Source of the DNA: Fimbriimonadaceae bacterium
GTDB lineage: Bacteria; Armatimonadota; Fimbriimonadia; Fimbriimonadales; Fimbriimonadaceae
Assembly: GCA_023957775.1 (NCBI GenBank)
Contig: JAMLGR010000001.1
Span: 62,001 to 126,000, forward strand
Direction: 5' to 3'
Length of the DNA stretch: 64,000 nt
The notes under the pieces were generated by a model that was not told where the DNA came from, ran no database searches, and saw only the letters and a list, made by a program, of their open reading frames with translations. The translations under genes were made by a program, and so were the position numbers. This document shows, piece after piece, positions 1 through 64,000 of this stretch; the first letter of the stretch is position 1, and every line of letters starts with the position of its first letter.

Positions 1-532
1 AGCCGTCGGGAATGGGCTGAAGCCCGAGTTCGGCAAGGGCCTCGGCCAACTCCGCCTCCTCGGTGCCCGGGGCCGGAAACGCGACGGCGGCGGCCACCCC
101 GATATCCAGGGTATCGCGGATCGTCTCGAGCGTTTCGCGCATGGCATCGATGTCGTCGGGGATGGGAAGGGGGATGGCTCGACGCTGCACCTGCTCCGCG
201 AAGGTCTGGGCGACCGCCAAGAGGTGACGCGCGCTGGCGGCCCCGAGGGCGCCGTGGTGTTTCAGGAGATTCCACGTCAGGGCGAGCGAGTCGTAGGAGC
301 CGGTGGGATCGCTCGCGACCAGGGGTCGCCAGCGCGCGTCCGCGGGGCCCATCACGAAGGTCTGGGGGTCACCCAGGGGGCCTTGCCACTTGGGGTCGAG
401 CAGCGCTTTCGCCGCGGCGGACGGCAGGGAACGGGGACCGACGATCTCGACGACGTACTGCACCTTGTGCAAGGGTTCGGGTCCGTATTGGGTCGGCAAC
501 GAAGGCTGGGGCAACCGATTCGAAGCGCTCAA
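1..532 (-). CDS. Hypothetical protein, C-terminus beyond window
   Basis: An open minus-strand frame starts right after era and runs off the left edge without a stop, giving about 177 residues. The proposed start is a TTG that overlaps the era TGA by two bases, with a GGAG Shine-Dalgarno motif about 8 nt upstream inside era. This suggests translational coupling. The protein is soluble-looking, with no signal peptide or membrane segment. It has a leading stretch that could be beta-rich (HKVQYVVEIVG), then an Ala-rich, probably helical region. I do not recognise the family. A weak resemblance to ZipA C-terminal-like proteins is only an impression. Confidence 0.6.
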   Translation of the reverse strand, partial: MSASNRLPQPSLPTQYGPEPLHKVQYVVEIVGPRSLPSAAAKALLDPKWQGPLGDPQTFVMGPADARWRPLVASDPTGSYDSLALTWNLLKHHGALGAASARHLLAVAQTFAEQVQRRAIPLPIPDDIDAMRETLETIRDTLDIGVAAAVAFPAPGTEEAELAEALAELGLQPIPDG

Positions 533-1416
533 TCCGTGTACTCCAGCTCTTGGAGCATGCGCGGATTCATGCGCCAGTCGGGACGCACCTTCACGTGCAG
601 TTCCAGAAACACGTGGTGCCCGAGAAGCTCCTCGATCTCCTTTCTCGCCGCGGTGCCCACGGCCTTGATGAACTTCCCGCCTTGGCCGATGACGATCGCC
701 TTTTGGCCTTCCTTCTCCACAATGATCGATGCGGAGATGCGGATGAGGCCGGATGGCTCTTCCTCCCAGGATTCGACCATGACCGCGGTGGAGTAGGGAA
801 GCTCTTGCCGCGTCGCGAGCAGGATTTTTTCGCGCACGAGCTCTGCTGCCGTGAATCGTGCCGACTGGTCGGTGTACTCCTCGGAGGAGAAGCGGGGTTC
901 GCCTTCCGGCATCCGCTCGACGATCATCTGCATGAGCCGGTCCACGTTGTGGCCGGACGTGGCGGTGGTGAACATCGAATCTTCCGTCCCGAGCAGCGCA
1001 TGGTACGCGTCGACGTGTCGCTGCACGTTTTCCGGCTTGAGACGGTCCATCTTGTTCAGGCACACCAAGACCGGCAACTGCGACGCCGCAATCCACTGGG
1101 CGATCTGGCGGTCGTTGTCTCCCGGCATGGTCGAGCCGTCCGCCACGAAAAGGACGAGATCGACGCCATCCAGCGCCCGGCGCGCCGCTTCCACCATGGC
1201 TCGCCCGAGCCGGTTGTTCGGCTCGTGGATGCCGGGCGTATCGATGAACACGACCTGATAGCCCTCGCCATCGGCGATGCCCAACACGCGCTTGCGCGTC
1301 GTTTGCGGCCGCTGGCTGACGATGGACACCTTCTGGCCGACGATGCGGTTCAAGAGCGTGCTCTTGCCCACATTGGGCCGACCGAGGAGTGCGACGTGGC
1401 CGTACCGGAACGCCAT
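529..1416 (-). CDS. era: GTPase Era
   Basis: Era is an essential GTPase that binds the 3' end of 16S rRNA and helps 30S subunit maturation. The 295-residue length is normal for the family. The G domain shows G1 GRPNVGKST at residues 12-20, a G2 threonine near 39-40, G3 DTPG at 59-62 and G4 NKMD at 121-124. The C-terminal KH domain has the expected GQGG loop (IVIGQGGKFIK), followed by the VRPDWRMNP region. It lies 3 nt after the glycosidase-like gene and overlaps the next gene, so it is part of a minus-strand operon. The identification is secure. Confidence 0.97.
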   Translation of the reverse strand: MAFRYGHVALLGRPNVGKSTLLNRIVGQKVSIVSQRPQTTRKRVLGIADGEGYQVVFIDTPGIHEPNNRLGRAMVEAARRALDGVDLVLFVADGSTMPGDNDRQIAQWIAASQLPVLVCLNKMDRLKPENVQRHVDAYHALLGTEDSMFTTATSGHNVDRLMQMIVERMPEGEPRFSSEEYTDQSARFTAAELVREKILLATRQELPYSTAVMVESWEEEPSGLIRISASIIVEKEGQKAIVIGQGGKFIKAVGTAARKEIEELLGHHVFLELHVKVRPDWRMNPRMLQELEYTD

Positions 1417-1419
1417 GGG

Positions 1420-4400
1420 CTACTCGCGCTTCCGGAACATCACGTGCACATCCAGGTCGGGGTCGGGCAAGGTCGCCGTGCCGTTGCCGTTCTCGGCCGG
1501 GGAGCGGTCGCTTCCGCCCCGTCGCCGCCGGCGACGGCGACGCCGGCCGGTCGTCGTCGTTTCCAACTCGGTCTCCGAATCCTCGACCACCACGGGGCGC
1601 AGGAGGAAGTCCTCGCTGATGTCCTCGTCCGATCCACCCTCCATGAATTCGCCCAGCTTCATGATCGGTACGTCGAAGCTGAACGAGTCGAAGCGCACGG
1701 TGTCGTCCGGCTTGGTCGGCAGCTCCTCCATCCGGAGCAGGTCGTCTGGGTTGGCGGCAAGAATCGCCTCCAGCTCGGACTTGACCCCGACGAGAAAAGC
1801 GTGGGTCGTTCCATCCACGGCGTTGAACCGGAGGCTCGTCGAGTCGGTCGCGATCCAATCCTTGTGCAGGAGGTCGTAAACCGACCATTTGTTAGGCAGC
1901 GCGATGGTGCGCGGACCGGTCCCGGTGCAGTGCACGGTCAGGAACGGCGGGCGGACGTGCACCACATCGTCCTGATAGTTCCACACGTGGACTCCGGCGA
2001 TCTGCCCGAGGGCGCGCATCAGCGCGGGGGTGACCACGGGCTCCCCCATGAACACGCTCGTCCAGTGGGTCTCTTCCTCGCCCGCGTTGAACTCCTTCAC
2101 CACGAAGCTGGGCAAGCCGGTCGCGGAATACTCACCGAGCACCGTGGCCTCTTCGGGGATCGCAAAGTAGCTGGGTTCGAGCTGCATGCCTCCGACAAGG
2201 GTGCGGTCCTGGAAGGCCTCGCTCAGCACGTGCCGGCGGTTGAGGATCGTCGTTCCGGATTTGGAGTGGAACGGCTGTGGCTTGAGGGCGATGCCCGTGA
2301 CTTCGCGGGCCCGCTCGAGCGACTCGCGGCCGGATTCGAAAAGCCCTGCGGCGTAGAGCCAGCAAAGCACCTTGTTGTCGCGCTGGAGCCGCGACTTGAT
2401 GGCGGCGCGCAACTCGGAGCGCAGGTCCCACGCGTTGAGGAAGACGTAGAGCTTGCTCTCGGGGAAATGCTCGCGGTGAGCCAGGTCGCTCAGGAGGTAG
2501 AACGCGGCCGACATTCCGGAGCGCAGGACGGATTCGCGCACGTTCTGGACGAGCAGCGAGAAGGCCTTCTGGTCGACGAGATAGGCCAAGGCGCGCTCAT
2601 CGATGAACACGGCGACGTCCGGTTCGCCGACGGGAGCGGCCATCCGCCGCACCAGCACGTCGCGCACCGCGGCGCCACGCTCCCAAATGCCCTGGGTGCG
2701 CAGCCAGCCGTGCCCCCAGAGGTCCATCCAGCACATGCCGCTGGCATGGGCGAGCGCCGACCCCGCGCCTCGCCACTGCACGCTCTCCAGCGCTTGAGGG
2801 GTCTTGATGACCGGGTTGAAATCGTCGGGATCGATGCCTTGGCCGATCGAGGTCTTGAAGTCCTCCTCGCTGATGTAGAGCTTGCCGTTGAGTGCAAAGC
2901 TGTCGATCGGACCCGGGAAGGGCGCGGCCCCGCCGGGTTCGCGGGTTTTGTAGCTCGGAGGGCCGGCGATGAAGTCGATCTCCGAGTTTCGAAGGAGTTT
3001 GCCGAGGGAGAGGTGGCCGCTCGCGGGGTGCGACCACTCGAACGTGTAGCCGTAGCTCACACCGACGAGCAGTTCGCCGCCGCTGGCTTCCTTGATGGCG
3101 TACGCGAGGTCCCCGATCCGCTCGACCGTCGCGTCGCTGAGAAAGAGGTGGTAATCCACCCACCGCCGCTCCTTACGGGAGGAGCGCACGAACTTCGGTT
3201 CCTCTTTCGGCGACTGGTAGGTCGGTACTTCCAGCGTGTCGAACTCGACGCTGCCGTCGAACCACGCCGCCCGCAGGGCCACGCGGTCGTTGAGGTAGCG
3301 CCTTCGGGTCCACTCCCGGAACTTTGCCACGCCTGCCTTCGAGGTGTCGTAGCCCCATCCGTCGGCGAAAAACCACTCGCCTCGCTCGAGGTGGACACCG
3401 AGGACATGGTCGCTGGCAGGCAGGAGACCGATCTTCTTTGCGAACAGGGCCAGGCACTCCCGGGCGAGCCCCCAGAACTCGTCGTCGCACACGCTGGGCT
3501 CAGCCACGGACCCGTCCTGCGTGGTGTAACGGCCGTTGGGGAACCGCTCCTGCCACCCCCGTCCCGCCACGAACACGATTCGGTAGACCACTTGGGCGTC
3601 CGGATCGACCTCGAGGGTCTTGGCGAGCAGGTAGGCCGCAAGCGCGGCGTTCTCATCGACGGCCCGCTCATCGACCTCGAACTCGATCAGGTGCGAGTGG
3701 AGGTGGATGCCCGCCTCGCCCGCCTGACGCATCTCGTCGAGGACGGTCGCCGCGCTCTTCTCGTCGGAGGAGCTCCCAAAGAACATGAGAGGCGGAAACA
3801 CGCGGCCCGCGCGAACGAGTGTCGGGATGCCGTCTCGGAGCACCACCTGGGGTGCGTCGTCGGGCACGGGAATGGCCGGTTTCAGCGGCGGCGCGGAAAT
3901 CACGGCCGTGGCCGGCACCTCGGGCGTCGGTTCCGCGACGGTCTCCGCGGCCGTCGGTTCGGGCTCCTCTCCGCGCCGCGTCCGTCGTCGTCGGCGGCGG
4001 CGAACGCCGCCCTCGGGTTCTTCCGCGTCGGACTCTGCGGTGGGCTCCACGGGCTTTTCCGCCTTCTCCTGCTTGCGCGCACTGGCGGGTCTCGGCCTCC
4101 ACGTGGGCGGAAGCACGTCGAGGGCTTCCGCCTCGGCGTTCAGTGCGGCCAAGGCGTCGTCGGGTTCGGCCGCTTTTCGGCGGCGGCTTCTCGGGGCCGG
4201 CTTCTTGGCCTCGGGAGCCGGCTCCGGGGGATCCTCGGACTTCTTTCGGGACCGGGTGCGGGCGACCGGCTCGTCCTTCTTGGCGGACGCGCGCTTCTTG
4301 GGCGGCGCGGCCGCTGCTTCCTGCGGCTCGGCCTCTTCGGGGGCGCCGATCTTCTTGCGCGTTCGCGGTGCCGCTTTCTTTGTCGGGGCCGTTTCGGCGG

Positions 4401-4557
4401 ACTCTGGGGCGGCCTTCCTGCGGCTGCTGGGCTTGGCCGGCGCCTCTTCGGCCGGAGCGTTGGCCTTGGCCTTCGTCGCGCGGGGTTTGCGCCCAAGAGC
4501 CGCTTTCTTGGCGGTGTCCGGAGCGTCGTCGTGGGTTTCAGTCTGTTTTCGAGCCAT
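1420..4557 (-). CDS. Glycoside hydrolase-like protein with long basic N-terminal tail
   Basis: This 1045-residue protein has two unlike parts. Residues 1 to about 235 are low complexity, rich in Lys, Ala, Pro, Arg and Glu with repeated AAP/KK/RRR patches like a histone H1 tail, and are presumably disordered. From about residue 240 it resembles clan-A glycosidases of the beta-galactosidase (GH42-like) type: a FFGSS opening, HLERGEWF, and the FREWTRRRYLNDRVALRAAW segment that in GH42-type enzymes follows the acid/base region. A ten-arginine run lies near the C-terminus. No signal peptide is visible, so it appears cytoplasmic. Substrate is unknown, and the catalytic residues were not proven by alignment. 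It sits between gph and era. Confidence 0.72.
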   Translation of the reverse strand: MARKQTETHDDAPDTAKKAALGRKPRATKAKANAPAEEAPAKPSSRRKAAPESAETAPTKKAAPRTRKKIGAPEEAEPQEAAAAPPKKRASAKKDEPVARTRSRKKSEDPPEPAPEAKKPAPRSRRRKAAEPDDALAALNAEAEALDVLPPTWRPRPASARKQEKAEKPVEPTAESDAEEPEGGVRRRRRRRTRRGEEPEPTAAETVAEPTPEVPATAVISAPPLKPAIPVPDDAPQVVLRDGIPTLVRAGRVFPPLMFFGSSSDEKSAATVLDEMRQAGEAGIHLHSHLIEFEVDERAVDENAALAAYLLAKTLEVDPDAQVVYRIVFVAGRGWQERFPNGRYTTQDGSVAEPSVCDDEFWGLARECLALFAKKIGLLPASDHVLGVHLERGEWFFADGWGYDTSKAGVAKFREWTRRRYLNDRVALRAAWFDGSVEFDTLEVPTYQSPKEEPKFVRSSRKERRWVDYHLFLSDATVERIGDLAYAIKEASGGELLVGVSYGYTFEWSHPASGHLSLGKLLRNSEIDFIAGPPSYKTREPGGAAPFPGPIDSFALNGKLYISEEDFKTSIGQGIDPDDFNPVIKTPQALESVQWRGAGSALAHASGMCWMDLWGHGWLRTQGIWERGAAVRDVLVRRMAAPVGEPDVAVFIDERALAYLVDQKAFSLLVQNVRESVLRSGMSAAFYLLSDLAHREHFPESKLYVFLNAWDLRSELRAAIKSRLQRDNKVLCWLYAAGLFESGRESLERAREVTGIALKPQPFHSKSGTTILNRRHVLSEAFQDRTLVGGMQLEPSYFAIPEEATVLGEYSATGLPSFVVKEFNAGEEETHWTSVFMGEPVVTPALMRALGQIAGVHVWNYQDDVVHVRPPFLTVHCTGTGPRTIALPNKWSVYDLLHKDWIATDSTSLRFNAVDGTTHAFLVGVKSELEAILAANPDDLLRMEELPTKPDDTVRFDSFSFDVPIMKLGEFMEGGSDEDISEDFLLRPVVVEDSETELETTTTGRRRRRRRRRGGSDRSPAENGNGTATLPDPDLDVHVMFRKRE

Positions 4558-4564
4558 GGGTTTA

Positions 4565-5245
4565 CTAATTCAAGGTCGCTTCGATCCATTGTCGAAGCTG
4601 GTCTGGGGTGCGGAATAGAGCATCGGGCTGTTCGGCCTCGAGCGTCGCATAGGGGGTGGCCCCGTAAGCGACGCCCACGGCACCGACGCCGGCGGCGCGC
4701 GCGCAACGGAGATCGAAGACGGAGTCGCCGATCATGATCGCGCTCGGCACCGGAACACCAAGCCGTTCGCAGGCGAGCAACGCGCTGTCCGCCGCGGGCT
4801 TGGGATGCTCCACGTCGCTGGAGCAAACGGTGGCGTCCACGAAGGGGGCGAGGGGAAACTTCTCGAGGAACTCGGCCAGTTCCACGGTGGATTTGCTCGT
4901 CACCAGGGCTGTCTTCAAGCCGTGGCGATGGCAATGCTCGAGGGCGGCGACGGCGGGCCGAATCGCCGCCTCCATGTCGCTGTGGACACGAAATCGCTCG
5001 ATCGCAAACTCGGCCATTTCAGCCGATTGGGAATCCGAAGGCGGGGTCTCGCGAAACATGGCCATTTGTCGGCTCAGAGGCAATCCGATGATCGCCCTCA
5101 GGTCCTCGTCCTTCGGTCGCGATCCGTTGAATGCCTCGTAGGTGTCGCCCAATCCCCGCACAAGCGTCTCGAGACTGTCCACAAGGGTTCCATCGACGTC
5201 GAAAAGTACTGCTTCGAATCCGTTCAGGCGCGGCCCCCCGGGCAT
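4565..5245 (-). CDS. gph: HAD-family phosphatase, phosphoglycolate phosphatase type
   Basis: This is a 226-residue HAD hydrolase of subfamily I. Motif I is FDVDGT, with the nucleophile Asp16 and acid/base Asp18. Motif II is the VTSKS region, and motif III/IV is the GDSVFDLRCARAAG block. The helical cap starting SLETLVRGLGDTYEAF is the phosphoglycolate phosphatase/pyrophosphatase PpaX type. Likely substrates are 2-phosphoglycolate or pyrophosphate, and sequence alone does not separate them. It lies 7 nt upstream of the glycosidase-like gene and leads the minus-strand run gph, GH-like, era, unknown. Confidence 0.85.
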   Translation of the reverse strand: MPGGPRLNGFEAVLFDVDGTLVDSLETLVRGLGDTYEAFNGSRPKDEDLRAIIGLPLSRQMAMFRETPPSDSQSAEMAEFAIERFRVHSDMEAAIRPAVAALEHCHRHGLKTALVTSKSTVELAEFLEKFPLAPFVDATVCSSDVEHPKPAADSALLACERLGVPVPSAIMIGDSVFDLRCARAAGVGAVGVAYGATPYATLEAEQPDALFRTPDQLRQWIEATLN

Positions 5246-5356
5246 TCCAGTTCCCAGTATGGCAGATGCAGGGACCGGGACCTGCGTCCGATGCCGCGAG
5301 GCACGCTAATTTTGCCGGGCCGGTGTGCCGATCATGGATGTTGTAGGAGGCCAATC

Positions 5357-6757
5357 GTGCAAATCATGCAATCGTCGCCGTCGGCGGCGCTGACCATGGT
5401 TGGAGCTCGAGCCGCGCCGCCTGATTCGGCCGTGAAGGGCGAATTCAAGGTTGCGGGGGCAACGGGACCACCAGGCAGCGATCCACCGGCAAAGGTAGAA
5501 AACGAGAGGAAGCCCCAGGGCGCCGAGCAGAACGCTCGCCCTGAAGAGCCGGACCCTCTCGAGAGGCAGAAGAAGGAGCCCCGGACCGTCGATGCGTCCG
5601 ATCCGCTGCTTGGGAAAGCGGTGCCAACCCTGACCGGTTCGCCCGTACCTCTCGCACCCGAGATCGTCGCCGCAGCTCCTGAAGTCGTCACCTCGCCTGC
5701 TCCATCCGTCCCGACAGCCGTCGTTGCCCCTGAGGGCGCCGTCGACGCGAAAGGGGTTCCGGTTCCCGACGCGGCGCCCGTGGCCGCGGAAGCCGATCGG
5801 GTCCAGGCCAAACCCCAAGATCGGACAGCCGACGGGGCTGCAGAAACAGCGGTCTCGGCGCGGGCAGATCTCGTGCAGGATGCGACCGGACTCGGACAGG
5901 ACGAGGTCCAGTCTCTGGGGATCGACCTCGTGAAGGTCGATCCGCCGCAGACGGCCCAATCCGACCCCAAGGCCGACGCTTCTGGTTCGGTCCAAGCCGA
6001 TCACAAGGGAGCGGCGGACGTGGTCGTCCCCCCTTCGGACAAGGCGCCGATTCGGCCAACGAAGCCTGACGGAATCAGCGAACCTGCGTTCAATCCCCAG
6101 GCGGACTTGGTCCAAGGAAAGGAGCGGGGCGGCGCCGACTTCTCGGGGCAGCCCAGTTGGGGCGGAGACGCCCCGGACCTTGGCGCCCCCGACCTGCTGG
6201 ACAAGGACACGGGCGCCGTCGGAAACCCGGACAACGCTTCGGAGGCGAAGCCGGAATTCCGCGTGGCCGTTCCCCCAGGGAAGGCTGCCGAGGCGGCATC
6301 GGTCGCGCGTCCGGCGGCAAACGATCCTGCGCCGATCGACCGCGTGTCGGTCGTCCGCCAGATCGCAGACCGTTTGGAGCTTCTGACCGCCGCAAGGCCT
6401 CGGGAGGGCGTGACGATCCGTCTCAACCCGATCGAGTTGGGTTCGATCACGTTGACGGTGCGGCAGCGGGGCGGCGAGGTTGAGACAAACGTCTTGGCCA
6501 GCCACGACGCGGTCCGCGCGGCTCTCGAGCAGAGCCGTCCGCAGCTTCAGCACGCGCTTGAAACGCGCGGATTGAACCTGGGATCGCTCGAAGTCGGGAG
6601 TCAATCCGCCCAACTCGGAAGCCACGCCCAACACATGGAGCGCGAGGCGAACGCCCCCAGCGCTTCGCCGACCCCTCAAGCCTTGGGTGGTTCGATCGTC
6701 TCGAGCGACTGGCGCGAGTCCGCGCGCAGCGCCACAGGCGTCGATCTTTGGATCTAG
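5357..6757 (+). CDS. fliK: Flagellar hook-length control protein FliK
   Basis: FliK measures hook length and switches the flagellar export apparatus from hook to filament substrates. A GTG start is chosen because TAGGAGG lies 6 nt before it, giving 466 residues. The first 320 or so residues are Pro/Ala/Asp-rich and low complexity, as usual for the secreted ruler part. The C-terminal 100 residues carry the conserved Flg_hook domain (TIRLNPIELGSITLTV), which contacts the export gate protein FlhB. It is first in a plus-strand hook operon with flgD 8 nt downstream. The upstream 110 bp separates it from the divergent gph. Confidence 0.92.
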   Translation: MQIMQSSPSAALTMVGARAAPPDSAVKGEFKVAGATGPPGSDPPAKVENERKPQGAEQNARPEEPDPLERQKKEPRTVDASDPLLGKAVPTLTGSPVPLAPEIVAAAPEVVTSPAPSVPTAVVAPEGAVDAKGVPVPDAAPVAAEADRVQAKPQDRTADGAAETAVSARADLVQDATGLGQDEVQSLGIDLVKVDPPQTAQSDPKADASGSVQADHKGAADVVVPPSDKAPIRPTKPDGISEPAFNPQADLVQGKERGGADFSGQPSWGGDAPDLGAPDLLDKDTGAVGNPDNASEAKPEFRVAVPPGKAAEAASVARPAANDPAPIDRVSVVRQIADRLELLTAARPREGVTIRLNPIELGSITLTVRQRGGEVETNVLASHDAVRAALEQSRPQLQHALETRGLNLGSLEVGSQSAQLGSHAQHMEREANAPSASPTPQALGGSIVSSDWRESARSATGVDLWI

Positions 6758-6765
6758 GAGAAACC

Positions 6766-7179
6766 ATGGAAGTCACACCCTTCAACTCGCAAGCGTATTT
6801 CGGAACGAAGCCGATTCAGCCGAAATCCGATCTCAACAGCACGCAGTTCATCAAGTTGCTGACAGTGCAGCTTTCGAACCAGAATCCGTTGGAACCGATG
6901 AACGACCGCGACTTCTTCGCGCAGCTCGCCCAACTGGGAACGGTGGACGGCCTCGACAAGATGAAGAAGTCGATGGACATGACCCAAGCAGCCGGAATGA
7001 TCGGCAAGACGGTCACCGGCGTGCGGCCCGGAGCGCTCCAAGGAAGCGCGAACCAGACCTACTCCGGCATCGTGGAGCGGGTCACCCTCAAGAACGGCGA
7101 GCAGGTGCTCGGCGTCCGCGAGGCCAACGGCGGGTTGGTCGAAGCGCCCCTGGGTTCGCTCCAATCCATCTCTGAGTAA
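6766..7179 (+). CDS. flgD: Flagellar hook capping protein FlgD
   Basis: FlgD caps the growing hook and guides FlgE assembly outside the cell. At 137 residues this is a short FlgD that keeps the N-terminal export/assembly region. It has the typical sequence TQFIKLLTVQLSNQNPLEPM followed by FFAQLAQLGTVDGL, and a short beta-rich C-terminal part replaces the longer FN3/tudor-like domains of enterobacteria. The ATG is preceded by TAGGAGA at suitable spacing. An alternative ATG 18 nt upstream, inside the fliK stop region, lacks such a site. Position between fliK and flgE is standard. Confidence 0.94.
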   Translation: MEVTPFNSQAYFGTKPIQPKSDLNSTQFIKLLTVQLSNQNPLEPMNDRDFFAQLAQLGTVDGLDKMKKSMDMTQAAGMIGKTVTGVRPGALQGSANQTYSGIVERVTLKNGEQVLGVREANGGLVEAPLGSLQSISE

Positions 7180-7192
7180 CGTCCCAACGCTC

Positions 7193-7558
7193 ATGGACAA
7201 CCGGATCCAAAACCAAACCATCGCGGGCCTCGTGCAGACGCAGCCCACCGCCGCTCCGGCCACCAAGCCGGTCGCCGACGGGACGTTTGCCGCACTGCTT
7301 CAGGACCGCCTCAAGGTCAGCGGGCACGCCCAAACGCGATTGCAGAGTCGAAACATCGACCTCGGCCAATCCGAGTGGAATCGTGTGCTCGAGGGCGTCG
7401 ATCGTGCGGCGGCCAAGGGTGCGAAGGAGTCGCTCGTCATGGTCGACGACGTGGCGCTCGTCGTGAGCGTCCGCAATCGAACCGTGATCACGGCCGTCGA
7501 CAAGGGCCAGCTCAAGGACAACGTCTTCACGAACATCGACAGCGCGGTGATCGTGTAG
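7193..7558 (+). CDS. Flagellar operon protein (TIGR02530 type)
   Basis: This small 121-residue soluble protein lies between flgD and flgE, where many bacteria carry a conserved flagellar operon protein of the TIGR02530 family. The second half has the recognisable pattern SGHAQTRLQSRNI, then a run of hydrophobic beta strands (SLVMVDDVALVVSVRNRTVI), ending in FTNIDSAVIV. The role is not biochemically settled, though the position suggests work in hook assembly. It follows flgD by 13 nt and is followed by a 140-nt spacer before flgE. Confidence 0.85.
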   Translation: MDNRIQNQTIAGLVQTQPTAAPATKPVADGTFAALLQDRLKVSGHAQTRLQSRNIDLGQSEWNRVLEGVDRAAAKGAKESLVMVDDVALVVSVRNRTVITAVDKGQLKDNVFTNIDSAVIV

Positions 7559-7699
7559 CCCGACCCAATTGCCACAGAACAAGACAAACAGCAAACAGAG
7601 AAGAGGAAAGGACCGGATTGGGGCGCATGCGCTCCAAGGGTTCGGGCGGATTCGAGAATCGGACCGCTCGCCTCTTTCTCCTTCGGAGGAAGAAAGAAC

Positions 7700-8977
7700 A
7701 TGATTCAGGCACTGCTTTCCGGCGTTGCGAGCATCAAGTCTCAGCAATCCAAGATGAACGTCATCGGCAACAACCTCGCCAACGTCAACACCACGTCGTA
7801 CAAAGGAACGCGGGTGACGTTCGAGGACATGATCGCGCAGACGATCCGATCGGCCTCCCGGCCGTCGGCGAGCAAAGGCGGCACCAACCCGTACCAACTC
7901 GGCCTGGGAACGAGCATCTCGGGAACGGACACGAACAACGAGCAGGGTGCGTTGAGCGCGACAAACCGCCCTACGGACCTCGCGATCCAGGGCAACGGCT
8001 ACTTCCTGACCGGTGATGGATCCCGCATTGCCTACACGAGAGATGGGAGCTTCGACATCGACTCGCAGGGCAACCTGACCCAGCGCGCCTCAGGCGAGCG
8101 GCTGTTGGGATGGGCCGCCTCCCCGACGGGAGACGTCGACACGACGACGGCGCTCACCGCCGACTCCGTGCTGACGATTCCGATCGGATCGCTCACGGCG
8201 ACGCAAGCCACCCAGAACGTCTCGTTTCAAGGGACCCTCCTGAGCAGCCAGACCCCGGTGGTTCCCGGCGTGACGACCGTTCGCGTGTACGACCAGTTAG
8301 GCGCCCCGCACGACCTGACCATGACGTTCGACAACCGCATGGTCCCGCCCGCGGGCTCGCCGCCTCCGGGAGCTATGGCGAGTTGGGAGTGGTCCGCGAC
8401 CGAAAACGGAGTCGGCGTGGGCAGCTCGAGCGATCCAGGCAACGATCTCCTTTACTTCGACGCGGCGGGAACCCTTATCAATCCGGTCGGAACGGGGACG
8501 ATCACCGTTCCGGGCTCGTCCGGCACCACGCCGTTGGATCTCACGGTCGATTTCACGAAGATCGCGCAGCAGGCAGGGGACAGCTCGTTCGTGAGCGCCT
8601 CTCAGGACGGCTTCCCCCCTGGATCTCTCCAGGGATTTGGCGTGTCGGTCGACGGCTTGATCACCGGCAACTATACGAACGGCCTGACACGCAATCTGGG
8701 GCAGATAGCGATCGCCATCTTCTCGAATCCCGGCGGTCTCGAGCGGCTGGGGAGCAACCAGTGGCGCAACACCGAGAACTCGGGCAACGCGCTTCTGGGC
8801 GTGTCGGGAGTCGGAGGTCGCGGTTCGATCAACGCCGGATTCCTCGAGCAGTCAAACGTCGACATCTCGAGCGAATTCACCGACCTGATCGTGACCCAGC
8901 GCGGGTTCCAGGCGAACACGCGCGTGGTGACGACGGTCGACGAGATGCTGCAAGAGCTTCTGAATATGAAGCGCTAA
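7700..8977 (+). CDS. flgE: Flagellar hook protein FlgE
   Basis: FlgE polymerises into the hook, the flexible joint between flagellar rod and filament. The 425-residue protein has the N-terminal heptad region common to axial proteins, with the motif NVIGNNLANVNTTSYKG, then the FlgE insert domain. It ends in the conserved C-terminal helix (SNVDISSEFTDLIVTQRGF to the end). The ATG follows GGAGGAAGAAAGAAC, a strong ribosome binding site. A strong GC hairpin 19 nt after the stop ends the hook operon. Confidence 0.96.
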   Translation: MIQALLSGVASIKSQQSKMNVIGNNLANVNTTSYKGTRVTFEDMIAQTIRSASRPSASKGGTNPYQLGLGTSISGTDTNNEQGALSATNRPTDLAIQGNGYFLTGDGSRIAYTRDGSFDIDSQGNLTQRASGERLLGWAASPTGDVDTTTALTADSVLTIPIGSLTATQATQNVSFQGTLLSSQTPVVPGVTTVRVYDQLGAPHDLTMTFDNRMVPPAGSPPPGAMASWEWSATENGVGVGSSSDPGNDLLYFDAAGTLINPVGTGTITVPGSSGTTPLDLTVDFTKIAQQAGDSSFVSASQDGFPPGSLQGFGVSVDGLITGNYTNGLTRNLGQIAIAIFSNPGGLERLGSNQWRNTENSGNALLGVSGVGGRGSINAGFLEQSNVDISSEFTDLIVTQRGFQANTRVVTTVDEMLQELLNMKR

Positions 8978-8995
8978 GGCGTCGAAGCGTAGCGA

Positions 8996-9032
8996 GGGGC
9001 GGCGCGGGGGAGAAGATCCCCGGCGCCGCCCC
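8996..9032. terminator. Bidirectional GC-rich hairpin between flgE and the nuclease gene
   Basis: An inverted repeat of about 14 bp (GGGGCGGCGC-GGGG paired with CCCCGGCGCCGCCCC, one bulged C) around a loop of about 8 nt lies between two convergent genes. It should stop transcription from flgE and, in the other direction, from the nuclease gene. The T-tract is short (TTGTT). Confidence 0.7.
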
Positions 9033-9035
9033 TTG

Positions 9036-9881
9036 TTACTGGTGCAGCAGCTTGTTGAGGAGGTTGGCGAGTCGGTAGCCCGCAAGCGCGGCGCGCTCGG
9101 CGCTCGCCCGCTGCGCGGCCCGCAGGTACTGGTCCGTGGGGACCGACCCCACGGGAAGGGAGTAGGCCCGCGATTTCGCCAAAGCAACGCTCTCGGCCGA
9201 CCAGCGGGAGGGGTCGGGATCGTCCACTCCCGACAGGGAAGTCGCGGGCATGAGCGCGACGATCCGATCGGCCAGATCGGCGATCTCCCGCTTCCCGCGA
9301 ACATCGAGGGGCCGTGGAACGGACGGGAACAATCCCCCACCGATGTCCCACAGGAAGTGCAGATTTCGAGGTTCCGGTTTGAGCGACGGCGGCGACACGA
9401 CGGGGAAGTCGTTGCCGCCACGATCCCCGTTGGGAAACGTGTCGGTGTCGCGGGCCACGTTGTGCATGGGTTGGTGCACGTCGCCCACGAAATGGATCAG
9501 GTAGCGAAGCGCATCGGCGCGCTCCGCTTTGGGAAGCGAACGGTTCGCCAGAACTTTCGAAAACTTCTCGATCGCCCAGATCACGTTCTCCGGTTCGGGC
9601 TTGTTGTCGGTCTTCTTCCCATCGGTGCGGAAGTGCACGTTGATGTAGTGCCAGGCCCCGTTCTCGCGGCTCTTGGTGTCGTCGGCCCAACACGCCGCCG
9701 TGACGAACGTGTTGGTTTTGAAATCGCCGCCGACGGCCAGAAGCTCCTCGCACTGTCGCCGGACGTCGAGCTGCAGACGCTTTTCGGCGATCTGCGCGAT
9801 CACCATGTGCCCCGTATCGATCCATGCAAAGACGGGTGTTGCCAGACAAGCCAGCAATGCCAGGGCCAAGCGTGATCGCAT
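9036..9881 (-). CDS. Secreted S1/P1-type zinc nuclease
   Basis: This is a 281-residue S1/P1 nuclease, a family of tri-zinc enzymes that cleave single-stranded nucleic acid and release 5' nucleotides. A clear signal peptide ends in PVFA, which leaves Trp20 (WIDTGHMVIAQIA) as the mature N-terminus. This matters because the family binds zinc through the N-terminal Trp. Other ligand motifs are WADD, WHYIN and HFVGDVHQPMH, and the last is highly diagnostic. It acts outside the cytoplasm. A TAATCT element 7 nt before the ATG overlaps the mazG stop and may be a leaderless promoter. Confidence 0.92.
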   Translation of the reverse strand: MRSRLALALLACLATPVFAWIDTGHMVIAQIAEKRLQLDVRRQCEELLAVGGDFKTNTFVTAACWADDTKSRENGAWHYINVHFRTDGKKTDNKPEPENVIWAIEKFSKVLANRSLPKAERADALRYLIHFVGDVHQPMHNVARDTDTFPNGDRGGNDFPVVSPPSLKPEPRNLHFLWDIGGGLFPSVPRPLDVRGKREIADLADRIVALMPATSLSGVDDPDPSRWSAESVALAKSRAYSLPVGSVPTDQYLRAAQRASAERAALAGYRLANLLNKLLHQ

Positions 9882-9891
9882 AGGGGCGAGA

Positions 9892-10878
9892 TTACCTATC
9901 GGAGATTCGCTCCTTTGCCTTGGATTGCTCCCAGAGCGCATCCCACTCCTCGGCGGAGAGTTCGGCCAGCGGTTTGGTTGCAGAGCGCTCGATCGCCATG
10001 AAGCGATCGGTGAAGCGGTGGAGCATCTTGCGAAGCGCATCCTCCGGCTCCACCCCCGCCCAGCGCGCGATATTGACAGCGGTGAACAGGAGGTCGCCCA
10101 CTTCGTCCTCGACGCGCTTCGGATCGCCGTCATCGAGGGCTCCGCGGAGTTCGGTTTCCTCCTCCGCCAGCTTGGCGAACACCGCTTCGAGGTTCGGCCA
10201 CTCGAAGCCCGCCCGCGCCGCCCGCTTGGAGATTTCGAACGCTCGAAGAAGGGACGCCATGCCGCGGGGTACCCCCTCGAGGATGGAAGCGGGCTCTCCG
10301 CCCTTCTCCTGTCGCTTGATCGCGTCCCAGTTGCGCAAGACCTCGTCGGCGTCTTCGACCGAGAGTGGGCCGAACACGTGGGGGTGGCGGCGAACGAGCT
10401 TGTCCCGGAGGCGGCGGGCCACCTCCTGGATATCAAATTCGCCGCGAAGCGATGCCATCTGCGCGTGCATCACGGGTTGGAGCAGCAGGTCTCCCAACTC
10501 TTCGCAGAGAGCCTCGGACGATCCGGAATCGATCGCCTCCAGCACTTCGTAAGTCTCTTCGAGAAGGTGCCGCTTGAGCGATTCGTGCGTTTGCTCCTGA
10601 TCCCAAGGGCACCCGCCGGGGCCCAGAAGCCGGTCGGCGACGTGGACCACGGACTCGAGTTCGCTGGGCTCGCTTGGCGCCGGAACCACCAACACCGAGC
10701 CTGGAGGAAGGCCCTCCGGAGGGACCGCTTCGACCGTCAGCCCCAACGCTGCGACGCACTGCGCGGACGGATGCGAAGGAGCCGTGTGGTAGACAACGCC
10801 GCCAGAGGCCGCGCCTCGCACCGCTTCCGGCCAGCTCGCGTCGCCGGAAGCCACGATGACCCTGACGCGATCAGCCAC
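9892..10878 (-). CDS. mazG: Nucleoside triphosphate pyrophosphohydrolase MazG
   Basis: MazG hydrolyses NTPs and dNTPs to NMP plus pyrophosphate, clearing abnormal nucleotides. The 328-residue protein holds two MazG repeats. The first begins at about residue 85 with GGCPWDQEQTHESLKRHLLEETYEVLEAI and has the EExxE-type metal site (CEELGDLLLQ). The second spans about residues 205-300 (FEWPNLEAVFAKLAEEETEL, then DEVGDLLF). The first 80 residues are not MazG and could be a shrunken remnant of the methylase domain that precedes MazG in YabN-like proteins. The start overlaps the stop of the PpiC gene by 8 nt. Confidence 0.93.
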   Translation of the reverse strand: MADRVRVIVASGDASWPEAVRGAASGGVVYHTAPSHPSAQCVAALGLTVEAVPPEGLPPGSVLVVPAPSEPSELESVVHVADRLLGPGGCPWDQEQTHESLKRHLLEETYEVLEAIDSGSSEALCEELGDLLLQPVMHAQMASLRGEFDIQEVARRLRDKLVRRHPHVFGPLSVEDADEVLRNWDAIKRQEKGGEPASILEGVPRGMASLLRAFEISKRAARAGFEWPNLEAVFAKLAEEETELRGALDDGDPKRVEDEVGDLLFTAVNIARWAGVEPEDALRKMLHRFTDRFMAIERSATKPLAELSAEEWDALWEQSKAKERISDR

Positions 10879-11809
10879 CCGAGGTGCCCATCAGCTTCCG
10901 ATACGTGTCGGCGAACTGCTTCTCCTTGATGTCGATCTTCGATCGCCTCCGCATGTCCGACATCTGTTGCTGCAGGTCGTTCCGAACCGAGCCTTTGTCG
11001 AGCATCAGTTGGCGGCGGATCTGTGCCTTGAGGGTGTCGGTGAGGGAAAGCAGCTTCTCCGGGAACACGTCTTCGAGAAGAAACTTCGCATACACCTTCT
11101 CGGTTTGAACCCAATCGGTGGCTTGGCCGATCTTGATGGCCCCCAACGCGTTCTGGACAGGCGTCGGAAGCAGCGAGAGGACCGGGCGACCGAGGGACCC
11201 GCCTTGGGTCTTGGTGAGATCGATGCTGAACTGCTGGGCGACATCGGCGAACTTCTGTCCGGCCGCCAGGGCGTCGTCGATCTTCTTCTTCAGCTCTTCG
11301 GTGTCCGCTGCGATCACCCGGATTTGGACGGAACGAAGCGATGTGAAGCGTGTCGGGTTGTCCTTGTAGAACTTCTCGACCTCCTGGTCCGTGATCGTGA
11401 TGCCGTTGGTCTGGAGTTTGAACTGGACCATCTCCAGACGCAGGAGATGGGTCAACTCGGCTTGGGTGCGGCCGTTGGCCAGCCAGTTCTGGAGCATCGT
11501 GGGATTGTCTGCCTGGCGCTTCTGCATTTCGGCTTGGACTTCGGCGTCTGTGACGACGATGTTCTTCTCCTTGGCCAGTTGAAACATCAGGTGCTCGTTG
11601 ATCAGCGTGTCGATCGTCAGGAACCCGGGGGTTGCCTCGGCGATGGCGTTGCCGATGCGCTTGCCCACTCCGGGGAGAAACTCCATCCGGCGGTAGTACT
11701 CCGCCCCCTTGATCTCTTCGCCGTTGACGACGGCGACGGTTCGGTTCGGGTCGACTTGCGCCGAAGCAAGCGTGCAAAGGGCGAAAAGGGACAGGGCGAG
11801 CGGTTTCAC
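10871..11809 (-). CDS. Exported SurA/PrsA-like peptidyl-prolyl isomerase
   Basis: A 312-residue periplasmic or surface-attached folding factor. A signal peptide (KPLALSLFALCTLASA) precedes a SurA_N-type helical domain (VAVVNGEEIKGAEYYRRM, then INEHLMFQLAKEKNIVVTDAEV). A PPIC-type parvulin segment follows from about residue 175 (VQIRVIAADTEELKKKIDDA, FADVAQQFSID, GGSLGRPV). The expected role is helping outer-membrane or secreted proteins fold, which fits the many exported proteins in this window. It overlaps mazG by 8 nt and is probably co-transcribed with it. Confidence 0.88.
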   Translation of the reverse strand: MKPLALSLFALCTLASAQVDPNRTVAVVNGEEIKGAEYYRRMEFLPGVGKRIGNAIAEATPGFLTIDTLINEHLMFQLAKEKNIVVTDAEVQAEMQKRQADNPTMLQNWLANGRTQAELTHLLRLEMVQFKLQTNGITITDQEVEKFYKDNPTRFTSLRSVQIRVIAADTEELKKKIDDALAAGQKFADVAQQFSIDLTKTQGGSLGRPVLSLLPTPVQNALGAIKIGQATDWVQTEKVYAKFLLEDVFPEKLLSLTDTLKAQIRRQLMLDKGSVRNDLQQQMSDMRRRSKIDIKEKQFADTYRKLMGTSGG

Positions 11810-11888
11810 GTGCGGGACCTCCGGTGCGTCAGTGTATCGGTTCTGACGAACGGATTGCAGGTTGCGTATCCCCGGTCCGCCTTTGGGC

Positions 11889-13481
11889 TCAGAGCTCGAT
11901 TCGGAGCATCTCCTTCAGGTGGCGCACGGTTACGACGCCCTTCCGAGGGGTTTGCGAGCAGGCGGTGAACGGGACACCCGGCCGCGGAGACTCCATCAGG
12001 ACGCCCTTGCCGGCTCGAATCGCATAGCGCGCCATCGAGGTGTCCGTGAGAAACAACTCGACGCAGCGATCGCCCACGCGCCGCCACAGGACGGGGCGAC
12101 CTCGAAAATCCTCGGGGCCGAAGGGCCCGCAGGAGATCCAGCCCCAGCCTTGGGGCAGGGTCCTTCCCGCGTAGGCGTGGAAGTCGACCGGCCTGCGTTT
12201 GAGCAATCCCACGACCTTCAAGAACCAGCCGTCTTGGTCGTACCGCGCTTGTTCGGCTTCGGGGCGCTTCACGTTCTTGGAGGAGGTCACGCCATCGGGC
12301 CATGGCGCGTCCAGGCACTCGTTCTCGTGAAACAGCAGGTCGGTCGTGTCTTCGACCGCGACGGCGAGGGGACACGATCGAATCGCGTTGTGGGCAAGCA
12401 CAATGTCGGTGGAAGGGTGCGAGCGTTTGGCTTCCCGCCGAGGCGCCCACAGTCGGACCGCCGCCCGGCCGTTGGCGATCATCGTGTTCTGGGCGATCTG
12501 GCTGGACCGGCCGTGTTCGATCGCAACGCCATACTCGGCGTTGCGGCAGATCTCGTTCTCAAGCACCCAACTCTCGTTGGAGAACCCGAGCCAGAAACCG
12601 TATCTCGAATCGTTGGCGTAGTTTCGATAGAAGACGTTCCGCGCCGAGAACGTCGCTTCGAACGCGTTGTTGGTGGAGAACGATCCGTCGTTGAACGCAA
12701 GGATGTTCTCGTTGCTTGCACCCGATGCCTCTAGCCCGCCCTGCGTGCGATCGGTCAGGAACGCGCCATCGCCGGAGTGGGTCATCGAGTTGGCCACGAT
12801 GTAGTTCTGGTGGCTTTCGTTGACGAGGAGAACGGCGGCGCTGTCCCCGCCCCAACCCCCGCGCCACGGCCGATTCACGAAGTCGATGTTGTTCCACGCG
12901 ACGACGTTGCGGGAGGAGGCCCACATCGCCACACCCCATCCGGAGTTGAAGCTCAAGTCGTTGTGGAAGATCTCGCACGCTTGGCATCCCACCAGGACGA
13001 TGCCGTTCTGGGCGCCGTTCGCCTGCGTTTCAGAGATGTGGACTCGATGGCAACGGTCCAACCACATCCCCGCGCCCGTCGTGCGCCAAAAGCCAAGGTC
13101 GCGGATCTCGAGCCACTTGTCGAGGATCTCCCCACCCTCGCGGAGGCATTCGGCTCGGCTGCCAGAGAAGTCGCAGTTGATCAGGCGAAGTCCGTTGCAG
13201 CCCTCGGCATGGAGGTTGAAGCGGTACCCGTGGACACGGGCGTTCCGGATCGTGACGTTTCGCGCGTTCTGGACCTGGATTCCGACCCCTTCGAAGCTGT
13301 CCTGTTCGCCTTCGGCACCGGAAAGGACGCTCCCTTCCAGGTCGAGGTCGATGTCCTCGCCTTGGATGGCGAGGGCTGGGCGCGCGTTCGAGCCGGGAAC
13401 GGCATGGTGATCGGGGCGGAGGCGCCCAGATTGGCGGATCCGCGTCGTCCCGCGTCCCAAGGGAATCACGTTGCCACCCAT
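11889..13481 (-). CDS. Right-handed parallel beta-helix protein
   Basis: A 530-residue protein built from repeating beta-helix coils of the NosD/pectate-lyase type. From about residue 60 to 420 there are many N-x-I/V turns such as ARNVTIRNARVHGYRFN, GLRLINCDFSG and ENILAFNDGS. Such folds usually bind or cleave polysaccharides, but no catalytic signature could be assigned, so the substrate is unknown. No convincing signal peptide follows the ATG used here, and the N-terminus (MGGNVIPLGRGTTRI) already looks like the helix cap. The protein may therefore be cytoplasmic, or the true start may lie elsewhere. It is divergent from the amidase gene. Confidence 0.78.
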   Translation of the reverse strand: MGGNVIPLGRGTTRIRQSGRLRPDHHAVPGSNARPALAIQGEDIDLDLEGSVLSGAEGEQDSFEGVGIQVQNARNVTIRNARVHGYRFNLHAEGCNGLRLINCDFSGSRAECLREGGEILDKWLEIRDLGFWRTTGAGMWLDRCHRVHISETQANGAQNGIVLVGCQACEIFHNDLSFNSGWGVAMWASSRNVVAWNNIDFVNRPWRGGWGGDSAAVLLVNESHQNYIVANSMTHSGDGAFLTDRTQGGLEASGASNENILAFNDGSFSTNNAFEATFSARNVFYRNYANDSRYGFWLGFSNESWVLENEICRNAEYGVAIEHGRSSQIAQNTMIANGRAAVRLWAPRREAKRSHPSTDIVLAHNAIRSCPLAVAVEDTTDLLFHENECLDAPWPDGVTSSKNVKRPEAEQARYDQDGWFLKVVGLLKRRPVDFHAYAGRTLPQGWGWISCGPFGPEDFRGRPVLWRRVGDRCVELFLTDTSMARYAIRAGKGVLMESPRPGVPFTACSQTPRKGVVTVRHLKEMLRIEL

Positions 13482-13531
13482 GTCCGTTTCAAATTGTCGG
13501 CACGGAAACCCGCATCGGGTACCACTAGGCG

Positions 13532-14188
13532 GTGTTTGGTCCTGCGATCGGTGTCCTTGCCGGGCTGCTCCTCATACAGTCTGCACCCCGGCCCGTCATG
13601 ATCGAGCGGGAGGCGTGGGGTGCCGCACCGCCCGTCTTGGCCATGCGCCCGCATCGACCCTCTCGGATCACGATCCATCACACGGGCACGCCGCAGCGGC
13701 CCGACCTGACGACGGCCCAGAAGATCAAGAACCTCCAACTCTTCTCCCAACGCGAGGACAAGTTGGCCGATGGGCGGACCAAACCCGCTTGGGGGGACGT
13801 GCCTTACCACTACTACATCGGGGTGGACGGCCAGATCGCGGTGGGTCGGGACGACCGCTTCGCGGGCGACACCAACACGGAGTACGATCCGGCGGGGCAC
13901 GTCCTCGTCGTCGTGGAAGGGAACTTTGAGAACGAGACGGTCAACGAAGCGCAGATGCGCTCGCTGTGGAACGTCGTCTGGTGGTTGGCCCAAAGGGACC
14001 ATATCCCGAGCGCCGAGATTCAAAGCCACAAGGACTTTGCCCAGACCGATTGTCCCGGAGCCGACCTGTATGCGCGGCTCGATGCGCTCCGGTGGAACGT
14101 CCTGCTCGCGCGCTACGGCCTCAGGTCGGGGCGAAGTAGCGCGGACCCTGCGATGGCGCAGGGTCCGCGAGAGAGGGGGCGCCGCTAG
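13532..14188 (+). CDS. Exported amidase_2/PGRP-type peptidoglycan amidase
   Basis: This 218-residue protein has a short hydrophobic leader (FGPAIGVLAGLLLIQSAP) and a PGRP/N-acetylmuramoyl-L-alanine amidase domain. Zinc ligands are visible as His in ITIHHTG, His in IQSHKDFAQTDCPG, and the Cys of DCPG. The catalytic Tyr/Lys region is VPYHYYIGVDGQI. It should cut the amide bond between muramic acid and the stem peptide during wall turnover or recycling. The GTG start has no strong ribosome binding site. Its TAG stop overlaps the convergent barrel gene's stop by three bases. Confidence 0.87.
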   Translation: MFGPAIGVLAGLLLIQSAPRPVMIEREAWGAAPPVLAMRPHRPSRITIHHTGTPQRPDLTTAQKIKNLQLFSQREDKLADGRTKPAWGDVPYHYYIGVDGQIAVGRDDRFAGDTNTEYDPAGHVLVVVEGNFENETVNEAQMRSLWNVVWWLAQRDHIPSAEIQSHKDFAQTDCPGADLYARLDALRWNVLLARYGLRSGRSSADPAMAQGPRERGRR

Positions 14189-14736
14189 AAGCGGATGCCG
14201 ACGTAGAGGCCGAACCCGTTGAGCTCGGACTGAGCGTTGCCGAAGTAGCGACCCTCGACGAACCAAGGGGTGCCGTTGTTGCTGGGTGCGTCCCAGCCAA
14301 GGGCCAACGAGTAGCCGAACTTGGTCGACGTCTTCTTGTCTCCGGGGGCGTCCTCCGTAGGCACGTACCCCGAGCCTGGAATCGAGTTGAAGGCGAAGCC
14401 GATGCCTGCGCTCCAGTAGAAGTTCGTCGTCTTCTCGACGTAGTTGAACAGCACGGGGACCGCGCTCGCATCGTCCTTGCCGTACCAGTCGACGGAGATC
14501 GACCAGTGCGCGTGCGCGTTCATCATGGAGCCCGACCGCTCGAGATCGCCGCCTTTCCACTCCAGGCCGGCTGCGAACCAGGTGTTGCCGATGTCACGTG
14601 CATCGCTGTCCGTTGGGGAGAAGATGCCTGCGCGCACCGAAATGTTCGATGGCTTGCTCATCTGGGCGTTGGCGGTTCCCGCCACGCAGAGTGCAAGCGT
14701 CGCCGCGGCGACGCCATGTCCAAGAGTCTTCATCAT
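14185..14736 (-). CDS. Small outer-membrane beta-barrel protein
   Basis: This 183-residue protein has a classic signal peptide (KTLGHGVAAATLALCVAGTANA). It contains amphipathic beta strands with alternating aromatic residues and ends in GFGLYVGIRF, whose terminal Phe is the usual BAM recognition signal of outer-membrane barrels. The start is the first of two adjacent ATGs preceded by AAGGAGGAAGGGAA, an excellent ribosome binding site. A longer in-frame ATG 48 nt upstream lies between the -10 element and that site and is unlikely. The function is unknown, with 8 strands the most plausible size. Confidence 0.82.
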   Translation of the reverse strand: MMKTLGHGVAAATLALCVAGTANAQMSKPSNISVRAGIFSPTDSDARDIGNTWFAAGLEWKGGDLERSGSMMNAHAHWSISVDWYGKDDASAVPVLFNYVEKTTNFYWSAGIGFAFNSIPGSGYVPTEDAPGDKKTSTKFGYSLALGWDAPSNNGTPWFVEGRYFGNAQSELNGFGLYVGIRF

Positions 14737-14773
14737 TTCCCTTCCTCCTTGGGATTCGTACGAATCAGACGCG

Positions 14774-14779
14774 ATTATA
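14774..14779 (-). promoter_or_regulatory. TATAAT -10 element of the barrel gene
   Basis: A perfect TATAAT on the minus strand lies 37 nt before the barrel gene start and is preceded by TTGGC. No clear -35 hexamer is visible. The leader is about 30 nt and holds a strong ribosome binding site. Confidence 0.6.
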
Positions 14780-14852
14780 GCCAAATCCGTGGCTTGACCG
14801 TGTCCTTGGAAAGGACGATCTTTGGAATCGATTCGATGCGTGCGGACGCCTC

Positions 14853-16124
14853 CTAATCGACCGTTTGCGTGTAGACGGCCTTGAGGACCTCGTCAGGCGT
14901 CGTCCAGCCCTTGAGGATCTTCTGTTTGCCGTCCTCCATCATGGTCTGATAGCCCTGCTCGCGCGCGGCGGCCGCGATGTGGGGAATATCGACGCCCTTC
15001 GTGATCGCCTGTCGGAACTTGGGGGTTCCCAGAATCAGTTCGAACACGCCGACGCGGCCCTTGTATCCGGTGCCGCGGCAATCGGAACACCCTTTGCCTT
15101 TGACGAACTGGGCGGAAGCGATCTCCTCGGGCGTGAATCGGCACATCTCCAACTCTTCCTTGCTGGGCTGGTACGGCTCGCGGCACTTGGGACAGTTCAA
15201 TCGAACGAGTCGCTGGGCGAGAATCGCGACGGTCACCGCCGCGACGAGGTAAGGCTCCGCGTCCATGTCCACCATGCGCCCGATGGTCTCGACCGCGTTG
15301 TTCGTGTGCAGCGTGGACAGGACGAGGTGGCCGGTCAAGCCGGCTTGGATGCCGATCGACAACGATTCGGCATCGCGCATTTCTCCCACGAGCATCACGT
15401 CCGGGTCCTGGCGCAGGAACGTGCGCATCACCCGGGGGAAGGTCATCTTCTCCGTGACTTGCACCTGCGCGATGTTCTTCTCGAACTCGTACTCGATCGG
15501 GTCCTCGACGGTCACGATGTTTCGCCGTTTCGAGTCGAACTGGTGCAGCGAGGCGTAGAGGGTCGACGTCTTTCCCGAGCCGGTGGGGCCGGTGACGAGG
15601 ATGAGGCCGTAGGGAACTTCGATCGCGCGTCTCCATTTGACCAACAGCTCTTCGGACATTCCCAATTTCTGCAGATCGACCTTCATGGCGGTGGGGTCGA
15701 GGAGGCGCATCACGAACTTCTCCCCGTTCAGGGAGGGGATGCACGAGGCACGGGCCGAGAGCCTCCGTCCCATGTACTCCATGTCGATGCGACCATCTTG
15801 TGGCTCGCGATTCTCGTCGATCCGCATCCCAGCGGCGAGCTTCAGACGGGCGAGCACGTTGGCCGCCTGCTCGGGGGGCAGTTGACCGTTGTCCTGGAGC
15901 TGGCCATCCTGGCGGAACCGAATGCCCAACTGTTCCCGTTCGGGCTGGAGGTGGATGTCGCTGGTTCCGGTGTCCAGGGCGTTCATGAAGATGTTGTCGA
16001 CGATGCCCACGGCGACCGACATGTCTTCGCCGCCCATATCCCGCGTTTTGCCCTGTTCGCGGAGGATGAGTCGGAAACGCTTGGCTGCGCCCCAGTTCGT
16101 TTGGGAGTGGTCGGTGATGGACAT
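14853..16124 (-). CDS. PilB/GspE-family secretion or type IV pilus ATPase
   Basis: A 423-residue hexameric AAA-like ATPase that powers type IV pilus extension or type II secretion. Motifs are Walker A GPTGSGKT at 179-186, the aspartate box, Walker B (LVGEMRD) and the zinc tetracysteine CPKC...CSDC typical of PilB/GspE and absent from PilT. The N-terminal MshEN domains normally present are missing, and the protein begins almost directly with the N2 domain (DNIFMNALDTGTSDIHLQPE). The start ATG is the one 60 nt from the divergent transporter start. No pilus genes are adjacent. Confidence 0.88.
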   Translation of the reverse strand: MSITDHSQTNWGAAKRFRLILREQGKTRDMGGEDMSVAVGIVDNIFMNALDTGTSDIHLQPEREQLGIRFRQDGQLQDNGQLPPEQAANVLARLKLAAGMRIDENREPQDGRIDMEYMGRRLSARASCIPSLNGEKFVMRLLDPTAMKVDLQKLGMSEELLVKWRRAIEVPYGLILVTGPTGSGKTSTLYASLHQFDSKRRNIVTVEDPIEYEFEKNIAQVQVTEKMTFPRVMRTFLRQDPDVMLVGEMRDAESLSIGIQAGLTGHLVLSTLHTNNAVETIGRMVDMDAEPYLVAAVTVAILAQRLVRLNCPKCREPYQPSKEELEMCRFTPEEIASAQFVKGKGCSDCRGTGYKGRVGVFELILGTPKFRQAITKGVDIPHIAAAAREQGYQTMMEDGKQKILKGWTTPDEVLKAVYTQTVD

Positions 16125-16183
16125 GGTTGTTCTCTCAATTCGCGGGCGGTGGGCGCCTTCCTGCCCTGAGGCCATACTGGTGC

Positions 16184-17086
16184 GTGCCTGGCGTCAAGCC
16201 CAATCTTCCGCTGTCGCTCACGATGCTGAGTTGGGGCTTCAACTTCGTCGCGCTCAAGATGGTGTACGAGCAGATGACGCCTCCCGCGGTGGCACTCGTT
16301 CGCTACCTGGGAATGTTTGCGTTGTTGGTGGCGTTCAGCGCTTCCCGGAAGGAGTCGCTGCGGTACCCGCAGGGCGAGACGTTTCGCCTGCTCACGCTCG
16401 GGTTTCTCTCGATGGGCGTGTACATGGTCTTCTTTCTGGAGGGCATGAAGGAGTCGGCTCCGGCCGAAGGAGCGATCATCCTCTCCACGTCGCCGATCTT
16501 CACGGCCTTGATCGCAAGCGCGGTGGGCCAGGAGAAGCTGAACCGGGGAGCGTTCGCCGGGGCGCTGCTCGCGTTCGCCGGAGTCGCCGTCGTGGTCCTC
16601 GGAGCGAGCAGCGGGGATCACGGCAAGCTCCTCGGGAACGTCCTGATCCTGATCTCGGCGGTGCTGTGGGCGGCGAGCACGGTGGTCTCGCGACCGCTGG
16701 TCGAACGGATCTCGCCCTTCCGTGTGTTGACCCTCTCGATGCCCGGAGCATTGATCGTTCTGGTGCCGTACGGCCTGTTGGCGTCCCTGCACACGCCGTG
16801 GACGGCCCTGACGCCGACGACCTGGTCGATGCTCGCGTATGTGGCGGTGATTGCGGGCGCAGTTGGCTTCGTGGGGTTCTACGAGGGCGTTCGGCAGATC
16901 GGGGGGCCTGCGGCGATGGTCTACCAGTATTTCGTGCCGGTTTTAGCCGCGCTCTTTGCGTGGCTGGTCCTCGGCCGCACCGTCAACGGGATCCAGTTTG
17001 TGGGAATGGGCATCGTCTTGACGGGTGTCGGCATCTCGAACAAGGCGCGCCTGGCGGCCCGGTTCGAGGGAGCCGGTGAAAGGTAA
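16184..17086 (+). CDS. EamA/DMT-family transporter
   Basis: This integral membrane protein has about ten transmembrane helices arranged as two EamA repeats (first from LSLTMLSWGFNFVALKMVYE, second from LIGNVLILISAVLWAASTVV-like residues). It exports or imports small metabolites, and the substrate cannot be predicted. The GTG start gives 300 residues and leaves room for promoters between it and the divergent PilB-like gene. An ATG 57 nt upstream would begin only 3 nt from the divergent start. A CATACT element lies 5 nt before the GTG. GrpE follows immediately. Confidence 0.85.
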   Translation: MPGVKPNLPLSLTMLSWGFNFVALKMVYEQMTPPAVALVRYLGMFALLVAFSASRKESLRYPQGETFRLLTLGFLSMGVYMVFFLEGMKESAPAEGAIILSTSPIFTALIASAVGQEKLNRGAFAGALLAFAGVAVVVLGASSGDHGKLLGNVLILISAVLWAASTVVSRPLVERISPFRVLTLSMPGALIVLVPYGLLASLHTPWTALTPTTWSMLAYVAVIAGAVGFVGFYEGVRQIGGPAAMVYQYFVPVLAALFAWLVLGRTVNGIQFVGMGIVLTGVGISNKARLAARFEGAGER

Positions 17087-17087
17087 A

Positions 17088-17735
17088 ATGAACCTTCGCC
17101 GAAAGCACAGGAGACCTGAAACCTTGCCAAAGAAACACTCCGACACCGCAAAGGACTCGCCACCCTCGAAGGAAGCGGAAGGCCATCTGAAATCAGAGGG
17201 CCCAACCTCCGACGCCCAGTCCGAATCCGGGGCGACAGGCGGGGGCGGTGCCGACGAGACGGCGGCGATCGAGGGGCTTCTCGCCCGAATCGCGGAACTG
17301 GAGAAGCAGCTCGAGGAGGAGCGGGACCAGGTGGTTCGGAGCGTCGCGGAGTTCCAGAACTTTCGAAAGCGGGTCCAGCAGGAGAAGGTCCAGCTTCAGA
17401 AGTTCGCGATCGAGACGCTGGTGCTCGATTTGCTCCCCGTTCTCGACAACTTCGAGCGGACGACGGCGGCGCTGCAGGCGGGCGCGGCGATCGAATCCGT
17501 TGCGGAAGGCATCCTCGCCGTCGAACGGCAGTTGCGCGGCGTGCTCGAAGGCCGCCACGTGACGCGCGTTCCCGCAAAGGGGACGGCCTTCGATCCAGAA
17601 CTGCACGAGGCCGTGGTGACCGAGGAGTCGATTTGGCACCCAGACGGGACGGTCATCGAGGAGTTGGAGCCGGGCTACAAGCTGGGAGACCGGGTGGTGC
17701 GACCCGCGCGCGTCAAGGTATCGCGCAAGCCATGA
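17088..17735 (+). CDS. grpE: Nucleotide exchange factor GrpE
   Basis: GrpE releases ADP from DnaK in the Hsp70 cycle. The N-terminal 60 residues are polar and disordered, followed by the long coiled coil (EEERDQVVRSVAEFQNFRKR) and the C-terminal beta domain ending GDRVVRPARVKV. The start is uncertain. The ATG given here directly follows the transporter stop. A TTG at 17124 has a better AGGAG site 10 nt upstream and a possible -10 (TAAAAT, 17084-17089) before it. No dnaK or dnaJ is adjacent. Its TGA overlaps the glmM ATG. Confidence 0.93.
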   Translation: MNLRRKHRRPETLPKKHSDTAKDSPPSKEAEGHLKSEGPTSDAQSESGATGGGGADETAAIEGLLARIAELEKQLEEERDQVVRSVAEFQNFRKRVQQEKVQLQKFAIETLVLDLLPVLDNFERTTAALQAGAAIESVAEGILAVERQLRGVLEGRHVTRVPAKGTAFDPELHEAVVTEESIWHPDGTVIEELEPGYKLGDRVVRPARVKVSRKP

Positions 17736-19117
17736 GCCGCCGGCACTTCGGGACCGACGGCATCCGCGGAGTCGCCAACGAGAAACTCACTCCGGAACTC
17801 GCTTTCGCGTTGGGCCGGGCTGCAGGCCACTTCCTGCACGCGCGAGGGTTGCCCCGGCGGGCGGTGATGGGCCGGGATACTCGCCGGAGCGGGCCCATGC
17901 TGGGGGCGGCCCTGGCAAGCGGATTGTGCTCGACAGGCGTCGATGTGGTGTCCCTCGGCGTCGTGCCGACGCCCACGGTGTCTTACGCTGCGCGCACGGG
18001 GGAGTTCGGGTTGGGGGCCATTCTCTCGGCCAGCCACAACCCCGCGCCCGACAACGGCATCAAGCTCGTCGGACACGATGGGTGCAAACTCGCCGACAGC
18101 GTCGAACTCGAGCTCGAGGCGGCCTTAGCCCCGGAGGCGGTGACCCTGCGGCCCACGGGCGGGGAAGTGGGCTCCCTCGAAAGCGATCGGGCCCTCGTGG
18201 ACGCGTACCTCGACACGTTGGTGGCGATGGTGCCAGAGCGCCTGGATGGGATGCAGATTGCGGTGGACGCCGCCCACGGGGCCGCGTTCGAGCTTGCTCC
18301 GGAGGTGCTGGTCCGGTTGGGCGCGGAGGTGTATCTGACCGGAGCGGAGCCGGACGGGATGAACATCAACGCCGAGGGAGGCGCGACGAAACCCGATCGG
18401 ATCGGGGCTTTCACCCTGGAGACCGAGGCGGAATTCGGCGTCGCTTTCGATGGCGACGCGGACCGAGCGGTCTTTTGCGACGAGCGCGGGCGCCTGATCA
18501 ACGGGGACCGCACCATCGGGATCTGGAGCGGGCACTGGCAGCGGCACGGGTTGTTGGAGCCTCGCGTCGTCGTGGGCACCGTCATGAGCAACGGTGGGTT
18601 CGAGCGCTACCTCCTCGGCCGCGGAGTCCGGCTCGAGCGAACCCCCGTGGGCGACAAGTACGTGGCGCAGCGACTGATCGAGACTGGTGCGAAGATCGGA
18701 GGAGAGCAGAGCGGGCACATCATCTTTCCCGCCCACGGCCCCACGGGCGACGGCCTGGTGACGATGCTCGAGATGCTCCGCGTGCTTCGGCGCGAATCGC
18801 GACCGGCTTCCGCGTTCTACGAGGATTACGAGTCGTGGCCCCAGGTGCTGATCAACGTGGCGGTCGCGTCGAGGGACGGGTGGGATGCGGGCGAGCTCGT
18901 CCGCGAAGCCCTCGCCTCGGGCGAGCAGGCGCTTGCCGGCCACGGCCGGCTCGTCGTTCGGCCCAGTGGCACCCAGCCGATGGTGCGCGTCATGGTGGAA
19001 GCCGACACGTACGCGCTGCGGGACGAGGTGGCGGACCAAATCGTATCGGCGATGCAAAGCGAGCTGGACGGACGCGTGTACAGCAAGGTGGATCTCACAC
19101 ATGCTTTGGGCGATTGA
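17732..19117 (+). CDS. glmM: Phosphoglucosamine mutase GlmM
   Basis: GlmM converts glucosamine-6-phosphate to glucosamine-1-phosphate on the path to UDP-GlcNAc for peptidoglycan. The 461-residue length is normal. The protein opens with FGTDGIRG. The phosphorylated catalytic Ser101 lies in ILSASHNPAPDNG. The metal loop is FDGDADR, the sugar loop is GGEQSGH, and the phosphate loop is RPSGTQP. It overlaps grpE by 4 nt (ATGA) and coaX by 17 nt, so the three are one transcription unit. Confidence 0.97.
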   Translation: MSRRHFGTDGIRGVANEKLTPELAFALGRAAGHFLHARGLPRRAVMGRDTRRSGPMLGAALASGLCSTGVDVVSLGVVPTPTVSYAARTGEFGLGAILSASHNPAPDNGIKLVGHDGCKLADSVELELEAALAPEAVTLRPTGGEVGSLESDRALVDAYLDTLVAMVPERLDGMQIAVDAAHGAAFELAPEVLVRLGAEVYLTGAEPDGMNINAEGGATKPDRIGAFTLETEAEFGVAFDGDADRAVFCDERGRLINGDRTIGIWSGHWQRHGLLEPRVVVGTVMSNGGFERYLLGRGVRLERTPVGDKYVAQRLIETGAKIGGEQSGHIIFPAHGPTGDGLVTMLEMLRVLRRESRPASAFYEDYESWPQVLINVAVASRDGWDAGELVREALASGEQALAGHGRLVVRPSGTQPMVRVMVEADTYALRDEVADQIVSAMQSELDGRVYSKVDLTHALGD

Positions 19118-19871
19118 TGTCGGGAACACGCACACGGTCGTCGGCCTCTGGGACGGCGATGCCTGGCGGTCGGTATGGCGCAGGTCCACGGATGCGGAGG
19201 CCACCGAAGACGAGCTGGCCGCCTGGATCAAGGCGATGTGCGAACTGGACGGCGTCGAGATGGCGGCGAGCGGCGTGGTCTGCGCGAGCGTCGTGCCGGC
19301 GATGCACTCGGCGATCGCGCGGCTGGGCGGCAAGTGGCTCGGCTCCGAACCTCGCTTCCTCGACCGTGGGGATCAAGTGGGACTGGTCGTGACCTACGAT
19401 CCTCCGCACGCCGTGGGCGCCGACCGCCTTGCGAACGCCCTGGGCGCGTTGGACCGATTCGAGCCGCCGATCGTGGTCGTGGACTTCGGGACGGCCACGA
19501 CGTTCGATGCGATCGATCGCCAAGGCGCGTACGTGGGCGGCGCCATTCTCACGGGAATCGAGGTCTCGAGCCAGGCCCTGTTCGGGCGGACGGCAAAGTT
19601 GCCCCAAGTCGAGCTGGTCGCGCCGGAGCGCGCGATCGGGAGGACGACGGTGGAGTCTCTCCAGTCGGGTCTGGTTTTGGGCTATGCGGGCGCCATCGAC
19701 ACGCTGGCGGCCCGCATGTCCGACGAGCTTGGCGGAGCGCGCGTGCTGGCGACAGGCGGGCTTGGCAGTCAGTTTGCCGCGCTGTGCGCCCAAATCGCCT
19801 CGTACGAGCCCCATCTCACGCTCGATGGGCTTCGGATCGCGTTTGCCCGGTTCGAGGCCTCAACAGCCTGA
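19101..19871 (+). CDS. coaX: Type III pantothenate kinase
   Basis: CoaX phosphorylates pantothenate in the first step of coenzyme A synthesis and, unlike CoaA, is not feedback-inhibited by CoA. The 256-residue protein shows the ASKHA-fold phosphate loops: DVGNTHTVVGLW at the N-terminus, GADRLAN, DFGTATTFDAI and GGAILTGIEVSSQALF, then ATGGLGSQFA near the end. Its ATG lies inside glmM, with a 17-nt overlap. It converges on the HhH-protein gene with only 4 nt between stops. Confidence 0.95.
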   Translation: MLWAIDVGNTHTVVGLWDGDAWRSVWRRSTDAEATEDELAAWIKAMCELDGVEMAASGVVCASVVPAMHSAIARLGGKWLGSEPRFLDRGDQVGLVVTYDPPHAVGADRLANALGALDRFEPPIVVVDFGTATTFDAIDRQGAYVGGAILTGIEVSSQALFGRTAKLPQVELVAPERAIGRTTVESLQSGLVLGYAGAIDTLAARMSDELGGARVLATGGLGSQFAALCAQIASYEPHLTLDGLRIAFARFEASTA

Positions 19872-19875
19872 CCAT

Positions 19876-20718
19876 TCAGGTGCGGGCCAGGCTGCGGAGA
19901 ATCGAGTCGAACTGGCCGCTGTCCCGCGAACCCCGGGCTCCCACATACGTGGCGCCCATATTGAATCGAATGCCGCTCACGCCGCTGTGGCGCGCGTACT
20001 TCGCCAGTTTGCCCGCCAGCACCCAGTCCGCCGAGTCCGCTTCCTCCTCGCTGAGGATGTGCCGCGCCGCGAGGCGGACCCATTTGTCCATGGGTTGAAG
20101 GTAGAGGCGGTCCACGTTGGACACGCCCTCCTCCAAATCCAAGGTGTCCACGACGTCGCGAAGAAAGATGCTCGCGAATTTCGGGCCGACTCCTCGAATG
20201 TCGACGATCCGCATGAACTCGGTCTCCAGGCGGCCCGTGCGCTCGACGGCATCGCCCACGTACTGGGCCACGCTCCCGCCATCGGTAGCGCGAAAGGCGT
20301 CCTGGACAAGCTCCACCAACCCGGCCACGACGCCGTAGTTGAGACTTTCATTGGGCTTGCGCCCGCGCTCGGAGCAACGCTTGGCAAACGCTTCCCAGAC
20401 CCTGTCTGCGGCTTGGTCTTCGAGGAAGGAGCCGAAGCGCTCCCTTGGGTAACAGTCTCTCCAGGCCGCGCCGGCGATTTCACCGAGTTCGAGCCGGTCC
20501 TTACCCCTGCGCATGAACGCGTAGTAGCCGAGCATGGCGCAACAGCAGCCGTACGGATCGAGAAACAGTCTCTCGAGCTCCTCGGCGGATTCCACCCTCT
20601 CTTGTGCGGCCTTCGAAACACCGGGCACAAGCAGTTGCTCGACGTAGCGATCGGCTGGATCGCCGGCCAGGGCCAGCATCAGTGCGCGGGCTTCTGGCCG
20701 GAGTTCGAAAGGGGTCAT
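19876..20718 (-). CDS. HhH DNA glycosylase-like protein of unknown specificity
   Basis: A 280-residue soluble protein. The central part has a helix-hairpin-helix signature (MRIVDIRGVGPKFASIFLRDVV), and downstream LYLQPMDKWVRLAARHIL sits where HhH-GPD glycosylases carry their catalytic Asp loop. That suggests a base-excision glycosylase of the archaeal 8-oxoguanine type, although the canonical LPGVG-x-K hairpin is only partly matched. A Cys-rich spot (DPYGCCCAML) is unusual, and there is no FeS-cluster loop of the Nth type. It is the last gene of the minus-strand run with the pseudo-caspase, 26 nt downstream of it. Confidence 0.55.
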   Translation of the reverse strand: MTPFELRPEARALMLALAGDPADRYVEQLLVPGVSKAAQERVESAEELERLFLDPYGCCCAMLGYYAFMRRGKDRLELGEIAGAAWRDCYPRERFGSFLEDQAADRVWEAFAKRCSERGRKPNESLNYGVVAGLVELVQDAFRATDGGSVAQYVGDAVERTGRLETEFMRIVDIRGVGPKFASIFLRDVVDTLDLEEGVSNVDRLYLQPMDKWVRLAARHILSEEEADSADWVLAGKLAKYARHSGVSGIRFNMGATYVGARGSRDSGQFDSILRSLART

Positions 20719-20744
20719 CTGTCTTCGATGTTCACCTCGCGCCT

Positions 20745-22109
20745 CTAGAAGCGCGCGTCAGAAGCCATGTTGCTCAACACGGGCAGAGTGGGTGTCTGCT
20801 GGCTGGCTCCACCGGTCGACCCGGTGTCCCCTCGGCGAATGCGGTAGAAGACCTGCCACCCGAACTCGAGGATGGGAATCCGGTTGGACCGCATCTCGCT
20901 CAGCACGGACGCCATGGCTTCGCCGTAGACCCCGATGGGCTTCCCATCGCGCACGGAGGAGAAGACGGTATCGCCCGGCAATGTGGCTTGTGCCTGGGAG
21001 ATCGCCCCGACGAGAGGTGTCTCCATGCCGAAATAGCGTCCCTGCACGATCGGACGGTTCGCTTCGAAGAACGCGAAGATCTTGGCTCCCTTGGCCATGA
21101 AGATCTTGTAGAGTTCGCTTTTGGCGACCATGCCGGTCGACTCCGACGCCGATTGCGCCTCGATGCCGGCAAGGTAGTCCTTGCCATCCAAGTTCACGCC
21201 GACCCCGGCGAAGAAGATCGTCACCGTGTTGCCCTCTCCCACGCGCTGGGCCATGGCTCGGGCGCTCGCGAGAATCTGGGCCGAGGTGGCATTGGCCACG
21301 AGGTCGACATTGCCCTCGGGATACCCTCCGTGGGTGATGAGAGCCTCCCGCACATGGGCTGCATCGTCGGCACCGAAGGGAAGCATTCCCTGTGGCAGCC
21401 GCCCTTCGGAGTTACCGATCACGAGCGCGAACTTCGTCGCCAGCGGGGCCACGCGGCCGACGAGCGGAGCGATGAAGCCACCGGTCGCCGAGGTCGACGT
21501 GTCCGCCAAATCCCCAGCTTTGATGTCCACGGAGTCCGTGCCTGCCTTGACGGTCTTGACGTTTCCGACGGGCGCGGCCTGCTCGATGGCGGCACGCTCG
21601 TCGGGAGCCACGACCTCGGCGTCGACGCGCCAGTCCGCCTTGCCGGCTTCCGCATAGGTTCCCTCGAGGGTTTGCGCCTTGGCCGTGTCACCGGTCTCGA
21701 CGTAGATCGCGTTGAGGAAGTAGAAGGTCTCGCGGCTGAACTGCCTCTTGGCGAGGAGCGCCTCGAACTCCTGGGCGGCGGTTCGAAGCATGTTGCTCCG
21801 TTGATCGCCGGGGCCAAGGACCATCGCGGCGCGGTACGCGGAGTACGCGGCCATGAAATTCGGGGAGTACGGCGCGCCGTCTCGCCATTGCCTTCGTTCG
21901 GACACGGGTCCGGGGAGAAGGGTGGCGCCAGAGTAGTCTTCGGGGCGGTAGGCGGCTGCCTGTTGAAAGGCCTGTCGCGCTTCGGCCCAGAGCCCGGCGC
22001 GCGCGTTCTGCAGGCCCTCCTCGTAAGAGGTGCTCCACGACTGGGCCAGCCCGATAGCGGCCATCGCGAGCACGGCCAGCAGGACGGTTACTCTTCGAAC
22101 CAATTTCAT
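20745..22109 (-). CDS. Exported caspase-fold (C14-like) pseudoprotease
   Basis: This 454-residue protein has a signal peptide (residues 1-22), a helical, TPR-like region at about 25-160 and a caspase-like domain from about residue 226 (KFALVIGNSEG). The landmark strands are present, but both catalytic positions are changed. The usual SGHG histidine is valine (FFAGVG, Val303). The usual DxCHSG cysteine region reads FFEANRP, with Asn351 at the cysteine position. It is therefore probably not a protease. It lies 4 nt after a PorV-like barrel gene, so it likely acts in the periplasm with that barrel. Confidence 0.75.
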   Translation of the reverse strand: MKLVRRVTVLLAVLAMAAIGLAQSWSTSYEEGLQNARAGLWAEARQAFQQAAAYRPEDYSGATLLPGPVSERRQWRDGAPYSPNFMAAYSAYRAAMVLGPGDQRSNMLRTAAQEFEALLAKRQFSRETFYFLNAIYVETGDTAKAQTLEGTYAEAGKADWRVDAEVVAPDERAAIEQAAPVGNVKTVKAGTDSVDIKAGDLADTSTSATGGFIAPLVGRVAPLATKFALVIGNSEGRLPQGMLPFGADDAAHVREALITHGGYPEGNVDLVANATSAQILASARAMAQRVGEGNTVTIFFAGVGVNLDGKDYLAGIEAQSASESTGMVAKSELYKIFMAKGAKIFAFFEANRPIVQGRYFGMETPLVGAISQAQATLPGDTVFSSVRDGKPIGVYGEAMASVLSEMRSNRIPILEFGWQVFYRIRRGDTGSTGGASQQTPTLPVLSNMASDARF

Positions 22110-22113
22110 AGTG

Positions 22114-23280
22114 CTACCTTTTCACCTTGTAGGAGACTCCGAAGCTGAAGTCGCGACCGCCCGTGTCCGGATCGCCCCAGTTGAGGTCGAGGCTGAGATC
22201 GGAACCATTGGGGCGGTAGCCGATGCCGTAAACGAGACCGCTGCGGTCGTCGAAGTGGTCGCCGGCGCTGGGATTCCAGCTGTAACCGACCCGGATCGGC
22301 ACGCGACCGAACTGCGCGTTGTACGTGTACTCCAAGCCCGCTCCGAAACGGGTCTGGGCGTCTCGCGTACCACCGAAGGGGCTGGGCCCGCCCGAGAACA
22401 GGTGCTCGACCTCGGCGCCAAGGACCAGGTAGTCCCTGCCGCCGCGGAGCCCGTCTCGGCGCGTGGCGAAGCCGGCCGAAATGCGAGCGGGGACCTTGTC
22501 GTAGAGGTCCTGTGAATTCGAGTTTCCGCTCAAGTTGATCTCACTGTGGAAGCTGAGTCCGAAAATCGAATTGGGCTGGTTGCGCGGCACGTACTGGACG
22601 CCTGCGACGACGCCAAATCCCGTCCCGGTCTCATCGACGTCGCTATCGACGTCCCCGACGACGTTGTTGCTACCATCGAAAAGCTGGCCGCGCCTGCGGT
22701 CGAGGATCCCTGTCGTGGCGTACATCACGCCGACGCCCCAGTTGAAGTTTTGAGCCTCGTTCGTCTTGCCGAACGAAAGGGTGACGACGTCCGTTCGGAT
22801 CTTGGTGAGTTCGCTGTAGTTGCGGACCGTGAGCGCTCCGCTGGAAAGGTTATTGGACGTACGCACGTCGTGCAGGAATCCCCCAAGGGTGATCCCGAGG
22901 CTGACGGTTCCTTTCGAGCGGCCCGAACGATCCTTGAGCGGCATGGCCACCCCGGCATGGGTCAGCGCGAGGGGACCGCCAGAGCCTGTCGTGGAGAACT
23001 GCTGCTGGGAAAGAGGGGCGAAGGGTCCGGTCACCGCCGTCTTGCTTTCGGGCAGGTTTCGGAGGACCACGCCGACCTGGGTGCGATCGACATAGCCGAG
23101 GCCCGCCGGATTGTTGTATCCGGAGAGGGTGTCGGCGCCCGTGATGTTTCCGGCACCTCCCATGCCCATGGCGCGGCCTCCGGCGTCGAGCGCCGACAGA
23201 ACGTCGGGGATCTGGGCGGAGCCCAAAGCCGATACCGCGGCAACGACCGCGACGAACGAATACCTTCTCATCATCTTCAT
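22114..23280 (-). CDS. PorV/FadL-like outer-membrane barrel protein
   Basis: This 388-residue protein has a signal peptide (MMRRYSFVAVVAAVSALGSA). The N-terminal plug-like motif AGGRAMGMGGAGNITGAD, followed by YNNPAGLGY, is the hallmark of PorV/PorQ/UPF0164 proteins in the FadL superfamily. The rest is a run of amphipathic beta strands consistent with a 14-strand barrel. PorV serves as a shuttle in type IX secretion elsewhere, and no other T9SS component is seen here. It has a GGAGG ribosome binding site and sits between the Ig-like protein and pseudo-caspase genes, probably in one operon. Confidence 0.8.
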   Translation of the reverse strand: MKMMRRYSFVAVVAAVSALGSAQIPDVLSALDAGGRAMGMGGAGNITGADTLSGYNNPAGLGYVDRTQVGVVLRNLPESKTAVTGPFAPLSQQQFSTTGSGGPLALTHAGVAMPLKDRSGRSKGTVSLGITLGGFLHDVRTSNNLSSGALTVRNYSELTKIRTDVVTLSFGKTNEAQNFNWGVGVMYATTGILDRRRGQLFDGSNNVVGDVDSDVDETGTGFGVVAGVQYVPRNQPNSIFGLSFHSEINLSGNSNSQDLYDKVPARISAGFATRRDGLRGGRDYLVLGAEVEHLFSGGPSPFGGTRDAQTRFGAGLEYTYNAQFGRVPIRVGYSWNPSAGDHFDDRSGLVYGIGYRPNGSDLSLDLNWGDPDTGGRDFSFGVSYKVKR

Positions 23281-23309
23281 GCAAAGTCCTCCAAACGACT
23301 TCGGCTGCG

Positions 23310-24284
23310 TTACCTAAGCCTGACGGTCACTTCCTGTGTGGCCGCGACATTCCCCGCGCGATCGCGGGCCGTCGTCACAATCTTAAACTCGTTGGGCAGT
23401 CCCGGACGCCAACGGATGCGCCCGCTCCACCGCAAGGTGTTGTTTCCCGAAGTGCGGACAGAACTGCGCGCGACCCGCGTGATGAAGGCGCCGGTCAGCG
23501 ACTGCACGAACACATCGATGCCGGTCACGTCGATGGACGAAGTACTCAGATCGGTGACGTCCACAACGACGGAAATGGTCGCCCTCCGCCGGAGGTTCGT
23601 GTCGGATCGCGGGTACTGAATCGTGAGGACCGGATCCACGCGGTCCAACGTCACGCTGATCGACTGGGTGGCGGTGTTCTCCGCTTCGTCGGTGACCTTG
23701 ATCGTAATCGTCTGGGCGCCATCCAACTCGATGCCGCTTGTGTCCCAAGTGACGGTGAAGGACTGCGTGTTCCCCGTATTGTTGGGGATGTCCTGGTTGT
23801 TCACCTGGACGCGCCACTCTTTGACGTTCGCTTCATCGAGTTCCACGCTGATCGGAATGAACGGCCCACGCACGAAGGCGTTGTTGGTTGGGTTGAACTG
23901 AAGAAACTTGGGTTTCGTGCGGTCCAACGTCACGTTGAGCGTCTTGGGCGTGTAGGTCGCCCCCGGCTCGGTCGCCGTCACCACGATCGTGTAGGCGCCT
24001 TCCGGGTTGGACGGGCCAAAGGAGAGCGTGAGGTTGTTGTCGATCTGCCCCTGGGAGTTGGGGGTGAAACGCCCTTCCACGCTGGTTTGGACTCCGCCGG
24101 GTCCTGTCGCGAGGGCCTTGACCGTCACCTCGAGTGTCGCACCGCTGATGAGGAATTTGACTTGGGTCGAGCTTCCGACAAATGCTCCATCGGTCGGCGA
24201 GGTGACCGTCAAGGTCTGCGCCTGGACCGCCAGCGCGCACAGAAGTGCTGCGAGCATGGTCGTTGCTTTCAAGATATTCATCAT
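23310..24284 (-). CDS. Secreted Ig-like repeat protein
   Basis: This 324-residue exported protein has a signal peptide ending AVQAQ, then three beta-sandwich repeats of about 95-100 residues. The first starts LTVTSPTDGAFVGSSTQVKF. The others follow linkers TLDRTKPKFLQFNPTNNAFV and TLDRVDPVLTIQYPRSDTNL, each with an Ig-like pattern ending in a TAT/TDEAEN/TARDRAGN strand. No anchor or sorting signal is seen at the C-terminus. The function is unknown, and adhesion or a structural role at the surface is plausible. It is the first gene of the operon with the PorV-like barrel and pseudo-caspase. Confidence 0.75.
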   Translation of the reverse strand: MMNILKATTMLAALLCALAVQAQTLTVTSPTDGAFVGSSTQVKFLISGATLEVTVKALATGPGGVQTSVEGRFTPNSQGQIDNNLTLSFGPSNPEGAYTIVVTATEPGATYTPKTLNVTLDRTKPKFLQFNPTNNAFVRGPFIPISVELDEANVKEWRVQVNNQDIPNNTGNTQSFTVTWDTSGIELDGAQTITIKVTDEAENTATQSISVTLDRVDPVLTIQYPRSDTNLRRRATISVVVDVTDLSTSSIDVTGIDVFVQSLTGAFITRVARSSVRTSGNNTLRWSGRIRWRPGLPNEFKIVTTARDRAGNVAATQEVTVRLR

Positions 24285-24328
24285 TCCCCTCCAGAGTCTA
24301 ATGCCATGATGCGGTCCATCAAGGCGAT

Positions 24329-25135
24329 CTATTCTCGCTGATTTAGGACGTACGAGTCAATGAATTCGGCGACTCCGCCCTCCGTATTGGCCGCGACGTG
24401 CACTCTCGCGCAGGCGCGAACCTCGTCCGCCGCGTTGGCCACAGCCCCGCCCAATCCCGCCCAGGCGAGCATTTCCAGGTCGTTCAAATAGTCCCCGATC
24501 GCCGCGACTTCGGACCGCGGAATCGCGAGGTGGGAGGCGAGGGATTGAAGCGCCGCCCCCTTGTTTGCGTCGCGCGGCAAGAACTCGAGGTACTCCGGTT
24601 CCGACAAAGTGAGTTGTGCGCCGGAGTACGCGCGATCCGACGCGAAGCTGCGGAATTCTTTGCCGATTCGCGGCTCCTCGGCGACAAACATCAGCTTGGT
24701 GACCTGCAACTCTTCGACGCGCTGGGAACCCAATAGTTCTCGCTGTACGCCACCAACCCGGTGAAGATACAGGTCTCCCCACTCGCTGTCCCGAGGGAAG
24801 ATCAGTCGATTCCGGCTGTAGAGATGGGCATGAAGGCCATGGGTCTCCGCGTAGCCCAGAAGCCTGGACACCAACTCGGGTTCCAGAGAGTGGTGGAGAA
24901 GTTCCTGTTCGGCCGAAAGCAGCACGTGGGCGCCGTTGCAGCAGATCGTGGCTCCAGTGAGTCCGAGAAGCGACGCGTAGTGGCGAACGCTGGGGGCATT
25001 GCGCCCGCTGGCGAGGACCACGTGGATGCCCGACAGGGCGGCGCGGCGGATCGCGTCGGCCGACGCGGGATGGATGGTGCGGTCGGGGAGCAGGGTCGTA
25101 CCGTCGAGGTCCAGGGCGAGAAGTGAAATCGGCAC
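24329..25135 (-). CDS. Cof-type HAD-IIB phosphatase
   Basis: A 268-residue HAD hydrolase with a type IIB cap. Motif I is LALDLDGTTL, motif II ASGRN, and motif III/IV the conserved NKGAALQSLASHL followed by IGDYLNDLEMLAWAG. Such enzymes dephosphorylate sugar phosphates, flavin mononucleotide or pyridoxal phosphate, and the substrate is not predictable. The start is a GTG (PISLLALDLDG). It is divergent from cheA with about 170 bp between starts. Confidence 0.9.
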   Translation of the reverse strand: MPISLLALDLDGTTLLPDRTIHPASADAIRRAALSGIHVVLASGRNAPSVRHYASLLGLTGATICCNGAHVLLSAEQELLHHSLEPELVSRLLGYAETHGLHAHLYSRNRLIFPRDSEWGDLYLHRVGGVQRELLGSQRVEELQVTKLMFVAEEPRIGKEFRSFASDRAYSGAQLTLSEPEYLEFLPRDANKGAALQSLASHLAIPRSEVAAIGDYLNDLEMLAWAGLGGAVANAADEVRACARVHVAANTEGGVAEFIDSYVLNQRE

Positions 25136-25308
25136 AACGGGTCTCTTCCCGGCTACAAGCCGAGGCTCCAGTTACCGACGATACCCTTAGGGAACCTCCG
25201 CGCGAGGCGCTCCCTGGCTGGCGGGCCGCGCAAGCTGCTGCGAACGACGTGGGTGGAGCGACGGAGTTCGCAGGCTTTCGGGGGCGTCAGGGGTTGGGTG
25301 GAGACGGC

Positions 25309-27252
25309 ATGATGGATTCGGGAAACGACACGGAGCAGTACCACGATCTCTTCCTTCAGGAGGCGACCGAGCAGTTGGAGATCCTGGAGCGGGAGACCCT
25401 TGGGCTCGAGAGCGACGCCGATCTCACTCGGGTCCAGGCGCTCTTTCGAGCCGCCCACACCTTGAAGGGAAGCAGCCGAGCCATGGGCTTCGTGAAGATC
25501 GCCGATCTCACGCACGAGATGGAGAACCTGCTCGATCGGCTGCGCACCGGTGAAGTCCGGTGCTCCCCGACCGTCGTTCAAGCCCTCCTTGAGGCCAACG
25601 ACCTCCTCTCGGACCTCACGGAGGACGTTCGGACGGGCGTGGACTCCGGCGTCAATCCACAGCACCTCCTGGAGACCATCAGGTCCCTCCATGGCGAGGC
25701 GGCGTCCAGGCCGCCTTCGCGCCGATTGATGCGCGCACAAGTGGCGCTCGAGCCCTCTTGCGTAATGAAGTTCGTCCGGGCGTTCATGGCGATCAACGCA
25801 GCCTCCGAAGTCGGCGAAATCGTGGAGTGCGTGCCGGACCGCGCCGCGCTCGAAGAGGAGCAGTTCGACTCGGAGTTCGAGATCTACGTGATGACCGGGG
25901 TCTCCGCAGCGGAGCTTCAGAAGCGCCTTCAAACCATTCCGGAAGTCGCGTCCTGCCACGTCACCGAGTCGGCAGCACAGCCTGAAAGCCCCCAAGCTCC
26001 CCTTCCTGCGCCCGTCCTCGAGCCCTCGGCGCCAAGCAGTTCGCCAAAGCGGTTGGACACAGGACAAACCGTGCGCGTGGACGTGGCGCGCATGGACGAG
26101 TTGATGAATCTGGTGGGCGAACTGGTGATCGATCGTACGAGGGTCGCCCAGCTCGCCTCGTCCCTCGCGTCCCGTTTCCCGGGCGACGAGGCGATCGATC
26201 AGGTTCAGGAGACGGTGGCGCACATCGGCCGGATCACTGCGGGACTCCAGGAGAGCATCCTCAAGGCACGCATGCTGCCGATCGAGACGGTGTTCAGCCG
26301 CTTTCCGAGAATGGTGCGCGACCTTGCCCAGAGCCTGAAGAAAGAGGTGGGTCTGGAAATGCGCGGGGCCGATACGGAGATTGATCGAAGCGTGATCGAG
26401 ATCATCGGCGATCCGATCCTGCACATCCTCCGGAACTCGCTGGACCACGGGATCGAGCCGCCGGACCTCCGGGAGCGGGTGGACAAACCTCGCCGCGGCA
26501 CGATCGTGCTCTCGGCCAGGCACATCGAAAACCAGATCGTCATCGACATTGAGGACGACGGTGGCGGCATCGACATCGAACGCGTCAAAGCCAAGGCCGT
26601 TGAAAGGGGCATCATCGACAGCCCGACGGCCGCCGCTATGACGGAGCAAGAGGCCGTCAATCTCGTCTTTGCCAGCGGATTGAGCACCGCGGCGGATGTG
26701 AGCGACGTCTCGGGCCGCGGCGTGGGCATGGACATCGTCAAGGCCAACATCCAACGGTTGGGCGGGATGATCGACGTGCAGACGCGCCCCGGAAGAGGGA
26801 CGCGGTTTACGTTTCGACTCCCTCTCACCCTCGCGATCATCCGCGGCCTGCTGGTGCGCGTCGGATCGGGCGCCTACGTGGTTCCCATCAGCAATATCGT
26901 CGAGACCCTCCTCGTTCGCGAACGGGAGATCCAACGGTTGCCGGACAGCGAAGTCCTGGTCGTGCGAGGCACGATCACTCCGCTGGTCCGCCTGCGCAGT
27001 TGGTTCCGCGGCCGGATCGCCGACGATGCGGTCGAGGACTCCGACAAGCGCTATGTCGTGGTCGCAGGCGTCGCGGACCAGCGCGTGGGACTCATCGTCG
27101 ACGGTCTGGGTGGGGAGCAGGAAGTGGTGATCAAGAGTCTGGGCTCGAATTGCGGGGACACCCGAGGCATCAGCGGAGCGACGATTCTCGGCGATGGAAC
27201 GGTGGCGTTGATCGTCGACGTGAACGAGGTCGTTACGAAGGAGGCTGCCTGA
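25309..27252 (+). CDS. cheA: Chemotaxis histidine kinase CheA
   Basis: CheA autophosphorylates and passes phosphate to CheY/CheB, linking receptors to the flagellar motor. The ATG-ATG start after GGTGGAG gives 647 residues. Domains in order: HPt with phospho-accepting His50 (FRAAHTLKGSSRAMG), a P2-like domain near 150-225, the dimerisation helices (VARMDELMNLVGELVIDRTRV), the GHKL ATPase (HILRNSLDHGIE, DDGGGID, GRGVGMDIVK), and a C-terminal CheW-like domain. The rest of the chemotaxis operon is not adjacent. It overlaps the HDOD gene by one base. Confidence 0.95.
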   Translation: MMDSGNDTEQYHDLFLQEATEQLEILERETLGLESDADLTRVQALFRAAHTLKGSSRAMGFVKIADLTHEMENLLDRLRTGEVRCSPTVVQALLEANDLLSDLTEDVRTGVDSGVNPQHLLETIRSLHGEAASRPPSRRLMRAQVALEPSCVMKFVRAFMAINAASEVGEIVECVPDRAALEEEQFDSEFEIYVMTGVSAAELQKRLQTIPEVASCHVTESAAQPESPQAPLPAPVLEPSAPSSSPKRLDTGQTVRVDVARMDELMNLVGELVIDRTRVAQLASSLASRFPGDEAIDQVQETVAHIGRITAGLQESILKARMLPIETVFSRFPRMVRDLAQSLKKEVGLEMRGADTEIDRSVIEIIGDPILHILRNSLDHGIEPPDLRERVDKPRRGTIVLSARHIENQIVIDIEDDGGGIDIERVKAKAVERGIIDSPTAAAMTEQEAVNLVFASGLSTAADVSDVSGRGVGMDIVKANIQRLGGMIDVQTRPGRGTRFTFRLPLTLAIIRGLLVRVGSGAYVVPISNIVETLLVREREIQRLPDSEVLVVRGTITPLVRLRSWFRGRIADDAVEDSDKRYVVVAGVADQRVGLIVDGLGGEQEVVIKSLGSNCGDTRGISGATILGDGTVALIVDVNEVVTKEAA

Positions 27253-28130
27253 TGGCTCTTCCCCAGGACCTCTCCGCCACGACGCGAAAGTGGATCTTGC
27301 GCGGCGTCCACGACCTGCCGTCGCTGTCCGACGTGGTGACGAAGACGCTGGAGGCCACCGAGCGGGAGTCCACCAGCGCGAGCGAGATCGAGCGTTTGGT
27401 GAGCTCGGATGCCGCCCTCTCGGCGAAAATTCTGCGCGTCGTGAACTCGGCGTACTACGGTTTGTCCGGTCAGGTGTCGAGCCTGAACCAGGCCGTCGTG
27501 ATCCTGGGGATCCAACAGATCCGCAACCTCGTTCTCAGCATCAGCGCCCTGAGCCTGCTCAAAGGCAGGACGCCCCAGTTGAGGAGGCTGCAGCACAGCT
27601 TTTGGATGCACTCCTTCGCCACCGCGGTTTGCGCGCAGATCATCGCCCGCCGCAAGCGATTCTCGGCCCGGGACGCGGAAATGGTCTACACGGCGGGATT
27701 GCTACACGATATCGGGAGGCTCTACCTGTTCAGCGCGGTGTCCGAAGAGTATCTGGCCGTCATCGCCCACGCCGCAAAGTCGGAGCGGAGCCTCGACGAG
27801 GTCGAGCCGGAGATGCTCGGCGTGCGCCACGACGAGATCGGAGGGGAGTTGGCGAAGACGTGGCACTTTCCCGCGGCGCTGACCGACTTGATCGCCCGCC
27901 ACGAGGGCCCGTTCGGCGACGAGATCGAGCACGCGTTGTTCGCGATCCACGGAGCCGATCGGTTGACGGCGTCGAGATACACCAAGACGTTTGGCGTGCA
28001 GACACCCACGATGGACTTGGAAGTCGAGTGTTGGCTCGGATTCACGCCCGAGGATATCGAAGCGGTTTTGGCGGAGACCGAGAGCAAGGTCGATGAGGCG
28101 GCCGAAGTGTACGGACTGATCGTGCAGTAA
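27252..28130 (+). CDS. HDOD-domain signalling protein
   Basis: This 292-residue protein consists of a HDOD domain. HDOD domains resemble HD phosphohydrolases but usually lack activity and regulate motility and c-di-GMP signalling. Visible signatures are LPSLSDVVTKTLEATE, IERLVSSDAALSAKILRVVNSAYYG and LLHDIGRLYLFSA, the last keeping an HD pair. The ATG overlaps the cheA TGA (TGATG), so translation is coupled. The pairing of cheA with HDOD and fliD suggests a role in motility control. Confidence 0.9.
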   Translation: MALPQDLSATTRKWILRGVHDLPSLSDVVTKTLEATERESTSASEIERLVSSDAALSAKILRVVNSAYYGLSGQVSSLNQAVVILGIQQIRNLVLSISALSLLKGRTPQLRRLQHSFWMHSFATAVCAQIIARRKRFSARDAEMVYTAGLLHDIGRLYLFSAVSEEYLAVIAHAAKSERSLDEVEPEMLGVRHDEIGGELAKTWHFPAALTDLIARHEGPFGDEIEHALFAIHGADRLTASRYTKTFGVQTPTMDLEVECWLGFTPEDIEAVLAETESKVDEAAEVYGLIVQ

Positions 28131-28134
28131 CGTT

Positions 28135-30399
28135 ATGAGCATAGGATCCAGCCTTTCCGGCATTACGTTCAGTGGCTTGAGCTCGGGGATCGACACCGAG
28201 GGCTTGATCAAGCAGCTGCTTCAGGTCGAAGCCATCCCGATCCAGCGACTCCAGCTTCAGGAAGCGCAGCTCAACAGTCGATCGAGCGTGCTCCAGCAAC
28301 TGAAGAACCAGATGCAGACGCTTTCGACGAACGCGGCGGGCCTGAACAGCCTCGCGGCCTTCAACCCAATCAGCGCGAGCACGAGCGACAGCAGCGTCGC
28401 GACGCTCAGCGCAACGTCCGGCGCGGTCGCGGGCTCATACGACCTTTCGGTCTCCAAACTCGCCAAGGCACACAAGTTCTCGTCCTCCGCGCAATCCGAC
28501 ACGACCAGCGCCCTCGGCCTTGCCGGCAAGTTCGTTGTCAACGGCAAGGCGGTCGACGTGGTGGCCACGGACTCGTTGGCCGCCGTCGCCCAGAAGATCA
28601 CCAATGCGAACGTCGGGGTAACTGCGAGCGTGATCGACGGAGGTGCCGGGAGCGCGTATCTGACCATCACCGCGTCCTCCACGGGCGCGACGAACAAGAT
28701 CCAGATCGCCGACCTCTCCGGAACCGTCGCCGACACCTTGGGCCTCGTCGCCGGCGCCGCGACGATTCGCGAATCGATCGCCAACGGGGCCACCAGCTTT
28801 GGATTCAGCTCCTCCACCACGGCCGTCGGTTCGCTTTTCGGAGCGACCGGGCTGGCGTCCGGGACGGTGCTCATCAACGGCGTCGGCGTCAGCATCGATC
28901 CCAACGCGGATTCGCTCCAGGCTATCGCCGACAAGATCAACGCAGCCGGGACCGGAGCGACCGCGACGGTGCGAAGCGCCCAGAAGAACGGCGCGACGGT
29001 CTACAAGTTGGATATCAGCGGCGCCACGACGCCGACGTTTGCCGACGACCAGAACATCTTGGGGTCCCTCGGCATCCTCCAGCAACCGATCGGCTCGGAG
29101 CTCGTGGCCGCGCAGAGCGCCGAGTACACGCTCGACACGATCGCCTTCACGAGCGAGACCAATGCGATCACCACGGTGATTCCCGGAGTGACGCTCACGC
29201 TTCTCTCGGCCGACGAAACGACGCCGAAAACGTCTACCTTGACCCTTCAGCGCGATACCGACGGCGTGAAGTCGTCGGTGCAGGGCTTCGTGGACAGCTT
29301 CAACGGCGTCATCGACTTCATCAAGCAGAACAGCGCGTTCGACAAGGACACGTTCAACAGCGGGGCGCTCTTTGGAGACCCCGTCGCCCGCCAAGTCGAA
29401 TCGGCGATCACGGACCTGCTCTTCAATACGGTGCCCGGCCTGACCGGAACCTACACCAACCTGAGCCAACTGGGTTTCTCGATGGGCGAAGAGGGCAAGC
29501 TGACCTTCGACCAGGCGGCCTTCGATACGGCCATGGCGGCCGACCCTGCGGGCGTGAGCGCCGTGTTCCGCGCGATGGGGAAGGGCTCGACGGACTCCAT
29601 CACCTACGTGTCGAGCTCGGACAAGACCGTGGCTTCGGGGACCGGCTCCTACGATGTCGTGATCTCGCAGATCGCGACCAAGGGGTCCTACACAGGCTCC
29701 GTGGCCCAAACGGCGCCAAGCTCCGTCCCGGAGACCCTGACGTTCGACGGAACCCTCTTCGGCAGCACGCCCTACCAACTGGTGCTTCCCATCGGCAGCA
29801 CGGCCGCGGCCGCCGTCGATCAGATCAACAACGACTCCGCGCTGAAGGACCTCGTGGTTGCGAGCTTGGACGGAGGATTGCTCAAGATCGAGAGCAAACG
29901 CTACGGCGCCAACGGCAACTTCACCGTCGACAGCGACACCGCGGCCGCGTCCGACACGAGCGGCATCGGCATCGGCCAACCCGGTACGGTCTCCACGGGC
30001 CTGGATGTCGCGGGGACGATCAACGGGGAAGCCGCGACCGGGAGCGGCCAGTTCCTGGTCGGCAATACCGGCAACGCGAAGACCTCCGGCCTGCAGATTC
30101 AGTACACGGGCATCGACACGGGCCTGGTGGGCACGATCAAGTTCACGAAGGGCATCGCCGCGCAGATGACCGATTCCGTGTTCACGTTCACCGACTCGGT
30201 CAGCGGACTGCTCACCAGCACCGACCAGTCCATCCAGGACCAGGTGGCGTCGATCGAGCAGCAGATCGCCGACATCCAAGAGCGTCTCGCCTCCAGGGAG
30301 ACCGAGCTGCGCGCGCGCTTTGCCGCCATGGAGCAAACCATGGCCCAGTACCAGTCGCAAGCGGCCCGGCTCGGAGCCCTGAACCAGAACACCGGCTAG
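28135..30399 (+). CDS. fliD: Flagellar filament cap FliD (HAP2)
   Basis: FliD forms the cap under which flagellin polymerises at the filament tip. The N-terminal FliD_N domain (SGLSSGIDTEGLIKQLLQVE) and the C-terminal FliD_C coiled coil (QVASIEQQIADIQERLASRE) are clear. At 754 residues it is much longer than the usual 450-500, with extra Ser/Thr/Ala-rich D2/D3-type beta domains in the middle, which are solvent-exposed in known structures. It starts 4 nt after the HDOD gene. No fliS/fliT or flagellin gene follows. Confidence 0.92.
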   Translation: MSIGSSLSGITFSGLSSGIDTEGLIKQLLQVEAIPIQRLQLQEAQLNSRSSVLQQLKNQMQTLSTNAAGLNSLAAFNPISASTSDSSVATLSATSGAVAGSYDLSVSKLAKAHKFSSSAQSDTTSALGLAGKFVVNGKAVDVVATDSLAAVAQKITNANVGVTASVIDGGAGSAYLTITASSTGATNKIQIADLSGTVADTLGLVAGAATIRESIANGATSFGFSSSTTAVGSLFGATGLASGTVLINGVGVSIDPNADSLQAIADKINAAGTGATATVRSAQKNGATVYKLDISGATTPTFADDQNILGSLGILQQPIGSELVAAQSAEYTLDTIAFTSETNAITTVIPGVTLTLLSADETTPKTSTLTLQRDTDGVKSSVQGFVDSFNGVIDFIKQNSAFDKDTFNSGALFGDPVARQVESAITDLLFNTVPGLTGTYTNLSQLGFSMGEEGKLTFDQAAFDTAMAADPAGVSAVFRAMGKGSTDSITYVSSSDKTVASGTGSYDVVISQIATKGSYTGSVAQTAPSSVPETLTFDGTLFGSTPYQLVLPIGSTAAAAVDQINNDSALKDLVVASLDGGLLKIESKRYGANGNFTVDSDTAAASDTSGIGIGQPGTVSTGLDVAGTINGEAATGSGQFLVGNTGNAKTSGLQIQYTGIDTGLVGTIKFTKGIAAQMTDSVFTFTDSVSGLLTSTDQSIQDQVASIEQQIADIQERLASRETELRARFAAMEQTMAQYQSQAARLGALNQNTG

Positions 30400-30419
30400 G
30401 ATGCCCCTCTATCGGGTGC

Positions 30420-30440
30420 CACGCCCGCTGGACGGGCGTG
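30420..30440. terminator. Hairpin between convergent fliD and ABC permease genes
   Basis: CACGCCCG and CGGGCGTG form an 8-bp perfect stem with a CTGGA loop between two convergent stops. There is no clear T-tract on either side, so the terminator call is tentative. Confidence 0.5.
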
Positions 30441-30449
30441 CCAATCCGG

Positions 30450-31634
30450 CTAGACCCTGACGAGGACCTCCTCGCGCTGAAACATCCGAACGGCGAGCGC
30501 GATCGCAACCGCGGCGAGAAGGCCGCTGGAGCCGAGCGTGAGCAGCAGGCCGACGCCGTCGTACTTGCCCAAGAGGGCGCTGCGGATGGTGGTGGCGGTG
30601 TTGAGGACCGGGATCAGGCTGACCCAGCGCTCGGAGCCGAAATCGGTGAATCCGATGAACTGGCTGAACACCGCCGGAAGGATCACCACGAAGCTGAGGA
30701 GCGTGGTCTGCGTTTGCGCTTCCCGGACGTTTCGCGCCCACGTGCTGATCGCGACGAGCAGGGCCGCGAAGAGCGCCACGGTCGGGAGCAGCACGGCCAG
30801 GATCACGGCAAACGACGCCGGATTGAGCCCCATGCCCTCCTCCAGCAGCGGCCGCGTGATCGGCAGGTTCAACAGGTTGATGACCACGAGACCCACGATC
30901 GAGGACAGACTGCTGACCAGGCAGACCGTGGCCAGCGCGAGGAACTTGCCAAGCGCGATGCTCGTTCGGCTCACGGGTGAGATCAGGAGCGTCTCCAAGG
31001 TCGCCCGCTCCTTCTCGCCCGCGACGAGATCCGCGACGATGCTCATGCCTCCGTAGAACGCCCAGATCACGATCAGGTACGGGAGCATGCTCAAGACAAA
31101 ATCGTTCGCTCCGCCTTCGCCCACCTTGACGGGCTTCTCCTTGACCTGCACCGGCTCGGACATGTCCGCTGAGACGCCCTTGGCGACCAGCACCGCCTTC
31201 ACGATCTCCTGGTTCATCTCGGAGAACACCTTGCGAACGGCGCCGAGGGTGATTTGCGATTTCTGGTCCTTCGGGTCGAACGCGACCACCACCTGAACGG
31301 CCTTGGTCCCGGCGTTCTTGAGATCCTCGTCGTTCGGCAGCGCCATCACGATGCGCGCCTTGCCGTCCCGGATCAGCTGCTCGCCCTCCTCGATCGTGTC
31401 GACGGTTTGGACGTTGAGCTTGGCCTTCTTGAACGCCTCGGCCAGGGCGCTCTCCCCCTTCACCACGTGGACCTTGAGGTTCTCGGGCTTGGAGAGGGTG
31501 GACGCAAGGAACCCGAAGAGGTACAGGAACATCACGATCATCGCGATGGGCCAGAAGATGGCGCCGGACCGTACCCGCTTGTCCCGGAACATCTCGCGAA
31601 GCTCCTTCCGGTAGATGTGCAGGGTTGCGTTCAA
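30450..31634 (-). CDS. natB: ABC-2 permease, NatB type
   Basis: A 394-residue ABC-2 permease. One N-terminal transmembrane helix (SGAIFWPIAMIVMFLYLFGF) is followed by an extracytoplasmic domain of about 120 residues. Five or so helices follow from about residue 185, with the conserved ABC-2 loop GEKERATLETLLISPVSR. This layout is that of the NatB sodium exporter family, although many relatives have unproven substrates. It starts within the stop of the ATPase gene (4-nt overlap), so the two form one transporter. Confidence 0.85.
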   Translation of the reverse strand: MNATLHIYRKELREMFRDKRVRSGAIFWPIAMIVMFLYLFGFLASTLSKPENLKVHVVKGESALAEAFKKAKLNVQTVDTIEEGEQLIRDGKARIVMALPNDEDLKNAGTKAVQVVVAFDPKDQKSQITLGAVRKVFSEMNQEIVKAVLVAKGVSADMSEPVQVKEKPVKVGEGGANDFVLSMLPYLIVIWAFYGGMSIVADLVAGEKERATLETLLISPVSRTSIALGKFLALATVCLVSSLSSIVGLVVINLLNLPITRPLLEEGMGLNPASFAVILAVLLPTVALFAALLVAISTWARNVREAQTQTTLLSFVVILPAVFSQFIGFTDFGSERWVSLIPVLNTATTIRSALLGKYDGVGLLLTLGSSGLLAAVAIALAVRMFQREEVLVRV

Positions 31635-32389
31635 GCGACCCCTCCCGCCAGGGGCTTCTGTTCGCCAATCAGGCGAAGAAAGGCGACTTCCAGATTGGGG
31701 CTCTCGGCACGGGTCTTCAACTCCTCGGCGGTGCCTTCGGCGTGGACGACTCCATCGTGGAGCAGTGCCAGCCGGTCGCAGAGGCGTTCGGCCTCGCTCA
31801 TGATGTGGGTGCAGTAGATCACGGTCTTCCCCTGGGCCCGCGCCTCCTCGACGTAGCCCATGATCGTCTGGCTCGTGACGACGTCCAACCCGGCCGTGGG
31901 CTCATCGAAGAACAGCACGGGCGGGTCGTGGAGGATGGTGCGAGCGATGGAAACGCGCTGCTTCTGGCCCGTCGACAGCTTGTCGCAAAGCCGGTCCGTG
32001 AACTCGTTCAAATCGAGCTTGGCCACGACATAGTCGACGCGCTGCTTGAGGGCGGAGCCCTTCAAACCGTAAAGGCCCCCGAAATACTCGAGCAACTCGA
32101 TCGGGTTGAGCCGCCCGTAAAGCGCCGTCGTGCTGGAAAGGAACCCGATGCTGGCCCTCACGCGCTCGGAGTCCCTCACCACGTCGAATCCACCGACGTC
32201 GGCCGTTCCCGAGGTGGGGGTCAGGACCGTCGAGAGCATCCGGAGCAGGGTGGTCTTGCCCGCGCCGTTGCACCCGAGGATCCCGAAGATCTGGCCCGGA
32301 TGGGCTTCGAGCGAGATGCCATCCACCGCCTTCACCACACCGCGTTTCGAATCTTTGAAATGCTTGCAGATCGAGACGGTTCTGACCAC
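31631..32389 (-). CDS. natA: ABC transporter ATP-binding protein, NatA type
   Basis: This 252-residue ATPase energises the adjacent permease. Walker A is GCNGAGKTT, the signature motif [13 protein letters not shown], and Walker [13 protein letters not shown]. Subfamily features ([23 protein letters not shown]) match NatA and other ABC-2 exporters. The start is a GTG that sits only 6 nt downstream of a TACAAT -10-like element, so the mRNA may be leaderless. It overlaps the permease start by 4 nt. Confidence 0.9.
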
Positions 32390-32395
32390 GCCGGG

Positions 32396-32401
32396 ATTGT
32401 A
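32396..32401 (-). promoter_or_regulatory. Leaderless-type promoter of the NatAB genes
   Basis: GGTACAAT on the minus strand ends 6 nt before the GTG start of the ATPase gene. Transcription starting about 7 nt after a -10 box would begin at or next to the start codon. No Shine-Dalgarno sequence is present. Confidence 0.55.
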
Positions 32402-32410
32402 CCGGCACGG

Positions 32411-34015
32411 TCACATGCGGAACAGGCCGAACCGCGGGGGGCGGGAGGGGGCGTTTTGGGCCGCCTCGATGCCCAAGGCAAGGACGCGCCGCGTGTCCAC
32501 TGGGTCGATCACGCCGTCGTCCCACAGGCGCGCCGTCGCGTAGTAGCACGAGGACTCCTCGGCGTACGAGGCCAGGATGGGCGCCTTGAACGCCGCTTGC
32601 TCCTCCTCGGTCATCGTTTCGCCGCGCGCGGCAAGCTGATCGAGCTTGACGGTGAGCAGCACGTTCGCCGCCTGCTCGCCGCCCATCACGCTGATTCTCG
32701 CGTTGGGCCACATCCACAACTGCCGCGGACCGAACGCCCGGCCGCACATCCCATAGTTCCCTGCGCCGTACGAACCTCCAACGACGACCGTGAACTTCGG
32801 CACGTTGGCGGTGCTCACGGCGGTCACGAGCTTTGCGCCGTGCTTGGCGATGCCCTCGTTCTCCACTTTGCGGCCCACCATGAAGCCGGTGATGTCTTGC
32901 AGGAACACGAGAGGAATGCCGCGCTGGCAGCACAACTCGATGAAGTGCGCGCCCTTTTGCGCGGACTCGCTGAACAAGATGCCGTCGTTGGCGAGCACTC
33001 CCGCCAGATGCCCATGGAAGCGCGCGAACCCACAGATCAAGGTCGTTCCGAAGTTTCGCTTGAACTCCTGGAAGCGCGAGCCGTCCACCACTCGGGCGAT
33101 CACCTCACGCATGGCCATGGGGTGCTTCGAGTCCGTGGGGACCAGCGAATAGAGTTCGGACGGGTCGTACAGCGGGTCTTCGGCGGGCTCGGGCGGAGTC
33201 TTGGTTGGGCGGGGCCCGAGAGACTCGACGATGTTCCGCAGGATCTCGATCGCGTGGGCGTCGTCCTCCGCGAAGTGGTCGGCCACGCCGCTGATGCGCG
33301 TGTGCACGTCCGCGCCACCGAGGTCTTCCGCGCTCACCTCCTCGCCGGTCGCGGCCTTGACGAGCGGAGGGCCGCCCAGAAAGATCGTGCCCTCGCCCTT
33401 GACGATCACCGCCTCGTCGCTCATCGCGGGGACGTAGGCGCCTCCTGCGGTGCAGGAGCCCATGACCGCCGCGATCTGCGCGATGCCGAGCGAACTCATC
33501 ACGGCCTGGTTGTAGAAGATTCGGCCGAAGTGGTCGCGGTCGGGGAACACTTCGCTTTGAAGCGGCAGAAACGCGCCGCCAGAGTCCACCAGATAGAGGC
33601 AGGGCAGGTGGTTCTCGAGGGCGATCTCCTGGAGTCGGATGTGTTTCTTGACCGTGATGGGGAAGTAGGTGCCCCCTTTCACCGTCGCGTCGTTCGCCAC
33701 GATCGCGCACTCCCTTCCCTGGACGCGCCCAATCCCGGTCACGATCCCGGCGCCTGGAGCGTCGCCTTCGTACATGCCGTTGGCGGCAAGCGCGCTGAAC
33801 TCGAGGAACGCGGAGCCTGGGTCGACGAGAGCCTCGATCCGTTCGCGGGCGAGCATCTTTCCACGGTCCTTGTGCTTGGCGATCGCGCGATCTCCCCCTC
33901 CGCGCCGGGCGTGTTGGATTCGATCCCGAAACTCGGCGAGTGTGGCGTCCATCGCCTCGCGATTGGCCCGATGCTCGGCGTCGGTCAGGTCCACGTGCGT
34001 CGGAAGGGGGTCCAT
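32411..34015 (-). CDS. mccB: Acyl-CoA carboxylase beta subunit (methylcrotonyl-CoA carboxylase type)
   Basis: This 534-residue carboxyltransferase subunit carboxylates an acyl-CoA using carboxybiotin. Its length and sequence match the methylcrotonyl-CoA carboxylase beta chain, used in leucine degradation: [49 protein letters not shown] and [18 protein letters not shown]. Propionyl- or geranyl-CoA carboxylase activity cannot be excluded. No alpha (biotin) subunit or leucine-catabolism gene is beside it. A TAATCT element 9 nt before the ATG may be its promoter. Confidence 0.87.
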
Positions 34016-34131
34016 GGGGACGTAAGATTACCGACTCCTTGGGGGCCAAGAGACCCTATCGGTTCGGTCGCTATGGGTCGGAGTGCCCGGCGGGGGATGA
34101 AACAGTGCGATGAGGCGTCACCATACGGCTC

Positions 34132-36081
34132 GTGAAACTTCTTGGTCTTCTGTTTTTGGGTTTGGTGGCGTCCTCCAGTTGGTCACAGGAGGCTCTTCCG
34201 GCGATCCGGCTGGATCAGCCCCCCAATATCGACGGTGTGATCCAACCGGAGGAGTGGAACGGAGCGGCCAGCGGATCGGGCGGTTTTGACGAGGAGACCG
34301 GGAGGCCGGCCCCCGAGCCGATGCGTTTCTGGGTCGGCTACGACGATCAGTACATCTACGTCTCCGCCAGACTCGGGGACCGCAAGCCCGATTCGATCCA
34401 GGCGGTGGAGACTCGGGCCAACGTCAGTTTCCCCGGCGACGACTTCGTCATCTTCGCGATCGATCCGTACGGGACCTTGGGCGAGCTGAACAAATTCTGG
34501 GTGAACCCGAACGGCGCGACGAACCTCCAGATCGCCGGTGGTCGAGCGGCCAAGCGCGAGTGGTTGGGCGAAATGGAAGCGCACGGCAGGATCACAACGG
34601 ACGGGTGGGAGTGCGAGGCGCGCATTCCCTGGGGCGTGATGAGCCTGCCCTCCGCCGGAAAGCGAACGGCCCGGTTCTCGGTCGGTCGCTATCTGCACCG
34701 CGAGCAGCGCCTGTACCTCTGGAACGACATCTCGGGTGGGAAGATCGAGAACTTCGGACGATGGACCGGGGTCGAGATTCCCAAGTCGGACACGGGGAGA
34801 ACCATCAAACTCCTCCCCTACGGCTATGCGGGGACCGATCGCGACGAGGGCACGATCCTGAATGCCGGGCTTGACTTCAAGAGCAGCATCACGTCGGACA
34901 TGCAGATCGTCGGAACGATCAACCCCGACTTTCGAAACGTCGAGAACCAGGTCCTCAGCCTCGACTTCAGCCACTTCGAGCGGCTGGCCGGGGAGAGCCG
35001 CCCGTTCTTCCTCGAAGGCCAGGAGTACTTCCAAACCTCCCGGGACGCTTCTGTTTTCGCAAGCCAGAGGATCGGCTCGTTCGACGCTGGCGCGAAGGCG
35101 TACGGCAGGCTCTCGCCACGCACCACCTTCGCGGTGCTGAACACGGCGGATTTCGGACACGAGAACGCCTTCGCCACGAACCTCGGCTACAATTTCGACG
35201 GCCAAAGCTCGGTGACTGCGGCGGTCTCCCAGCTCGACGTCGAGGGAGGATCCAACACCGCGACCTTCTTGGGCGGGACCGTCGGGCGTGGGCCCGTCTC
35301 GGCTTTCGCCCAACTCTCCTCCACGGACGACACGCAGGCGGGCGAAGCGGGCCGCTTCAACAGCGGCCTGATCTACCAAGCGAACGGATGGAACGGCGCC
35401 CTCGAGTACACCACGATCGACGCGAACTTCCTTCCGCGGCTGGGTTTCGCTCCCGAACGAGGCTACCGGGGCTTCGGCGCCAACGTGGGTTACGTGCGGC
35501 CGATTCCCCACGGGCCCTTGATGGAGTCCGGACTCGAGGTGCATTACGAGGACTTGAACGCTCACGGAGGCGGCCTCTACCGCCGCGGGGGGTCGTTCGA
35601 GGGCTCGCTGACCCTGCGCGATCAGACGGACATCGACTTCGGATACGGCGAATCGAAGTTTGGTGGGTCGACCGATCGGTATCAGTTCGTGAGTGTCGAA
35701 CGGCCGCGGGGCAATCCGTACCAACATTGGCAGGTCGATTACCTGTGGGGCGAGTTCGCGGGCAAGGCGTACCGGAGCTTGGCGCCGAGCGTTTCGCTTC
35801 GGCCGTTGAAGGGCTTTCAGATTCAGGCCAGGTACCAGCGGGTGGAGCACTTCGACACGCAGGAGCTGCTGATCGTCAGCGCAAACTACGAGCTCAACAA
35901 GGTCGATGCGGTCAGTGGGCGGCTGATCACGCAACGGGGCGACACGAACTTCTACCTCGCCTACCGCCGCAGCGGGAACCGCGGCAACGAGTACTACTTC
36001 ATTCTCGGGGACCCCAATGCGCGGACGTTCCGGCCCAGCGTCATCTTCAAGCTCGTCGCGCCGATCGAGATTCGGTTCTGA
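34132..36081 (+). CDS. Exported CBM9-like/DUF5916 outer-membrane protein
   Basis: This 649-residue protein has a signal peptide (KLLGLLFLGLVASSSWS). A CBM9-like beta-sandwich spans about residues 25-215 (IDGVIQPEEWNGA, then WVGYDDQYIYVSARLGD and RFSVGRYLHRE). The rest is a DUF5916-type region beginning near residue 255 (MQIVGTINPDFRNVENQ). That motif and the closing alternating beta strands ending in EIRF indicate an outer-membrane barrel. Relatives are thought to help carbohydrate handling, but this is unproven. The GTG start lacks a clear ribosome binding site. Confidence 0.8.
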   Translation: MKLLGLLFLGLVASSSWSQEALPAIRLDQPPNIDGVIQPEEWNGAASGSGGFDEETGRPAPEPMRFWVGYDDQYIYVSARLGDRKPDSIQAVETRANVSFPGDDFVIFAIDPYGTLGELNKFWVNPNGATNLQIAGGRAAKREWLGEMEAHGRITTDGWECEARIPWGVMSLPSAGKRTARFSVGRYLHREQRLYLWNDISGGKIENFGRWTGVEIPKSDTGRTIKLLPYGYAGTDRDEGTILNAGLDFKSSITSDMQIVGTINPDFRNVENQVLSLDFSHFERLAGESRPFFLEGQEYFQTSRDASVFASQRIGSFDAGAKAYGRLSPRTTFAVLNTADFGHENAFATNLGYNFDGQSSVTAAVSQLDVEGGSNTATFLGGTVGRGPVSAFAQLSSTDDTQAGEAGRFNSGLIYQANGWNGALEYTTIDANFLPRLGFAPERGYRGFGANVGYVRPIPHGPLMESGLEVHYEDLNAHGGGLYRRGGSFEGSLTLRDQTDIDFGYGESKFGGSTDRYQFVSVERPRGNPYQHWQVDYLWGEFAGKAYRSLAPSVSLRPLKGFQIQARYQRVEHFDTQELLIVSANYELNKVDAVSGRLITQRGDTNFYLAYRRSGNRGNEYYFILGDPNARTFRPSVIFKLVAPIEIRF

Positions 36082-36136
36082 GGCGAAGCAGGAGCCGGGG
36101 CGCCGTCGTCGAAGGAACCCTTGTGGAGGACCCAGG

Positions 36137-36985
36137 CTGAACAGGCGGCAATTCCTGGTGGGGATGGGCGCCCTGGCATCGCTCGGGCCGACGGCCTCCC
36201 TGGCGAGAGGTGCCAAGGTGGAGTTCGATTCGCTCGTGGAACGGGGAAGGGAGCGCGGCTGGTCGCGGCTTCCGCTGGGTCGGCGCGTGGTGGCCATCGG
36301 CAAGGAGTTCCTCGGGACGCCGTACGTGGGGGGAACCCTCGACCGCAGCCCGGGCAAGGAGGAGTGTACGGTCCTTCTCGACGGATTGGACTGCGTGACG
36401 TTCTTCGAGACGTCACTGGCCTTGGCGCGCGTGCTGGTGTTGGAACGGCCCTCTTGGGACGCCCTCGTTGCCGAAGTGGCCGCGACCCGCTATCGGCGCG
36501 GCGCCGCCGAAGGCTACGCGTCGCGTCTGCACTACACCTCGGATTGGATCTTGACGAACGCCGCCAGAGGTTTGGTCGCCGATGCGACGCGCACCATGCC
36601 CGGTGCCGAGCCATGGACAAAGAAGATCGGCTTCATGAGCGGTCACCGGGACCGGTATCCGGCGCTGGCCGATCCGGCCGTGTTCGACGCCATCCGCGAC
36701 TCGGAACGGGCTCTCAGCGAGGCGGATCGTTCTTGGATTCCAAAGGAAGCGGTCCCCAAGGCCGCCGGCGCGTTCCGCTCCGGCGACATCTTCGGATTGG
36801 TCACGGGCGTGGAGGGTTTGGATTGCGCGCACACGGGCTTGTGTGCCGGAGACGGGGCCGGGGCGCGGCTGATGCACGCCTCCTCCAGCCAGGGCAAGGT
36901 CGTCCTCGATCGCCCGATCGTCGAGCTGGTCGCAGCCAGCCGCTCGTGGACCGGCATCGTCGTGGCGCGTCCTCAGGGTGCCTGA
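36137..36985 (+). CDS. Tat-exported DUF1460-family amidase-like protein, probable CTG start
   Basis: The domain from about residue 40 matches the DUF1460 family of NlpC/P60-like cysteine amidases: FLGTPYVGGTLD, then LDGLDCVTFFETSLALAR with the likely nucleophile Cys, and LDCAHTGLCAGD with the likely His. The frame begins LNRRQFLVGMGALASL, a twin-arginine signal. No ATG, GTG or TTG lies just before this signal. A CTG lies 7 nt after GGAGGA, so CTG is the best start (282 residues). An ATG 120 nt upstream would overlap the previous gene. The probable substrate is cell-wall peptides. Confidence 0.72.
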   Translation: MNRRQFLVGMGALASLGPTASLARGAKVEFDSLVERGRERGWSRLPLGRRVVAIGKEFLGTPYVGGTLDRSPGKEECTVLLDGLDCVTFFETSLALARVLVLERPSWDALVAEVAATRYRRGAAEGYASRLHYTSDWILTNAARGLVADATRTMPGAEPWTKKIGFMSGHRDRYPALADPAVFDAIRDSERALSEADRSWIPKEAVPKAAGAFRSGDIFGLVTGVEGLDCAHTGLCAGDGAGARLMHASSSQGKVVLDRPIVELVAASRSWTGIVVARPQGA

Positions 36986-36999
36986 CGGCTCAAAGTTGA

Positions 37000-37005
37000 T
37001 ATACT
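37000..37005 (+). promoter_or_regulatory. Leaderless-type promoter of the PEP-CTERM gene
   Basis: TATACT within TTGATATACTT ends 6 nt before the ATG, with no Shine-Dalgarno sequence between. The same TTGATATACT string occurs on the minus strand at 51955-51964 before the zinc-ribbon gene. No convincing -35 is seen. Confidence 0.6.
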
Positions 37006-37011
37006 TGCACC

Positions 37012-37716
37012 ATGATTTGGAGAGCAAGTGCACCCGTGCGTCTGGCACCCTTTGTTGCGGCCATTCTGTGCGCCGCAGGGGCCCAAGCCCAGGTTGTCGC
37101 GGGACAGATCGACACGTTTCAAGATGGAACCACCATGAACTGGTCGGGGGGCGCGAGTCCCACGAACATCCCCGATGGAGGCCCATTGGGCGCCGGGGAC
37201 CGGTTCCTGCGGCTGACCGCGACGGGAGGTGGCGGCTCGGGGAGTCGCATCGCCACATTCAACGACAACCAGTGGTCGGGCGATTTTCAGGCCGCCGGTG
37301 TCACGCGCGTCGAGGCGGACCTGCTCAACATGGGCAACACGACGCTCGAGATGAGGATCGTCCTGTTCCGGTTCAACGCGCCCACCTCGCGCTTCACCTC
37401 GGCCAACGCGGTGGTGCTCGCGCCGGGATCGGGTTGGCAGCATGTGGCCTTCGACCTGGATTCTGCGAGTCTGGTTTCGGTTGCAGGCAGCGCCACCTAC
37501 GCCCAGACGATCACGGACGTGGGGCGGATGATGTTCCGGCACGATCCGGGCGGTCCGTCGGCCCAGGGCACGTCCGTGGTCGGCCAGTTGGGGATCGACA
37601 ACGTCCAAGCCGTTCCGGAGCCGGCCACGCTGGCGGCCCTCGCCCTGGGTATGGCCGCGTTGGGGCGTCGGCGCCGATCAAGCGAGAAATCGCGAATTCT
37701 TCGAGAAATCGGCTGA
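37012..37716 (+). CDS. PEP-CTERM sorted surface protein
   Basis: This 234-residue protein has a signal peptide ending GAQAQ. A beta-sandwich body looks like a lectin- or CBM-type jelly roll (DTFQDGTTMNWSGGA to VVGQLGIDNVQ). The C-terminus is the PEP-CTERM sorting signal: VPEPATLAALALGMAALGR, followed by RRR. Such proteins are cleaved and processed by an exosortase in Gram-negative cells making extracellular polysaccharide. No exosortase gene is in the window. A short arginine/serine-rich tail after the usual end is slightly unusual. Confidence 0.88.
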   Translation: MIWRASAPVRLAPFVAAILCAAGAQAQVVAGQIDTFQDGTTMNWSGGASPTNIPDGGPLGAGDRFLRLTATGGGGSGSRIATFNDNQWSGDFQAAGVTRVEADLLNMGNTTLEMRIVLFRFNAPTSRFTSANAVVLAPGSGWQHVAFDLDSASLVSVAGSATYAQTITDVGRMMFRHDPGGPSAQGTSVVGQLGIDNVQAVPEPATLAALALGMAALGRRRRSSEKSRILREIG

Positions 37717-37785
37717 TCTCTGCCGGCAGTTTTGCGTTATTGCTTCCGTAGGTGGTCGGTTGGAGGCCATTTCGGAGGATAACAA

Positions 37786-38412
37786 ATGAATGTTCGATTG
37801 TGGGCAACCACAGCCATGGTGTTCGTCCTGGTGCCCGCGCTCCTCGCGCAAGGGCAGGGTGGGGGACGAGGCGGCCAACGGGGAGGCGGTGCCGCGCTGC
37901 TGCGCCGCGCCGACGTCCAGAAAGAGCTGAACCTCTCCGCGACGCAGATCGAGTCGATCAACGCAAAGCTCCCCGCGGGACAGGGCCGCGGGCAAGGCGC
38001 CGGTCAAACTCGGGGCCAAGGAGCGGGACAGGGCGGCGGACAAGCGCGCGGCCAGAACGCCGAAGCCCGCGCCCAGATGATGGAGGCGATCAAGGGCATC
38101 CTGGACGCCAAGCAGTTCCAGCGCTTCCAAGAGCTCGAACTGCAGAGGAGCGGTCCTTCCGCGTTGGCGCGTCAGGACGTCGCCGAGAAGCTGAAACTCT
38201 CAGACGCCCAGAAGGAGTCCATCCAGAGCATCAACCAGGAGCAGCAGCAGGCCATGCGGGACATGCGCCAAAGCGGCGGCGTGGACCCCGAGGAGATGGC
38301 GAAGATGCGCGAAGAGACCGGCAAGAAGCTCCTTGCCGTCTTGACCGACGGACAACGGAAACAGTGGGAAGGCATGCTGGGAAAGGCCTTCAAGTTCGAC
38401 GACGGCCAGTAG
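37786..38412 (+). CDS. Exported Gln/Gly-rich protein with Spy/LTXXQ-like repeats
   Basis: This 208-residue protein has a signal peptide (WATTAMVFVLVPALLA). A Gly/Gln/Arg repeat region at about 22-33 and 60-88 is made of GQG/RGQGAGQ units. Two helical segments resemble the LTxxQ pattern of Spy/CpxP-type periplasmic proteins: VQKELNLSATQIESINA and AEKLKLSDAQKESIQSINQE, the second followed by VLTDGQRKQWEGM. It could be a stress chaperone or a metal-responsive protein. A ribosome binding site (GGAGGATAACAA) precedes the ATG, and a terminator follows. Confidence 0.72.
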   Translation: MNVRLWATTAMVFVLVPALLAQGQGGGRGGQRGGGAALLRRADVQKELNLSATQIESINAKLPAGQGRGQGAGQTRGQGAGQGGGQARGQNAEARAQMMEAIKGILDAKQFQRFQELELQRSGPSALARQDVAEKLKLSDAQKESIQSINQEQQQAMRDMRQSGGVDPEEMAKMREETGKKLLAVLTDGQRKQWEGMLGKAFKFDDGQ

Positions 38413-38416
38413 CGTT

Positions 38417-38452
38417 GGGGGCCCTCGGCGCGCAAGCTGGGGGCCCTTTTTT
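38417..38452 (+). terminator. Intrinsic terminator after the Gln/Gly-rich protein gene
   Basis: Two GGGCCC arms (38419-38424 and 38441-38446) form a hairpin with a 16-nt loop followed immediately by six T residues. It lies 5 nt after the stop codon. Confidence 0.75.
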
Positions 38453-38497
38453 GTCGATGGGCGACGCCGCGGGCGGTTCTTGGAGGTATGAAGGTGC

Positions 38498-39559
38498 ATG
38501 ATTCGCCAAACCCTTGCCGCCGCCGCGATCGTTCTTGGTGCTTCGTGGGCTGCCGCCCAATCCGCAGCTTGGGATACGACGCTGACGCCGGCGCGTCAGG
38601 CCGTCCTGGATCGCGTCGATGCCAACTCGCTTCGCGGCCACCTCTCGTTCATCGCGTCTGACTTGTTGGAGGGTCGGGGAACCCCATCCCGCGGGCTCGA
38701 CCTTGCCGCGGAGTACATCGCCGCCCAGTTCCGCCGAGCCGGTCTCGAACCTGGCGGCGATGACGGCTACTTCCAGACCGCCGAAGTCTCGGTTCGGGGG
38801 TCTTCGGAGCCGGGGAAGGCCCGGAACGTGGTGGGCATTCTTCGAGGCACGGACCCCGCGTTGAAGGACACGTGCGTACTGGTGAGCGCGCATTACGATC
38901 ATCTAGGCATGCGTGCGACCGGGGAGGGCGACACGATCTTCAACGGCGCGAACGACGACGGCAGCGGCACGGTCAGCGTGATCGAACTGGCGTGGGCCCT
39001 TGCGAAGACCCATCCCAAGCGATCCATTGTTTTCGTGACGTACTACGGCGAAGAGCGGGGTCTGCTCGGGTCCCGGTACTTCGCCCAGCACCCCCCGTTC
39101 CCGCTCGACAAGATGGTGGCAATGGTGAACCTCGAGCACGTCGGCCGTACAGACGATACGGAGGGGCCCCGGCTCAAAGCCGTGAGCATGACGGGCTTCG
39201 ACTACTCGGATCTCGGTCAAGTGTTTCGAGCAGCTGGCGAGAAGGTGGGAGTGGAGGTGCAGAAGCACCCGGTCAACAGCGATGCGTTCTTTGGAAGGAG
39301 CGACAATCAAGCGCTGGCGGACGCTGGAGTTCCCGCGCACACCCTCTGCACGACCTTCATCTTTCCGGACTACCACAAGGTGTCGGACCATTGGGACAAG
39401 GTCGACTTCGAAAACATGGCTGTGGTGGATCGCATGGTGGCGTTGGGCCTGATGGCGCTCGCCGATTCCACGCAGGTTCCGCACTGGTCCGAGAATCCGA
39501 GGGCCGCCCGCTACCGAGAGGCGTGGAAGGGGTTGCACGGCGGCGGCGAAAACCGGTGA
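38498..39559 (+). CDS. Exported M28-family zinc aminopeptidase
   Basis: This 353-residue protein has a signal peptide ending SWAAAQ. The M28 di-zinc peptidase motifs are all present: SAHYDHLG (His, and Asp nearby), NGANDDGSG (bridging Asp), TYYGEERGLLGS (catalytic Glu and ligand Glu), NLEHVGR and YHKVSDHWDKVD (final His). It should remove N-terminal residues from peptides outside the cytoplasm, feeding amino-acid uptake. It starts 46 nt after a terminator and lies 38 nt upstream of the phosphoesterase gene. Confidence 0.92.
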   Translation: MIRQTLAAAAIVLGASWAAAQSAAWDTTLTPARQAVLDRVDANSLRGHLSFIASDLLEGRGTPSRGLDLAAEYIAAQFRRAGLEPGGDDGYFQTAEVSVRGSSEPGKARNVVGILRGTDPALKDTCVLVSAHYDHLGMRATGEGDTIFNGANDDGSGTVSVIELAWALAKTHPKRSIVFVTYYGEERGLLGSRYFAQHPPFPLDKMVAMVNLEHVGRTDDTEGPRLKAVSMTGFDYSDLGQVFRAAGEKVGVEVQKHPVNSDAFFGRSDNQALADAGVPAHTLCTTFIFPDYHKVSDHWDKVDFENMAVVDRMVALGLMALADSTQVPHWSENPRAARYREAWKGLHGGGENR

Positions 39560-39597
39560 GTGGGAGGAGTTGCCGCTTCGGCGGCAAATAGGGGCCC

Positions 39598-42132
39598 ATG
39601 CGTAGGACGTGGCTCTTCGTATTGGCGGGACTTGCGGCGCTGGCGACCGGTTGGGTGCTTCAAGTGGGCCAGCCCACCCCGGGCAAGCAAGCGGATGGCT
39701 CGGTTTGGGTTCCCACACACCAGCGGCTGACGAAGGTTGGAAGCTGGATCGAGTTGCAGGGAACGCGTCCCAAACAGGTCGAGATCCGAGGCGACGGCGT
39801 GTTCGCCGCGCTCTGCACCGGCCGCGTGCGCGTTTTTGCCTCGAACGGCGAGCCCCAGGGCGACATCGCCCTCAACACGGCCGGGCTCGGCCTGGCCTGG
39901 TCGGGCGATGGCGCGACACTTTACGCCTCGATGGGCGACGGCAAGGTCGCCACATTGGGTCAAGTGGGTGGGAAGTGGACGAAGACGGCCGAGTGGAAGG
40001 TCGACGCGCCGCCGGAGGCGGATCTCAGCGGCCCCAAGTCCGGCAATCCGCAGGTCAACGGTTTGGCCTGGAGTCCCGGCCACCTCTACGTCGCTCTCGG
40101 GATCCGAAACGCCCTGGTTGACATGGACCCGGCGACGGGGAGCGTCCAGCGCGTGGTGGCCACGGGGGTCGCGCCGTACCACGTGCGCGTCTCGAGCGAT
40201 GGAAGGTGGGTGGCGGTGTCCAACCGCGCGGGAGCCGTTGCGGCGGCCGGGGAGGCCTCGGCCGACAGCGCGGGAACCAACGTCAAAGTGGACCCCCGCA
40301 CCGATGCCTCGCAAGGAGGTTCGATCTCGCTGGTGGACACGGCGGCGTGGACCGCGCGCGAGATCCCGGTAGGACGCCAGCCGTCCGGAGCGGCCTTCAC
40401 GGGGGACGGCAAGACCCTGGTGGTCGCGGATTCCGACTCCGACACGATTTCGGTTCTCGATGTGGATCGGGGAGAGGTGACGCAGACCGTTTCTGTTCGG
40501 CCTCCGACCGATCCCGGATTCGGCCAAATGCCCACGGACGTGGCGCTGTCTTCGGATGGCAAGACGCTCTTCGTGGCCTGCGGCGGACTCAACGCGGTTC
40601 TCGTCGCCGACTTCGGGCGTTCGATCCGCGTGCGCGGTTTCGTGCCGACCGCGTGGTATCCGATCGGTTTGGCGCGCCGTGACGGAGCGATGGTGGTCGC
40701 GTGTTCCAAGGGCATCGGATCCCGCAGGGAGGATCGGGCGAACAAGTGGGGACCGCACGACAGCGTGGGGGTTGTGCAGGTGTTGGACGATGCCGACTGG
40801 AGCGACCTCAAGTTGTTGTCGGGGCAAGTCGCCGACAACAACCGGTGGAACCGGGAGACCGCCCCCCGGCCCGGACAGGCGCCCCGACCCGTGCCCGAGC
40901 GCGTGGGCGAACCCTCGGTGTTTCGGCACGTGGTGTACATCATCAAGGAAAACCTGTCTTACGACTCCTTGTTGGGGGATGTGCCCAGGGGACGCGGGGA
41001 TCCCAGCCTGTGCATGTTCGGAAAGGACGTCTCCCCCAACCACCACAAGCTCGCCGACGAGTTCGTTCTCTTGGACAACGCCTACGCAAGCGGAACCAAC
41101 TCCGCGGACGGCCATCAATGGACGTCTTCGTCGGTGGCCAACGCGTACAGCGAGCAGAACTACAGCGCCTACGCGCGCAGCTATCCGTACGACGGAGGGG
41201 ACCCGCTGGCCTACTCGCCGGCAGGATTCCTGTGGACCGCCGCGGTGCGCGCGGGGAAACGGGTGCGCGTCTTCGGGGAGTTCGTGAACAAGCCGAAGAT
41301 CGCCCATCGGGAAACGGGGAAGTCGGGGACATGGACGGAGCTGTGGAACGACTACCGGACGGGGTCGAAGAACTACGAGATCACGTCCGACACGGACAAT
41401 GCGGCGCTCAAGCCGCTGCTTCACCCCCACTACATCGGCTTTCCCACCGTCGTGTCCGACCAGTGGCGGGCCGACCAGTTTCTTGGCGACCTCAAGCGGT
41501 GGGAGTCCGAAGGCGCCATGCCCGACCTGTGCGTGATGCTCTTGCCGAATGACCATACGACCGGCACCCGGGCGGGCTACCCGACCCCGCGGGCGCAGGT
41601 GGCCGACAACGACCTGGCGCTCGGTCGCATCGTGGAGGGTCTCACGCACTCGAAGTTCTGGGCCGAGACGCTCATCCTCGTGGTGGAGGACGACACGCAG
41701 TTGGGTCTCGACCACGTCGACGGGCATCGCATCCCGGCGTTTTGTATCTCGCCCTACACGAGAAGGGGAGCGGTGGTGAGCGAGACCTATGACCACGCGT
41801 CCTTCGTGCGGACCATCGGGCTGGTGCTCGGGTTCCCGGCCCTCAATCGATTCGACCGGACGGCCACACCGCTCTCCGCCTGCTTCGCGTCCACTCCGAA
41901 CGACACGCCGTACGACCATGCGGCCAATATCGTTCCCCTGGACGAGATGAACAAGGCGCCAAGCGAGTTGGAGGGCACCGCGAGACGGCTTGCGCTCGCC
42001 TGCGGGGAGCTGGACTGGTCCGAGATGGACGTGGCCGATCCGGAGACCGTCACCCGGGCCGCGTGGCAGTCGGTGTTTCCGGAAAGGCCGTTCCCGGAGG
42101 ATCGATACGAACGGATCGACGATGACGATTGA
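39598..42132 (+). CDS. Beta-propeller/phosphoesterase fusion protein
   Basis: This 844-residue exported protein has a signal-anchor-like N-terminus (RRTWLFVLAGLAALATGWVL). Residues about 40-410 form a seven-blade YVTN/YncE-like beta-propeller (VVADSDSDTISVLDVDRGEV is a typical blade). Residues about 440-790 are a phosphoesterase of the phospholipase C/acid phosphatase superfamily (HVVYIIKENLSYDSLLGD, then LPNDHTTGTRAG and LVVEDDTQLGLDHVDGHR with metal-binding Asp/His). Substrate is unknown, with phospholipids or phosphodiesters the likely options. It has an acidic C-terminus ending DDDD. Confidence 0.85.
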   Translation: MRRTWLFVLAGLAALATGWVLQVGQPTPGKQADGSVWVPTHQRLTKVGSWIELQGTRPKQVEIRGDGVFAALCTGRVRVFASNGEPQGDIALNTAGLGLAWSGDGATLYASMGDGKVATLGQVGGKWTKTAEWKVDAPPEADLSGPKSGNPQVNGLAWSPGHLYVALGIRNALVDMDPATGSVQRVVATGVAPYHVRVSSDGRWVAVSNRAGAVAAAGEASADSAGTNVKVDPRTDASQGGSISLVDTAAWTAREIPVGRQPSGAAFTGDGKTLVVADSDSDTISVLDVDRGEVTQTVSVRPPTDPGFGQMPTDVALSSDGKTLFVACGGLNAVLVADFGRSIRVRGFVPTAWYPIGLARRDGAMVVACSKGIGSRREDRANKWGPHDSVGVVQVLDDADWSDLKLLSGQVADNNRWNRETAPRPGQAPRPVPERVGEPSVFRHVVYIIKENLSYDSLLGDVPRGRGDPSLCMFGKDVSPNHHKLADEFVLLDNAYASGTNSADGHQWTSSSVANAYSEQNYSAYARSYPYDGGDPLAYSPAGFLWTAAVRAGKRVRVFGEFVNKPKIAHRETGKSGTWTELWNDYRTGSKNYEITSDTDNAALKPLLHPHYIGFPTVVSDQWRADQFLGDLKRWESEGAMPDLCVMLLPNDHTTGTRAGYPTPRAQVADNDLALGRIVEGLTHSKFWAETLILVVEDDTQLGLDHVDGHRIPAFCISPYTRRGAVVSETYDHASFVRTIGLVLGFPALNRFDRTATPLSACFASTPNDTPYDHAANIVPLDEMNKAPSELEGTARRLALACGELDWSEMDVADPETVTRAAWQSVFPERPFPEDRYERIDDDD

Positions 42133-42246
42133 GTCGGTGGTGGGAGGGCCGTCGCAACGGAGGCGGCCGATGCGATATGATTGTCGGCGGTCTCGTTGGC
42201 AGCGCAGCCCGAGCCGTCGCGCCAGCGCTGGCCCGAATCGGCATCG

Positions 42247-44124
42247 ATGAAAGATTTCTCGCTCTGGGCCGCGCTCAAGCGCCTTCGCCGAATACTCTTC
42301 GGCGCGCCGATCCATTCATCGCAGGCGCATCACGAACGCCTGTCGCCGTTGCTCGGACTTCCCGTCTTCGCCTCCGACGCGCTGAGTTCGGTGGCGTACG
42401 CGACGGAAGCGATCCTCAGCGTGCTCGTGCTGTACGGACTGGCGGCGATCCACGACCAACTGCCGATCGCGGCCGCGGTGGCCGCGCTGATCGTCATCGT
42501 CACGATCTCGTACTCGCAGACGATTCGGGCGTATCCGCATGGCGGAGGTTCGTACATCGTGGCGAGCGACAACTTCGGCGAGACGGTGGGGCTCATCGCC
42601 GGCGGCGCGCTGCTGATCGACTACGTCCTGACGGTCGCGGTGTCTGTGTCGGCGGGTGTTGCGGCGATCGTCTCGGCTTACCCTTCGCTGCACAACCTGT
42701 TGGTCCCCATGAGTCTGTTGTTCATCGGAGGGGTCGCTTGGGCGAACCTGCGGGGCGTGCGCGAATCGGGTGCCGCGTTTGCGCTTCCCACCTATGGGTT
42801 CATTCTCGCCATGGGAACGATGCTCGTGACGGGCGTCGTGCAGTCCCTCGGAACCGCGCCCCCGCCTCAGGTCGTCTTTGCCGATCCGAACATGTTGGGC
42901 TCTGCGGCCAGCTTGCCCTTCCTTTTTGTCATTCTTCGCTCGTTTGCGGCGGGGTGCACCGCCCTCACCGGCATCGAGGCGGTGAGCGACGGAGTTGCGG
43001 CATTTCGCGATCCCGCTCCGCAGAATGCGATTCGAACTTTGCGGATCATGGCCTTCCTGCTCGTGGGGCTGTTCATCGGGACCGGCTATCTCTCGCGGTT
43101 CTTGCCTGAAATCACCCTGCACAGCACCGCGAATCCCGAGTACCGGACGCTCGTTTCGCAACTCGCGATCCACGTCTTCGGTGCGGATTCGGCCCTGTTC
43201 TACGTGCTCCAGTTTGCGACGGCCGCCATCCTCGTCCTCGCGGCCAACACGGCGTTTGCCGACTTCCCACGTCTCGGCAGTTTTCTGGCTCGCGATGGGT
43301 TCTTGCCCCGTGCGATGGCGCGCCAGGGCGACCGCCTCGTGTTCCAGAACGGCATCATTCTCCTGGCCGTGCTGGCCGGAACGCTCGTTTGGCACTTCCA
43401 CGGCAACCTGGACCATCTCCTCCCGCTCTACGCGGTCGGCGTCTTCACCGCGTTCACGCTCTCGCAGTTGGGGATGCTCCGCTACTGGTCCCGCCGTCGG
43501 AGTACGGATCCGAAATGGATGCGCGGCGCCCTCGTGAGCGGAACAGGGGGTATCGTCACGGCCTTGGTCACGTTGGTGATTCTCGTGACCAAGTTCATGG
43601 AAGGGGCCTGGATCGTCGTGATCCTGCTCGCCGTGCTCTTCGTCTCCCTTCGCGCGGTGAAACAGAGGTATGAATCGATCGCCCGCCAGCTCGAAACCAC
43701 GAAGCCTGCCGAGCTTGGCGCCCGCAAGAACCTGGTGCTCGTCCTCGTTCCCCGAGTGCATCGGGGCGTGCAGGAAGCGCTGGATTACGCACTCTCCTGC
43801 CACGGCGAGTGCCGCGCGATCCACGTGACCCTTGACGAGAAGAACGTGCCGACGCTGAGGGACGACTGGGAGCGTCTTGGCCGGGGCGTACCTCTCGTCG
43901 TCCTCGGTTCGCCGTTCCGCTCCCTGATCAAACCGATCTTGGAGTACGTGGACGAAGCGAGGGACGAGGACCCGAACCGGATGGTGACGGTCATCGTGTC
44001 CGAGGCGGTGCCGCGCAAGTGGATCCACAAGCTGCTCCAAGAGAACGTCGCGATCCAGCTCAAGCTCGCCCTCGGCCAGCGCGAGGGCATCGCGGTCACG
44101 AACCTGCGGTACTTCCTCGACTAG
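42247..44124 (+). CDS. APC/KimA-type potassium transporter
   Basis: This 625-residue membrane protein has about 12 transmembrane helices and a soluble C-terminal domain of about 150 residues. The opening GLPVFASDALSSVAYATEAIL and the helix with PHGGGSYIVASDNFGE are typical of KimA-like potassium importers in the APC superfamily, which c-di-AMP controls in Bacillus. The C-terminal part (LVLVLVPRVHRGVQEALDYAL) is a USP-like fold. The ATG is preferred over an in-frame TTG at 42181, because that TTG overlaps a TATGAT element at 42176-42181. An amino-acid permease role is the alternative. Confidence 0.83.
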   Translation: MKDFSLWAALKRLRRILFGAPIHSSQAHHERLSPLLGLPVFASDALSSVAYATEAILSVLVLYGLAAIHDQLPIAAAVAALIVIVTISYSQTIRAYPHGGGSYIVASDNFGETVGLIAGGALLIDYVLTVAVSVSAGVAAIVSAYPSLHNLLVPMSLLFIGGVAWANLRGVRESGAAFALPTYGFILAMGTMLVTGVVQSLGTAPPPQVVFADPNMLGSAASLPFLFVILRSFAAGCTALTGIEAVSDGVAAFRDPAPQNAIRTLRIMAFLLVGLFIGTGYLSRFLPEITLHSTANPEYRTLVSQLAIHVFGADSALFYVLQFATAAILVLAANTAFADFPRLGSFLARDGFLPRAMARQGDRLVFQNGIILLAVLAGTLVWHFHGNLDHLLPLYAVGVFTAFTLSQLGMLRYWSRRRSTDPKWMRGALVSGTGGIVTALVTLVILVTKFMEGAWIVVILLAVLFVSLRAVKQRYESIARQLETTKPAELGARKNLVLVLVPRVHRGVQEALDYALSCHGECRAIHVTLDEKNVPTLRDDWERLGRGVPLVVLGSPFRSLIKPILEYVDEARDEDPNRMVTVIVSEAVPRKWIHKLLQENVAIQLKLALGQREGIAVTNLRYFLD

Positions 44125-44154
44125 CAGGGGCCGCCTGGCAGCGGGCGATGGGCG

Positions 44155-44754
44155 TCAGTTCGAGTCCTGCGGCGGCCAGGTGATCTTGGCCAGCGCAGCA
44201 GGCACGTCGAACACCTTGGGGGCTGCGGCTCTCTGCTTGCCGACCGCCGCGTAGGTGCCGGGCGATCGCTTCAGGGTGCCGAAGCACCCATCGCAGCACA
44301 CGTAGATCCTGACGTCGTCCACGTTCACGAACCCACCGGTCCCGTAGTAGTTTGCCAAGTCCACTTTCATCACGGGGCAGTAGAGGCACTCGGACTTGGG
44401 CGCGTCGTACCGCTCGGGAGAGGCGAGAAACGCCGTCCGGTTGCTTGCGTTTTCGAAGGCGTAGCGGACACCGTTTCGCTCGGCCCAGCCTCCACGGGCG
44501 AGGGAAGCGGTCAGCCGATGTCCGGAGACCGGGTCGAAGAGGCTGGTTCCAACGGTGCGGCCGGCCTTCACGGCCTGTTCGGCGACGCCTTCGGGGTCGG
44601 ATTTGAATTTGGCTTTGCAATCCGCGCAGCAGAATCGGATGCGGACGCCGCCGGCATCGACCGTCGGCGCATTCGGAGGCAGGGGCGCCCCGGAAACCGG
44701 GCAAATCGCACCGGAGACGGGCGCAACGACAAGGGAGGCGATCCAAGCCAGCAT
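44155..44754 (-). CDS. Exported YHS/TRASH-like metal-binding protein
   Basis: This 199-residue protein has a short hydrophobic N-terminus ([14 protein letters not shown]) that could be a signal peptide. It carries repeated Cys-containing metal sites: [36 protein letters not shown] and [15 protein letters not shown]. They read as two YHS/TRASH-like modules, each with a PV-x-G start and a CCxxC end, and the second has a changed spacing. Such domains bind copper, zinc or heme metals. The function is unknown, with periplasmic metal binding or sensing plausible. It ends 30 nt from the potassium transporter stop. Confidence 0.68.
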
Positions 44755-44804
44755 GGAAGGAAAGACGCAGGGAGCGGGCCAGGGTTCGGCCCCATCGGAA
44801 TTTC

Positions 44805-44881
44805 TGGTCGGGGCGACAGGATTCGAACCTGCGACCTGTTGCTCCCAAAGCAACCGCGCTACCAAACTGCGCCACGCCCCG
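44805..44881 (-). tRNA. tRNA-Pro (UGG)
   Basis: The minus strand reads as a complete 77-nt proline tRNA with the CCA encoded. The acceptor stem CGGGGCG pairs with CGCCCCG, and the anticodon loop CTTTGGG gives anticodon UGG. The T-arm has GGTTCGAATCC. It lies between the metal-binding protein gene and dapL. Confidence 0.95.
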
Positions 44882-44913
44882 ACCCGCGAGAGTGTACCTA
44901 TGCGCCCTCCCGG

Positions 44914-44919
44914 TAGAAT
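44914..44919 (+). promoter_or_regulatory. Leaderless-type promoter of dapL
   Basis: GGTAGAAT ends 7 nt before the ATG used for dapL. The same GGTAGAAT occurs at 58277-58284 before the 2-oxoacid dehydrogenase genes. No Shine-Dalgarno sequence lies between the element and the ATG. Confidence 0.6.
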
Positions 44920-44926
44920 CGTGCGC

Positions 44927-46123
44927 ATGCCCGCACCCGCCAAGCGCCTCGATCTCATCCCGCCGTACCTCTTTGCCGAGATCGCGAGGCTCAAGCGGGA
45001 GGCCATCGCCCAAGGGGCGGACGTGATCGATCTGGGCATCGGGGATCCCGACATCCCCACGCCGACCGGTGTGGTGGAGGCGCTCAAGCGCGCCGTCGAC
45101 AACCCGGCGACGCACCGGTACGACGAGACGGCGCGCGGCTGGACTCCTTTCCTCGAAGCTGCCGCCACCTGGTACGAGCGCGAATTCGGCGTTCGGATCG
45201 ATCCCCGGGAGGAGGTCGTCCAGCTCATCGGGTCGAAGGAGGGGCTCGCCCACCTCGCGTGGGCCTACGTCGATCCCGGGGACCTGGCGATCACCCCGGA
45301 TCCCGGGTACACGGTGTACAAGGTCAACACCCAGATGGCGGGAGGCGACGTCTACGAGACGCCGCTCCTCGAGGCCAACGGCTTCCTTCCCGATTTGAAC
45401 GCGATACCCACGGAGGTCGCGCGCCGAGCGAAGCTGTTCTACGTGTGCTATCCGCACAACCCGACCGGTGCCGTGGCCACTCGCGGCTTCTATGAAGACC
45501 TGGTGCGCTTCTGCCGCGAACACGACGTGCTCCTGGTCAACGACATGGCGTACGCGACGGTGACGTACGACGGCTTCAGAAACCCCTCGGTGCTGCAGAT
45601 CGATGGGGCCAAGGAGGTCGCGGTCGAGTTCCACTCGCTCAGCAAGATGTTCAACATGACCGGGTGGCGCCTGGGCTTTGCCCTGGGGAACTCGGACGCG
45701 GTGACGACGCTCCAGCGCCTCAAGTCGAACCTGGACAGCAAGCAGTTTCCGGCGATCGCCGAGGCGGGTGCCCATGCCTTGCTCGACGTGGACAACGGCG
45801 AAACGCTCCGAACGTACGAGCGGCGGCGGGACTTCCTGTGCGACGGGCTCAACGCGCTCGGATGGCACGTTGTCAAGCCCAAGGCGACGTTTTACGTGTG
45901 GGCGCGTCTGCCGAGGCCGGACATGACCAGCACGGAGTTCTGCGCGGAGCTCCTCAAGCGGGCGCACGTGCTCGCCATCCCGGGGAACGGCTACGGCCCC
46001 CACGGCGAAGGCTACGTGCGCATGTCGCTCACCTTGGCGGGGGACCGGGACGGCGAGCGCTTCCGAGAGGCGGCGCGCCGGATCGGCGAATCCGGGCTCG
46101 TGCCTTCGCCCGCGAATCCATGA
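44927..46123 (+). CDS. dapL: LL-diaminopimelate aminotransferase
   Basis: DapL makes LL-diaminopimelate from tetrahydrodipicolinate in one step, supplying lysine and peptidoglycan precursors. This is a 398-residue PLP class I/II enzyme. The conserved regions are [34 protein letters not shown], the PLP lysine in [17 protein letters not shown], and GYVRMSLT. The ATG at 44927 is chosen because the TAGAAT element lies 7 nt before it. Another in-frame ATG 27 nt upstream would precede that element. FolC overlaps its stop by 4 nt. An alanine- or aspartate-type aminotransferase is the alternative. Confidence 0.9.
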
Positions 46124-47427
46124 TGACCTTCGACGAGGCCCTTGCGTATCTCGACTCCCTCGCGCCGCGCGGCTGGCGCATGGGCCTGGACCGCATGGAA
46201 GAGTTCGTGCGTCGGGCGCAGTTGGAGTCCGCCGTGCGCGGGTCCCTCGCGCCGCGTTTCCTCCACGTGGCGGGTACCAACGGAAAGGGCTCCGTCACTG
46301 CGTTTCTCGAGTCCATTGTCGCGGCTCACGGGGTGCGCGTCGGGGGGTATTACAGCCCCTACGTCTTCGATCCTTGCGAGCGCATCACGGTCGGCCGTGA
46401 AAAGATCGATCGCGCAACGTTCGCCAGCCGAATCGAGACGTTGATTCCGGCTGGAGAATCCCTGGTCGACACGGAGTTCGGGGGGGTGACGGAGTTCGAG
46501 GTGAAGACCGCTGCGGGCTTGCTTCACTGGCGCGAGGAGCGATGCGAATGGGTCGCGCTCGAGGTGGGGCTTGGGGGCCGGCTCGACGCGACGAACGTCG
46601 TGGAGGGCACGGTGGCCTCGATCGTCAGCATCGGATTGGACCACACGAACATCCTGGGCGATACGATCGAGGCCATCGCCCATGAGAAGGCGGGGATCAT
46701 CAAGGCCCTGCGCCCCGTCGTGAGCGGCGAGATGTCGGAGCCGGCACTCTCCGTGATCGCCGAGGAGGCTCGGCGGAGGCGCGCTCCCCACTGGCGGTAC
46801 GGAAAGGAGTACGGCTTGGAGCCGAGCGGCTCCGACGAGTGGACCGTCTGGAGCCAAGGTCACCGCCTGTCTGGCCTTCGGCCCGGCTTGCGCGGCGCCC
46901 GGGCGCCCCACAACCTTGCCGTCGCCATCGCTTCGTTGGTGGCTGCCGAGTTTCCGCTCGACGAAGATGCCGTGCGCGAGGGGGCCGCCGCGGCGACGCT
47001 GCCGGGTCGAATGCAGTCGTCGGAGTGGGAAGGGGTGGAAGTCCTGCTCGACGGGGCGCACAATCGCGATGCTGCCCAGACGCTGGCCGAAGGTTTGGCG
47101 ATGCGCTATCCGGGGCGAAAGGTGGCGTTGGTGCTGGCGATGACCCGCGGCCACGCTCCGAACGAGTTCGTGCGTCCCCTCTTGGCGCAGGTGGGCACCG
47201 TTCACCTGGCACCGATCGACTTTCACCGCGCGCTGCCGATGCGCGAAGTCGGCTCTGCCCTGCCGGATTTGCATCCAAAGGAACACGCTTCGGTCGCGGA
47301 AGCGCTTACCGCCGCCGCCCAGGACGCGGGCAGGGAAGGCCTGGTGGTCGTGACCGGGAGCTTCTACCTCGTGGGCGAGGCCGGCGCGATCTTGGGACTC
47401 ACTCCCATCCGGGCCCCTCAACGATAG
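46120..47427 (+). CDS. folC: Folylpolyglutamate/dihydrofolate synthase FolC
   Basis: FolC ligates glutamate to dihydropteroate and then to folates. The 435-residue protein has the Mur-ligase-like P-loop HVAGTNGKGSVTAF, a folate-binding segment (YYSPYVFDPCERITVG), the WVALEVGLGGRLDATNVV loop, DHTNILGDTIEAIAHEKAGI, and the C-terminal DGAHNRDAAQTLAE. It starts inside the dapL stop (ATGA). The biosynthetic link to dapL is operonic only. It converges on a small minus-strand gene. Confidence 0.94.
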   Translation: MMTFDEALAYLDSLAPRGWRMGLDRMEEFVRRAQLESAVRGSLAPRFLHVAGTNGKGSVTAFLESIVAAHGVRVGGYYSPYVFDPCERITVGREKIDRATFASRIETLIPAGESLVDTEFGGVTEFEVKTAAGLLHWREERCEWVALEVGLGGRLDATNVVEGTVASIVSIGLDHTNILGDTIEAIAHEKAGIIKALRPVVSGEMSEPALSVIAEEARRRRAPHWRYGKEYGLEPSGSDEWTVWSQGHRLSGLRPGLRGARAPHNLAVAIASLVAAEFPLDEDAVREGAAAATLPGRMQSSEWEGVEVLLDGAHNRDAAQTLAEGLAMRYPGRKVALVLAMTRGHAPNEFVRPLLAQVGTVHLAPIDFHRALPMREVGSALPDLHPKEHASVAEALTAAAQDAGREGLVVVTGSFYLVGEAGAILGLTPIRAPQR

Positions 47428-47428
47428 C

Positions 47429-47674
47429 CTAGAGCTTGAACCGGCAATCCATGATGAAGTCGTGGATCACGCCCTTTTGGCGAAGGCCGTTTCCGATCCG
47501 TTCGATCACGGCCCTGAGATCCGTATTTTCGGATCCCTTGTCCGCGGCGATCGTTCCGCGAATGTAGGCGACTCCGTGCGTGACCCGGAGGTCCGCATGG
47601 GTCAAGTCGATGCGTTGGCGGTTGAAGTCGCGGCGAAGGAGCTTCGTCGCAGTGACGTCCTTGGGATCTGCCAT
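47429..47674 (-). CDS. Small hypothetical protein
   Basis: An 81-residue basic protein whose body alternates charged and aliphatic residues, with the pattern LTHADLRVTHGVAYIRGTI. This is reminiscent of a BON-like or KH-like alpha/beta fold but too short to name. It ends in FIMDCRFKL. A TACAAT element sits 5 nt before the ATG, with an AGGAT just upstream. Its stop is 2 nt from the end of folC on the other strand. No function is assigned. Confidence 0.65.
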   Translation of the reverse strand: MADPKDVTATKLLRRDFNRQRIDLTHADLRVTHGVAYIRGTIAADKGSENTDLRAVIERIGNGLRQKGVIHDFIMDCRFKL

Positions 47675-47679
47675 ATCCT

Positions 47680-47685
47680 ATTGTA
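47680..47685 (-). promoter_or_regulatory. Promoter-like TACAAT before the small protein gene
   Basis: TACAAT on the minus strand lies 5 nt before the ATG. Because AGGAT occupies that gap, either a leaderless or a very short-leader mRNA is possible. Confidence 0.45.
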
Positions 47686-47694
47686 GATGCGAAA

Positions 47695-47722
47695 GGGGCA
47701 CATCGCCAAAGCGACGTGCCCC
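47695..47722 (-). terminator. Terminator of the pyrophosphatase gene
   Basis: GGGGCACGTCGC and GCGATGTGCCCC form a 12-bp stem with one G-U wobble on the minus-strand RNA and a TTTG loop. It lies 9 nt after the hppA stop and before the small gene's start. The T-tract (TTTC) is weak. The opposite strand would carry an A-C mismatch, so the hairpin serves minus-strand transcripts. Confidence 0.7.
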
Positions 47723-47731
47723 TGATTCGCG

Positions 47732-50700
47732 CTAGGCCTCGGGATTTTCGGGTTCGACGGCTTCCGGCTCCTCTTCGACGAGGATTTTCCGCTTGGGCGC
47801 GGCCGCGACGTCCGCCGATGCCGCCACGGCTGGCGCGGGAGCGCCGCCGCCCGTGGCTGTGACGCTCAACGCGTCGCTGAGGCTGCCACGCTTCGACCAC
47901 CAGATCGAGAACGCGAGGGCCGCGAGACAGATGCCGGAGATCGCAACCAGCACATCGGTTCCGAAGGGCTGGATCACGACCGGCGCCAAGAGCAGGGCCA
48001 CGAGGTTCATGACCTTGATGAGCGGGTTGAGCGCAGGGCCTGCAGTGTCCTTGAACGGATCGCCGACCGTGTCGCAGACGACGCCGGCCTTGTGCGCTTC
48101 TGTGCCCTTCCCGCCGTGGAGACCGTCCTCGATGAGCTTCTTGGCGTTGTCCCAAATGCCGCCGGAGTTGGCGAGCAGGACGGCCATGAGCTGACCGGAG
48201 AGGATCGCACCGGCAAGGAACCCACCGAGCGCCTGCGCGCCGGTCAGGTTGTAGGCATCGCCGTTGATGATCGTCGGGGCTTGGCCGATCGAGAACCCGA
48301 AGGCGACGAGCGCAGGCAGAGCGATCGCGAGGATGCCCGGCCCAAGCAGCTCCTTCTGGGCGGCCTCGGTCACGATGGCGACGCAACGGCCGTAGTTCGG
48401 CTTGCTGGTGCCCTTCATGATTCCCGGGTCGTTTGCGAACTGCTGGCGCACTTCGCTGATCAGGTGGAAGGCCGCACGGCCGACCGCATTGATCGAGAAC
48501 GCGGAGAACAGGTAAGGGGCGGCGCCGCCGATCAGAAGCCCGAGGAAGATCTGCGGGACATCGAGTCGGAGACCGACTTCGCCGAGCCTTGCGTCTTCAA
48601 GGAACGAGTGGAACAGCGCGACCGCGGCGACCACCGCCGTGGCAATCGCAAATCCCTTTGTGAGGGCCTTGGTCGTGTTGCCCGCGGCGTCCAGCCGCTG
48701 GACGGCTTTGGACCCCTCGGGCGAGTTGTGCCCCGCACCCGACATTTCGAACACGCCTTGGGCGTTGTCCGAGATGGGGCCGAACGTGTCCATCGCGAGG
48801 ATGTACCCGGTTGTGGTGAGCAGTCCCAACCCGACGAGCGCGATGCCGTAGAAGCTGAGGATGTACCCGCCGTAATCCCCGGGAGGGAAGAAGAACAGCG
48901 GCATGATCAGCGCGATGACGATCGCGAACACCGAGAACACGCTGGATTCGAGACCGAGCGCGAATCCTTGGATGATCATCGGCGCCGGACCGGCGCTGGC
49001 CACGTCCGCGACCTCGCGCACCGGCTTCTTGTGCGTCGACACGTAGTAGTCGGTGAGGATCTCGATGGCGAACGCCATGAGGATGCCGAACAAGATGGCG
49101 GCGAAGAACATGTACCACGGCACCGTCTTGCTCTCGACGACGGCCAGGGCGATCGGCTCGCGGTTGGGCATCCCGCCCATCTGGCCTCCGGGCGAGGCCT
49201 GGGCCTTCTCCACGGTGTCGACGCTCTCCGTGAAGAAGAACATCGGGAAGTTCGGGCGCAGCACCTGGGGCTTGTCGACGCCCGCGTCCACGCCCAGCGC
49301 CAGTTTGCCGTCGGCATTGGCGTAGAGGTGGACCGGCACCGTCTTGAGCTTTTCGATCTCAAGTTTGACGCCCTGGGCCTTGGCGGCATCGAGCTGCTGC
49401 GTGATCTGCTTGTCCAGCTCGTCGACGAACACCGGGCCGAACCACGTTTCGCGGTCGACCTTCTGGCCGGGCTGGGCGGGCGTGTCCCCCTGTGCCGGCT
49501 GCTCTGGAACGTCGGCCTTGATGTGGAGCTTCACCGCCCCGAGGTTGGCCTCGCCGCCCTTGCCCACGAACGCTTCCTTGATGGTCACGTACTGTTTGGC
49601 CGAGGGATCCGAGGCGAGATTTGGATTCTGGATGGCATAGTCCAGAATTGGATTGTCCGCATCGGCAAAGTCCACCATGTGGTAGCCGGAGAGGCTCTTG
49701 ATCTCGGGAAGCTGCGTCGGATCGGTGAAGATGGCCTGCTGGATCAGGTCCTGATCCTCGGGCTTGTCCATCCCCATCTCCTTGAGTTCGGGACGGTTCT
49801 GCAGGTCCGAAACCCCGATCTCCCACGTCTTCTTGCCCTTCTCCTTGGCGATCTTCTCCCGCAGGGCGAAGATCGACTTGAGATCGTTGCGGGCGAACTC
49901 TTCGGTCGAGCGGAGCGTGTTGGTCTTGATCGGGTTGCCGTTGCCGCCCATCATGAACCAGGCCAGGATGGCGGTGCCGATCGCTGCGACCACAGCCGAG
50001 GATTGGAAACCCTTGCGGATCGCTTTGAGCGGATCGGCGTCGATGTTGTCGCTGCCCTTGACCGAGAAGACGCCCACGATCGAAGCGACGATGCCGACGC
50101 CGCGGGCCATGAGGGCGAATAGGATCAGCTTCATCCACGTGGGCTGATCGAAGATCTGCGCGGTGGCTGCGCCAAGCACGATGGCCGCCACCAGGGTGAC
50201 CTCGTACGATTCGAAGATGTCGGCGGCCATACCGGCGCAGTCGCCGACGTTGTCGCCCACGTTGTCCGCAATGGTTGCCGGGTTGCGGGGGTCGTCCTCG
50301 GGAATCCCGGCTTCGACCTTTCCGACGAGGTCCGCGCCTACGTCGGCCGCCTTGGTGAAGATGCCTCCTCCAACGCGCATAAAGAGCGCGGCGAGCGAGC
50401 CGCCGAACCCGAAGCCGACCAGCAGCTTCATGGCGTTGCCGCCGGCGAGCAGGAAGATCAGCGTCGCGCCGATCAAGCCCATGCCGACGGTGAACATGCC
50501 GGCGACGGCTCCGCTGCGGAAGGCGACTTCCAAGCTGCTCTTGTAGCTCGTCAAGGCCGCATGGGCCGTGCGCATGTTCGCGGCGACGGCCATCAGCATG
50601 CCCGTGTAGCCGGCGATGTACGAAGCGGCGACGCCGCCGATGAACGTGACGGCGATCCATCCGCCCAACGCCAGGGAGTCATAGCGCTTCCAGTACATGA

Positions 50701-51085
50701 CGAAGAGACCGACCGCCAGCAGCAGGACGAACGGGATCATCGTCTTGACCTGCTGGAGCAGGTACGCCAGAGCGCCCTCGCGGATCGCTCCGCCGACCTC
50801 CTGCATCTTCTCATCGCCCGGGGACATCGCGCCGACGGAGTTGCGCAGGTAGATCCCGACCCCGATCGCGAGAATGCCCAGTGCGAGCGACACGTACAGA
50901 TAGATCATGTCGTTCTGCGAGAACTTGAGGACGACGTTGCCCTCTGCCGAGGCCATCGCGAACCCGGGAAGAAGCGTCAACAACGCCCCGAGCAGCAACG
51001 TCCAGCCCCTGTGCGCCGATCGACGACGACCGCGCAGCGCCACGCATTGCGAAACCATTGTGTGGATGAACCCCCTGTTAACCAT
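47732..51085 (-). CDS. hppA: Membrane H+-translocating pyrophosphatase with large insertion
   Basis: HppA pumps protons using pyrophosphate hydrolysis and has about 16 transmembrane helices. The pyrophosphate site is intact: DVGADLVGKVEAGIPEDDP, then NVGDNVGD and the final CDTVGDPFKDTAGPALNPL block. GNTTKALTKG carries Lys and Thr at the two positions that mark potassium-independent proton pumps. At 1117 residues it is far above the usual 650-800, because a soluble segment of about 270 residues is inserted near residues 380-655. The ATG follows GGAAGC. A TTG 90 nt upstream or an ATG 27 nt downstream are alternative starts. Confidence 0.9.
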   Translation of the reverse strand: MVNRGFIHTMVSQCVALRGRRRSAHRGWTLLLGALLTLLPGFAMASAEGNVVLKFSQNDMIYLYVSLALGILAIGVGIYLRNSVGAMSPGDEKMQEVGGAIREGALAYLLQQVKTMIPFVLLLAVGLFVMYWKRYDSLALGGWIAVTFIGGVAASYIAGYTGMLMAVAANMRTAHAALTSYKSSLEVAFRSGAVAGMFTVGMGLIGATLIFLLAGGNAMKLLVGFGFGGSLAALFMRVGGGIFTKAADVGADLVGKVEAGIPEDDPRNPATIADNVGDNVGDCAGMAADIFESYEVTLVAAIVLGAATAQIFDQPTWMKLILFALMARGVGIVASIVGVFSVKGSDNIDADPLKAIRKGFQSSAVVAAIGTAILAWFMMGGNGNPIKTNTLRSTEEFARNDLKSIFALREKIAKEKGKKTWEIGVSDLQNRPELKEMGMDKPEDQDLIQQAIFTDPTQLPEIKSLSGYHMVDFADADNPILDYAIQNPNLASDPSAKQYVTIKEAFVGKGGEANLGAVKLHIKADVPEQPAQGDTPAQPGQKVDRETWFGPVFVDELDKQITQQLDAAKAQGVKLEIEKLKTVPVHLYANADGKLALGVDAGVDKPQVLRPNFPMFFFTESVDTVEKAQASPGGQMGGMPNREPIALAVVESKTVPWYMFFAAILFGILMAFAIEILTDYYVSTHKKPVREVADVASAGPAPMIIQGFALGLESSVFSVFAIVIALIMPLFFFPPGDYGGYILSFYGIALVGLGLLTTTGYILAMDTFGPISDNAQGVFEMSGAGHNSPEGSKAVQRLDAAGNTTKALTKGFAIATAVVAAVALFHSFLEDARLGEVGLRLDVPQIFLGLLIGGAAPYLFSAFSINAVGRAAFHLISEVRQQFANDPGIMKGTSKPNYGRCVAIVTEAAQKELLGPGILAIALPALVAFGFSIGQAPTIINGDAYNLTGAQALGGFLAGAILSGQLMAVLLANSGGIWDNAKKLIEDGLHGGKGTEAHKAGVVCDTVGDPFKDTAGPALNPLIKVMNLVALLLAPVVIQPFGTDVLVAISGICLAALAFSIWWSKRGSLSDALSVTATGGGAPAPAVAASADVAAAPKRKILVEEEPEAVEPENPEA

Positions 51086-51195
51086 GCTTCCGTGCACCAC
51101 CCTTCGTTCGGCCGCGAGGGCCGGATAAGAAACTCCGGATAGGATACCCTCCGATTCCGGAGTGTCCACCGTCAATGTGGCGAACTCCGTGGAAC

Positions 51196-51924
51196 CTACG
51201 GGGTGGAGACGGGCTTGAAATCGGACGCCGCGTCGTGGATGGAAAGCTGGGCCTGGAGCATTTCGGCCTTCTTGCGGGTGATGCCGGTGAGAAGGGTGAC
51301 CGGTAGCTGCGTGAGCATGTCCTTGACTTGGTTCCGGTTCAAAGCCAGCATCTGCTGCAGGGCGGAGATCAGCTCCTCAGTCTTGTGGCCGTACGCAACG
51401 AGCACGAGCTCGTAGAGCTTGTCGTCGTCCTGGATCGCGAACCCTCGGGGGACGTGTTTCGTCGGCTTGCCCTCTTCCTGTGCGATCGGAATCTCACGGT
51501 CGCAGGTCTCGCAGATGAGCACCTCGGTCTTCTCGTTGTAGTAGTTCAGCTCGTTGCAGTAGCCGCACCGCACTTGCGAGACGGGCATGACCTTGCCGTC
51601 CTTGATCGGGATCATGCGGTGGCAGCTCAGGCACGAGAAGTCCACCATCGGGGTCTCCGTGAGTTTGTTCGCGTAGTCGCAGTAGCAGCACACGACCGTC
51701 ACGGATTGAACCTTTCGGATCTGAAGCGCGCAGTAGATTCCGTAAATCACGGCCAAGAGGCCGCCGATGAGCAGCACGTAGGCCAAGCCGATCGTGTAGC
51801 CCTCCCCCTGGTACCGAAGGAGGAGGCCACCGAGCGCCATCCCGACGACACCCGCCAATCCGAAGGCGAGGGCATGCTCCGAGTGAACTTCGACAACGTC
51901 CGAACTGCGTGTGGGTTGTTCCAT
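51196..51924 (-). CDS. Membrane zinc-ribbon protein with L7/L12-like C-terminal domain
   Basis: A 242-residue protein with two transmembrane helices (about 19-38 and 43-66). Then come four cysteine pairs in zinc-ribbon spacing (CCYC at 79-82, CLSC at 98-101, CGYC at 120-123, CETC at 138-141). A C-terminal domain at about 170-230 has the pattern (ISALQQMLALNRNQVKDML, then GITRKKAEMLQAQL) of the ribosomal protein L7/L12 C-terminal fold. This could be a membrane-tethered zinc-binding interaction domain. The family is not otherwise recognised. Confidence 0.65.
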   Translation of the reverse strand: MEQPTRSSDVVEVHSEHALAFGLAGVVGMALGGLLLRYQGEGYTIGLAYVLLIGGLLAVIYGIYCALQIRKVQSVTVVCCYCDYANKLTETPMVDFSCLSCHRMIPIKDGKVMPVSQVRCGYCNELNYYNEKTEVLICETCDREIPIAQEEGKPTKHVPRGFAIQDDDKLYELVLVAYGHKTEELISALQQMLALNRNQVKDMLTQLPVTLLTGITRKKAEMLQAQLSIHDAASDFKPVSTP

Positions 51925-51954
51925 GGGCCGCTCCGAGACCTTGTGGTCGGTTTC

Positions 51955-51960
51955 AGTATA
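51955..51960 (-). promoter_or_regulatory. TATACT -10 element of the zinc-ribbon gene
   Basis: TATACT in the string TTGATATACT lies about 30 nt before the ATG on the minus strand. A CGGAG ribosome binding site follows 6 nt before the start, so this mRNA has a short leader. Confidence 0.55.
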
Positions 51961-51998
51961 TCAAGGCCCGCCAGCAGGCACAATGACCGCGGCCGTCG

Positions 51999-52754
51999 TC
52001 AGTTTCCGTCCTTGGTCGGCGGAACCATGGGGCCGGTCGGCCCGCCGTCGCGCGAGTCCGTCGCGGGAACGATCAAGACGCGATTCCCGCCCTGCGACAG
52101 GGCGGTGAACCCGAACTTCGTGCCGAGATCCTGGAGCATCTCCATCCCCGTCGCGTCTCGGTAGTCGCAGCTGATCTTGACGTCCTCGAGTCCCGGCGCC
52201 ACCTCGACCTGCATGCCAGTTTGGGTCGCGATCGCCTCCAGCACGGTCAACAGACCCGCTTCGTCGATCATGATCGTGTGCCGCCGCTGGTACTTGGGAA
52301 CGTAGGCGGGCGGTTCGATCGGGGGCGGAGCGACGTTCGGGACCGTGGTCGTCGGGACCTGCCCACCGGCATCGGGAGCCTTTTTGGGAACCGGCGCGCC
52401 CGCGCCCGCCCCGGCGCCGCCGGCCTGCGCCGGAGGGGCATTGTGTTGCGGCGCCGGCATGAGTGCCCGCGTGGCATAGAACGTTCCGAAGGCCAGCGCG
52501 CAGAGGCACGCCGCCAGCATGGCCGCTGCCAGGGGGCGATTCCAACGCGGGGGCGTGGCGGCGGGCGCGTGGAAGCGGGGGGTGTCCGTTTGGACGGCTC
52601 GGCCCGCGCCTCGGAGGTTGTTCACCAGGGCGACCCGCTTGGCAAGTTCGAGGCGCAAGTCGGGGAACCGCTGTTCGAACTCCTCCACGGCCTTGCGGTC
52701 GTTCTGTTCGGCCAAGACCCACATGAGCTGATCGACGTCGGGTGCGATCTTCAC
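51999..52754 (-). CDS. Putative anti-sigma factor with periplasmic STN domain
   Basis: This 251-residue protein starts with GTG overlapping the sigma gene's TGA (GTGA). It has a cytoplasmic part (residues 1-73) that could bind a sigma factor. A single transmembrane helix follows (about 74-97) and a Pro/Ala/Gly-rich linker. The C-terminal domain at about 158-235 resembles the STN domain of secretins and TonB receptors (GLLTVLEAIATQTGMQVEV, then ISCDYRDATGMEMLQDLGTK). The layout and overlap suggest a membrane anti-sigma factor with a periplasmic sensor. The Cys/His zinc site of ZAS-type anti-sigma factors is not seen. Confidence 0.68.
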   Translation of the reverse strand: MKIAPDVDQLMWVLAEQNDRKAVEEFEQRFPDLRLELAKRVALVNNLRGAGRAVQTDTPRFHAPAATPPRWNRPLAAAMLAACLCALAFGTFYATRALMPAPQHNAPPAQAGGAGAGAGAPVPKKAPDAGGQVPTTTVPNVAPPPIEPPAYVPKYQRRHTIMIDEAGLLTVLEAIATQTGMQVEVAPGLEDVKISCDYRDATGMEMLQDLGTKFGFTALSQGGNRVLIVPATDSRDGGPTGPMVPPTKDGN

Positions 52755-53380
52755 GACTCCAACTCCTCGTAGGCCGCGCGAAACCGTTCGCGTGCCCGGT
52801 AAAGACGCGTTTTGGCGGCGTTGACGCCGCAGCCGATGCTCTCGCCAATCTCCTGTAGGCTCAACTCGTCCCAATAGAAGAGCACAAGCAGCGCCCGGTC
52901 GGCCGGTTGGATGCTGGCGAGGGCCAGATGGATCTTCGGATCGGTGTGCGGCTCTTCGGGCGCGTCGGCTGCGGCCAAGCCCTCGTCGAGCGGCACCCAC
53001 CTGTTCTTGTGCTTGAGGCGGCGGCCCTGCTGGATGCTGCGATTGACGCTGATCCGGAAGAGCCACGTGCTGAACCGGGCCCGGCGATCGAAGCGCGGAA
53101 GGTGCCGGTAGACCAGGGTGAAGATCTCCTGCACGGCATCGGCGGCCTCGTCGGCGTCCAGCAAGATGCCGCGGGCGATCGCGTAGACCTTGTCGTAGTA
53201 GCGGTCGTACAGAAGGTGGAACGCGTCCGCGTCGCCGCCAAGGAAACGCTCGACGAGCACCGCGTCCTCGTCGAAGTGCGCCTTGCCCTGCTCGGCCATC
53301 ACGGAAACCATCGCCCCTTTAGACGCTGCGTCGGTTGGCGACGTCACGATCGTATCCGCCTTCGGTCTTTCCGGGACCAT
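52751..53380 (-). CDS. ECF RNA polymerase sigma factor
   Basis: This 209-residue sigma-70 family ECF factor has region 2 (FLGGDADAFHLLYDRYYDKVYAIARG, then DEAADAVQEIFTLVYRHL) and region 4 (LVLFYWDELSLQEIGESIGCGVNAAKTRLYRARE). The N-terminal 35 residues are extra. ATG at 53380 is preferred because GAGGT lies 6 nt before it, overlapping the preceding gene's TAG. An ATG at residue 24 or 28 is possible. It sits between the STN-domain gene and the anti-sigma candidate, all with 4-nt spacing or overlap. Confidence 0.9.
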   Translation of the reverse strand: MVPERPKADTIVTSPTDAASKGAMVSVMAEQGKAHFDEDAVLVERFLGGDADAFHLLYDRYYDKVYAIARGILLDADEAADAVQEIFTLVYRHLPRFDRRARFSTWLFRISVNRSIQQGRRLKHKNRWVPLDEGLAAADAPEEPHTDPKIHLALASIQPADRALLVLFYWDELSLQEIGESIGCGVNAAKTRLYRARERFRAAYEELES

Positions 53381-53384
53381 CGGC

Positions 53385-55709
53385 CTACCTCGGTGGAGGC
53401 GGCCCCCCGCGTCGTCGCCCAGGCCCAGGGCCGCTCTGCATCCTCTGCATGGCTCGTTCCAACTGGGCTCGAGCCCGCTGTACCTCCGCGCGGAACGCTG
53501 GGGGCAAGCCGTCGAGGCCCGTTGCGCCTCCTGGCATCAGCATCGCGTCGCGAAGTTCCCGGGCCAGGCGCGCGTTGGGACTGAGCGCGAACTGGAACCC
53601 GTACTGGGAGAGGGTGGCGGGACGGAAGAGCGTGTAAGGTCCTGCCTCGCCCGCCGACGGGGAGGCGCCTCCGGGCATCGAGTCTCCGGCAAGCTCTCCA
53701 GCCAGCTCGTCGGCGGACATGAAGCGCGCGTCCGTGCCGTCCGCCCGGGTTCCACGGACCCCGGAGTTGCTGCGGATGGTGACCGCGAGTTGCCCGGAGG
53801 TGGGGACGCCGAGGGGCAGGGCCTCGGTCCGCTCTTCCAGGAGCGTGGTCTCGGGCCGCAATCCCCCGAGGAAGGGTCGTCCGCCACGCTGCCCGCCGGC
53901 CACCGCGGCGACCATGACGATCGACTGTTCCTCTTGCGCGGGGGGCGCCGGCTGCGGTTCGGATGGCGGCAGTTGGATGTCCGGACCTGAAAGCGAGTCG
54001 TACACCATGCTTCGGACCCATTCGGCTTGGGCCGCACTCAGGCTCCCCAGCGGAAGGGTCCCGCCTCGGGCGAGGGCGGCGCGCTGGGTGGGAGAGAGCG
54101 TTCCGAAGAGTTTGAGCATCAGCCGCCGATCGGCGGCGTTCGCCTGAAAATCACGGCCGGTCTCGGGGCTGAGCAGAAGGAGCGTGCGCTCGTCGAAACT
54201 CGAGCCGGGGAGGTCGTCGGACTGTTTGAGGGCGTAGGCCGCCATGTCGTCGAGGCGGGCGTACCCGTTCTTGAGCGTCAGTCGGAGAAGGGCGCCGAGC
54301 GCGCCGCGATCGATGTGGGAGGCACGCGCCTCGGTCGCGTAACGCGGCGAAACCAGCAGCCACTCGTCGGGGCGGTCGACCTTCAGATCCAACCTGCTCT
54401 GGGCAAACCCCAGGAACTGAGCGGGGGTGAGCTTGGCGTTTCCCAACCGACTGCAAGTGGGGATCAATCCGCTGTCCGGAAGGCAGGCCACGAGGTTGCG
54501 CGACTCGGCGGCCGCGGCGGCGCGGAAGGCCTCGCCGGAAACGAATTCGAGCGGCTCGTACCGGTCAGGGTTGGCGAGGCGCTCCTTCCAGCTCTCGGGC
54601 ACCGGCGGCACGGACTCGGGATTGCCCGACCAGGAGAGCGCGGAGCCGCCGACGGCCAGGCGGATCGTGACGGTTTGGAGCATGCCGCTCTGGGCGGCCT
54701 TTCCGCCCATCAGCTCCGCATACTCCTGGGCGGTCTGGCTCAGCTCGATCGGCTTGCCGGCCGCGACCGGGCCCTGAACCGCGGATTCCTGGGGCACGAG
54801 GACGACGTTGGCGCGCGACACGATCTGCCCCTTGGAGTCAGCGGCCTTGAATTCGACGGTGAGCTCGGGACCGTCCCCCGTTCGGTGCACCACGAGGAGT
54901 GCCTTGCCGAGCCGGTCGATCGTCTTCGACGACAAATCGGGCCCACCGAGGAAGATCATCCGCGTGTTGTCCGGAGGCACCTCGCGGGGCGTGTCCGCCA
55001 GCGCGCGAGCCCACGTGTTCTGCTCTTGGACGAACAGGTTGAGGATGCCCCCCGATTTCGGTCCCATTGCACGCTGCATCCGGTTCGCGGAAGACGCGAA
55101 GACGATGCGCGAACCCGGTTGGATGGCAGCCAATGTCGACGCGGGGATGTCGTCCATCAGGCGGAGAAGGGCGCGTTGCGCCGGGCTCTGAGAGGCCGAG
55201 GCGCCCTGGATCCGGAAGCCGTTGGACCCGAAATTGCCGTTGCCGAAGTCCAGGACGGCTCCGTTCTGGTTCTTGCGCGCCTCCTCGGCGAGCGTCCTCG
55301 CGCTCGCCTCGTCGAATGTGGGTGCCTTTTCGAGCGGGGCCACCATGCGGCGCACCGCAGCCTCCACTCCCTTGGCCCGTTCGGCGATCTCCGCCCGAAG
55401 CTGGTCCCTCGCTACGATCTCCGGCCGGACAAGCCGGTAGCCCCCAGTCTCCTCCTTCCATTCGGCGCCCGTCGCTTCGGCGATTCGCTTCAACAAGTCG
55501 GCGAGAGGGACGTCGGTCGCGTGGACGACGAGGACCTCGCCCGCCGTTTGCGGGCTTGTTCCCAGCAACAAGCCGGTCTGCTTCCCGAGCTGTTCAAGCA
55601 GCACCTTCGTGGGGGCAGCGGGCCCCGTGTAGGTGACCTTCTGGTTCAAGTCCTGCGCCTGAGCGAAGACACAGGCCGCAAACAGAGCGATGCCAAGACC
55701 GGTTTTCAT
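53385..55709 (-). CDS. Exported STN-domain protein of the ECF operon
   Basis: A 774-residue exported protein. The signal peptide ends near FAQAQ. An STN-like beta-alpha domain follows at about 25-95 (PTKVLLEQLGKQTGLLLGT, then VVHATDVPLADLLKRIAEAT). The middle is long and mostly alpha/beta with no family I can name. The C-terminus is Arg/Gly/Pro-rich (MQRMQSGPGPGRRRGG). It is not a full secretin, since no secretin barrel motif is seen. The ATG follows GAGGG at 7 nt. It lies 4 nt upstream of the sigma gene, so it may be the sensor or target of that sigma system. Confidence 0.65.
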   Translation of the reverse strand: MKTGLGIALFAACVFAQAQDLNQKVTYTGPAAPTKVLLEQLGKQTGLLLGTSPQTAGEVLVVHATDVPLADLLKRIAEATGAEWKEETGGYRLVRPEIVARDQLRAEIAERAKGVEAAVRRMVAPLEKAPTFDEASARTLAEEARKNQNGAVLDFGNGNFGSNGFRIQGASASQSPAQRALLRLMDDIPASTLAAIQPGSRIVFASSANRMQRAMGPKSGGILNLFVQEQNTWARALADTPREVPPDNTRMIFLGGPDLSSKTIDRLGKALLVVHRTGDGPELTVEFKAADSKGQIVSRANVVLVPQESAVQGPVAAGKPIELSQTAQEYAELMGGKAAQSGMLQTVTIRLAVGGSALSWSGNPESVPPVPESWKERLANPDRYEPLEFVSGEAFRAAAAAESRNLVACLPDSGLIPTCSRLGNAKLTPAQFLGFAQSRLDLKVDRPDEWLLVSPRYATEARASHIDRGALGALLRLTLKNGYARLDDMAAYALKQSDDLPGSSFDERTLLLLSPETGRDFQANAADRRLMLKLFGTLSPTQRAALARGGTLPLGSLSAAQAEWVRSMVYDSLSGPDIQLPPSEPQPAPPAQEEQSIVMVAAVAGGQRGGRPFLGGLRPETTLLEERTEALPLGVPTSGQLAVTIRSNSGVRGTRADGTDARFMSADELAGELAGDSMPGGASPSAGEAGPYTLFRPATLSQYGFQFALSPNARLARELRDAMLMPGGATGLDGLPPAFRAEVQRARAQLERAMQRMQSGPGPGRRRGGPPPPR

Positions 55710-55719
55710 ACACATTCCC

Positions 55720-57093
55720 TCATGGTGGAGACGGTTCAACCCGCCGTACTGCTACGATTCTTTCGTGCGAAACGCTCCCGCGCCGCGCCAAGGCGTGGTC
55801 GACTCGCCGCTCGAACTCGGACGGCAGCACTGACAAGGAGTAGATCGACGTGGCCAGCAGCCCGAACGCCAACAGGCCCGGGAGAAGGGCGCGGCCGCGA
55901 CCAAGGAACCCGAGGCCCGAAGCCATCGCCGTGGCAAAAGCGGCCACCGCGGGCATCAGGTAGCGGCCTTGGCCTTGGAAATACTGCGCGTTGAACCTCA
56001 GGAAGAACGCGAGAACGAACAGCGAAAACACGAGGTTGACCACGCGCACGGTCTTGGCGGCCGGGTCCTCCGTCTCCCGAAAGAACCGTGCAAACCACCC
56101 CGCCAGCCCGATCGCGAACACGGCCAGGATGACGGAGTAGAGGGCCGCGGGCAGAAAGATGTCCATGTAGCCGAAGGCGCCGACAAAGCTCCTTGCGGTC
56201 CACCAACCGACCCAATCGATCCAGTATCCGGCGACCCCGAACGCTTCGATGAACGTCTTCGCCTGCGCCGTGCCGGCAAAAGCGTCTCCGAACGCCTGGA
56301 TCGCCAACGGGTCTCCGTAGAGGTTCGTGTTGCGCACCCACCAGCCGAGCGGAACCAACAGACTGGCCAGAGCCCCCGCCGCCACGACGCCCCACGAGGG
56401 GCGCGGCCTCGCGGCCAACACCGCCACGGCGAAGGGAACGAGCAGCGCGACGGCGGTCGTTTTGGTCAGGAGGGCGATTCCGACGAGGATCCCCGCTCCC
56501 AGCGCCCGCCGGAGATCCCACCCCCGCTTCACCCCTTGCGCGAAGAGGGCCAGCGACCACGTGCAGAGCGCGATGAGGAGCGAGTCGTTCGTTACCGAAC
56601 CGTCCAGAGCGGCGAGCATCGGCAGCCACGCCGCGATCGCCGTTGCGCCCAGCGCCAGGGCGTCGCTGTCCGTGGCCGTCCTCGCGAGCACGAAAACACC
56701 GAAGACTCCCACCGCTCCGATCAGGCAGGAGAGCAGGCGCAGGCGCATTCCCGCGGCCGGCTCCGAAACGTCCGTGACTCCGACGAGCCGGGCCCAGCCG
56801 CTGGCGAGGAGATAGTACGCCGGCGGCTGGTGGCTCTGGTACGTCTCGTACAGGTCCGGCGCGTGGGGGTCGAAGACGGGGAAGCCCCGCCCGTCCAAAA
56901 GGCGCTGGACGTAGTTGGCGTGCTGCCGCTCGTCGGGCGCGCCGATGTCTTGCGCGGGCGCCCGGCCCTGGTTCAGCAGGCGCCCGGCTTCTCGGTAGGG
57001 CGTCTCGGACGCGAACAGCGCGCTGAGAACCAGGTGGCTCAGGGCGAGGGCGATGGCTCCGAGAAGGGCGGACTGCTTGAGACTCACACGCAC
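55720..57093 (-). CDS. GT-C-type membrane glycosyltransferase-like protein (DUF2142-like)
   Basis: This 457-residue protein has about 11-12 transmembrane helices. The first extracytoplasmic loop has APDERQHANYVQRLLDGRGF and YQSHQPPAYYLLASGW, in the style of DUF2142/PMT-like GT-C glycosyltransferases, where an acidic DE pair often serves as the catalytic site. It probably transfers a lipid-linked sugar at the outer face of the inner membrane. The GTG start is 87 nt from the divergent selenoprotein gene. It lies 10 nt upstream of the STN-domain gene and may be its operon leader. Confidence 0.72.
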   Translation of the reverse strand: MRVSLKQSALLGAIALALSHLVLSALFASETPYREAGRLLNQGRAPAQDIGAPDERQHANYVQRLLDGRGFPVFDPHAPDLYETYQSHQPPAYYLLASGWARLVGVTDVSEPAAGMRLRLLSCLIGAVGVFGVFVLARTATDSDALALGATAIAAWLPMLAALDGSVTNDSLLIALCTWSLALFAQGVKRGWDLRRALGAGILVGIALLTKTTAVALLVPFAVAVLAARPRPSWGVVAAGALASLLVPLGWWVRNTNLYGDPLAIQAFGDAFAGTAQAKTFIEAFGVAGYWIDWVGWWTARSFVGAFGYMDIFLPAALYSVILAVFAIGLAGWFARFFRETEDPAAKTVRVVNLVFSLFVLAFFLRFNAQYFQGQGRYLMPAVAAFATAMASGLGFLGRGRALLPGLLAFGLLATSIYSLSVLPSEFERRVDHALARRGSVSHERIVAVRRVEPSPP

Positions 57094-57131
57094 ACGATCT
57101 CCGGGGTGGCACGGAGCGCGGCCGGTCCGTG

Positions 57132-57137
57132 TATGAT
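57132..57137 (+). promoter_or_regulatory. TATGAT -10-like element upstream of the selenoprotein gene
   Basis: TATGAT lies 42 nt before the ATG at 57180. A ribosome binding site AGGAG sits 8 nt before the start. No clear -35 is seen. Confidence 0.45.
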
Positions 57138-57179
57138 AAAGGTAAGGATAGCCTCGTTCATCTTTACAGGAGTAGCCAA

Positions 57180-58160
57180 ATGCGCAGAATACTAGCAGTC
57201 TCCCTGATCGGAGCGGCGGTTGTGGCGTTAGCCCAACGCGGAGCCGGTCTGATCACCCAGTATGTCCAAGCGCTTCAGGGCGGACAGACCCTGAGCGCGA
57301 CCTACACCCTGCAGCGCGTCGGCGGCGCGGCCCGGACGTTCACCATCGATTTCGCAAAGCCCAACAAGCTTCGAATCGAGACTCCGAGCGAACTGACCAT
57401 CGCCGACGGGAAGCAGGTCACCACTTACGACAAGGCCAACAAGACGTACCTCGTCCAGCCGCAGACGACCGAGCAGTTCGCGGGTCTGATCGGCGGCGAC
57501 GAGCTGCGCGTCTGGGCGCCGTTCTTCGATGGCAAGGCGTTCACGAACGCCGCGGCGTCGAAGGACTTGGGCACCAAGAACCGGGGCGGCACGACCCTCA
57601 AGGTCGCCGAGGCCACCCTCGACGCCCAAGGGCGGCAGGTCGTCACGCTCTATCTGGGAAGCGACAACATCGCCCGCCAGGCCGAGCTGATCACCAACAA
57701 CCCCGATGGAAAGGACGTCGTGATTCTCAACACGAAGAGCGTCGCCTTGGGCGGCCCGGCGGGTGACTTCACGTTCACGCCTCCGGCGGGCGCCCGCCAG
57801 CTCACGATCGAAGAGCTGAACGCGGACAAGTGGTACGAGAACCTCGACGAGGCCCTCGTCGTGGCGAAGAACACCAAGCGGTTGGTGTTGATCGACTTCT
57901 ATGCCGATTGGTGAACCTACTGCAAGAAGCTGGACCAGGAGGTCTTCAGCACAGAAGAGTTCAAGAAGCAGAGCAAGTATTTCGTCTTCGTCAAGATCAA
58001 TGCGGAAAAGCAGACCGCGGTCGCCAAGCGGTACGGCGTGTCCGGCTACCCGACCACCGAGTTCACCGATGCCGAAGGCAACGAGATCCACAAGGCGGTC
58101 GGCTACATGCCGGTGGGCGCGTATGTGGGCGAGATGAACAAGGCACGAGGCGCCGGGTAG
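57180..58160 (+). CDS. Putative selenoprotein: LolA-like/thioredoxin fusion with in-frame UGA
   Basis: A signal peptide (RRILAVSLIGAAVVALA) is followed by a LolA/DUF2092-like beta domain (about 25-205) and a thioredoxin domain (about 215-326). The redox motif reads IDFYADW-UGA-TYCKKLDQEVF. The UGA at 57912-57914 (codon 245) occupies the first Cys of CxxC, with the second Cys at 248. The frame then continues 81 sense codons through GVSGYPTTEF, the cis-Pro of thioredoxins, to TAG at 58160. An AGGAG ribosome binding site precedes the ATG. With Sec the protein is 326 residues. If UGA is a stop, a 244-residue truncated protein results. A terminator follows. Confidence 0.72.
57912..57950 (+). promoter_or_regulatory. 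Candidate bacterial SECIS hairpin with in-frame UGA
   Basis: Starting 14 nt after the UGA, GCTGGACC (57929-57936) pairs with GGTC plus CAGC (57941-57944 and 57947-57950). The loop is AGGA (57937-57940) and there is a bulged TT at 57945-57946. The loop lies 22 nt after the UGA and has a G at its second position, within the range described for bacterial SECIS elements. The stem lies wholly within coding sequence. Confidence 0.6.
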
Positions 58161-58183
58161 GTCGAAGAGAACGAGGGATCCAG

Positions 58184-58221
58184 GAGCGGCGGAGCGCGTG
58201 GCGCCCCGCCGCTCTCTTTTT
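58184..58221 (+). terminator. Intrinsic terminator after the selenoprotein gene
   Basis: GAGCGGCGG (58184-58192) pairs perfectly with CCGCCGCTC (58206-58214), and an inner GCGC stem extends it. A T-rich tract TCTTTTT follows. It ends transcription before the dehydrogenase genes. Confidence 0.85.
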
Positions 58222-58278
58222 GCGCCCGCGCCCACTCCGGCGTCCCAGGCGTCTGACCGGGAGGTGCCTTTCCTAAGG

Positions 58279-58284
58279 TAGAAT
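58279..58284 (+). promoter_or_regulatory. Promoter element before the 2-oxoacid dehydrogenase genes
   Basis: GGTAGAAT matches the element before dapL. Here it lies about 45 nt before the TTG start, so the leader is short. It follows the selenoprotein terminator, so the two genes downstream have their own promoter. Confidence 0.55.
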
Positions 58285-58328
58285 AGCCCTTCGCCCGATT
58301 CTTGTTTTGAAGCTTGGAGATTAAAAGT

Positions 58329-59459
58329 TTGACCCCCGAAGGACCGGCCTCCGCCGTGAAGGCGAAGAGCGCAAAGGACGCGCATCACGGATTGCCCAGC
58401 GGCAAATTGACCCCTGAAGAAAGGCTTGAGGCCCTTCGTCAACTGTATCTCGCCCGCTATTTCGACGTGCGCCTGATCAAGGAGAAGAAGCGCGGGCGCC
58501 TCCGCGGGACCCTCTACTCCTCCCACAACCAGGAAGCGGTGCTCGTGGGCTCGCTCTTCGGGCTTCGGCCCTACGACTGGATCAGCCCCATCCACCGCGA
58601 CATGCCGGCGTTCTTTCTCAAGGACTTGCGGTCGGGGTGGACCGATCCCAACCGCATGGGCATGTCGATCGAAGAGGTTTGCGCCCAGGTGTGGGGCAAG
58701 GTGGGCTCTCCGGGTCGCGCGCGCGATAACTGGTCGCACATCGGCAGCAAGCGCGCCCACATCATCCACTCCACGTCCATGCTCGCAGGCACGATCCCGG
58801 TCGCCGCGGGCGCGGTGCTGGCGGACCGGTTGAACGGCGGCGACGCGGTCGTGCTCACCTACAACGGAGAGGGTTCGACCGCCCAGGGCATCTTCCACGA
58901 GGCCATCAACTTCGCCGCCATCCACAAGCTCCCGGTGATCACGCTGGTGGAGAACAACCAGTGGGCCTACGGCACGCCCTACGAACTCGGGTGTCCCACC
59001 AAAGACGTCGCCGATCGCGCCAAGGGGTACGGCATTCCTGGCGTTGTCGCGGACGGGCAAGACGTCTTCGACGTGTATGACAAGGTGATGGTCGCCGTCG
59101 ATTACGCGCGGGCTGGGAAGGGTCCAAGCATCGTCGAGTGCAAGACGTATCGGGCATACGGCCACGGCGATCACGACGACGACCGCGCAGCGAAGTATCG
59201 AGACCCCAAAGAGGTGGCCAGAGGGAGGAAACGGGACCCGATCGCCGTTGCCAAGGCCCGCCTCATCTCCCTGGGCGACCTCACCAAGGACGAAGCCGAC
59301 AAGTACCGACCGGAAGGGAAGAACGCGTCCGAAGTGACCGACGAGGACTTCCCGCCGGAGGTGGTCGACTACATGAAGAAGGGCATCGAATTCGCCCTCG
59401 AATCGCCTTTGCCGGACCCTGTGGAGGGCGGCATGTGGGTCTTCCGGGAGGACGTATGA
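58329..59459 (+). CDS. pdhA: 2-oxoacid (pyruvate/acetoin) dehydrogenase E1 alpha subunit
   Basis: This is the E1 alpha chain of a thiamine-diphosphate dehydrogenase complex that decarboxylates pyruvate or a related 2-oxoacid. The 376-residue protein has the ThDP motif (TYNGEGSTAQGIFHEAINFA to ENNQWAYGTPYE) and the family pattern YGHGDHDDDRAAKYR. A TTG start is preferred because GGAG (58316-58319) lies 9 nt before it, and an in-frame TTG 15 nt upstream is the alternative. Its TGA overlaps the E1 beta ATG (ATGA). No E2 or E3 gene is in the window. Confidence 0.88.
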   Translation: MTPEGPASAVKAKSAKDAHHGLPSGKLTPEERLEALRQLYLARYFDVRLIKEKKRGRLRGTLYSSHNQEAVLVGSLFGLRPYDWISPIHRDMPAFFLKDLRSGWTDPNRMGMSIEEVCAQVWGKVGSPGRARDNWSHIGSKRAHIIHSTSMLAGTIPVAAGAVLADRLNGGDAVVLTYNGEGSTAQGIFHEAINFAAIHKLPVITLVENNQWAYGTPYELGCPTKDVADRAKGYGIPGVVADGQDVFDVYDKVMVAVDYARAGKGPSIVECKTYRAYGHGDHDDDRAAKYRDPKEVARGRKRDPIAVAKARLISLGDLTKDEADKYRPEGKNASEVTDEDFPPEVVDYMKKGIEFALESPLPDPVEGGMWVFREDV

Positions 59460-60466
59460 GCGCCATTCCCGAGCAGATCGAGCTCCCGAAGAACTACCTG
59501 TCGGCCATCAAGGAGGCCCTCGACGAGGAGATGGCCCGCAACGAGGACATGATCTGCCTCGGAGAGGACATCGGCATCTTGGGAGGCGCCTTCGGCGTCA
59601 CCGAGGGCTTGCTCGCCAAGTACGGCAAGCACCGCGTGTACGACATGCCGATCGCCGAGGCGGCCATCGTCGGGGTGGCGACGGGAGCGGCCCTGAACGG
59701 CAAGACCGTCATGGCGGAGATGCAGTTCATCGACTTCATCTCATGCGGTTTCGACCAGATCGTAAACATGCTGGCCACGTACCACTACCGCACGGCCGGA
59801 GACGTCGCGCCTGGCGTCGTGATTCGCGGGCCCGCGGGCGCCTATGGCGGGGGAGCGCTCTACCACAGCCAGATGAACGAGGCGTGGTTCTGCAACTCGC
59901 CCGGCTTGAAGGTCGTGTGCCCGTCGACGCCGTACGATGCAAAGGGCCTGATGAAAGCGTGCCTGCGCGATCAGAACCCGGTGGTGTTCTTCGAAATCAA
60001 GGAGCTGTATCGCAAGCGCGAAATCGAACAGTTCTTGCCCGAGGAGGATTACATCGTGCCGCTCGGGAAGGCGGCGGTTCGACGGGAAGGGACGGACTTG
60101 ACCCTGGTCAGCTACGGGCAGAACGTCTGGCACTGTCTGACGGTCGCCGAGACGCTCGCGGAAGAGGGCGTCAGCGCCGAGGTGATCGATCTGAGAACGC
60201 TCGTCCCGCTGGACGAGGACGCCGTTTTCGCTTCGCTTGAGAAGACGAACCGCGTGGTCGTGGTCAACGAGGCGCCGATGACGTGCGGTTTCGCCGGCGA
60301 GGTCGTCGCCCGCATCTGCGACAAGGCGTTCCCCTTTCTGGACGCCCCTCCCGTGCGGGTCACGCGGATGGACACGCCCGTCCCCTGGGTCAAGCCGCTC
60401 GAAACGTACGTCTTGCCCTCGGTGGAGAAGATCTTGGACGCGTCGCGTCGCGTGCTTCGCTACTGA
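59456..60466 (+). CDS. pdhB: 2-oxoacid (pyruvate/acetoin) dehydrogenase E1 beta subunit
   Basis: This 336-residue E1 beta chain pairs with the alpha chain to form the ThDP pocket and the E2 docking surface. Conserved segments are NEDMICLGEDIGILGGAFGVTEGL, YDMPIAEAAIVGVATGAALNG, RGPAGAYGGGALYHSQ, IDLRTLVPLDEDA and VTRMDTPVPW. Whether the substrate is pyruvate, acetoin or a branched-chain 2-oxoacid cannot be decided without E2. It overlaps the alpha gene by 4 nt and converges on livG. Confidence 0.93.
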   Translation: MSAIPEQIELPKNYLSAIKEALDEEMARNEDMICLGEDIGILGGAFGVTEGLLAKYGKHRVYDMPIAEAAIVGVATGAALNGKTVMAEMQFIDFISCGFDQIVNMLATYHYRTAGDVAPGVVIRGPAGAYGGGALYHSQMNEAWFCNSPGLKVVCPSTPYDAKGLMKACLRDQNPVVFFEIKELYRKREIEQFLPEEDYIVPLGKAAVRREGTDLTLVSYGQNVWHCLTVAETLAEEGVSAEVIDLRTLVPLDEDAVFASLEKTNRVVVVNEAPMTCGFAGEVVARICDKAFPFLDAPPVRVTRMDTPVPWVKPLETYVLPSVEKILDASRRVLRY

Positions 60467-60530
60467 CGACGACGGCGCGCCTTCACGGGCTCGGGCGCGG
60501 CCTAGGGAAACAAGCTCCGGCGAGGTGCGC

Positions 60531-61295
60531 CTAGACCGCTTCGCCCAGATAGGCCTCGATGACTTTGGGGTTGTTGCGCACCTCGGCAGGCCCGCCCTGG
60601 GCGATCTCCTCGCCGTGATCGAGCACCACGATCTTTTCGCACAGGTTCATGACGAACCGCATGTCGTGTTCGATCAGCAGCACGGTCTTTCCGTGCTCGT
60701 CGCGCAGCTTGCGCACCGTCTGCAGCAGGTCTTCGGACTCTTGCGGGTTCATGCCGGCCGCGGGCTCGTCCAGCAGCAGCAGATCGGGCTGGGTGGCCAT
60801 GGCCCGCGCGATCTCAAGACGCCGCTGCTTGCCGTAGGGCAGGTCCTTGCTCCTGGCCTCGGCGACGTCCTCGAGGTTCATCACCTTGAGGAGTTCCAAC
60901 GCCTGCTCTCGCAGTTCGGCGGTCTCTTTGATCGCGTTGGGCAGGAGCGCCAAGGCGGAAGCCAGTCCCGTTCGGTGTCGGAGAAAGGCGCCCACCATCA
61001 CGTTCTCGATGACCGACAGGGTCGGGAACAGACGGATGTTCTGGAACGTTCGGGCGATTCCCATCGCGCATACCTTGTTCGAAGGCACGCCGTTGATCCT
61101 CGTTCCCTTGAAGTAGATGTCGCCGCTCGTGGGCGTGTAGACGCCCGTGATGAGATTGAAGCACGTCGTCTTGCCGGCGCCGTTGGGGCCGATCAAACCG
61201 AAGAGATCCCCGGGTTCGATCGCGAACGACACGTTGTTCACGGCGATGAGCCCGCCGAACTGGATCGTCGCCTGCTTGAGTTCGAGAGTCTTCAT
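60531..61295 (-). CDS. livG: Branched-chain amino acid ABC transporter ATPase LivG
   Basis: This 254-residue ATPase powers the LivHM permease. Walker A is GPNGAGKTT, the signature-like motif LPYGKQRRLEIARAMA (LPYGKQR is typical of LivG), and Walker B LLLLDEPAAGMNP, followed by the H-loop EHDM. The ATG overlaps the livM stop (ATGA). LivF, the usual second ATPase, is not seen between livG and the convergent dehydrogenase gene. Confidence 0.95.
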   Translation of the reverse strand: MKTLELKQATIQFGGLIAVNNVSFAIEPGDLFGLIGPNGAGKTTCFNLITGVYTPTSGDIYFKGTRINGVPSNKVCAMGIARTFQNIRLFPTLSVIENVMVGAFLRHRTGLASALALLPNAIKETAELREQALELLKVMNLEDVAEARSKDLPYGKQRRLEIARAMATQPDLLLLDEPAAGMNPQESEDLLQTVRKLRDEHGKTVLLIEHDMRFVMNLCEKIVVLDHGEEIAQGGPAEVRNNPKVIEAYLGEAV

Positions 61296-62476
61296 GCCGT
61301 GGCCACCTTCCGCTTCATGCCCAGCATCCGTTTGACGCCGTCCCAACTGAACTCGTAGTGGGCCAACACTCCCTGGGGCCGAAGCAGCATGAGGATGATC
61401 AAGGTGCCCGCGAAGATCACCATCCGCAGCTTGGACGCCTCGTAGCTCTGGTCGGCAAGTGCTGAAACGTTGCCCAACATGCGCGCAAGAACGCCTTGAA
61501 CGACGATCGCGCCGATGATTCCCCCCACCATGATCGCCGCGCGCTTCACCTTCGGGCCGTGGTAGCGCATCTCCACGTTCTTCAGGAACGCCACGCACAG
61601 GCCCACGGCCAGGACCCCCGCGATCAACGACGCCGCGGAGACCGGCGGAAGGTCTCTGAGCTTCTCAGGCAGGTAGTAGAGGCTGATCGCGGCGAGGACC
61701 GAACCGGTGATCGAACCGGTGCCGCCCAGGACGACCATCGTGAGGATGATGAAGGAGACGTTCATGTCGAACATCTGCGGCGAGATGAAACCTTCGAAAT
61801 GCGCCAGCAGAGCCCCGGCCGCGCCTGCGAAGGCCGAGCCCAGCAGGAATGCGACCAGCTTGGTCTTGGTGACGTTGACTCCCATCGCGGAGCTTGCGAC
61901 CTCGTCTTCGCGCACCGCGAGGAAGGGAAGGCCGTGCGCGGCTTGCAGCAGGTTTCTCGAGACGGCGATGGTGACGAAGGCGAGCAGCCACACGAGCCAG
62001 ATGTACTGGAATTTCGGAGTGACGTTCATCCCGTACGCCCCGCCCAGCGTCTCGATGTTCTGCACGACGATCCGCAGGATCTCGCCAAAGCCGAGGGTGA
62101 CGATCGCGAGGTAATCGCCTCGCAGGCGCAGGGAGGGGAGCCCGACCACGAAGCCCGCCACACTCGCAAAGAGAGCCCCGACGAACATCATGCAGATCAG
62201 CCACGCCTCGCCTTTGATCGGCGAAGCGTCGTAGAACCGCATCGCCATGTAGCCGGTCGTATACGCCCCGACCTGGTAGAAGGCCGCGTGCCCGATGGAG
62301 AACTGGCCCGTGATCCCGTTGATGAGGTTGAGGCTCACCGCAAGCGTGACGTAAAGCCCGGCCAGCACGACCAGCCGCTGGCCGAACGCGTCGAAGCCGC
62401 CAGCCAGCCGCTCGATGATGAAGGCGAAGAGGACGGCCGCTGCAATCGAGCCCAATCGGACGATCCAGTACCTCAA
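61292..62476 (-). CDS. livM: Branched-chain amino acid ABC transporter permease LivM
   Basis: A 394-residue permease of the LIV-I family with about 10 transmembrane helices. It has the family motif GLPSLRLRGDYLAIVTLGFGEI and the loop FLAVREDEVASSAMGVNVTKTKLVAF (EAA-like). A short C-terminal extension ends in RMLGMKRKVATA. The operon order is livK, livH, livM, livG on the minus strand, with 4-nt overlaps between livH and livM and between livM and livG. Confidence 0.94.
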   Translation of the reverse strand: MRYWIVRLGSIAAAVLFAFIIERLAGGFDAFGQRLVVLAGLYVTLAVSLNLINGITGQFSIGHAAFYQVGAYTTGYMAMRFYDASPIKGEAWLICMMFVGALFASVAGFVVGLPSLRLRGDYLAIVTLGFGEILRIVVQNIETLGGAYGMNVTPKFQYIWLVWLLAFVTIAVSRNLLQAAHGLPFLAVREDEVASSAMGVNVTKTKLVAFLLGSAFAGAAGALLAHFEGFISPQMFDMNVSFIILTMVVLGGTGSITGSVLAAISLYYLPEKLRDLPPVSAASLIAGVLAVGLCVAFLKNVEMRYHGPKVKRAAIMVGGIIGAIVVQGVLARMLGNVSALADQSYEASKLRMVIFAGTLIILMLLRPQGVLAHYEFSWDGVKRMLGMKRKVATA

Positions 62477-63645
62477 ACCTTTTCCACCTTCGATGATCCC
62501 AACAAGCCCCCCGGTCGGAAGAGCAGAACGACGATGAGGATGACGAAGGCGACCGCGTCGCGATGCGAGCTGTATCCCATCCAGACCACCGTGGTTTCGG
62601 CGATCCCCATCAGCAACCCGCCCAGCACCGCGCCCGGGATGTTGCCGATGCCGCCAAGCACCGCGGCGACGAACGCCTTCACGCCGGGCTGGAAGCCGTA
62701 AAAAGTGGTCAGCGGGGTCCCGATGAAGGTTGCGTTCATCATCGCGCCCGCGCCCGCCAGCATCGAGCCGATCAGGAACGTGAAGGTGATCGTCTGGCCC
62801 ACGTTGATGCCCATCAGCGAGGCGGAGTCGAAATCGTGCGCGACCGCACGCATAGCGCGGCCCGCAGGGGTGCCCATGACCAGGAGCGTCAGCAGGACCA
62901 TGAGGGCGACCGTCGTTCCCAGCATGAGGAACTGCCCCTTCGGTATCCGGATGCGCACGCCGCTGTTGTCGAGCAGGCGCTGAGCGTTTTGGGCTTCGCG
63001 GTCGGTCGTGTTGCGCTGGTCGCGAAGCGGCTTGAGCTCGGGGGGTTCGGGATCGCCGGGCTTGAGGGTCTGATGCACCGCCTCGTACGCGTCGTTCGCG
63101 ACCTTGGCCGCCGCCGTCTTCTGCTCCCAGTCGGCCTTGAGCTTGGCGTCGGGAGGCGTGAGGTTGATCTCGGCAGCGCCCCGCAGCGACTCGGGCATCA
63201 CCTTCTCGTTGATGCTCGGAGGAGGGCTGTTGGGAAGGAAGAGCGCCCCGCCGTACTGGAGAAAGAGCGACACGCCGATCGCGGTGATGAGGACCGAGAT
63301 GCGTGGCTGGTTGCGCATCGGCCGATACGCCAGACGCTCGATGATTACGCCGATGGTGCCGCAGACGAACATCGAGATCAGCAGCATCGCGCCGAGTTTG
63401 AGAAGGCTGGCCTCCGGCATCTCCGCCCCGCCCTTGAATCCGAAGATCCAGGACGTGAAGAGGGCCGTGTAGGCGCCGAGCATGAACACTTCGCCGTGGG
63501 CGAAGTTGATCAGGCGCAGCACGCCGTACACCATGGTGTAGCCCAGCGCGATCAGCGCGTAAATGGCGCCCAAAAGGACGCCATTCACAAGTTGCTGCGG
63601 CAGGGTTGAGAAATCCAACCCTGCCATGAGGTGGCCGAAGTCCAT
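62473..63645 (-). CDS. livH: Branched-chain amino acid ABC transporter permease LivH with insertion
   Basis: The 390-residue permease has the LivH start (QQLVNGVLLGAIYALIALGYTMVYGVLRLINFAHGE family pattern) and the EAA-like loop MRAVAHDFDSASLMGINVGQT. It is about 90 residues longer than typical LivH because a polar, charged segment at about residues 150-230 is inserted between two membrane helices. The ATG is 3 nt after the livK stop. The substrate is presumably leucine, isoleucine and valine, although family members also carry other amides. Confidence 0.93.
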   Translation of the reverse strand: MDFGHLMAGLDFSTLPQQLVNGVLLGAIYALIALGYTMVYGVLRLINFAHGEVFMLGAYTALFTSWIFGFKGGAEMPEASLLKLGAMLLISMFVCGTIGVIIERLAYRPMRNQPRISVLITAIGVSLFLQYGGALFLPNSPPPSINEKVMPESLRGAAEINLTPPDAKLKADWEQKTAAAKVANDAYEAVHQTLKPGDPEPPELKPLRDQRNTTDREAQNAQRLLDNSGVRIRIPKGQFLMLGTTVALMVLLTLLVMGTPAGRAMRAVAHDFDSASLMGINVGQTITFTFLIGSMLAGAGAMMNATFIGTPLTTFYGFQPGVKAFVAAVLGGIGNIPGAVLGGLLMGIAETTVVWMGYSSHRDAVAFVILIVVLLFRPGGLLGSSKVEKV

Positions 63646-63648
63646 ACG

Positions 63649-64000
63649 CTACTTCAGCTCGTCGGGCTCGTACGCCTTCTCGAAGACTTGGCCCTCTTTC
63701 GTGAGCTTGACGACGAGCGCGCGCTTGGGCGGGTCACCGTGGTTCCCCTTGAGCGTGATCTTGCCGGACACACCGGCGAAGTCCACCGTGTTGTCCAGGG
63801 CTTCGGCCAATCCAGCGGACGTCGCTTCGGGGGCCCGCTTCAGGGCGTCGCACACGAGCTTGGCCGCGTCGTAGGCCAGTGCGCCCATGGTCGTGCCGGG
63901 AACGCCTCCGAACGCCGCCTTCCACTTGGCGAGGAAGTCCTTGACTTCCGGCCGATCTTCCTGGCTGTTGTAGTGGTTGCAGAAGTAGCCGCCGAGGATG
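63649..64000 (-). CDS. livK: Branched-chain amino acid-binding protein LivK, N-terminus beyond window
   Basis: Only the C-terminal 116 residues lie in the window, on the minus strand, with the frame open to the right edge. The end of the Peripla_BP_6 type I binding domain is visible: DFLAKWKAAFGGVPGTTMGA, then YDAAKLVCDALKRA and FAGVSGKITLKGNHGDPP. It binds the amino acid in the periplasm and delivers it to LivHM. It sits 3 nt upstream of livH. A Cys-containing stretch (LGGYFCNHYNSQ) is visible near the edge. Confidence 0.88.
   Translation of the reverse strand, partial: ILGGYFCNHYNSQEDRPEVKDFLAKWKAAFGGVPGTTMGALAYDAAKLVCDALKRAPEATSAGLAEALDNTVDFAGVSGKITLKGNHGDPPKRALVVKLTKEGQVFEKAYEPDELK

Follow-up and report, generated by a model that had tools for sequence, protein, structure and literature searches.

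A UGA codon almost certainly read as selenocysteine in a predicted LolA-fold/thioredoxin fusion protein of a Fimbriimonadaceae bacterium

The window, a 64,000-nucleotide stretch of a contig from a Fimbriimonadaceae bacterium, contains an open frame that runs from the ATG at 57180 to the TAG at 58158-58160 and is interrupted only once, by a TGA at 57912-57914 (codon 245). This TGA is preceded by 244 codons and followed by 81 sense codons, which include the motif GVSGYPT. The sequence-only reading of this DNA, which had interpreted the interruption as a selenocysteine (Sec) codon, gave the frame coordinates, the ADW-TGA-TYC context, the 81 downstream codons with GVSGYPT and the terminal TAG correctly to the base, and the hairpin that it placed 14 nt downstream of the UGA does start there, at 57929-57950. 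Standard gene callers would either end the gene early, at codon 244, or report it in pieces. The locus comprises the following features.

57180..58160, + strand: whole putative selenoprotein gene; it encodes 326 residues, with residue 245 as Sec, and the stop is TAG
57180..57236, + strand: predicted signal peptide MRRILAVSLIGAAVVALAQ, read by eye
57237..57812, + strand: predicted LolA-fold/DUF2092-like domain, about residues 20-211, from Pfam and structure matches
57822..58157, + strand: thioredoxin domain, nearest to the DsbD C-terminal domain, about residues 215-326, from PF00085, NCBIfam and structure
57912..57914, + strand: UGA codon 245, first position of the UxxC (U-T-Y-C); TGA, TGC or TGT only in the homologue column
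57921..57923, + strand: resolving Cys248 (TGC) of the UxxC, invariant in the alignment
57929..57950, + strand: candidate bacterial SECIS hairpin, core GGACC-AGGA-GGUCU at 57932-57945, loop at 57937-57940

The gene had been described as a LolA-like/thioredoxin fusion, and the thioredoxin part of that description was borne out. In the profile search, thioredoxin PF00085 scored 59.5 bits (3.7e-16; gathering cut-off 23.5), and this score, the UxxC with its invariant C248 and the invariant cis-proline P291 place the domain in the thioredoxin superfamily. The stretch behind the TGA matches thioredoxin PF13098 on its own (1.5e-9), so that this continuation, as claimed, is thioredoxin sequence and not a chance open frame. 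The NCBIfam DsbD model (NF001419) matched at 67.6 bits (7.8e-19), below its cut-off of 330 and through the C-terminal domain only; the fusion has neither the full-length score nor the transmembrane part of a DsbD. The LolA-like part stands as a fold resemblance, its family scores being weak. DUF2092 (PF09865) passed narrowly by its whole-protein score (24.6 bits; gathering cut-off 21.2) with a match confined to residues 55-96, and the LolA models PF03548 (20.2 bits; cut-off 23.6) and TIGR00547 (20.3 bits; cut-off 112) stayed under their cut-offs. A structure model built from the alignment (mean pLDDT 92.5, with low pLDDT at residues 1-10) has the LolA half-barrel fold in residues 17-211, which in structure comparison resemble LolA-like 4mxt (Z 17.6 over 180 residues) and E. 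coli LolA 1iwl (Z 14.4), while residues 215-326 resemble thioredoxins and the DsbD C-terminal domain 2fwe (Z 14.6, 31% identity). Hydrophobic N-termini resembling the signal peptide are present in most homologues in the alignment. The predicted architecture is a signal peptide, a LolA-like fold and then a DsbD-gamma-like thioredoxin. Because the DUF2092 pass is narrow and the LolA scores lie below their cut-offs, we call the modelled N-terminal half LolA-fold, by resemblance, rather than LolA, an identity that would go beyond its weak family scores.

The source genome, a 3.5 Mb draft in 27 contigs that is 97% complete, encodes all four components of the Sec machinery for which the sequence-only reading had proposed a search. 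The tRNA-Sec, with anticodon TCA (UCA), scored 76.5 bits and was confirmed by ARAGORN, and profile searches found SelA (505 bits), SelB (365 bits) and SelD (350 bits). The SelD gene (L018, G000:C4:95494-96399; G000 is the window's genome) itself has an in-frame TGA, in VDCAGUATKLG, which would make its product a selenoprotein too. A second thioredoxin-type UGA gene in this genome reads AEW-UGA-PSC (G000:C23:6699-7100; L050:1023-1604) and has an apparent lipoprotein signal, FVIGCG. A third, TDW-UGA-GWC (L051, G000:C1:57425-57745), lies ~4 kb ahead of position 1 of the window; its C-terminal extension is TPR-like in appearance, and its hairpin departs from the G[GU] loop form. Among 38 long ORFs picked mechanically from the window, 17 have TGA as their terminal stop, and since UGA ends so many other frames it is not globally reassigned, in agreement with the sequence-only reading.

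Of 113 genomes from the same order, 82 have the full fusion and one more has a partial match only. Among named public relatives, three of the top four matches are Armatimonadetes metagenome assemblies, and the top one is labelled Acidobacteria. Alignment of 50 full-length fusion genes from the order agrees with the placement of the UGA at the first cysteine of the thioredoxin CxxC: codon 245 is TGC in 28, TGT in 9 and TGA in 13, and no other codon occurs. Downstream of this codon, where random substitutions had been named as speaking against Sec, C248, P291 and G308 are instead invariant, as are W244 and the Sec/Cys position itself. The 13 TGA genes were counted as 12 independent loci because L117 (G089:C15) and L118 (G091:C25) share 3.9 kb at 100% identity between assemblies of two different genera, most likely through contamination of G089, and were merged. 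G089 also holds a second copy of the fusion, in the Cys form, and in G068 Sec-form and Cys-form copies lie in tandem (L116, L130; G068:C94:112131-114284). The selA gene is present in all 12 independent TGA-form genomes and absent from 30 of the 69 Cys-only genomes (Fisher p = 0.003); homologous sequences partly share ancestry, and the counts in this and the other comparisons are not fully independent. A tree of 49 fusions needs eight Sec/Cys changes, counted without direction, at least four of which are forced by well-supported branches, so the family has repeatedly switched between Sec and Cys.

Several genomes share a divergent membrane-protein gene (motif GAPDERQHANY) adjoining the fusion, and in several of these, as in the window, pyruvate dehydrogenase E1-type genes come after the fusion; the neighbours were recognised by eye, except the window's E1 alpha. 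This shared gene place supports orthology of the Sec and Cys forms and has little bearing on function. A gene with the LolA-fold N-terminal half only (query 4-208), lacking a thioredoxin part, is located at G000:C6:117250-117855, and similar genes occur in many relatives. A phage search matched only DsbD-type genes in Salmonella records and so gave no hint that the gene came from a phage.

The published bacterial SECIS model has a loop of 3-9 nt, a stem of 4-16 bp, a G in the first two loop positions, a UGA spacing of 16-37 nt and an MFE of at most -7.5 kcal/mol (PMC13188914). With its spacing of 22 nt from the UGA and -9.1 kcal/mol, the window hairpin fits this model. Scoring of the hairpin, which had been suggested as a check, gave a divided result: the comparative test described below was positive, but the window hairpin on its own reached no significance (fold z = -1.40). 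Applied in full, at the -7.5 kcal/mol threshold, the published model distinguished the UGA genes from the Cys genes only weakly (9/23 against 7/42, p = 0.07), and for this reason a synonymous-recoding test was adopted. The comparative hairpin was defined by a stem of at least 4 bp, a loop starting G[GU] and a position 19-24 nt past the UGA, a range picked after inspection of the data and lying inside the published one. It is present in 12 of 13 UGA and 3 of 37 Cys fusion genes (p = 4.5e-8), or in 11 of 12 UGA genes once the duplicate locus is left out (p = 1.4e-7); over the full 16-37 nt range the counts are 13/13 and 17/37 (p = 0.0006). When the UGA genes were synonymously recoded, a mean of 2.3 of 13 had the hairpin and 12 was reached in 0 of 1000 trials, whereas the Cys genes had no excess (3 observed, 4.8 expected). 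The RNA hairpin is thus under selection beyond the demands of the protein, and in the UGA forms only. The G[GU] form is rarer in thioredoxin-only UGA paralogues (4/10). A second window hairpin, UCUUC-AGCACA-GAAGA at spacing 33, fits the model when taken alone and was set aside, hairpins at 31-37 nt not being enriched in UGA genes. An Rfam scan of the hairpin region returned chance-level matches only.

Genomic and comparative evidence, namely the machinery, the Cys/UGA column, the association with selA and the selected hairpin, strongly supports the earlier proposal of Sec insertion at codon 245. Of the checks suggested with that proposal, all those open to computation favoured it. The in-frame TGA is almost certainly read as selenocysteine, giving a thioredoxin-type selenoprotein, predicted to be exported, with a LolA-fold domain. 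A sequencing or assembly error in an ordinary Cys thioredoxin fusion would take just one C-to-A or T-to-A change from a true TGC or TGT, in a draft assembly of 27 contigs; however, TGA stands at this codon in 12 independent loci, of which 11 belong to other genomes and all lie in Sec users, and the selected hairpin is found in UGA genes alone, so that we regard such an error as highly improbable. Equally improbable is a pseudogene in which a nonsense mutation left the LolA-like part standing and the 3' part decaying. The frame is indeed broken by a stop codon, but it carries no further lesion, retains the catalytic Cys248 and cis-Pro291 and encodes beyond the UGA a thioredoxin part that scores independently, and homologues 33-49% identical preserve both the UGA and the protein downstream of it.

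Decoding of the UGA by another route, either near-cognate suppression or reassignment to Cys or Trp, is compatible with the sequence taken alone. We give it very little credence, as UGA is an ordinary stop elsewhere in the window, the Sec machinery is present, the UGA forms are restricted to selA-positive genomes, the alternative residue at 245 is always Cys and never Trp, and a SECIS-type hairpin is under selection. A selenium-dependent switch at the UGA between two useful products, the fusion with selenium and, without it, a 244-residue LolA-fold protein that stops right ahead of the redox motif, is also unlikely; the shorter product could be functional, because N-terminal-only genes such as that in the window's genome exist.

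The selenoprotein explanation as a whole, comprising Sec at 245, export, UxxC exchange and a ligand-binding LolA-fold domain, is in our judgement very probable. SelB loaded with Sec-tRNA(Sec) would bind the short hairpin just 3' of the UGA, and selenocysteine would be inserted at codon 245 to give the 326-residue protein. By analogy with the families concerned, the signal peptide would export this protein over the inner membrane, the U-x-x-C pair of the DsbD-gamma-like domain would carry out thiol/disulfide (selenol) exchange, and the LolA-fold domain at the N-terminus probably has a hydrophobic molecule or a lipoprotein as its ligand, whose binding would take the redox centre to its substrate. 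The protein may thereby act in the periplasm as a selenol reductase attached to a domain that binds lipid or lipoprotein. A DsbD-type membrane domain encoded in the same genome (PF02683, 138 bits) could be its electron supplier.

Selenocysteine in the UxxC of a thioredoxin is of a well-known kind. A 2026 catalogue of prokaryotic selenoproteins places thioredoxin PF00085 (UxxC) before its predicted-families heading and gives the thiol:disulfide interchange protein PF13098 (UxxC) as predicted, and some thioredoxin fusions are included too (PMC13188914). The present fusion is absent from that catalogue, which makes no mention of LolA, lipoprotein or Armatimon* (PMC13188914). Our search of open-access journal papers found none joining selenocysteine, LolA and thioredoxin, and no survey of Armatimonadota selenoproteins, in keeping with the earlier statement that no description of this fusion was known. 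The mechanism is that of ordinary bacterial recoding. As the architecture of a selenoprotein, the fusion appears to be new, judged from the catalogue and the papers searched, and it would be one more domain architecture among known selenoproteins. Within the order of the window's genome, Sec is widely used and frequently switched. The family offers a natural set of about 12 Sec and 37 Cys forms of a single protein, several of them at a conserved genomic position, and is therefore useful for following SECIS gain and loss together with Sec.

The fusion has the same fold as the Sec thioredoxins PF00085 and PF13098 with UxxC, Sec first in the CxxC and a candidate SECIS just past the UGA (PMC13188914), but here the domain is preceded by a signal peptide and a LolA-fold domain. 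Among thioredoxin subfamilies, that of the DsbD gamma domain and the rhodanese/DsbD fusion-like selenoprotein TsoB (NF045694) comes nearest in both score and fold; unlike these, the fusion is without a transmembrane or rhodanese part, and its full-length score falls far under both cut-offs. The Trx7/PDZ domain-containing selenoprotein (NF041199) likewise combines a thioredoxin-type selenoprotein with an extra binding domain, yet it is a CxxU protein in the catalogue (PMC13188914) with a PDZ domain, whereas here a UxxC is joined to a LolA fold and the match reaches 28 bits where the cut-off is 300. LolA itself is without a thioredoxin domain, and the fusion's sequence scores under the LolA cut-offs, but the predicted fold of residues 17-211 is common to the fusion and the LolA and LolA-like periplasmic carriers (1iwl, 4mxt; Z 14-18).
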